Source: Planctomycetota bacterium (GTDB lineage: Bacteria > Planctomycetota > PUPC01 > JABMSA01 > JAUWKK01). Taken from it: 32,597 bases of DNA. Of the stretch, positions 1 to 32,597 are shown in pieces. The DNA lies in NCBI GenBank assembly GCA_030614245.1, contig JAUWKK010000002.1:1-32597 (forward strand). The letters are read 5' to 3'. The notes beneath the pieces are model-generated. The model was given only the letters and a program-made list of their open reading frames with translations, had not been told where the DNA came from and did not search any database. Each line of letters starts with the position of its first letter. Position 1 is the stretch's first letter. The translations under genes and the position numbers were made by a program.

Positions 1-596
<596 letters not shown>

Positions 597-609
597 CGCC
601 CGTCATCTC

Positions 610-798
610 CTACCGTCCGCTCCTATCAGCGTTCATCCGCGGTTCCCGATTCTTTTCCGCCAATCCCTCCAGCTTCGCCTCGCACCCCGTGCAGATCTTC
701 CGATGCCGCTCCATGCACAGCTTCCGACCGCACATCGGGCAATCGATCAATCCCATCCGCCTGAATATCCGCCGCTGCCGCCCGTTCACGTCCCACAT
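610..798 (-). CDS. Small zinc-finger-like protein (CPMC...CTGC)
   Basis: Cys pairs DCPMCGRKLCMERHRKICTGC; tightly packed between neighbours; start uncertain (ATG 798 or GTG 789). Confidence 0.5.
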   Translation of the reverse strand: MWDVNGRQRRIFRRMGLIDCPMCGRKLCMERHRKICTGCEAKLEGLAEKNREPRMNADRSGR

Positions 799-1619
799 CC
801 TCCTTCGCAATCCTCGCGGAATTCGTCGAAGAGCTGCAGCTGGGCGTCGCCCAGGTCAGCCTCATGTAATGGCTGACAGCTTCGGTGCACATAAAGTTTC
901 TGGTCGAGTTTGCGGTTGCAGATGGCGCCGGGCCGCCGCAGCCCTTCGTCGACTTGACGGGCACGCTGCCAGCCGTTCGGATCGCCAGCCCGCAGGCATC
1001 GCCATTCCCGTTGCGATTTGAACGGGCAAAACACGCACGCGGAACGACCAACCGGATGGGGTACGCGTCGCTGGAGGGCTTCTATGGAATCTCGTCGCCT
1101 GATCTCCCGATCGATCAGTGGGAAAGATGCCTCGCTCCACGGCTCCCGAGCGAAGCGGGCTAGCGTGCGGCAGGCCCGCCCCTGCTCCTCGAACGAGAAA
1201 CCGAAGTATTGCACGACGGTCGTGCCCTTCGGCACTCGCTGCCGCGGCTGCATGCCCAACAGCCGTCGACGAATGATCTGTTTGACGACATTGATCTTGT
1301 AGTCTTTGGTGCATTGTCGACGCGTGCGGCCGATAGGCCCGCCCTCGACGGCCCTGGTGTAGGCCGGTATGCTCGCGAACCGGCCGCCTCGGGAGTTTAC
1401 CCCGCGCAGCAGGTCATCCCCGAGCTTCCCCGCTGTACCGGTGAGGATTGGGGGGCCGCCAAGCGTCTGCAGCCACTCAAGGTGCTGATAGACTGCTGCC
1501 GGCTCCTCTTGGGTGTCCGCGAAGATGGCGGCATCTATTTGCAGCCGGTCATCGTAGGCCAGCAGATACAGATGGGTGGAGTTGATGCCGGCGCCGAGGT
1601 TCAAAACGTGCAGGATCAT
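786..1619 (-). CDS. PP-loop superfamily / PAPS-reductase-like phage protein
   Basis: N-terminal LHVLNLGAGINSTHLYLLAYDDRLQIDAAIFADTQEEPAAVYQHLEWL, RRQCTKDYKINVVKQIIR, C-terminal SACVFCPFKSQREWRCLRAGDPNGW; starts at TAATATG just after the upstream stop. Confidence 0.7.
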   Translation of the reverse strand: MILHVLNLGAGINSTHLYLLAYDDRLQIDAAIFADTQEEPAAVYQHLEWLQTLGGPPILTGTAGKLGDDLLRGVNSRGGRFASIPAYTRAVEGGPIGRTRRQCTKDYKINVVKQIIRRRLLGMQPRQRVPKGTTVVQYFGFSFEEQGRACRTLARFAREPWSEASFPLIDREIRRRDSIEALQRRVPHPVGRSACVFCPFKSQREWRCLRAGDPNGWQRARQVDEGLRRPGAICNRKLDQKLYVHRSCQPLHEADLGDAQLQLFDEFREDCEGGCGT

Positions 1620-1620
1620 A

Positions 1621-2091
1621 TTAAAGCATCTCCCGACCGGGACCATCGCGAATCTCTCGGAACATCTGTCTGACTTCGGCCCGCCCGGCGTAACGCAGTC
1701 CGCGCCGATAGTGGTTCTTGGCGAAGCGCGCCATCCCCCTGCGTGCCCGAAAAAGTCTCCGAAATCTCGTGAGGATATCCTGCTCGTCGCCCCCGCAAAG
1801 TGCAATGCGTCCCTCGCGGCTCATGATGTCGCCCCCCGCTCCTGCCGCAGCCGCACGAGGGTCGGGGCCGTCACCTCGTGCGGCCCCGTGCAACACCGCC
1901 AGGCGGCGTTTATTGGCCGTCAAGTCGTAGCGATCGGTCTGCAGCCACGATCGTCGCAGCCCGATCGCTTTCCGCATCATCTCCAACTTCTCGTCCGTAT
2001 CCGCCATCATGTGACAGCATTCGCGGCATCCCTCCGGGAACCTCCCAACCCAGTCTCGGCTAAGGAAGAGTTTGTCGACATAGACAGCCAT
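1621..2091 (-). CDS. DUF4031 domain-containing protein
   Basis: MAVYVDKLFLSRDW...ECCHMMADTDEKLEMMRKAIGLRRSWLQTDRYDLTANKRRLAVLHGA matches the DUF4031 pattern. Confidence 0.8.
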   Translation of the reverse strand: MAVYVDKLFLSRDWVGRFPEGCRECCHMMADTDEKLEMMRKAIGLRRSWLQTDRYDLTANKRRLAVLHGAARGDGPDPRAAAAGAGGDIMSREGRIALCGGDEQDILTRFRRLFRARRGMARFAKNHYRRGLRYAGRAEVRQMFREIRDGPGREML

Positions 2092-2477
2092 CAATGCTGT
2101 CCTCCACTGTAGCGAGTGCCCCGGTTCCAGAAAATGTGGTGATTGGAATTGATGGCCATTTCGTGTCCGCATCTGCAACAGCGCATGATCGGCTGGTGCG
2201 TTTCTGCAGACCATCGGAGGCGAAGGTTATAAGCCTTGGGCGCATTGGGCTCGGCGGCCAATCCGCAGAAGGGGCAGGGATCCGGGTAACGGCCTATGAC
2301 CGGCACCAACCCATGTTCGTCCAGGCATTCCCGCCGGCCGACGACGCCGCAGACGGGGCATGGCCGGCAAATGCACCCAAACGTCCCATCCGCGGGATCG
2401 CGGCCACACAGCTCGCAAAGTCCTTCGGTAATCCGCGGCGAGAGGGCGGCACCGCCTCGTAGATCATACGTCCCCAT
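2091..2477 (-). CDS. Multi-zinc-ribbon small protein
   Basis: CELCGRD, CRPCPVCG, CPFCG, CCRCGHE; AAGGAG before ATG 2477. Confidence 0.6.
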   Translation of the reverse strand: MGTYDLRGGAALSPRITEGLCELCGRDPADGTFGCICRPCPVCGVVGRRECLDEHGLVPVIGRYPDPCPFCGLAAEPNAPKAYNLRLRWSAETHQPIMRCCRCGHEMAINSNHHIFWNRGTRYSGGQH

Positions 2478-2487
2478 GATTTGCTCC

Positions 2488-2751
2488 TTATGGTATCCTC
2501 CTGCCTTCCAGAATTTCCTTGACACTATTTTGAAGCTGTCTCGTATATTCCTGGCGCACGCCAGAGTGCTCGGGCTGAACGATGCGGCGCGCTAGTTCAA
2601 CCAACTTCTCCAAAGCCCGCCACTCCGCCGCGCAGCAGCACACGACAGGCTCCGTGATTGTGACTATGTCGATGATGGGCTCGCCAGCTCCATTCAGGCT
2701 GCGGCAGGCGATCTCACTGCTCGAGGCCTCGATCGGCTTTATCCACGTCAT
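2488..2751 (-). CDS. Small hypothetical phage protein (CCCAAEW family)
   Basis: MTWIKPIEASSSEIACRSLNGAGEPIIDIVTITEPVVCCCAAEWRALEKLVELARRIV...; AAAGGA upstream; 4-nt overlap with neighbour. Confidence 0.55.
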   Translation of the reverse strand: MTWIKPIEASSSEIACRSLNGAGEPIIDIVTITEPVVCCCAAEWRALEKLVELARRIVQPEHSGVRQEYTRQLQNSVKEILEGRRIP

Positions 2752-3050
2752 GTGTCTGTCCTTTCGGTAATTTCCTGGATGAGATGGTGAAACTTGCGAC
2801 ACTTTTCTCCGTCTGCGTCTCCCAGCAACAGATCCGCATCGATCTCGGCGGCCAATTTCACTAATCGCAAGAGCGCGAGGAAGTGGTCGAGTTCGCAATA
2901 TACCCCTTCGTATTGTGCCCAGAATACCGGGCACGATGAGGCCCCGCTGTATCGCATGGCGGCCTCGAGGATAGGATTTTTCATGCGCTCGGGCACGTAG
3001 ATGTCGGCTCTCACGCCCCGTAGCGCGGGTTTCCATTTTTGCAGGCTCAT
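2748..3050 (-). CDS. Small hypothetical phage protein, possible paralogue of neighbours
   Basis: MSLQKWKPALRGVRADIYVPERMKNPILEAAMRYSGASSCPVFWAQYEGVYCELDHFLALLRLVKLAAE...; overlaps both neighbours by 4 nt. Confidence 0.55.
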   Translation of the reverse strand: MSLQKWKPALRGVRADIYVPERMKNPILEAAMRYSGASSCPVFWAQYEGVYCELDHFLALLRLVKLAAEIDADLLLGDADGEKCRKFHHLIQEITERTDT

Positions 3051-3616
3051 TTGGGATCTGGCTCCGTTTCTCCCGCAGACGGGTCGGCACCACCGCAAAG
3101 ATCGTCCCGCCCACATTGGCCCCTCAATGCCGCCTCGAGGGCGAGGTGGAAGGCCTCGCCACCGTGGATCAAGCGCAGCGCGTCGACGCGTAGGGCGGCC
3201 CCGGTCGCCACCAACCGCCGCCAAGCCTGCCACTCCGCTCGGCAGCATATCGTGCACGAGCCGCCAAGATACACCTGCGGCCACGGCTCGGGCACATCGG
3301 GTGCCGGAGAAGGCGGCGTGCAACCAGTCGGCAGGAAGTGACCCTCCCGCTTGCAGCCCGCGCTCAGTCGGTCCGTCGGGTCAACATTCAGCAATATTTC
3401 GCAATCGCAGAAGGCGTTGTAACAGTGCTGGAAGTGCTGGAACGTTCGTGCGATAGAGATGTCATCGAGCGAGCGCAAGACACTGGCCGCAACCTCATAG
3501 GTCCCAGTGCACTTCAAGGTAACACGGCCATCGGGATGTTTCCGGCATAGCCGTGCGGCGAGTTGGTCTGTGAAACACTCAAATTTCGGATGGTCTCGGT
3601 CCATGCGTAGCATCAT
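3047..3616 (-). CDS. Hypothetical Cys-rich phage protein (CTICCRAEW family)
   Basis: 189-aa ORF, GGSCTICCRAEWQAWRRLVATGAALR resembles the 2488-2751 protein. Confidence 0.55.
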   Translation of the reverse strand: MMLRMDRDHPKFECFTDQLAARLCRKHPDGRVTLKCTGTYEVAASVLRSLDDISIARTFQHFQHCYNAFCDCEILLNVDPTDRLSAGCKREGHFLPTGCTPPSPAPDVPEPWPQVYLGGSCTICCRAEWQAWRRLVATGAALRVDALRLIHGGEAFHLALEAALRGQCGRDDLCGGADPSAGETEPDPK

Positions 3617-3663
3617 AACATCCTTTCAAACAGTATCGATTCAAAACATCCTGGATTGAACTG

Positions 3664-4041
3664 TTATCCAGCAAGCTCCTTCTCTAGCAGGCACTCGGGA
3701 CAATACGGCCCAAAGCCCTCGGCGGCGAAGAATCTCTTTCCGCAAGAGCAGCTTCGTTCCGTTATGCCGTAGTGGACAGTAATTCCTGCCGCGACACACT
3801 CGGGGCAGAACGGCTCATAGCCAGGCAGCGGCTGTTCCTTTTCGGGGAATCGTCGGTGGCAGTGCTTGCATTCATAGGTGGTTTGATGATTCGCCGGAAG
3901 AGGATTATCCTGACTTTCCTTACTCGAGAACTCCGCCCAGTACTCAGACATGCCTTTGATGGTCAACGCACGCCGACGGACGGTGGTCGCCAGATCCAAT
4001 GCGAGCGTGTGCCGTGGCACCCTAATCGTCGGCCGATCCAT
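3664..4041 (-). CDS. Zinc-ribbon protein
   Basis: MDRPTIRVPRHTLALDLATTVRRRALTIKG...CKHCHRRFPEK...CPEC...CSCGKRF...CPEC. Confidence 0.6.
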   Translation of the reverse strand: MDRPTIRVPRHTLALDLATTVRRRALTIKGMSEYWAEFSSKESQDNPLPANHQTTYECKHCHRRFPEKEQPLPGYEPFCPECVAAGITVHYGITERSCSCGKRFFAAEGFGPYCPECLLEKELAG

Positions 4042-4450
4042 CGTTTTGATCTCCTGACGAGTGCCACGTGACGGCACTCGCGGCCATAGTTGCCGGCGTG
4101 CCGGCCACCGATGTCGGCGGGCATACCGTACCAGCCGCAACGCCTGGCGGCATGATGGCCAACACCGTCGCTGTGGGCTTCTGCAAACTGCGGACAACCG
4201 TGCTGATGATGTTGGCCGCAGCTATTTCCAGATGCTTCTGCGACCAGTTATCGTTCCAACGCTCATTGTACTGCCGGATCATGATAGGCAAATCCGTCCC
4301 CTCATCGAGCTTGAATAGCAGCTTATGTTCGGTGCGGCGCATGAGAAAGCGGAAATCGCATACACGCTGCAGCCCCCAGGCCTCGCATTGGAGGTACTCC
4401 TCATCCGACGGCTCACGCGGGCAGTGCCACGCGTAATCATCAGTCAGCAT
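4022..4450 (-). CDS. Hypothetical phage protein
   Basis: MLTDDYAWHCPREPSDEEYLQCEAWGLQRVCDFRFLMRRTEHKLLFKLDEG...; part of the tightly packed operon. Confidence 0.5.
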   Translation of the reverse strand: MLTDDYAWHCPREPSDEEYLQCEAWGLQRVCDFRFLMRRTEHKLLFKLDEGTDLPIMIRQYNERWNDNWSQKHLEIAAANIISTVVRSLQKPTATVLAIMPPGVAAGTVCPPTSVAGTPATMAASAVTWHSSGDQNDGSADD

Positions 4451-4844
4451 GGCCGTCCCCCTTCGGAGCATCCGCATCATGTGGCACCATCGAGAGCCGC
4501 AGCGGGCCGGACGGGCTCCGATGCTCTTCCTGTAATCGCTTGAACTCGACCTGCGTCTCGGCCTCGACCTGAATCGCTTCGGTGCGTTGGCCGAGCTTCA
4601 TCGCCTCCCTCGCGTGCTCGTCCAGCCGGCATGCCAGGCCGAAAATAATATGCTGGAATTTCGCCCGCATCTGCCGCGTCCGCCGCTCCAGCACTATCCC
4701 TTTGGCCCGCGAGCGGAAGATGGCATTTTGCTGCTCCACGTCGAGCTGGTTGCTCGTATCGAGTAGATTCCGCTCATGCTGCTCGATGGAGGCCTGTGCT
4801 TCCGTCAATTGTTGCCGAAGTGTTTGCTTTTTCGCCACGATCAT
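4440..4844 (-). CDS. Coiled-coil hypothetical protein
   Basis: MIVAKKQTLRQQLTEAQASIEQHERNLLDTSNQLDVEQQNAIF...; GGAG upstream. Confidence 0.5.
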   Translation of the reverse strand: MIVAKKQTLRQQLTEAQASIEQHERNLLDTSNQLDVEQQNAIFRSRAKGIVLERRTRQMRAKFQHIIFGLACRLDEHAREAMKLGQRTEAIQVEAETQVEFKRLQEEHRSPSGPLRLSMVPHDADAPKGDGHAD

Positions 4845-4940
4845 TCTCCTTCTGTTGTTCGATGCCAGGCGACGAGGCGGGCGCCCAGTACGGGCAAAAG
4901 TGATGTGGCATCCGCCTGCCGCCGGCTTTCCCCCGGAAAT

Positions 4941-5282
4941 CTATGCTTGCTGCTCCTCACTGGATGCCGACTGCAAACGCAATTCCATGTCCGCCAATGC
5001 CAAGTTGCTCTTGATCTCGTTGAGCGTCGTGGAACCAGCGTTCCTATGGCGGAGGATGTCGTTTTCGGATAGCCTCGCCAGCTCCTCCATGCTGCTGATG
5101 GCATGATGACTCAATACATTGCGGGCCCTGACGCTCCATCCGAACTCCGATACCGGCGTGAACCCGGATCGCTTTTCGTCGGGCGACTTCCCGAGATAAA
5201 CCGCGCGCCGCAGGCGTTCAATCTCCAAAGCCGCGGCGATAAGTAGCTGGGCCTCTTCACGCAGTTTTTTCACAATATCCAT
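4941..5282 (-). CDS. RNA polymerase alpha-subunit C-terminal-domain-like protein
   Basis: FGWSVRARNVLSHHAISSMEELARLSENDILRHRNAGSTTLNEIKSNLALADMEL aligns by eye with RpoA CTD ([53 protein letters not shown]); AAAGGGG SD. Confidence 0.75.
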   Translation of the reverse strand: MDIVKKLREEAQLLIAAALEIERLRRAVYLGKSPDEKRSGFTPVSEFGWSVRARNVLSHHAISSMEELARLSENDILRHRNAGSTTLNEIKSNLALADMELRLQSASSEEQQA

Positions 5283-5311
5283 GATGCCCCTTTCAAGAAG
5301 CGCGGGGCCTG

Positions 5312-5422
5312 TCCGACGGCCTGGTCTTCGACCCCAGCCCGGGCGTCGAGCGCCTCTATCGGCCCAGGCCCCGCATTGCTCCGTGGAACGTTGTTAGTTC
5401 GATGATGCATCTCGACACCGCG
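5312..5422 (-). repeat. Leader direct repeat copy A (~111 bp)
   Basis: Same-orientation match to 6631-6741, about 13 differences by eye; lies ~30 nt upstream of the 5282 start. Confidence 0.85.
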
Positions 5423-6220
5423 TTATCGCACGCGTCGGGGTTTCAGTTTTTTCCGTGTGACTATCCGCCCCGTGCCGCCACAGTATTTACACTTCGCTTT
5501 CCGATACTTGCCGTCGTAATTACTTCTCGTTCCTCGCACGACCCCATCGCCGCCACAGCGAGGACAACGAATCTTTATCAGGCGAAATCTTGGCTTTGAT
5601 GTTTTCTGACTGAATGGCTTGGAGCCAATCGATTTGTTCCGGTGCGGCGCCTGCAGATCATCTGGAATCGTCTCCTCGAGGACGTCTGTATTTTCCGCTT
5701 CGTCTTTCCCGATAATTCTGCCCCGACGGTCTACGGCAAAGCGACAGATGAGTTTGAATTCATAAATCTCATACGTCCCGAACTTGGGGCCTTTGGGAGC
5801 AAACCGCCGAATGGCGGCTTTTGCTTTCCGGTAAGATGGAAAGAACATCAACCGATGACCAAGAGTGACCGGGGCTCGTCCAGGCGTTGAGAAGAAGAGT
5901 TGTTGACGTATTTCCGGTTTCTTCGCCGAGGCCGCAGCATCATTCATTGTCTGCAGCGCCCTGCCAGAGAGAGGCTGGAGGGTATCATCGCCATCACGGA
6001 TTGCCCCACACTCCGCTCCATCGACGTTGTAAAAGCGAAGGCCAAAGACAGATACAATCTTTTGGTCCCGTTCCTTAATCGCGGCACGTGGTACAGCCTG
6101 GCCGATTCGCTGGCCCGGGGCCGGTCGTTCCTGGGGCTGGTCGAGGTCGGGGGCCGCAGCTGCATCGCCGGCATCGGCGCCGGCGATGAGTCCCAGCAAG
6201 AACATAATAAACACATTCAT
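5423..6220 (-). CDS. Putative exported protein with DnaJ-type CxxCxGxG zinc motifs
   Basis: Hydrophobic N-terminus MNVFIMFLLGLIAGADA; C-terminal CPRCGGDGVVRGTRSNYDGKYRKAKCKYCGGTG. Confidence 0.6.
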   Translation of the reverse strand: MNVFIMFLLGLIAGADAGDAAAAPDLDQPQERPAPGQRIGQAVPRAAIKERDQKIVSVFGLRFYNVDGAECGAIRDGDDTLQPLSGRALQTMNDAAASAKKPEIRQQLFFSTPGRAPVTLGHRLMFFPSYRKAKAAIRRFAPKGPKFGTYEIYEFKLICRFAVDRRGRIIGKDEAENTDVLEETIPDDLQAPHRNKSIGSKPFSQKTSKPRFRLIKIRCPRCGGDGVVRGTRSNYDGKYRKAKCKYCGGTGRIVTRKKLKPRRVR

Positions 6221-6276
6221 TTCGTTCTCCTTTTTCGCCCCTCGATAAAGCCCCGTTCCCCCGGCGAGGGGTTTGA

Positions 6277-6298
6277 TCGCTGACCCCGAGGCCAGCGA
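6277..6298. repeat. 22-bp intergenic hairpin element, copy 1
   Basis: TCGCTGACCCCGAGGCCAGCGA; exact reverse complement of 26114-26135; 9-bp stem/4-nt loop. Confidence 0.7.
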
Positions 6299-6320
6299 AC
6301 CGGGAAGGGCATTGCGTCAT

Positions 6321-6605
6321 TTACCGACTATCCTCCAGCGCCCGCACCGCGTTGTCGAGAGCCGGATCATTGTGGAATGCCCCCGAGCTCCCGCCCGTGC
6401 GGCCGGCGTTCTCGTCCAGAATCTGCTCGATGTTGTCGTGGATATCGCCGCCGAGCACCTCGTTCGCACAATCAGGACAATACGCCGTCGTCCCGACCAT
6501 CAGCATTGCCCTATCGCCGCACCCGCACCAGCGCGGCCGCGCCTGCTCGGACAGCATATATATCTCCCCGCGCCGCCCTGCCCGTCTTTTACGTCGTGGC
6601 CTCAA
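6321..6605 (-). CDS. Small zinc-ribbon protein
   Basis: MLSEQARPRWCGCGDRAMLMVGTTAYCPDCANEVLGG...; TTG 6605 (after AGGAGG) or an internal ATG after GGGGAG. Confidence 0.55.
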   Translation of the reverse strand: MRPRRKRRAGRRGEIYMLSEQARPRWCGCGDRAMLMVGTTAYCPDCANEVLGGDIHDNIEQILDENAGRTGGSSGAFHNDPALDNAVRALEDSR

Positions 6606-6630
6606 CCCAACCTCCTATCTGCGGAGCTCA

Positions 6631-6741
6631 TCCGACGGCCTGGCGTTCGGCCCCAGCCCGGGCGTCAAGCGCCTCTACCGGCACGAGCCCTGCATTGCTC
6701 CGTGGAGCGTTGTTAGTTCCATGATGCATCTCGACTCTGCG
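6631..6741 (-). repeat. Leader direct repeat copy B (~111 bp)
   Basis: Same-orientation match to 5312-5422; lies ~26 nt upstream of the 6605 start. Confidence 0.85.
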
Positions 6742-6922
6742 CGACATGTCGTACGATTGTCGGGTGCGGGCGCACGCATCGATGTCACGCGGTATGAAGG
6801 CGTGTGCGTGCACCCGCTGGAGCTCTGCATTTGTAACTATCTCGCGTGACATCGTGCGGTCACCTTATCTCGGTTGGTTCCGTCAATCAAGGGTTTTTTC
6901 GCCGAGGGGCGAAAGTTTTATA

Positions 6923-7264
6923 TTATCTCTCATGGTTGAGGAGCTTCTTGATATCGAGTAGGTGATTGGCGATGACGCCGAGTCCGCCGATTATGAATGC
7001 GATGCCAACACTTAAGATACCGCAGCCCAAGATGATACACCCCGGAATTGATCGAGTCGCCGCTTGAGTTCCTCGTAAAATCTCGCCGCGACTATGCCAA
7101 AAACTCTCATGCCTTATATCGTATCCGACCGGCGTTGCCATCATGAACCCGATGAAGACGAGAAAAGCGGCCAGCAGTCCCAGGCCGACCGCACCCACTA
7201 TCATATCAGACCCGCGTTGTCGCTTCTTCTCGGTTCCCGGTATCGGTCCTTTGTGTCCCATCAT
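6923..7264 (-). CDS. Two-TM membrane protein
   Basis: MIVGAVGLGLLAAFLVFIGFMMA and CIILGCGILSVGIAFIIGGLGVIA; AAGGAG before ATGATG. Confidence 0.6.
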   Translation of the reverse strand: MMGHKGPIPGTEKKRQRGSDMIVGAVGLGLLAAFLVFIGFMMATPVGYDIRHESFWHSRGEILRGTQAATRSIPGCIILGCGILSVGIAFIIGGLGVIANHLLDIKKLLNHER

Positions 7265-7611
7265 CAAACTCCTTGCTTGTTGGTTGGAACGAGCGAGCGC
7301 GCCACTTGCATCGAGGCCCACGGGATCGGCCGCTCGCCCCGCTCATACCTGGCGATGTTGTTGCCCGTTGTGTGCAGCAGCTCCGCCAGGCGGGCCTGAG
7401 TGAGGCCGAGCCGCTTGCGGATGGTCCGCAGCTCTACACCCGAGGCCCAGCGGCGGTCGACGGTGCGCACAGATGCGTCTATGCCGATCATCGCATAGCT
7501 ATCCGGCTCGGCGAACCGCACGAGCGCGTAGACGTGAAGTCCGCCGCGTTCCTCATCGGCAGGGTGGCGGAGGAACTCGGCTATCAGTATGGCGTTCTGT
7601 GGTAGATTCAT
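7264..7611 (-). CDS. Xre-family HTH transcriptional regulator-like
   Basis: GVELRTIRKRLGLTQARLAELLHTTGNNIARYERGERPIP. Confidence 0.75.
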   Translation of the reverse strand: MNLPQNAILIAEFLRHPADEERGGLHVYALVRFAEPDSYAMIGIDASVRTVDRRWASGVELRTIRKRLGLTQARLAELLHTTGNNIARYERGERPIPWASMQVARSLVPTNKQGV

Positions 7612-7913
7612 TGTCTGCCTCCTCGCCGTACGAATTCATCGATCACCGGATCGTAATCGCCGCCGCGGGGATTGTCCGGCAGCATCTCGTCGGCGAGGCT
7701 GCGCAGGGCGCGGCGCGTCCTCGGGCCATTGTGTATGCCCGCGGCATCGGCCAGCATATCAAGGATGTTGCATTCGCACCGATCGGCCTCATACTCGACG
7801 CCGATGTCAGTGATCTCGCCATCCACAAGCACAACCGGCAACCCGTAGCTGCTCGTTGCGTGCTCGTTGGTGATGATTACTTGTCGGCCATCGATCATTA
7901 GTTTCGCATTCAT
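7608..7913 (-). CDS. Hypothetical phage protein
   Basis: MNAKLMIDGRQVIITNEHATSSYGLPVVLVDGEITDIGVEY...; GAGGAG upstream; 4-nt overlap with downstream gene. Confidence 0.55.
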   Translation of the reverse strand: MNAKLMIDGRQVIITNEHATSSYGLPVVLVDGEITDIGVEYEADRCECNILDMLADAAGIHNGPRTRRALRSLADEMLPDNPRGGDYDPVIDEFVRRGGRQ

Positions 7914-7960
7914 TTCGCTCCTCCTCGTCCGTGGGGGGCCTGGCGGCGACCCGGGTGGCG

Positions 7961-8365
7961 TTAGTCTCTCATTGCCGCCTCGTGGCAGTATGCGTGCCAC
8001 TCGGCCTCCATATCACCGATCACTTGGATGTAATCCTCACCGGCATCAAGCCGGGCAAGTGCCTTGCGGCCTGCAGCGCCCTTGACATAGTTGGCCGCAT
8101 CGCTGTAGCCGCGAGCATCCGAGCGTGCTGCGATAGCGGGATAGGTTTCTCGCCATTCGGCCAGCCGCCGTGCTGCATTGTCGCGAGCGCGGCGGCTCTC
8201 ATCCGGGTCAGTATCCGCAAGTGCCTCAGCACGGTCCCGCAGCCGTCCGATAATCTCCATGTCCCGCTCGTGGGCGAGGCGGTCATCGCCGTGGGCGGCT
8301 CGCTCGGCGTCGACCTTCTGCTGCGCTGCCCTCAGTTTCCGGTTGATGTCTTTGCCCCATCTCAT
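7961..8365 (-). CDS. Hypothetical charged helical protein, first gene of the leftward accessory operon
   Basis: MRWGKDINRKLRAAQQKVDAERAAHGDDRLAHERDMEIIGRL...; AAAGGAG before ATGATG (8368/8365). Confidence 0.5.
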   Translation of the reverse strand: MRWGKDINRKLRAAQQKVDAERAAHGDDRLAHERDMEIIGRLRDRAEALADTDPDESRRARDNAARRLAEWRETYPAIAARSDARGYSDAANYVKGAAGRKALARLDAGEDYIQVIGDMEAEWHAYCHEAAMRD

Positions 8366-8425
8366 CATCTCGCTCCTTTGTCCCGTGTTTGCCTTTGTTT
8401 CGTGCATGTCTCTCATTCCACCCAT

Positions 8426-8454
8426 ATTATACCACGGGCATAGGCCGAAGTCAA
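8426..8454 (-). promoter_or_regulatory. Near-consensus sigma70-type promoter with upstream A/T tract
   Basis: Minus strand TTGACT (8454-8449) - 17 nt - TATAAT (8431-8426), preceded by AAGTTTTTTATTTTTCC. Confidence 0.85.
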
Positions 8455-8557
8455 AGGAAAAATAAAAAACTTTCGCCCTTTTTTCGAAGTTTTTTTCGGC
8501 CCGGGATGCCCTGGATACCATATGTTGTATTCCAATTCCGCATGGCTACAAGAGCAG

Positions 8558-8593
8558 AAAAAAAGCCCGGGGCCGCTGGTGCAACCTCGGGCT
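8558..8593 (-). terminator. Intrinsic terminator
   Basis: Minus strand AGCCCGAGG-loop-CCCCGGGCT followed by TTTTTTT, between the 8669 stop and the 8426-8454 promoter. Confidence 0.8.
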
Positions 8594-8668
8594 GGGTGCG
8601 GGGATATAGGACCCGGCCATTGGGCCGGCCCTCACGGCATGGAGCCGAATTTAATCCCCATCAAATGC

Positions 8669-9163
8669 TCATGCTGTGCCGTTGCCGGCTTTGAGCTCCT
8701 TGATTTTGCCGTTCTTGCGGATATTGTCGGTGAACGTGCCCAGGCCGGCTCCGGCGCTCAATAACAGGAGCGCGGAGGTGACGAGGCCGCCGGGGTCGAT
8801 AGTGCCGGCCGCTGCGTCGGCGAGGGCGCCGCCGACGAACTTGACTATCGAGCCGCGAAACTCGTCCTGCCTGTCGAGGTGCGATCTGCCGGCCTCGATA
8901 TCCGCGTTCGCTGCTGCGATCTCGGTATTGAGCGTATCAATCTGGGCCTGCAACGCCACATTGCGGGCCGCGAAGCTCTGCTCGACGGATATGACCTGCC
9001 GCTCGAAGGCGGGCCGCGTGACGGCTTCCTGGGCGATGAGTCCCGTCGTCCTGGCCTGGCAGCCGACGAGCCAGGCGGTGGCGGCCAGGGCTAGCACCAG
9101 GCCGATCGCTAGATATCGGTTATAATCGATCCATTTCAATGCTCCGTGCAACACATCATTCAT
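8669..9163 (-). CDS. Two-TM/coiled-coil membrane protein, possible lysis-associated protein
   Basis: YLAIGLVLALAATAWLVGC, coiled-coil-like middle, GGLVTSALLLLSAGAGLGTF; last gene before the terminator. Confidence 0.5.
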   Translation of the reverse strand: MNDVLHGALKWIDYNRYLAIGLVLALAATAWLVGCQARTTGLIAQEAVTRPAFERQVISVEQSFAARNVALQAQIDTLNTEIAAANADIEAGRSHLDRQDEFRGSIVKFVGGALADAAAGTIDPGGLVTSALLLLSAGAGLGTFTDNIRKNGKIKELKAGNGTA

Positions 9164-9356
9164 CAGCGTCTCCTCCTATTGGCCCCGGTGATTCTCGTAT
9201 TCGGCGGAGCGCTTCGGCGGGACCTATTCCGAGCACTCTGCATAACTCGACGAAACGCGGAGAATCTGCCAGCCGCCGAGCCTCGACTATGTCGCCGGCA
9301 GCGAGCGCCCTCTGGATTCTCCGCGTAATCTCTTCGGCTGCCTCTTGGTCGAACAT
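9156..9356 (-). CDS. Small hypothetical protein
   Basis: MFDQEAAEEITRRIQRALAAGDIVEARRLADSPRFVELCRVLG...; overlaps the end of the glycosyltransferase gene. Confidence 0.4.
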   Translation of the reverse strand: MFDQEAAEEITRRIQRALAAGDIVEARRLADSPRFVELCRVLGIGPAEALRRIRESPGPIGGDADE

Positions 9357-9919
9357 TTTATCGGCGGCCCCCGCCAGCCGTCCCGGAATTCGTGGATTAT
9401 GTGTCCCCCGGCGGGCGCGAGATGCAGCGTCTCCGGGATGTTATGTTGGATAGCCCGCAACATCTTGGCTCCGTATCTCGCTATCCGGTGGTCGCCCGTC
9501 ATCTGTCCCGGCAATATGGCGTTGATCGTTTTCCAGGCCCCGCACTCGGGCGTCGCCGCCATGCACCACACGTCGGGATATTTCGTTCTGCCCCCCTGGA
9601 CGAGTAGCTCGGTGGTAATCGGATGCAACTCAGCCAACTTTGTGAGACAGAAAGGAAATTTCGGCCGCGTATCGCAGTGAAGCATCCAGCCTGCTGGAGC
9701 CTGCCGGAGGATGCTGTATTGGAGGAGTTCCGCCTGGTCCCCGATGCAGCCGGCGGCGTCGAACATCTCAAAGTATTCGGGCAGCAGCATAGACGCATCC
9801 CGGTGCAGGGAGATATCCCAGCCGAGGTGCGCCAGACGCCACCGTGCGATGTTGTCAGCGGCCCAGATCGGTATCTTCTCGCCGAGCCAGACGAAGTGGA
9901 TGTGTTTGGGGATTCCCAT
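9287..9919 (-). CDS. Glycosyltransferase-like protein (DXD sugar-binding family)
   Basis: IPKHIHFVWLGEKIPIWAADNIARWRLAHLGWDISLHRD...GDQAELLQYSILRQAPAGWMLHCDTRPKFPF resembles IPKxIHxxWxG ... sDxxRyxiLyxxGGxYxDxD. Confidence 0.7.
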   Translation of the reverse strand: MGIPKHIHFVWLGEKIPIWAADNIARWRLAHLGWDISLHRDASMLLPEYFEMFDAAGCIGDQAELLQYSILRQAPAGWMLHCDTRPKFPFCLTKLAELHPITTELLVQGGRTKYPDVWCMAATPECGAWKTINAILPGQMTGDHRIARYGAKMLRAIQHNIPETLHLAPAGGHIIHEFRDGWRGPPIKCSTKRQPKRLRGESRGRSLPAT

Positions 9920-12636
9920 CAGTTGACCCTCTGGATGAAGCCGAGCACCATGAACGGCATAGGATCGTCATAACCGGCACTGATAATATCGAGGTCGCCG
10001 CCGCTGCCGACGTCGTTATCATAATCAGGAAGGGTTTCGGTCGTGTCGTGTGCGACGACGAGTTTGCCATCCATGTTGATCGTACCCGTGCCGTCGCAGA
10101 CGTGCCAGCCGTCGGGTACTTCGTCGGGCGTGCCGTAAGTGTGGATAGCCCACATCTTGATCGTGCCGATCTTATCGTCGCCGAAATCATCGAGCGTCAC
10201 CAAGCGTCCGGTCTTGGATACGGTATATGGGACAACCATGCCGACGCGGATGTTCGGATCCTCGCTCGTGGGATGGTAGCAATAGACGGAGAATGCGTCA
10301 CCCGTTACGTCGCCGCCGTCCTCGCCGCAGAACTTGATCTTGACCTCGGCGATGCCGGCGACTTCGGTCTCCTTCCAGGCGACTTCCGCGTGCTCGTCGG
10401 CATAATGCTGACCCTTGCCGAATTGGATGCTCGATGCCGTAACCCCCGGCCACCGCACCGGCAGCATGCCGACGTGGCGGCGGAGTTCGACGAGATCGTT
10501 CTGCATCCCATGGACGGTGCGCGCGACTGCCCGCAGGTTGCTCATCCCGGGCACATCGGCCATCCGCACGGCATCGAGCTCCCAAAAGCTTGTCTGGTAA
10601 CTGCTCCGGCCATGCACGAAATCCCAGCTGATCGCGCTGATGGGCGTGCCGACGGTGGTGTGATTGGTTTCGTCGCCGATGGCCGTAACGATGGTGCCGA
10701 GGCGGAATCCGGGGCGCAGGTTGTTCAGTTGTATCTCGATGGCCGTGCGCTCCTGGCGATACCATTCCATTGCGAGCGCGGCGATCAACCGCAGCCGCGG
10801 GCCGTCGTCGCGGAGCGTGTTGTAGCCGCCGGCCCAGAACTCGCGGGCGCCCTCGGAGATACTGATGGTTGTCATTAGCGGGATATACCAGAGCTCGGCA
10901 TCGGGCACGTTCAATGTCAGGGTCCGGGGCCGCGCCAGTTCAGCAAAGTTCGGCACGCTCCGGATCACCTTCAGCCGCTCGTCGGTCTCGGCGAATACTG
11001 TTGCAATCATCTCCTTCCAGTCGAACGCCGGCTGAACTTTCGACGGCCCATCCACGGTGGGATCGAAGCTGTTGAGGCCCAGTACATGGCCGATGGCGGA
11101 CACGACCGAGAACGCCATCTCGCCATCGAGCATGCGCACGCGGGCCGGCGGCTTCTCGATGGCCTTGAGGCCCTCGACCTGATAATACTTGCCATCATCG
11201 GGGTTCACGACGATCACCAGGGGCATGAGAGCTTCCGGCTCCGTGTCGGCAGCACCCGGCCTCATCATAATGGGCAATGCGCGCAGCAGCGCCCTGTTTG
11301 CGTTCCAGTACTTGGCCGTGGTCTGGGAATCGACCCTGCCATCGTCTTTGACAGCCGGATGTGCTATGTAATAGTTGCTTTTGCCGCGACCGTTCCGCAC
11401 CATCCACCCAAAATCGCGGGGGATGCGGTAGACTTGATACACTCGAGACCTGGCATCCTCCTGGCGGAAGGCGTCATTCAGATCGGGATCGGTCCCCAGG
11501 GCGGCATTGTAATCGTTCTCCTCGGTGGCCGTCCAGCCGGCCTCGAGCGTCCCATCCGCGAATGAAACACTAAAACACGACTTGACCCTGGCCCCCTGAA
11601 CGACGATGCGGTCATACCGCGCGGAAGTGCTGTGCTTGATCAGAGCACGTTTCGTGTCCAGATGGTCGAACGATGGCGCCGCGTTTTGCCTGTTGCCCCG
11701 CATCGTCGTGCCGTCTACTGTGATGTCCTTCTCGAAGATGCCGAAAATGTGCAGCGTCACCTTGCCGGGTGTCGCCAATAGCGTGTCACCGTTCATGTCG
11801 CCGGGGGCATCGACGTACCAGCCGATGCCGCGATGCCGGGCGATCAGATGGTTGACGGCCTGCAAGACCGTAAAGCCCTCGAGCTTATGCAAGGTCACAA
11901 TATTATGGAGTAGCGCCGGCTGGCCGGCAATCTCGAATTTCAGGTCGTCCTCCGCCTCGCCCCATTGCTCCATGTGATAGTGCAGGAGGTACTCGAGGAT
12001 GTCCTCGTTGGTCCAGACGGCACCGCCCTCGGAGAACACGTGTGTACCGGCTTCCGTCGGGCTGGTCGATCGATTGCCGGATAAGCCCATGCCGTAACGC
12101 CGGCGCTCGTTGAAGATCGGCAGGTGCGCGATCTTATCCACCTCACTCGTTTTTGCGTTCCAAATGTGCCCGCCGCGTATGGTCACCAGGTCCAGCAGAT
12201 GCTCGAGGCCGTAGGCTATTATCGTCTGCCTGCCGGAGCGCACGGGCTCCTCGTCCAATGCCTCCGGATCATCGAAACTGCTATCGACGTCATACACGCG
12301 GTCCGTGATCACCCCCGTCCAGACCACGCTCGTACCGCGATCGTTCACGAGCACGATCTGAATGAACTGATCTTTGAGGTCGAGCGGCGGTTGGACTTTG
12401 AATGCAGGCGCGTCCTCACGGGTGTTCTCCCCGTACTCATACTGGAAGGCCGCCCGCGATACGCTTGGCCCGACGGATGATCGCGCCGATAAGGGCGTGA
12501 GATACGGCACAGCCTTCCACTTCGCATCCTTGTCGCTCCCGCCCCACAGCTTCTTGGTGCGGACGATGAATGAGTCGGTACCGTGTATTTCCGGCGCTGC
12601 CCCGTCCGGGATGATGTTGGGTTGCACTCTGGCCAT
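9919..12636 (-). CDS. Large tail hub/tip protein with C-terminal tail-collar-like domain
   Basis: 905 aa; C-terminus IGTIKMWAIHTYGTPDEVPDGWHVCDGTGTINMDGKLVVAHDT...MPFMVLGFIQRVN matches collar-domain layout. Confidence 0.65.
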   Translation of the reverse strand: MARVQPNIIPDGAAPEIHGTDSFIVRTKKLWGGSDKDAKWKAVPYLTPLSARSSVGPSVSRAAFQYEYGENTREDAPAFKVQPPLDLKDQFIQIVLVNDRGTSVVWTGVITDRVYDVDSSFDDPEALDEEPVRSGRQTIIAYGLEHLLDLVTIRGGHIWNAKTSEVDKIAHLPIFNERRRYGMGLSGNRSTSPTEAGTHVFSEGGAVWTNEDILEYLLHYHMEQWGEAEDDLKFEIAGQPALLHNIVTLHKLEGFTVLQAVNHLIARHRGIGWYVDAPGDMNGDTLLATPGKVTLHIFGIFEKDITVDGTTMRGNRQNAAPSFDHLDTKRALIKHSTSARYDRIVVQGARVKSCFSVSFADGTLEAGWTATEENDYNAALGTDPDLNDAFRQEDARSRVYQVYRIPRDFGWMVRNGRGKSNYYIAHPAVKDDGRVDSQTTAKYWNANRALLRALPIMMRPGAADTEPEALMPLVIVVNPDDGKYYQVEGLKAIEKPPARVRMLDGEMAFSVVSAIGHVLGLNSFDPTVDGPSKVQPAFDWKEMIATVFAETDERLKVIRSVPNFAELARPRTLTLNVPDAELWYIPLMTTISISEGAREFWAGGYNTLRDDGPRLRLIAALAMEWYRQERTAIEIQLNNLRPGFRLGTIVTAIGDETNHTTVGTPISAISWDFVHGRSSYQTSFWELDAVRMADVPGMSNLRAVARTVHGMQNDLVELRRHVGMLPVRWPGVTASSIQFGKGQHYADEHAEVAWKETEVAGIAEVKIKFCGEDGGDVTGDAFSVYCYHPTSEDPNIRVGMVVPYTVSKTGRLVTLDDFGDDKIGTIKMWAIHTYGTPDEVPDGWHVCDGTGTINMDGKLVVAHDTTETLPDYDNDVGSGGDLDIISAGYDDPMPFMVLGFIQRVN

Positions 12637-12676
12637 CTTTTGAGTCCTCAGACTTCAGACTTCAGGCTTCAGGTAC

Positions 12677-12802
12677 GGATTTCGGTCGGTCTTTCTTACC
12701 CTGCAGCCTGTAGCCTGCAGCCTGTAGCCTTCTTCTCATGGATTTCGGTCGGTCTTTCTTACCCTGCAGCCTGTAGCCTGCAGCCTGTAGCCTTCTTCTC
12801 AT
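12677..12802. repeat. Two tandem 63-bp units containing 7-bp subrepeats
   Basis: GGATTTCGGTCGGTCTTTCTTACCCTGCAGCCTGTAGCCTGCAGCCTGTAGCCTTCTTCTCAT at 12677-12739 and 12740-12802. Confidence 0.95.
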
Positions 12803-13515
12803 TGGGCCTGCTCCATATCGATGCGGATGAAGATGCCGCCGTTAATCAGGTCGGGGCCATCGGTGTTGGCCGTAATTGTGTGGATGGTCGTGCCAATGCT
12901 GTCGATGTTCACCGGGCCGGCATCGACGCGCCGGGTTCGGACGAGTATTTTAATGACGGTCTCGTCATCTTCGGCGCCGGACAGCCAGTCGAGAATGGCG
13001 ATCCCGCCCCGGAATATCATCGCTTCCGTTTCCGGCTCGTCAACGCCGGGTTCCGGATCACCGCCGTCGTTGGTCAGATAGATCAACCAGGTATCGGCCG
13101 CGTTATCGCCGTCAGCCACGTTGGAGTACATGGCCTCGACGGCGGCCTTGCCGCCGGCCGCGGGCGCCACGGTAACAGCCTGCGGGTCCGAGGGCCTGAC
13201 GGCCACCTGGTCGCCGCCGGCGTCGATCTCGATAAGCGTTTCAGCGATGTTCTGGCTGAGCAAGTTATAGGCATGGCGTTTGCGGAGCACGAGGTGATAT
13301 GCGTGGTCTGCGGCCAAAGTCGCCGCGGTTTCGTGCGGCAGACCCGCGAAGGTCTCCAATGGTGCCCCGCTGAAATCCGGGCTCGCATCCGTGCCCTTGT
13401 ACAACTCATAGCGAGCCAGGGCATCGTTGGCGGCCCGGTAAAATCCGCCCACCGCACCCGATATGCTGCGAAGTGCCCCATATAATCCAGCCGATGTCCC
13501 GATGTAACTCGCCAT
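12799..13515 (-). CDS. Phage structural (tail-associated) protein
   Basis: 238-aa ORF in the tail cluster, MASYIGTSAGLYGALRSISGAVGGFYRAANDALARYELYKG... Confidence 0.6.
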   Translation of the reverse strand: MASYIGTSAGLYGALRSISGAVGGFYRAANDALARYELYKGTDASPDFSGAPLETFAGLPHETAATLAADHAYHLVLRKRHAYNLLSQNIAETLIEIDAGGDQVAVRPSDPQAVTVAPAAGGKAAVEAMYSNVADGDNAADTWLIYLTNDGGDPEPGVDEPETEAMIFRGGIAILDWLSGAEDDETVIKILVRTRRVDAGPVNIDSIGTTIHTITANTDGPDLINGGIFIRIDMEQAQ

Positions 13516-13585
13516 TTCAGCAACCAGTTCTTATTGCAGAATGCCTGACATGATCCCTGTCGACGCCCCGGTGCAGTTCGCCATT

Positions 13586-14620
13586 TCAAACATCAAACGA
13601 GAAGTTGATGGCGTTCTCGATAGCTGCCGATGCCACATAATCCGCCGGCGTCTCCCGCTCTATCCACAGGCCGTATATCTCGCCGGCCGCCAGCGTGCCG
13701 ATGCTGATGCCGTCGGCGGCGATGATGCCGGATGCCCAGTTTCCGACGCCTGGATCGACCTCGTCGGACGCGGTTTCATCCTCGAATACTCCGTCGGGCT
13801 GTGCGTCGGGCGCGTCCTTCGCGATTCGGATGCCGGGCACTGCATCGACGGTATCGTCGGCCTCGCCGGCTGCGGCTGTCGTGCCGAGCAGTTCGCGGCC
13901 CGTAGCCGCCACGGTGAGTACGATAGATGAGCGCGACGCATAATAGACGATTTCCCGTTCGGTGCCATCGGCCTCCTGGATGCGGCAATAGCCCGTCGTC
14001 GGCCAGTCGTCGAACGAGCCGGCCGCGATAGCTATCGTACCCGCGCCCGAGGCCTCAAGCTGCGCGGAGGCTGATACGCGCTGCGTGCCGAGCGTGTTGA
14101 GCCAGACCTTGAGCAGCGTAACATCGTTGGCCGCGTGGTCGTTTTTGAATGCAATGCACCGATATTTGGTGACGCCCGCGGAGGCCTCGGCGCTGCTGAT
14201 GTCGCCGGAACCGGGGACATTGTTCATCACATTCGCGAGCGCGACGGTCGCCGTACCCAACATAGGATCGGCGGACGTACGCTTCAGGCGCACATATTTG
14301 CCCGGCGTCTCGCTTTCGGCGATCTTGGTCTCTCCGTTGGCGATGGTTGCATATTGGCCGTTCGACTCATCGGGCGCGTACCAGAATACGGTATCGCCTC
14401 CCCCCTGAAGCGTGCCCGAGCCAACGCCGTTGGCGCCGCTGATGTAATCGATGGTCACGTTATCGATGGGATTCGTTACCGTCGCCCCGAGTTGCTCGAC
14501 CTCCGTGGATGACCGATATTTGCCGAGCGATTGGTCGGGATCGGTCTGCGCCCCACCATCAGAGTCGGCACCGGTCAAATACAGCCGCAATGCATCGCCA
14601 CGCGTTTTCTCGTCAGGCAT
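13586..14620 (-). CDS. Phage tail/structural protein
   Basis: Good SD (GGAG-7-ATG); YRCIAFKNDHAANDVTLLKVWLN...GEIYGLWIERETPADYVASAAIENA, resembling phage tail/structural proteins. Confidence 0.6.
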   Translation of the reverse strand: MPDEKTRGDALRLYLTGADSDGGAQTDPDQSLGKYRSSTEVEQLGATVTNPIDNVTIDYISGANGVGSGTLQGGGDTVFWYAPDESNGQYATIANGETKIAESETPGKYVRLKRTSADPMLGTATVALANVMNNVPGSGDISSAEASAGVTKYRCIAFKNDHAANDVTLLKVWLNTLGTQRVSASAQLEASGAGTIAIAAGSFDDWPTTGYCRIQEADGTEREIVYYASRSSIVLTVAATGRELLGTTAAAGEADDTVDAVPGIRIAKDAPDAQPDGVFEDETASDEVDPGVGNWASGIIAADGISIGTLAAGEIYGLWIERETPADYVASAAIENAINFSFDV

Positions 14621-14621
14621 A

Positions 14622-15146
14622 TCAAGTCTCCGATATCGTAACCTTTGTCGTGCCGCTGTCGTAGGCGTAGGCCACATCCGGCGGATCGGGATGGCGAACC
14701 ATCAAGCTCGTCAGATTGATAGCGCCGCCCTCGTTGCCATCGATGCCCACAGGAACGATGCGGAACTGGTGCGAGGTCACGTCCGCCAGGAAACGCGTGC
14801 GCCAGGTAAAGAACCCCTCGCCGTGGTCTTGCACGCGCACGCGCTCTAGCCAGGCGGAGTTGTAATACTCATCGATGCGGTAGTAGTCGACGTCGGGACT
14901 GGGCCACCAGCCGAGAAGCAGCCGGCCGGGATAGGCCGCTGCTGGTTCGGCGGCGGCGGCGTCGAACACGTCGATAATCACCGCCGCGCCGGCCGCCATT
15001 GTGAATACGCCTTGTGTCAGTGCAGTCTTGTATGCGTAGACGCCGTCGATCCACACATAGAACGTGGGGTCGCCCAGGCCTGACGACCAGAGCACACGGA
15101 CGCTCCTCGCATCAATCTGCTGCACGGTTTCGATAGTCACGGTCAT
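14622..15146 (-). CDS. Fibronectin-III-like minor tail protein
   Basis: PGRLLLGWWPSPDVDYYRIDEYYNSAWLERVRVQDHGEGFFTWRTRFLADVTSHQFRIVPVGIDGNEG. Confidence 0.55.
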   Translation of the reverse strand: MTVTIETVQQIDARSVRVLWSSGLGDPTFYVWIDGVYAYKTALTQGVFTMAAGAAVIIDVFDAAAAEPAAAYPGRLLLGWWPSPDVDYYRIDEYYNSAWLERVRVQDHGEGFFTWRTRFLADVTSHQFRIVPVGIDGNEGGAINLTSLMVRHPDPPDVAYAYDSGTTKVTISET

Positions 15147-15511
15147 GTGTAGGTCTGGTCCTGCTGAATCGTTAGCGGGCCGGAAACGGGTGTAATGACA
15201 TGGCCCGAGGCCAGCGTGACCTCCAAATCCCAGTTGTAGTTTTTGCGGCCGACCGTCATCGCAGCCGTATCGGCCGCGGTTATCGTTACCGTTGCGATGT
15301 TGTCGGATGCGCCGCTGACGACAATCTCGCCGGCTGTCGACGTCTTCTGGAACGCGAGCGTATCGTCGGCCGCGAGGCGGACTGTGAACTTGATCGTCGC
15401 CGCCGATACATCGATGGCCGCACCATCACCATCGAGGATGGTAATCTTGGGGTTGCGGGAATCACCCCGCGGCCATTTCAGATGAATGAATTTCACGAAA
15501 TTAACCCCCAA
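15143..15511 (-). CDS. Small beta-rich tail/baseplate protein
   Basis: DSRNPKITILDGDGAAIDVSAATIKFTVRLAADDTLAFQKTSTAGEIVVSGASDNIATVTITAADTAAM... Confidence 0.5.
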   Translation of the reverse strand: MGVNFVKFIHLKWPRGDSRNPKITILDGDGAAIDVSAATIKFTVRLAADDTLAFQKTSTAGEIVVSGASDNIATVTITAADTAAMTVGRKNYNWDLEVTLASGHVITPVSGPLTIQQDQTYT

Positions 15512-15708
15512 AAGAAGGAAGCAATGGATTTCAGCAGCCGCCTTCTGGCCTTGAGCTCCGCGACGTCGATCCGGATCAGCGTGATTTCTTTACCTTGCTC
15601 GACGAGTACCACATCGTGCTTTTCCTGACCTCTTTCGAGGCGCTCGAGCGATTTCTCCACATGAAGGCGATGCTCGGACCAGCCGTCGCCATCGTCGTGT
15701 TGTTCCAT
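15493..15708 (-). CDS. Small coiled-coil protein with hydrophobic C-terminus (XhlA-like?)
   Basis: MEQHDDGDGWSEHRLHVEKSLERLERGQEKHDVVLVEQGKEITLIRIDVAELKARRRLLKSIASFFWGLIS; TAATG coupling. Confidence 0.45.
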   Translation of the reverse strand: MEQHDDGDGWSEHRLHVEKSLERLERGQEKHDVVLVEQGKEITLIRIDVAELKARRRLLKSIASFFWGLIS

Positions 15709-16097
15709 TACTGCGCGTCCTCGGATAGCTGCAGCTGCCACGTCACGAATACGGCGTGCGTCATGTCGGCAGTGCCGCCCGCGGGCGTTGAAATCTTCCG
15801 GATCGCCGCCTGGGTGATCCTCAGGACGACAACGTTGTTCCAGGTGATATTGTGATCGTCGACGAGGACGACGAGTGTCCCTACCAAGTCGCGATAGCCC
15901 TCGATCAGCGTGTTAGCCGCGGCCGCCGAGGCCGCGCCCGACATCGTCCTGATCTCGAACCACTCGGCGCGCTTGCCGAGTTTCTTGAACGCACTGCCAT
16001 CCACGCCCGGGCGCGTGATATCCCGCAGCCGCTCCTCGAGCAGTCGGGGCGTGCCCGTCATTGTAATCATCGGGTTTCCGCCGACGGTTCTGGCCAT
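15708..16097 (-). CDS. Tail protein between tape measure and tip genes
   Basis: 129 aa, position directly downstream of the tape measure. Confidence 0.5.
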   Translation of the reverse strand: MARTVGGNPMITMTGTPRLLEERLRDITRPGVDGSAFKKLGKRAEWFEIRTMSGAASAAAANTLIEGYRDLVGTLVVLVDDHNITWNNVVVLRITQAAIRKISTPAGGTADMTHAVFVTWQLQLSEDAQ

Positions 16098-16098
16098 G

Positions 16099-17463
16099 TC
16101 ACTCGCTCTGGTTCCCTATTTTTGACGTGTGGACGTCGCCGCGGAGTGCCTTCGTATTGTCTTTGAGTGCCTCGATGTATTCAGGGGCTACGTCTATCGG
16201 TTTCTCCCTTGCACGCGGCCACGTTCGCGACTCTAATATTGGCCGCCCCCACTCGGGCCCCGCCCCGGCCCACTCTGCCGCCCCTAATAGCTGCTGCTCC
16301 ATCCATCTATCCCAAGGTGAGTGACCAAGGTCGCGGCCGCGCGTCGTAGCCCTGATACGAAATGTCTCCCATTCCATAGCACGTAAGGCCTCGCCGCTGG
16401 TCATCGCGGATACAGCCTCGCTGCCTCTCGCCCTCAGCAATCTCCGCATAGCCCCCACTCTCGGATGTGCCTCGGCCATCGCCTCCATTCTTGCAGCTTC
16501 CCCCGTGCCGGGCGTGGCCATGCCCCCCGCTATTACCCGCGCCACCCCCCCGCTGACATGTGCGATATTGACGGCGTACATGCCGAAGGCCCGGGCGGCT
16601 CTTTTCTCCCCTATATAGGTTTGCAACTCCTGCGCCGAAAGCCCCCGACCAAGGGTCTCCGTCAGGAATTCCATACCACGCCCCTCAAAACCCTTCGCGC
16701 TCCCGACGGTGAAAAGGGTGTTAAGGGCCGTGCCGGCTCGCTCCGGGCCCATCGAGCGCGATACTATCGCCACAAGTGTCTGCAATTGCGCGGGCGAAAT
16801 GCCGAGTTGGCTGGCCGTGGCAGCGGCTCGTGATGCGCCCATCAGCACCTCGGGGGCGCCCGCCTTTGTCGATAATTGCTGGGCGATCGCAGCCTGGTTG
16901 TATACTTGACGCGCTGTACCCGCCGCGGGCATGCTTGCCTGCAGCCCAGCGATAGACCGTGCTAGCTCGGGGATATCATCGACGATCCCCGCCATGCCCG
17001 CAAACATGCCTCGCGAGCGCTCCATGCCGCCACTGCGCAGCACATATTGGAGATTGGCCGCCTGCTCCGCGACCATCCCCTGCCGCATACTCTTGAACGC
17101 CTCGCTCTCCAACTTGCTGTATACCCTGGGATCGCCGCCGGCCATTTCCGCCATGCGGGCAAATGGGCGAAAGGCTTCCTTGACTAATTCCGCGCCCTTC
17201 TTGCGCTCCTCGTTCGCGCCGGCCATCGCCCTGGTCATTATGCCGATGGCTGCGGCTACGGACAGATACTGCAGCGCCATGCTTCCGAGCGCCTTGACCG
17301 CCTTGTCCGAAGAGCTCTCTACCTGCCGGATGTTCCTAGAGCCGCTGCGGACGCCTTTGGCAAACCCCTTGTCCATCCTCGCCGACGCCGCCGTCACATT
17401 CATGATTTTCATCACCGCCTTCGCGGTGTCGGCGTCCATGTGGAATACCACGTCCTTGGCCAT
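16099..17463 (-). CDS. Tape measure protein (short)
   Basis: 454 aa, helical, Gly/Ala/Met rich; follows the frameshifted chaperone; start overlaps its stop (TAATG). Confidence 0.7.
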   Translation of the reverse strand: MAKDVVFHMDADTAKAVMKIMNVTAASARMDKGFAKGVRSGSRNIRQVESSSDKAVKALGSMALQYLSVAAAIGIMTRAMAGANEERKKGAELVKEAFRPFARMAEMAGGDPRVYSKLESEAFKSMRQGMVAEQAANLQYVLRSGGMERSRGMFAGMAGIVDDIPELARSIAGLQASMPAAGTARQVYNQAAIAQQLSTKAGAPEVLMGASRAAATASQLGISPAQLQTLVAIVSRSMGPERAGTALNTLFTVGSAKGFEGRGMEFLTETLGRGLSAQELQTYIGEKRAARAFGMYAVNIAHVSGGVARVIAGGMATPGTGEAARMEAMAEAHPRVGAMRRLLRARGSEAVSAMTSGEALRAMEWETFRIRATTRGRDLGHSPWDRWMEQQLLGAAEWAGAGPEWGRPILESRTWPRAREKPIDVAPEYIEALKDNTKALRGDVHTSKIGNQSE

Positions 17464-18334
17464 TACATTCCCTCACTCAACCAGTAGAGGTCGGCATACG
17501 TCGGGTAGTAATTACCGGGCATCAACCCGTTGCGCCACTGGATGTAGATGAGGCGTCGGGCGGTGAAACCGGTGCGTTCTTTTTTTTTTCGTCGGCCGCC
17601 AGCGCTGCGGCTTCCGCCATTATCGTCGGCACGTCGATGATCGCCTGAAGGATCGCCCACAGCACGGGCGTTCCGATGCTGATCAGCCCCAGCATGGACA
17701 TCCCGACCGCATCGATGCGGTAGTTGATAGCAAGCGCCTCGGCCGCGATATCCCACTGCTCCTGCACTTCCATATCTGGTTTCGGATCCTCGCCGGCTGC
17801 AATGGCTTTCGATTCGGCGTTCATCACGTCCCACAGCCGTTCCGCCCGCTTCGAGAAGGCGATATATTTCGGGAGCGTTTCGCCCACGAGCTCGCCGGCG
17901 GGGCCCAGTCGGAGCGTCTGCGGGAGGACGATGCCATGAGGGAATGCCCGGGCCACGGGAATCAGCCATTGATTATCGTCAGCCAGGTTCACCAGGTGCC
18001 CGCCCAGCATCTCCGGCCTTGCCAGGTCAGCGGGCAGCACGGGTTCAGCAGTTTCCCGCCCGAGCCAGTATTTACCGCCCGGAGCCTCCTGCCATTCTTG
18101 TTTGTCTTTGAAGTATCCGGTTCGCGGTGCGGTGCCGGTTCGCTGGCCTGGGGCCAGTCGATCATGCGATGGCTTCGGCGCGATTATGATGCCCGAGCCC
18201 CCGCCTGGCCCGCCGCCGGTCACTCCCCGGGTCTCGGGGGCACCTCCGGCCAACACCTCTGCTATGCCGGCCTTGGCCAGCACTTCAGCGTTCGCCGAGG
18301 CCGCCCCCGGCAGAAAATACAGAAACCCTGCCAT
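17463..18334 (-). CDS. Tail assembly chaperone, predicted -1 frameshift fusion product (G-T-like)
   Basis: Zero-frame ORF 17522-18334; A10 run at 17580-17589 (minus GAA AAA AAA AAG); -1 frame continues ERTGFTARRLIYIQWRNGLMPGNYYPTYADLYWLSEGM to 17463. Confidence 0.8.
17522..18334 (-). CDS. Tail assembly chaperone, unshifted product (G-like)
   Basis: 270-aa ORF between tail-tube-like and tape measure genes. Confidence 0.75.
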   Translation of the reverse strand: MAGFLYFLPGAASANAEVLAKAGIAEVLAGGAPETRGVTGGGPGGGSGIIIAPKPSHDRLAPGQRTGTAPRTGYFKDKQEWQEAPGGKYWLGRETAEPVLPADLARPEMLGGHLVNLADDNQWLIPVARAFPHGIVLPQTLRLGPAGELVGETLPKYIAFSKRAERLWDVMNAESKAIAAGEDPKPDMEVQEQWDIAAEALAINYRIDAVGMSMLGLISIGTPVLWAILQAIIDVPTIMAEAAALAADEKKKNAPVSPPDASSTSSGATG

Positions 18335-18346
18335 GTCGCCCTCCTC

Positions 18347-19285
18347 TCATGGCGCCACAATCGCTGCAGTCGTATCGATCGCAAGCGGCGCATTGCTGCC
18401 GTCATACGTTGGCGTGATCTGCACAATGGCCATCAGCGGCACCCCGTGAGATCCCCCCACCGTCCGCGTGGTGATCCTGCCCTCATCGACGATAAAACTG
18501 ATGTGCTGTTCCGTCGCGTCGGCTACTCTCGTACCGCCCTTGGCGATCTTACGCAGATATATCACGCTATCATGGATCTCATCCTGTGCCGAACCCTCCA
18601 GACCAAACGTATTGAGCGCGAGCACATCGAGTGTCGTGATTGTAACGATGGGCTGGATGTTCTGGATGGCGACGAAGCTGGGCCAGACCTCGCCGTCTCC
18701 GGCGACCACCATTTCGCTGATGCCGAACCCGATGCTGATGTTCTGGATCGCTGTCAATGCGGCATTGTTGATCTTGACCGGGCCGGCGGTGAATACCTCA
18801 TCGACGGCCGGTGTGCCCGGCAGCGACTGACCCGCCAAGAGCACGATGGGATCGTGCGTGCCGTCCCATGTGGCGATGCCTTCATAGGTCAGCACCGCGC
18901 GATCACCGTGCGGGGCCTCGATGCTGCGGGGTACCAGGAGGCCCTCGTTGATGGATAGCTTGAGGTGGCTGCCGGCGCCCTCTCGCGTCCCACCCTCGGC
19001 CACCGCCTGGAAGTACATTTCGAGGACGTTTGCAGGGTCGGCGCCTAGCGCCAGGCCGACCGCGCCGCACTTATCGAGCGCGGTCTTGATCTTCGTCGTC
19101 GTAAAGCCAACGCAAGGCGCCTGGCCCTGGACCGCGACGAAGCGATTATAGACCTCGCCGGCGCCGCCCAGGATCATCTCGGCTATGCCGGCATCGACGC
19201 TCTGGTCGGTGATCTGGTCGATCAGGACGTCAGAGATCGCGTTGATGTTCACCGCGTATAACACGTGTGCTGCTGCTACACTCAT
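18347..19285 (-). CDS. Major tail protein-like, two duplicated halves
   Basis: Synteny before the chaperone; repeated halves EMILGGAGEVYNRFVAVQGQ / EMVVAGDGEVWPSFVAIQNI. Confidence 0.65.
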   Translation of the reverse strand: MSVAAAHVLYAVNINAISDVLIDQITDQSVDAGIAEMILGGAGEVYNRFVAVQGQAPCVGFTTTKIKTALDKCGAVGLALGADPANVLEMYFQAVAEGGTREGAGSHLKLSINEGLLVPRSIEAPHGDRAVLTYEGIATWDGTHDPIVLLAGQSLPGTPAVDEVFTAGPVKINNAALTAIQNISIGFGISEMVVAGDGEVWPSFVAIQNIQPIVTITTLDVLALNTFGLEGSAQDEIHDSVIYLRKIAKGGTRVADATEQHISFIVDEGRITTRTVGGSHGVPLMAIVQITPTYDGSNAPLAIDTTAAIVAP

Positions 19286-19770
19286 CGGATTACCCTCGTT
19301 TCTCGTTTTCGTGCATGATTCATTCGCCTGGTCAGTTCCCTATGCACCCACTTGGCCATCTTATCGATCTCGGTCTGCGACACCGCGACAACCTCATCCG
19401 CTTTGATAATGGGCGTTATATGCTGGGTTTTCGGATACTTCCACAAATAGTGGGGCGGCTTCATCTTGAGTCGCATGCCCCGCCTCGTCGTCGTAATGAC
19501 GTAGGCGCCGGTCAGTGCTCGCATCAGCCGGCCGGTGTAGACCAGCGGTCGATTATGTCCGAGCTTCTTCCGCTTCGCCTTGCTGTATTTCAGCGTGCGC
19601 CGGTGGTAGCCATATTCCCTGGCCCCCCGTGCTGTAAAGTGCTTCGGCAAGGTACCGCGGTGCCATAGCCGCCCCAGCTTTGTCAACGCCGGCGGCACGC
19701 CCTGCTTGAACGCCTTGAGCGTGGTGCCCGGGCTCCGGGTGTACTCGATGCGGCCTGTCATCCCGCCCAT
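19282..19770 (-). CDS. Head-tail/neck protein (HK97 gp10-like?)
   Basis: Basic 162-aa protein in head-tail connector position. Confidence 0.5.
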   Translation of the reverse strand: MGGMTGRIEYTRSPGTTLKAFKQGVPPALTKLGRLWHRGTLPKHFTARGAREYGYHRRTLKYSKAKRKKLGHNRPLVYTGRLMRALTGAYVITTTRRGMRLKMKPPHYLWKYPKTQHITPIIKADEVVAVSQTEIDKMAKWVHRELTRRMNHARKRETRVIR

Positions 19771-19771
19771 T

Positions 19772-20287
19772 TCACAGCCCCCAGGTAATGCGGAAGGTAA
19801 TCCCATGCAGATCCCCTTCGATGGGAACCTCGTCGTCATCGTTCCGCCACGCGGGATCGACCATGCGGATGGCGTTGATGGCTACATAGCCCGCCTGCCC
19901 GGCCAGGGCCAGCATGTCCTCGAGGATCGCCCCCATGTGATTGAGGAAATCCAGCATCGCATCATCGGCGTTATCCGCCAATTCCGGGGGGATCGGGCCC
20001 TGGAAACATACGTCGAGAGACCGGGTGGTTTCGAACCACTCGGCCGCCCCGCCGGCGATGGACACGGTTTCCCAATCGTCGGTCATATAGACATGGGCGA
20101 ATGGCAGATCCTTGGTTTGAGGATCGAAGGCGACTATGTGCACGCGAGTCTTTGCCCGTTGCGCCGTCTCCTCGTTGACCCAGGTCTGGAACGCCGAGCA
20201 CGACGCGATGTGATCGCGCAGCATAGCCATCGGTATCGACAAGATGCTCGAGGGGGTAATGACACCCATTGAAGGCAGAACGCCCAT
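19772..20287 (-). CDS. Tail completion/terminator-like protein
   Basis: MGVLPSMGVITPSSILSIPMAMLRDHIASCSAFQTWV...; TAATG overlap with upstream gene. Confidence 0.5.
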   Translation of the reverse strand: MGVLPSMGVITPSSILSIPMAMLRDHIASCSAFQTWVNEETAQRAKTRVHIVAFDPQTKDLPFAHVYMTDDWETVSIAGGAAEWFETTRSLDVCFQGPIPPELADNADDAMLDFLNHMGAILEDMLALAGQAGYVAINAIRMVDPAWRNDDDEVPIEGDLHGITFRITWGL

Positions 20288-20634
20288 TATTGTCGCCTCC
20301 GTCGATAGCCAGGCCGACTGCGCTCGATGGATATCGCGCGTTTGACACCAAGCATCCAAGCGTCGCCGTCGCACGTTCGCTCGATGTCGCAGACCGACCA
20401 CTCCTCGCCGTCGAAGGTCGTGCGATCTCTCCGATCGGGCTCGCCTACAACTATGCTCTGGACGGTCACCGTTGCCCGCTTGATAATGACCGTGCCGTCC
20501 TCCGCATCCTCTTCGCGATATTCATCCCGCTTGATGATGGCAGTGATTTCAGACGCTTCACCATCGTGCGGAGAGTACGTAATAGTCCCCCCGAACGTCT
20601 CGGCATTCGCGGCAGTCAGATCGGCGCAATCCAT
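20287..20634 (-). CDS. Head-tail joining protein-like
   Basis: 115 aa directly downstream of major capsid; GGAG upstream. Confidence 0.5.
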   Translation of the reverse strand: MDCADLTAANAETFGGTITYSPHDGEASEITAIIKRDEYREEDAEDGTVIIKRATVTVQSIVVGEPDRRDRTTFDGEEWSVCDIERTCDGDAWMLGVKRAISIERSRPGYRRRRQ

Positions 20635-20643
20635 GTTGTGCTG

Positions 20644-20698
20644 CTCCCGTCAGCGGGAGGGGCCCACCCCCCAGCCCGTGTGCGGTCGGGATGGGGGG
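20644..20698 (-). promoter_or_regulatory. Tandem stable hairpins between major capsid and connector genes
   Basis: CCCCCCA(t)CCCG/CGGG(c)TGGGGGG stem (20667-20698) plus CTCCCG/CGGGAG stem (20644-20659). Confidence 0.7.
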
Positions 20699-20710
20699 CA
20701 GGCGTGGCGA

Positions 20711-21682
20711 CTAGTTGTCGACCCTCACTAGGTGCCCCATGTACTTGTCGATGATTTTCTCATCGGTGTACATGTCGGCCTGGGTGATGTTCGACTTGGT
20801 CTGATTCTCGTAATACTGGGCCATCTCCACGAGATTCTTGACCATCTGCTTCCAGTAGATGATCCGACCGATGCAGGGCTCGAGAGGATTGCTGGTGACG
20901 GCGACCTTGGCGACCATCACGTAGTCGTCGCCCCAAATCTCGCCGCCGGTGAAATCCTGACCATCACTCGCGGTGTTGTAGACCGCCTGGCCCTCGATAA
21001 CCCGGTCGATGCCCAGCACTTGCGCGAGGTTATCGAGCTTCAGCTTCCGTGTAACGATCGCGCTCGCGGCAAACTTCGCCTGGATGGCCGTGTTGGTGTT
21101 GATCATCCTGTCGATGTTCGTGGTGTTGCAGATGAGCGCGTTGGGCATTACCCCAGTGACCATCAGCACTTTGAGCATGGCTGCCCGGATGTGACCGATG
21201 ATGTCCGAGGCGGCCGCGTCCCACGGCTTGTTGCCGTCGGCCGCGCTCCAGTCCGTGAACAGGGCGGCGCCCGACCACGTGCTGATGTTCATCACGGCAA
21301 GTGACACGCGGTACTCCAGCGAGCGGATCAAATCCGCAAACGCCTGCTCCGCGGCGACCATGTCCGCGTTGAACACGGTATCGTAGTTCTTCAAGTGCTC
21401 GACGGGCATCGGTATCTCCTGACCGTACCCCTCGCACTTGTAGGTCTGACTGTCGGCCGCGATATCGCGCCTCGGGTAAGTCGTCCCCGGAGCCCGCGTC
21501 AGCTGACGCAAACGAGTCATCGCCTCGCGCGTAAGCATCGTTATCGTGCCTTGCTGTTTCGGCAGCCCGATCGGTCCCAGCACCTGACTGGCGATCATCT
21601 TCTGGCCCTGGAGGTCAAACTCCCTGAACGCGCCGGCCAATTCCGGCTTCGGCCTCGAGGCCACATCTCCATGCTGGATCAT
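20711..21682 (-). CDS. Major capsid protein
   Basis: 323 aa, position after protease/scaffold and decoration genes; capsid-like content (YDTVFNADMVAAEQAFADLIRSLEYRVSLAVMN...). Confidence 0.75.
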   Translation of the reverse strand: MIQHGDVASRPKPELAGAFREFDLQGQKMIASQVLGPIGLPKQQGTITMLTREAMTRLRQLTRAPGTTYPRRDIAADSQTYKCEGYGQEIPMPVEHLKNYDTVFNADMVAAEQAFADLIRSLEYRVSLAVMNISTWSGAALFTDWSAADGNKPWDAAASDIIGHIRAAMLKVLMVTGVMPNALICNTTNIDRMINTNTAIQAKFAASAIVTRKLKLDNLAQVLGIDRVIEGQAVYNTASDGQDFTGGEIWGDDYVMVAKVAVTSNPLEPCIGRIIYWKQMVKNLVEMAQYYENQTKSNITQADMYTDEKIIDKYMGHLVRVDN

Positions 21683-21749
21683 GTCGTTTTCCCCTTTCAG
21701 TTAGGGTCTGCGTTGCGGTCAATTCTCAAGCTCCGCGGCGGATCGTGGC

Positions 21750-22715
21750 CTACGTCGCGACGATTTCACTCGTGTACGCGGCCTTGATCTGCGAGACATA
21801 GAGCGCATCACTGCCGTGCGCTGCGGGCGTCAGTTCGAAGGTCGCAGTCTTCGCCCCAGCCGGGATGTCACCGTGCGCGATCGTGATGGTGTAATCGGCG
21901 TACGATGTGCCGGTAACGGCCGCCGAGGCATCCTCGACCTTCGTATCGAGTTCATCGAAGTACGAGTCGCAGTCGATGACCGGCGTGTCGTTCGTGTTGC
22001 TCATTGCCGCCCGGACGTGAATGACCAGGTCAGCCCCGTCGTTCATGTCATCGGGAAGGGAGACACTACGAACGATGGGCGTGACATCGGCGGCCACCCA
22101 GCTCAAGCGCAAACAGCTGTTCGTATCGCCGTTTATGTACTCGAGGATGGGTTCGCTGGAAGCACCCAAAATCCCGCCGTCGGCGGCGATGGCATCACCA
22201 TCGTTCTCCCGCCAGCTGCCGATATCCATCGGGATGTGCCCGGGCAACACCGCGATCTCTTCGATGGCGGCCTCGACCGTGCCGGCGAGCACGAGCGCCG
22301 TTGCTACGGACACGGTGCCCGCGGTCGTGCTCAGCACGTTGAACGGCAGCATCTCGATGATGTCGTGCGCTGCAGTCGAGGCCTCTATCGCGATACCGAT
22401 GGCGGAGCCGACCGCTGCGTCGTCGACCTCGCCGTCAGCAGCCGCGTAGAGTATTGCCCCCGCGGCAAAACCGTCCGCGAGCTCTGCCACGACCTTTACC
22501 GTGCCGGGAGCGGTCGTGAGCCGTATCGGCACCGCCAGGTTGCCGGCGGCGAACTCGGTCGCGGTCACCGGAGCGAGGGTGGTGCCGATGGCTTGTTCGC
22601 CCGCATCAGCGTATTCCACGAGGCTACCGCTTCCCGCGTGCAGCTTCACGCGCCTATGCAGCGCCAGCGCTTCATAGGCTTGAAATGTCATCGTCGGTCC
22701 ATGAGTCTCAGCCAT
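21750..22715 (-). CDS. Head decoration protein with extra C-terminal domain
   Basis: N-terminal ~110 aa DUF2190-like (LHRRVKLHAGSGSLVEYADAGEQAIGTTLAPV...GSAIGIAIEAS); long beta-rich C-terminal extension. Confidence 0.6.
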   Translation of the reverse strand: MAETHGPTMTFQAYEALALHRRVKLHAGSGSLVEYADAGEQAIGTTLAPVTATEFAAGNLAVPIRLTTAPGTVKVVAELADGFAAGAILYAAADGEVDDAAVGSAIGIAIEASTAAHDIIEMLPFNVLSTTAGTVSVATALVLAGTVEAAIEEIAVLPGHIPMDIGSWRENDGDAIAADGGILGASSEPILEYINGDTNSCLRLSWVAADVTPIVRSVSLPDDMNDGADLVIHVRAAMSNTNDTPVIDCDSYFDELDTKVEDASAAVTGTSYADYTITIAHGDIPAGAKTATFELTPAAHGSDALYVSQIKAAYTSEIVAT

Positions 22716-22777
22716 GTCTGTTCTCCTCTTCGTAACATGCTTACTATTTCAACATCCACCCGACTCGCGTACGGCGC

Positions 22778-23212
22778 CTATGCGCCGTCGAGGGTCGGCC
22801 TCTTCGCGATCTCCACCTTGTACGCCTCGGCGTACGCGTCCTGATAGCGGATGCCCGGCTCCGCCCTGACCCGCGCTTCCGCGACCTTCTCCGCGGCGGC
22901 TATAGCCGCCTCTTTCGTCACCGCATCGGGCTCGGGCACGTGCTGCACGCCATCGGAACCAGCCAGCAGTTCTTTCCTGATCCCGGCGTTCTCCTCGGTG
23001 AGCCTCGCCACCTCTACTGTCTGGACCTTCAGGGCCTCGGCTCCTGCGGTTTTGACCCTGGCCAGTTCTGCCTGCAGCTTGTCGCAGTATGCCGCCTTGG
23101 CCTCCATGACGCTCAGATCGCCGATCGCCGAAGCCAGCGCGAAGTCGGCATCCTCCGGAAACGCCTGCTGCATCGCGACCAATATCTCCTTCAAGCTCTT
23201 CTTGTCAGCCAT
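22778..23212 (-). CDS. Predicted nested scaffold protein (internal in-frame start)
   Basis: CAGGAGATGAGGACATG precedes in-frame MADKKSLKEILVAMQQAFPEDADFALASAIG... Confidence 0.55.
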   Translation of the reverse strand: MADKKSLKEILVAMQQAFPEDADFALASAIGDLSVMEAKAAYCDKLQAELARVKTAGAEALKVQTVEVARLTEENAGIRKELLAGSDGVQHVPEPDAVTKEAAIAAAEKVAEARVRAEPGIRYQDAYAEAYKVEIAKRPTLDGA

Positions 23213-23998
23213 GTCCTCATCTCCTGAAAAAGCCGTGGGGGTGTCCCCCGAAATCGTCAATCCGTTTCTGATCAAGAACTCCGTTATAAACTTTCGCACC
23301 CGCTGCGGCTTCAGACCGCCGAATATATCGGCCGGCGGTTCGGCGTCCCGCAGCCCGAATACGTATCGGCAGGCGAGCTCGCCCAACGCCGTCAATTCTT
23401 GGGGTTGGCTCAAGAATCCTCCTGGATTCGCCGCCGGATCGTCCACAACATCAGTCGATGCCAGACTATCCAAGCGTGCGTGCATCAGGTCATCCTCATT
23501 CGCCTCGTCCGGACTCACGAAATCACCATCGTCATCCTCGTTCTCTTCGGCGAATTCCTTCTCGGCATCCGGGTCGTGGTAAAAGACGATGCTGGCGCCG
23601 AACATATCCGGCTCTTTATCGGCCATGCGCAATATGTACGAGCCGAGCTTGCCGTCGGGCGATTCGTCCGCCAACTCTGAGACATGGAGATCCGCCCGGA
23701 CGATATTCCCATCCAGACGATAATCCTTCGCCCGCCCGAGGAACTTGCCCAGGCCGTCGTTGCAAAGCCCCGGGTGCGTGAACCGCACCTTAACCCCCAG
23801 CTTCTTGGCATTGCCTCCCTCGACCACCTGTGCCAGGAAGGCGCGGTCAATCCAGAAGTCATGGCCCAGGGCCTCGCCCTCGGTTATCACCGCGAAGTCG
23901 CGGATGAGCTGCCGGTCAGCGTCCACCCGCGCATCCTTCATGCTCCCGGCAAAACTAAGGCGTTCCCGGTTCGGTCTACTTATCGTCGCTGTCGTCAT
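22778..23998 (-). CDS. Head maturation protease/scaffold fusion
   Basis: N-terminal protease-like region (VRFTHPG..., FGASIVFYHD), C-terminal helical scaffold-like region; between portal and decoration genes. Confidence 0.65.
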   Translation of the reverse strand: MTTATISRPNRERLSFAGSMKDARVDADRQLIRDFAVITEGEALGHDFWIDRAFLAQVVEGGNAKKLGVKVRFTHPGLCNDGLGKFLGRAKDYRLDGNIVRADLHVSELADESPDGKLGSYILRMADKEPDMFGASIVFYHDPDAEKEFAEENEDDDGDFVSPDEANEDDLMHARLDSLASTDVVDDPAANPGGFLSQPQELTALGELACRYVFGLRDAEPPADIFGGLKPQRVRKFITEFLIRNGLTISGDTPTAFSGDEDMADKKSLKEILVAMQQAFPEDADFALASAIGDLSVMEAKAAYCDKLQAELARVKTAGAEALKVQTVEVARLTEENAGIRKELLAGSDGVQHVPEPDAVTKEAAIAAAEKVAEARVRAEPGIRYQDAYAEAYKVEIAKRPTLDGA

Positions 23999-25598
23999 CT
24001 TCTTTCCTCTCTTTGGGCGGCGTGCCTCCTGCTAGCACAGCCTGCAATGTCTTCCCCTGGTCTACGCCGGCCAGGAGGGGCCAGAGTTCTTTCGCCGTAG
24101 CAAGACCCGCAGCGCCTTCCTCGACCTCCTGCGCCCTCTGTATGGCATCGAGGATCTCTTGACCCCGCGTCTCCAGGAACTCTCCCCGGTCCTGCGAGAG
24201 CGCGCCCAATGCATCCGTCTGCGTCGCCAGACCGCGGTCCATCTTCTTCGCCCAGGCCGAGACCTCTTTATCCTCGTCCACCCACGGCCAACTTGGGACC
24301 ACCCATTTGTGCTCGAGGATGCTAGACCGCCATGCCAATTTGCCCTCGGCCACCCAGCGCGCGACCTGCCAGCGATAGAGCCGCGAATAGAAACTCCGGA
24401 TCAGCAGCTGCTGCCACGCCCGGAACACGATGAATGCCTGCAGCAGCACGGCGCGCGAGCTCGAGTAATTCAGTTTGCCCCAGTCCAGCAGGATCAACTC
24501 GAGGGGAAGGCCGACGGGGATGGCGAAAAGCCTGATGAACAGCTTGACCGCTCCCTCGAAGTTCTGAGCGGGCCGCGTCTGGCGGATGCCCTTGATTTCC
24601 TGGCCCTTATCGCCGAAGAACGCCGTCGCCATGCCGACATTCATCACCTTCATATCCAGGTCGGGTATCTTCGCGACCGTCCGGTCTTCCGAGCCCGTTA
24701 CCCTGACTGGTTCCCCGCCCTCGGATGTCGTGACCGACAAGGCCAGCCGCGACAGCACCTGCCATGAAATGGCCTCGCTCGTCAGGATATCCTCGAGACG
24801 GTGAGCGATGGCCATTGAGGATACGAGTACCGGCACCCCGCGCGTCTGCGAGGACCGCTTGACGCGATTCAGGATATAAATTGCGTGCTCCGCCTCGATC
24901 GTCGTGGTATCGGCGTGTTCCGGATAGCCCCGGCCGCTGTCCGCGCCCGTTATTTCGAAGCCGACGATCCTGCCCCGCTTATCGAGCCGCACGCCCTGCT
25001 CGACCCTGATGCCCCGATCGTCCTCGCCCGCGGGCATCCTATTCGATCCGATGCGCTCTGCCTCGACGTGCTGCATTTGACCGTCCGCCAATTTCAGCAG
25101 CAACGTATCGCCGACTACCATCAACTCGCGCAGAACGATCTCCTCCATCTTCTTCCCGGGGTGGATTTCCCGCGCCTCGGGATTTTTCCACCACTCGTGC
25201 CATAATTTCTCGATCTTATCGTTCACGCTCGGGATGCTGGATTGGGCCTGCAAGCTGAATCCCGTCGGCCCGAGGATGTAATCGCACGCGCGGTTGATCA
25301 CCGCCTCATACAACCAGTTGTTGCGGTCGAGCCCGCGCGAGGCATCCACGAGCAGACCCCGGTCGTAGCGCATGTGGCTGTCCGCACTGCCCCCCACCTC
25401 CCAGCTGCCGGTCGACCGCAGGTAATCCGTGGCCTTATAGCCGAGTGCCGTATATTTGCCCACAGGCTGAAATTCCAGCGTATCGTCGGATTGAGAGGCA
25501 GTCCGCTTTCCCGGTTGGACGCCATCATTCACCTCGGCGGCCCCGGACCGCCCTCGACCAAATAGGCGTTGGAATTGGTTGCGAGCGGATTCAGTCAC
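23976..25598 (-). CDS. Portal protein (lambda-type)
   Basis: 540 aa; HAIYILNRVKRSSQTRGVPVLVSSMAIAHRLEDILTSEA...; position between terminase and protease. Confidence 0.85.
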   Translation of the reverse strand: MTESARNQFQRLFGRGRSGAAEVNDGVQPGKRTASQSDDTLEFQPVGKYTALGYKATDYLRSTGSWEVGGSADSHMRYDRGLLVDASRGLDRNNWLYEAVINRACDYILGPTGFSLQAQSSIPSVNDKIEKLWHEWWKNPEAREIHPGKKMEEIVLRELMVVGDTLLLKLADGQMQHVEAERIGSNRMPAGEDDRGIRVEQGVRLDKRGRIVGFEITGADSGRGYPEHADTTTIEAEHAIYILNRVKRSSQTRGVPVLVSSMAIAHRLEDILTSEAISWQVLSRLALSVTTSEGGEPVRVTGSEDRTVAKIPDLDMKVMNVGMATAFFGDKGQEIKGIRQTRPAQNFEGAVKLFIRLFAIPVGLPLELILLDWGKLNYSSSRAVLLQAFIVFRAWQQLLIRSFYSRLYRWQVARWVAEGKLAWRSSILEHKWVVPSWPWVDEDKEVSAWAKKMDRGLATQTDALGALSQDRGEFLETRGQEILDAIQRAQEVEEGAAGLATAKELWPLLAGVDQGKTLQAVLAGGTPPKERKEDDDSDDK

Positions 25599-25863
25599 GG
25601 CGGGGCACCATTCCTACAAATTGCGGCGAGGCGGATCGCACGGTCGCATTGAGCGCATCCATTAATTTGGCGAGATGCACCTCGAGGTCTCGGCGGTATT
25701 CGCTAAGCACATACCGGTCTGCAGATTGCTCTCCTGCAGCCTGCGATTTGAAGCCGGCGAGACGCTGCTCGACCTCCTCGATATGCAGCTGCAGTTCCAG
25801 GCGCTGGGCATCGAGCCCTTCCTCGCGTCGCCATCCACCATGCTCCCAAACCGGAACTGCCAT
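25591..25863 (-). CDS. Small protein before portal (gpW-position)
   Basis: MAVPVWEHGGWRREEGLDAQRLELQLHIEEVEQRLAGFKSQAAG...; CAGGAGAG SD. Confidence 0.5.
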   Translation of the reverse strand: MAVPVWEHGGWRREEGLDAQRLELQLHIEEVEQRLAGFKSQAAGEQSADRYVLSEYRRDLEVHLAKLMDALNATVRSASPQFVGMVPRRD

Positions 25864-25920
25864 CGATACTCTCCTGATTCCCGATCTGTCATCCGAGGCG
25901 GGCGCGGCCGGGCGATCATG

Positions 25921-25965
25921 AAAAAAAGCGAGCCGCGTGATTGTGTGGCCCCACACGGCTCGCTT
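25921..25965 (-). terminator. Intrinsic terminator downstream of the tRNA
   Basis: Minus strand AAGCGAGCCG / CGGCTCGCTT perfect 10-bp stem followed by Ts (25921-25927). Confidence 0.85.
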
Positions 25966-26036
25966 CAATATCGACCGCTCCGGCCCGCAGCGGGGGATCG
26001 GCCCGGCGCGTGCCCGCGGAAGTTCAAATTATCGGA

Positions 26037-26112
26037 TGGAGGCGGGAGCTGGATTCGAACCAGCGACCTTCAGGTTATGGGCCTGACAAGCTACCTACTG
26101 CTCCATCCCGCC
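26037..26112 (-). tRNA. tRNA with CAT anticodon, initiator-Met-like, CCA encoded
   Basis: GGCGGGA TG GAGC AGTAGGTA GCTT G TCAGG CCCATAA CCTGA AGGTC GCTGG TTCGAAT CCAGC TCCCGCC T CCA; complete cloverleaf. Confidence 0.9.
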
Positions 26113-26113
26113 A

Positions 26114-26135
26114 TCGCTGGCCTCGGGGTCAGCGA
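26114..26135. repeat. 22-bp intergenic hairpin element, copy 2
   Basis: TCGCTGGCCTCGGGGTCAGCGA; exact reverse complement of 6277-6298; 2 bp from the tRNA 5' end. Confidence 0.7.
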
Positions 26136-26193
26136 GCTCTTCGCGGCCATAATAATACCACCCGGTATGAAGCATGCAACAATAAACTCCCAC

Positions 26194-26550
26194 TCAGTGG
26201 GGAATTTCATCATCGCCTGGACGAGACAGTTTCCGCCGTTCCTCGGTGGTCACCGGCTTGGTGTATGTGCATCCCTGATCCCGCGCCAAGCAATAGTAAA
26301 GCCTGGTGACGATATCGATAAAAGGACGCACGCGGGATGGTTCGCGGTTATCCGTCTTGCCAATCCGCATGTCGCTGCCGCATTTCGGGCATTGCGGGCC
26401 GGGCCCCGGTGCAGACCGCTCCCGGTATACCGGCACGATCTTTTTAGCCGTCTCCGGTACCGTCCCCGCCGGTTTCTTGCGGGCTGAGCCGCCGCTCTTT
26501 CGCCTGGCCCCCGCCTTCTTGCTATGCGATCTCTTCTTCGCCTTTGGCAT
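26194..26550 (-). CDS. Zinc-finger protein (Ogr/Delta-like layout)
   Basis: CPKCGSDMRIGKTDNREPSRVRPFIDIVTRLYYCLARDQGCTYTK. Confidence 0.5.
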   Translation of the reverse strand: MPKAKKRSHSKKAGARRKSGGSARKKPAGTVPETAKKIVPVYRERSAPGPGPQCPKCGSDMRIGKTDNREPSRVRPFIDIVTRLYYCLARDQGCTYTKPVTTEERRKLSRPGDDEIPH

Positions 26551-26593
26551 TTGTTTCTCCTGATTTTGCGCTCAGCCGCGCTTGATATAATCA

Positions 26594-27052
26594 CTAGGCG
26601 GTCGATGCGGCACCGGCGCCACCATCGCAGTCGGCGCGCCCCGTGCCCCCCCCTTCTTCGGCCGAATCTTTTTCGCTCTCTGCTTCTTCTCGTTTTTGCG
26701 CATCTAATGCTACTCCTATGTCATGCCAGGCGCGGTCGATACCCGCCTGAACGATGCCCCGTTGTTCATCCTCCAGCTCGACTATCGCCTCCATCCCTCC
26801 AATCTGCTCCCCGTGGAACTCCGCCGCTTGTTTGCAGGATTGCTTCTTGAGGTTTTCCAGACTCGCCTGCACGTTCCCCTCACGGGCAGCGAGCAGTACC
26901 AGCTCTTTCTCAAGCAGGATGATGGACTGCAGGCTTTGAATCTGCTCCCCATAGAACTTCGCCGCTTTTATGCAGGATTGCTTCCTGAGCTCTTCCTGCT
27001 GAATCCAGACTTTCATCTCCGCCACGTAGGTCTCGGTCTCCGCTTTCGTCAT
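26594..27052 (-). CDS. Hypothetical protein with internal 46-aa tandem duplication
   Basis: LRKQSCIKAAKFYGEQIQSLQSIILLEKE / LKKQSCKQAAEFHGEQIGGMEAIVELEDE; AAGGAG upstream. Confidence 0.6.
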   Translation of the reverse strand: MTKAETETYVAEMKVWIQQEELRKQSCIKAAKFYGEQIQSLQSIILLEKELVLLAAREGNVQASLENLKKQSCKQAAEFHGEQIGGMEAIVELEDEQRGIVQAGIDRAWHDIGVALDAQKREEAESEKDSAEEGGGTGRADCDGGAGAASTA

Positions 27053-27070
27053 CGGCATCTCCTTACAGTA

Positions 27071-27092
27071 TCGCCGGCGCCGAGGCCAGCGA
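27071..27092. repeat. 22-bp intergenic hairpin element, diverged copy 3
   Basis: Minus strand TCGCTGGCCTCGGCGCCGGCGA. Confidence 0.5.
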
Positions 27093-27093
27093 G

Positions 27094-29184
27094 CTAGTAC
27101 TCCGTCGTTATGTCCTTGGGCACGATTACCCGCCCAGCCCGCCTGGCGAGACGCGATCCCCGCGGCCCGCCCGGTTCTACCCATCCCCTCGGCTGTTTGC
27201 TGGCCGCCGCGGAGGCAGCGGCCACCTGCAACTTTTCGGCCTCGACCTCGAGAACCGTCATCATGGCCCCGCCCAGAGAATAGCAGGCACAGTCCCAGAC
27301 GTGGTAGCTCCCCTTTTCCACCCATACCCGCTTTTCCCTGCCTTTCACCATCGTTACCTCGCGCTTCGCGCGCATGAAGTGTGCGAATATCCATCCCTGA
27401 TTGCCGGGGCCTTTGCCGCGACCAGACCTGTCGCTGTTCGCCGCGTCCCGGGGGAAGTAATGATAGCCCGGACTCCCGGCTTCCCGAAATAGGCGGAACA
27501 GCACCTCGTCCTTGATGCGATCCACATCGAAGAACCACAATATCGAGTTATCGGGTTGCCTTCGGGCCTGCACCATATCCGGCGCGCCATCGATGAGCTG
27601 CAGTTGTTTGCCCGATGCCTTCATCTTGTTGAGCTGGCCTTCGGAGCGCCCGACGAGAGCATGCACCGCCCCACCCTGTTCTTTGCACCAGGTTCGTACC
27701 GTGTGGCCGAGAATGCCCTCGTGCTTGTAGCCAGTGTCGATCCATATCGATACGCAGTTGTAGATCGCCATTTGGGCCCGCACGGCGTCCAGAGCACGTC
27801 GCACGTCAGCTTTGGTCGGATCGCGCTCCAGACCCTCAGGGATGATCTCTTGCACGCCATAGTGCAACGTCCGGCGTGTCAGTGCCGCGTTGTAGCCATC
27901 GATGAGCCAGTATAGATTGATCTTCTGCACGTCGACCGCTCCCACGCAGAAATCCACGCCCTCGGGCAGGTCGCCCCCATCACCCAAGGGATCGAACCGG
28001 TAATCCGCAGCGTGTCTGGCGAGCAGGGCGTATGTAAGCGGCACTCCCTGCACATCGTCTTTCCACGGGATCGCCCAAGTGAACTGGCAGAGGGCTTTCT
28101 CTGCCGAGGTGCCCTCGGTTCTCTCGCCCGCCCATTCTTCTTCGGCGATGTCCGCCATCTTGCGCATCGTGCTATGCAGGGCATTCCAGCGGAAGCCGAA
28201 GGTACGCGTGGGCGGCGACGGGCCCACCACCTCGCCGTCGGGTTCCACGTGTTGGCCCCGGTGGACGATGCGAGGGTTGACTAAGGCGTTGCGCCGATCC
28301 AACTCACACCACACCGTGCCGCAATCAGCGCAGGCGTATGCACCACTAGCACGCGCCGCGAATTCATTTTCGGCATCCTCCCAGCCCCCGAACTGCTCCC
28401 GTTCGGGGCATTGCCAGGTACCGCAATGCGGGCATGCTACCATCACACGAGAATCCGAGCCGTTCTTGATCTCGGTATACACCCGACCCTTCTCTATGGA
28501 CATGGTACATTCGCCATAGAACACGGCGTCCTCGCTGAACGAGGCGGATCGGGCTTCAAATTGCTTGACCGGATCGGTCTCGCGAGAGACCGCGCCCGGC
28601 TGATCCATCTTATCCAGCTCCGTAGCTAATATGACCCGGGCCGTGTAGGAGGATCGCTGGGCATCGCTGCCGCCCGCGCCCATGAACCGCACCCTCGCGT
28701 CGTTCAGCAGCAGCAGCGATTTCGCCTTGCCGCCCCGACTGCCCGTCCCCGTCTCGGGCAGCAGATGCTTGTATCGGGTCATTTCCAGCGCCGGCAGTAT
28801 CCGCTCGATCCACACGGACTGCGCCAGCTCGATCACCGGCGCGCAGATTATGATATCCTCGGCCACCTCGAAGAGGTGATACGCGGCCGGGATCACGAGA
28901 AAGATGAAGGTCTTGCCGCCCTGCACTGGCCCGCTGCCGATGAACCGGCGAAAGACCCCGCCGTCCATAATCTGCAGCACCTGGCGCGTCCAGGGCATAA
29001 ATGACGTCTTGAACCGCAGGCCCCGCCTCGGCCCGGTGGGCAGGATCATCTCGGTCTCGGCGAACTCCAGGCGCGAACGCAACTTCCGCGGGCTGATGGC
29101 CCTGTAGAACGCCGTGATCGGCGCCAGCCAGTCCATCGCGGCACCTTGTTTAGCGGCCTTAGATAGTTGCGTCCGCTTCACCAT
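27094..29184 (-). CDS. Terminase large subunit (GpA family)
   Basis: GSGPVQGGKTFIFLVIPAAYHLFEVAEDIIICAPVIELAQSVW...ATELDKMDQPGAVSRETDPVKQFEARSASF. Confidence 0.9.
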   Translation of the reverse strand: MVKRTQLSKAAKQGAAMDWLAPITAFYRAISPRKLRSRLEFAETEMILPTGPRRGLRFKTSFMPWTRQVLQIMDGGVFRRFIGSGPVQGGKTFIFLVIPAAYHLFEVAEDIIICAPVIELAQSVWIERILPALEMTRYKHLLPETGTGSRGGKAKSLLLLNDARVRFMGAGGSDAQRSSYTARVILATELDKMDQPGAVSRETDPVKQFEARSASFSEDAVFYGECTMSIEKGRVYTEIKNGSDSRVMVACPHCGTWQCPEREQFGGWEDAENEFAARASGAYACADCGTVWCELDRRNALVNPRIVHRGQHVEPDGEVVGPSPPTRTFGFRWNALHSTMRKMADIAEEEWAGERTEGTSAEKALCQFTWAIPWKDDVQGVPLTYALLARHAADYRFDPLGDGGDLPEGVDFCVGAVDVQKINLYWLIDGYNAALTRRTLHYGVQEIIPEGLERDPTKADVRRALDAVRAQMAIYNCVSIWIDTGYKHEGILGHTVRTWCKEQGGAVHALVGRSEGQLNKMKASGKQLQLIDGAPDMVQARRQPDNSILWFFDVDRIKDEVLFRLFREAGSPGYHYFPRDAANSDRSGRGKGPGNQGWIFAHFMRAKREVTMVKGREKRVWVEKGSYHVWDCACYSLGGAMMTVLEVEAEKLQVAAASAAASKQPRGWVEPGGPRGSRLARRAGRVIVPKDITTEY

Positions 29185-29210
29185 CAGATGCTTTCCTTCC
29201 CGCGAATCAT

Positions 29211-30002
29211 CTACATTCCCAACTCCCGGACGACCTCGTTGATCGCGTCCCTGATGGCCTCGCCAACATCCGCACCGTGCTCTCGCGCGATGCCTTCGAA
29301 TGCCGTGCGCAGTCTGTGGCCGGCCACGCGGAATTGCGACGTTATCTCGAGGGCGTTAACCAACTCGCCGGATTCCCGATCAAGCTCGATGCGCATCAGC
29401 TGCGACCGCAGGTCTTTAATCTCCCGTTCGAAGAAGGCTATCGATTCCGGTCTCGGATCGGCGGCCTTCTTCAGCCGCTTGTCCATGTACTCCCGGAGGT
29501 ATGCGCACAACGAGCGGAGGTCGATACGCGCCTTACCACCCGCTTCGATCTTGCCGGCCCGCCGCATTTCCTTCACGTTGCGTTCCGTGCAGCCCAGGAG
29601 TTCAGCGGCCAAGCTCAGCGTTACGTCTGGCACATCCTTCGGGCCCTGCAGGCTCTGCCACTCGCGGAGCTGCCGGTACTCGCTGATGGTCAGGCTGTGC
29701 GCGTTTTTCCGGTACTTGGCGAGCAGCTGCCCGAGCGATGGTTCAAATACATTGCCAAAGACATCCTTCGCCGGCGGCTTCTCGCCGGCGGGTGCGGGCT
29801 CCGGTTGGCGCGGTTCAGCTCTTGCAGCAGCTTTTCGGCGGGGCTCTGGGCGACGGCTTCGAGCCGCCTTTTTCCGCACTCGCTTCTTCGCTGATGGCTT
29901 TTTGCTCCCGGACTTCGACGGACCTTTTACCCCCGCCTTTTTCCGCCTCGCTGGCGCCGGGGCCAGTGATACTCTCTTCCGCGTCGCCTTAGCCACATTC
30001 AA
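29211..30002 (-). CDS. Terminase small subunit-like (Nu1-like DNA-binding)
   Basis: LSLAAELLGCTERNVKEMRRAGKI HTH-like; basic low-complexity N-terminus; adjacent to TerL. Confidence 0.7.
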   Translation of the reverse strand: MNVAKATRKRVSLAPAPARRKKAGVKGPSKSGSKKPSAKKRVRKKAARSRRPEPRRKAAARAEPRQPEPAPAGEKPPAKDVFGNVFEPSLGQLLAKYRKNAHSLTISEYRQLREWQSLQGPKDVPDVTLSLAAELLGCTERNVKEMRRAGKIEAGGKARIDLRSLCAYLREYMDKRLKKAADPRPESIAFFEREIKDLRSQLMRIELDRESGELVNALEITSQFRVAGHRLRTAFEGIAREHGADVGEAIRDAINEVVRELGM

Positions 30003-30296
30003 TTGCCCTCATGCGGCATCCGCACTTTCATCAATGGTACATAATATCGACAGCCGCTGCAACTCACAGCCAGCCGGGGCCCACAGAAGAGGATGCCGCA
30101 TGGTGGTGTGCCCCATTCCGGTTTCCATGCGCATCCGGCAGGCTGGTTTGCCCGCTGTCGGGGCGCACGTGGTCGCCTCATTCTGGGCGCCGCGCAGGCT
30201 GTTCTGCCCTCCGCCGGCCACATTACGAGAGGCTTCGGGGAGATCCATCTAGCAGCCGCCCCAGTCCTATCATTTGGATGCCCTCCGCAAAAACCC

Positions 30297-30325
30297 TTGA
30301 CTGCTAATATCGGAGTCTCGATAAT
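30297..30325 (+). promoter_or_regulatory. Sigma70-like promoter for the plus-strand DUF523/TudS-like gene
   Basis: TTGACT-N17-GATAAT; 7-bp inverted repeat TATCGGA/TCCGATA (30308-30332) overlaps the -10. Confidence 0.75.
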
Positions 30326-30372
30326 TCCGATAGAATGTTATAGCTATGGCACACTTGTTAGGATGTGTTCCG

Positions 30373-30729
30373 ATGTCGGCCATCATCGTTTCAGCGTGTT
30401 TATTAGGCGTACCCTGCCGCTGGCATGGCCGCGCCGTCAGCCCGTCCAGCGTTTTGCGGAGATTCCGTCTGGCACATCCCGATATCCGGCTCATCGCCGT
30501 CTGCCCGGAAGAGATCGGCGGATTGCCGACGCCCAGGCCGCCGGTAAAGCGGCGACGCGGCCGTGTATTCGAGACCTGTGCCGAGAAGCCAAATCGGCGT
30601 GATGTTACCGGACGCGATGTCACTGATGCTTTCCGGGCGGGAGCCGCCGGCACGCTTGCTATTGCCCGCGAGAATGGCTGCCATGCCGCCATTCTTTGTA
30701 AGTGGAGCCCGTCTTGCGATCTAATATGA
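30373..30729 (+). CDS. DUF523 / TudS (2-thiouracil desulfurase)-like protein, short C-terminus
   Basis: MSAIIVSACLLGVPCRWHGRAVS...IRLIAVCPEEIGGLPTPRPPVKRRRGRVFE...GRDVTDAFRAGAAGTLAIARENGCHAAILCKWSPSCD. Confidence 0.8.
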   Translation: MSAIIVSACLLGVPCRWHGRAVSPSSVLRRFRLAHPDIRLIAVCPEEIGGLPTPRPPVKRRRGRVFETCAEKPNRRDVTGRDVTDAFRAGAAGTLAIARENGCHAAILCKWSPSCDLI

Positions 30730-31159
30730 TTCTGCCCGCGGGATTGTCAAGCCGGAAGCCGGCACCTGGTCCTCGACTACCTCGCCGTATGCTTCACCCA
30801 GCAACTCGGTCAGTGCATCCTCATCGAACCCGAGCAGCTCGATGTCGAAGTCCAATTCCTGCAACTCGCCGATCTCCAGCTTCAGCAGCGCCTCATCCCA
30901 ACCCGCGTTCGCAGCCAGCTTGTTGTCCGAGATTATCACCGCACGCTGCCATCACCCGGCCGTGGCCCGCGATGATGCCCCCTTCCGGGTCAATCAACAC
31001 CGGGTTCGTCCAGCCGAATTCCCGGATGCTGGCGACGATCTGAGCCACCTGCTCTTCGCTATGTGTCCGGGCGTTCCCAGCGTAGGGTTCCAGCACGTCC
31101 ACCGAACGATATATCACGCTCAGCTTTTTGCCGGCGACTTTCTTTTTCCTTTTCGACAT
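30721..31159 (-). pseudogene. ParB-domain gene with internal deletion and frame change
   Basis: MSKRKKKVAGKKLSVIYRSVDVLEPYAGNARTHSEEQVAQIVASIREFGWTNPVLIDPEGGIIAGHGRVMAA then, in another frame, IISDNKLAANAGWDEALLKLEIGELQELDFDIELLGFDED; intervening ParB residues missing. Confidence 0.7.
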
Positions 31160-32439
31160 ATCGGCTTCTGTCTCTTTGCCTTCTGTCCTGTCATCATCTG
31201 CCATCGGTCCACGATCACATCGCAATACCTCGGCTCGATCTCCATCCCATAGCAAACACGCCCGAGCTGCTCGGCGGCGATCAGCGTCGTGCCCGAGCCG
31301 AGGAAGGGGTCGTAGACGAGTTCGCCGGGCTTTGTGCTGTCGCCCATCTGCTCTGCTACCAACTCCATCGGCTTGATTGTTGGGTGCGCTTCGCTTTGCG
31401 TAGGGCGCTTGTATTCGAAGATGGTGTCGCGTGTCCTCTCCTTTGTGAAGTAGTGACCGGCACCCGGAGTCCAACCATAGAAGATCGGCTCGTGCCTGTA
31501 GTGATAGTCACTACGCCCCATCACGAAACTACTCTTCACCCATATCAATGAACGACGCCATATCTTCAAGTCGATGAGCACGGCACCAAAGACGTTATGT
31601 AGCGGCCCCGGCGGGGCCGCTACATACCACGCGGCTCCCTTCTCGCAGACCGCCACTGCAAGCGTGAACGCATTGGTCAGCAACGATTGCAGACCAACCT
31701 CGTCCAGGTTGTCTCCGGCGACCTCCATTCCGCCCATTCGCTTTCGTTCGGCGGGGCTGTATTGATGGCTGAACCCATCAACATACCCAACTCCGTACGG
31801 CGGATCAGTCCAAACCAATCGAGCCTTCTCGCCCGCCATTAGCATCGCAACGTCTTCCTTCTTCGTGCTGTCTCCGCACATCACGCGGTGCGGTCCCATC
31901 GTAATCAGATCGCCGGTTTTCGTCCTGGCCTTCTTCGGGGGCTGTGGCACCGCGTCCTCTTCCACCTCCGGCTCATCGACCGGGAAGTCCACCAGCAGCA
32001 GATCGAGGTTCAGTCGCTCGAATTGTTCCGGGTCGATATCCTGGAGGCCGTCCAGCAGCCCGGTCACGTCGATCGTGAAGTCGCCCGCGATGTGCGAATT
32101 GTTCGCCGTGAGGTTCGCCGCCTGCTCCGTCGCCAGGTCCCAGTCCACCACCCGCACATCGAACCGGTCACCCCCACACACCACATAGACTTTGCCTTGC
32201 CTCTTGTGGAACTTGCCCCCTGCCGCCTGCAACTGTGCCACGCGCTGATGCCCGCAGACCAGATTCCCGGTCTGAGAGTTCCAAACGATGCCGCTTATGT
32301 CCCCAAACTCGACCAGACTGTGGCGGAGGCCCTCCGCGGCTTCTTGTGTGATATCCCGCGGGTTGTAATGCGCGGGCCGCAAGTCGTCGAACGACCCCGG
32401 TATTTTGGGGTATGTTGTCATTTTTTTCCGCCGCGCCAT
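31120..32439 (-). CDS. ParB-domain/DNA methyltransferase (beta-class N4/N6 type)
   Basis: N-terminal LRPAHYNPRDITQEAAEGLRHSLVEFG...LVCGHQRVAQL; motif IV DPPYGVGY; motif I DPFLGSGTTLIAAEQLGR. Confidence 0.9.
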   Translation of the reverse strand: MARRKKMTTYPKIPGSFDDLRPAHYNPRDITQEAAEGLRHSLVEFGDISGIVWNSQTGNLVCGHQRVAQLQAAGGKFHKRQGKVYVVCGGDRFDVRVVDWDLATEQAANLTANNSHIAGDFTIDVTGLLDGLQDIDPEQFERLNLDLLLVDFPVDEPEVEEDAVPQPPKKARTKTGDLITMGPHRVMCGDSTKKEDVAMLMAGEKARLVWTDPPYGVGYVDGFSHQYSPAERKRMGGMEVAGDNLDEVGLQSLLTNAFTLAVAVCEKGAAWYVAAPPGPLHNVFGAVLIDLKIWRRSLIWVKSSFVMGRSDYHYRHEPIFYGWTPGAGHYFTKERTRDTIFEYKRPTQSEAHPTIKPMELVAEQMGDSTKPGELVYDPFLGSGTTLIAAEQLGRVCYGMEIEPRYCDVIVDRWQMMTGQKAKRQKPICRKGKRKSPAKS

Positions 32440-32597
32440 GCTTTGCGCCTCCGGGCCGTTTACATCCTAACTCTATGCTCTGGCCTGCTTTACGCATGAA
32501 TTCCTTATCATGCGATAAGCGTCAAAAGCGTTTGGGATACAACATAGTCCTTTTTTTCGCCTTAGTGCGTAAAAATGCCGACATATGCGTCGCTGAC

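Follow-up and report, generated by a model that had tools for sequence, protein, structure and literature searches.

A repeated 115-nt non-coding element before two accessory genes of a phage or prophage, a candidate cis-acting structured RNA

Why should a single contig carry nearly the same leader in front of two genes that are unrelated to each other? The window analysed here, a stretch of 32,597 nt, is one entire contig of a 2.85-Mb, 414-contig assembly and, judged by its predicted genes, it carries a phage or prophage with nearly all its genes on the minus strand. The closest relatives of the terminase are 34-44% identical and the nearest portal is 42% identical, so this is a phage without a near relative in the data searched. 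Relatives of the terminase, portal and capsid exist; only the structural module is held in common. An earlier note, made from the letters of the sequence, had described a leader of some 111 bp repeated upstream of two accessory genes and proposed three readings: a regulatory RNA acting in cis, a leader that binds a protein, or a promoter module. Is the repeat a defined unit? Does it encode a protein? Does it act as RNA, as DNA, or not at all? The reading that we tentatively favour, at somewhat below an even chance, is a cis-acting structured RNA in the leftward accessory-gene mRNA of the phage or prophage. With two copies in hand the element is a candidate only. The relevant features are collected in Table 1.

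Table 1. Positions of the repeated element, its parts and neighbouring features in the window
Feature	Positions	Strand	Remarks
Element copy 1	5302-5416	-	Repeat; model R1 143 bits
Element copy 2	6621-6735	-	Repeat; model R1 141 bits
Copy 1, conserved 5' part (GUCGAGAUGCAUCAUCGAACUAACAACGUUCCACGGAGCAAU)	5375-5416	-	Just 2 differences between copies
Copy 2, conserved 5' part	6694-6735	-	Counterpart of 5375-5416
Copy 1, predicted three-way junction	5302-5374	-	Outer arms 5302-5311 / 5365-5374, a perfect 10-bp inverted repeat
Copy 2, predicted three-way junction	6621-6693	-	Same outer stem; compensatory and G-U changes, one mismatch
Block GAACUAACAACGNUCCACGGAGCAAUGC			Sequence block of the 115-nt element, usable as a search pattern like model R1
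Alpha-CTD-like gene after copy 1	4941-5282	-	Stand-alone, 113 aa; Pfam PF03118 9.4e-12; PDB alpha subunits 2.7e-6
Ribosome-site-like GAAAGGGG	5287-5294	-	Ahead of the alpha-CTD-like gene
Gene before copy 1	5423-6220	-	Stop codon 6 nt upstream of the element
Small-protein gene after copy 2	6321-6605	-	CxC...CPDC motif; AGGAGG before TTG 6605; possible alternative ATG 6557
Promoter-like site, TTGACT-17-TATAAT with TG	8426-8454	-	11/12 consensus positions; upstream of both copies
Portal	23976-25598		Phage gene
GpA-type terminase	27094-29184		Phage gene
N4/N6 DNA methyltransferase protein	31120-32439		On the phage contig

The repeat itself is as had been described: blastn aligns 5312-5422 with 6631-6741 in the same orientation at exactly 98 of 111 positions (88.3% identity, E 4.5e-36). 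A repeat search lengthens the match to 121 nt at 86%. The ungapped alignment of the copies reaches 5302 and 6621, where four of the ten terminal positions are unlike, and five of the six positions beyond differ. At the opposite edge the match is continuous inward from 5416 and 6735, and the flanks outside these limits are no more similar than shuffles. Since the left 10 nt pair with an arm inside the repeat, and similarity ends where that stem ends, the better unit is one of 115 nt, which replaces the 111-bp definition; this exact unit and its outer stem are new relative to the earlier note. The two copies differ at 15 positions, 12 of the changes being transitions.

The same comparison bears on a neutral origin, in which an intergenic stretch was copied once during accessory-gene shuffling and has drifted since without function, its pairing changes being luck or the product of template-switch mutation between stem arms. 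Two copies on one contig with 13 to 15 differences suit such drift, and the significance of the pairing described below is only 0.5-5%. However, the unit and its outer stem share the same 3' boundary, the substitutions cluster in the stem arms and one loop rather than being spread evenly, and equal placement before two unrelated genes came about with no gene sequence co-copied. We consider a purely neutral duplication rather unlikely.

Both copies are intergenic and lie on the coding, minus, strand. Copy 1 fills most of the 140 nt that separate the TAA of the gene before it from the ATG where the alpha-CTD-like gene begins, and copy 2 sits in a 317-nt gap ahead of the small-protein gene. The 115-nt units stop 19 nt (copy 1) and 15 nt (copy 2) before the start codons. 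Measured from the 111-bp repeat the distances are 29 nt to ATG 5282 and 25 nt to TTG 6605, in line with the 26-30 nt or so first reported. Between element and start codon stands a ribosome-site-like sequence, GAAAGGGG or AGGAGG, respectively. A position on the same strand shortly before a gene start is what would be expected of a structured cis-regulatory RNA.

As to the two genes, the alpha-CTD-like assignment made by eye is confirmed by Pfam and by alpha subunits in the PDB. In a comparison by eye with E. coli alpha, the equivalents of R265, N268, G296 and E302 are kept and that of K298 is not. The protein has no relative in GenBank phages or IMG/VR. The label of zinc-ribbon for the second product retains the cysteine motif as its sole basis, with no Pfam or PHROG match. 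The gene before copy 1 encodes a 265-residue product with a signal-peptide-like start and a DnaJ-type zinc domain at the end; it gives weak matches to Q-like antiterminators, and neither 393 genomes of the same phylum nor GenBank phages contain a relative.

Could the repeat be a small protein-coding gene copied before two others? The minus frame MHHxTNNxPRSNAG...EALDARAG... is open in both copies and in copy 2 forms part of a 74-residue open reading frame (6628-6852) whose ATG is preceded by AAGGTG. This open reading frame has no counterpart before copy 1, which lacks the upstream part. Moreover, in none of the six frames do the differences between copies favour a particular codon position, which agrees with the earlier remark that third positions are not favoured, and most changed codons are non-synonymous in the six frames, 9 of 12 in the minus frame. 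Peptide searches with both open frames returned nothing in phages, IMG/VR or Pfam. A coding origin is thus highly improbable, and the description of the repeat as a non-coding leader before genes is supported by its position and by the lack of coding constraint in any frame.

On the minus strand both copies are modelled as a small hairpin, GYUC-CACG-GAGC, plus a three-way junction made of an outer stem, GGCG-CUYGA-CGCC and CGG.CUGG-(9-nt loop)-CCAG.CCG. The two inner hairpins had been noticed before. The first is present in both copies with its sole difference in the loop; the second, given as GGGCTGG/CCAGGCC around a variable loop, also occurs in both, with a 9-nt loop, but includes one G-G mismatch. 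Each copy can make all 28 pairs of the model. In the outer stem two pairs are altered on both sides with pairing kept (C-G to U-A and U-A to C-G), four further pairs are altered on one side with pairing kept, and at one additional outer-stem position copy 2 has lost a pair that copy 1 makes. Copy 1 folds better than shuffled sequences (z -2.4), whilst copy 2 does no better than its shuffles (z 0.05). Shuffling the columns of the junction gives a z of -3.1 (2 of 500). When the same substitutions are placed at random, energy and covariation equal to or better than those observed arise in 5 of 1000 trials if copy 2 is the starting sequence and in 45 of 1000 if copy 1 is, and the plus strand gives nearly equal values of 9 and 37 per 1000. 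The covariation test compares only two sequences (P about 0.005-0.05), and for that reason the signal is weak and could be chance. These data are suggestive of base pairing in the element on one strand or the other, and the direction of the operon favours the minus strand. For the proposal of a cis-regulatory RNA, the pair-preserving changes, two of them two-sided and four one-sided, give moderate support to a structure and do not separate binding as RNA from binding as DNA. We also considered a switch, with the ribosome site masked by the outer stem's 3' arm (GCCCC with GGGGC; CUCC with GGAG). Such pairing is at chance level, being equalled at 17% and 33% of sites on the same strand, and a switch is therefore not claimed.

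Both copies probably lie inside one leftward operon. The promoter-like site upstream of them is by far the best of the window, with 0.15 expected per window at that score; it is the probable promoter of the accessory operon, and suggests that the operon starts there. As a side observation, the extended -10 of this site suggests that the gene annotated from 8521 begins further in. A sigma-70 pattern scan finds no site of at least 9/12 in either copy, and for promoters of this type the idea that the repeat is itself a promoter module is not supported. A related proposal is a DNA-level module before two genes, an operator or a non-sigma-70 promoter to which a DNA-binding protein of phage or host would bind. 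Inverted-repeat symmetry suits DNA as well as RNA, the statistics of pairing are compatible with either strand, and the adjacent genes include those for an HTH protein (7264-7611) and for the alpha-CTD-like protein. Set against this, few operators would be expected to reach 115 nt, neither copy has a sigma-70-like promoter, and the copies are found between genes of an apparent single operon with its own upstream promoter. We judge a DNA module unlikely; a control element is probably RNA and less likely DNA.

There is no minus-strand intrinsic terminator in the element and none above chance downstream of it. This matters for a further possibility, a putative intercistronic processing or elongation element (an RNase III-type site, or an antitermination RNA like put or EAR) in place of a leader that acts on translation. 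The two copies, with several stem-loops, are intercistronic and follow the probable promoter at distances of about 1.7 and 3 kb, as might be expected of such a device, but no downstream terminator would need antitermination and Rfam holds no match to EAR or others. This explanation appears very unlikely. Upstream of copy 2, the stretch 6761-6915 contains nested inverted repeats (12 bp perfect, 6780-6791/6843-6854; 17 bp, 6761-6777/6800-6816) and, at 6896-6915, a plus-strand terminator-like hairpin with a T-run, opposed to the gene direction.

For a cis-acting structured RNA, the sequence of events might be as follows. An mRNA started at the promoter-like site near 8430 would include both copies. 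Each would fold into the three-way junction, in which the hairpin with the variable loop and an invariant hairpin are closed by the outer stem, preceded by a conserved and mostly unpaired stretch, and the element would end just short of the ribosome-binding site that serves the next gene, by a few nucleotides. The most likely effect would be to set translation of that gene, or to direct cutting or protection of the mRNA, with a phage or host protein perhaps recognising the conserved parts. In favour are a sharp unit with unrelated flanks, on the same strand and at the same distance to the ribosome site, the lack of a coding signal, and a strong promoter-like site upstream with none in the element. 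Against it stand covariation from two sequences that the plus strand nearly equals, the folding of copy 2 at the level of its shuffles, the broken outer-stem pair, the chance-level pairing with the ribosome site, and the lack of a third copy and of any Rfam match. The RNA fold and the shared operon are, in our assessment, supported but short of proof.

The earlier note had suggested that related phage contigs be searched for more copies; none was found in the phage data searched. The 2.85-Mb assembly itself contains two copies only, with no partial copies elsewhere in the window beyond chance. At the DNA level, two overlapping sets of genomes from the same phylum, 200 and 393 in number, gave only 20-60-nt chance matches in GC-rich DNA. 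Covariance model R1 applied to the 393 genomes reported 23 genomes at E <= 0.1 compared with approximately 39 expected by chance, and on inspection four of the best matches, together with an extra weak match in the own genome, look like chance. In IMG/VR two DNA patterns and two peptide-profile scans had no match, and a third DNA pattern gave two 17-base matches, unscored by model R1. No copy was found in GenBank phages or PLSDB plasmids, nor was the element seen in the parts examined of the terminase, portal and capsid relatives. Rfam, which includes riboswitches, ribozymes and EAR, gave no match at the gathering threshold, nor when E values as high as 1 were admitted, and the element matches no tRNA.

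The nearest known phenomenon is the start-associated sequence (SAS) of cluster K mycobacteriophages, repeated just before the start codons of unrelated non-structural genes and nearly all in one orientation (PMC3203893). SAS is a 13-bp word, GGGATAGGAGCCC, with up to two deviations, placed 3-7 bp before start codons with the ribosome site inside; the extended form (ESAS) adds 17-bp inverted repeats, there are many per genome across related phages, and SAS is thought to act at translation start (PMC3203893). The element resembles SAS in having copies in one orientation before unrelated genes and in being partly an inverted repeat, and differs in being 115 nt long, of unrelated sequence and limited to two copies in one phage. 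The defining 13-bp word has no match in the window with up to two mismatches, and four matches with three mismatches compared with 13 expected by chance, so the element is not a member of SAS. Structured leaders on phage accessory genes are nevertheless a known kind, since manA and wcaG are structured leader RNAs in the presumed 5' UTR of such genes, with many homologues (PMC2864571). Our element likewise has a predicted structure and a presumed 5' UTR setting, but has two copies only and no Rfam family.

Multi-stem antitermination RNAs of roughly 65-120 nt are represented by HK022 put, with two copies per phage genome, and B. subtilis EAR, which lies inside an operon. The element is like them in length, in number (put) and in location within an operon (EAR), whereas there is no sequence match. 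The RNase III sites of phage T7 are repeated hairpins between operon genes, ahead of start codons, each long and essentially unbranched with an internal loop. Repeated hairpins before start codons within one phage operon are common to both, but the present element is predicted to be a three-way junction.

A bolder proposal, which we place on the unlikely side, is a new family of phage cis-acting three-way-junction RNAs, copied to several gene starts within an operon so that one factor, from phage or host, could control them through a common handle. Such RNAs would be the large, structured equivalent of SAS in mycobacteriophages. If real, the element would provide a testable pair of paralogous RNA leaders from an uncultivated phage lineage, and the poorly understood class of repeats at phage gene starts, so far short words, would come to include a folded RNA of 115 nt. 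As one target gene encodes a stand-alone alpha-CTD-like protein, the element might tie RNA control to transcription takeover.

Two other identities were set aside. An integron attC site has no matching R'/R'' pair by eye, and a diversity-generating retroelement does not fit differences that are not limited to A positions. Elsewhere on the contig a perfect 63-bp tandem duplication (12677-12802, 100%) lies between two tail-region genes, a 93-bp internal repeat of 75% identity is found within a coding region (26766-26996, minus strand), and a tRNA-Met (CAT) gene occurs amid the phage genes (26037-26112, minus strand).
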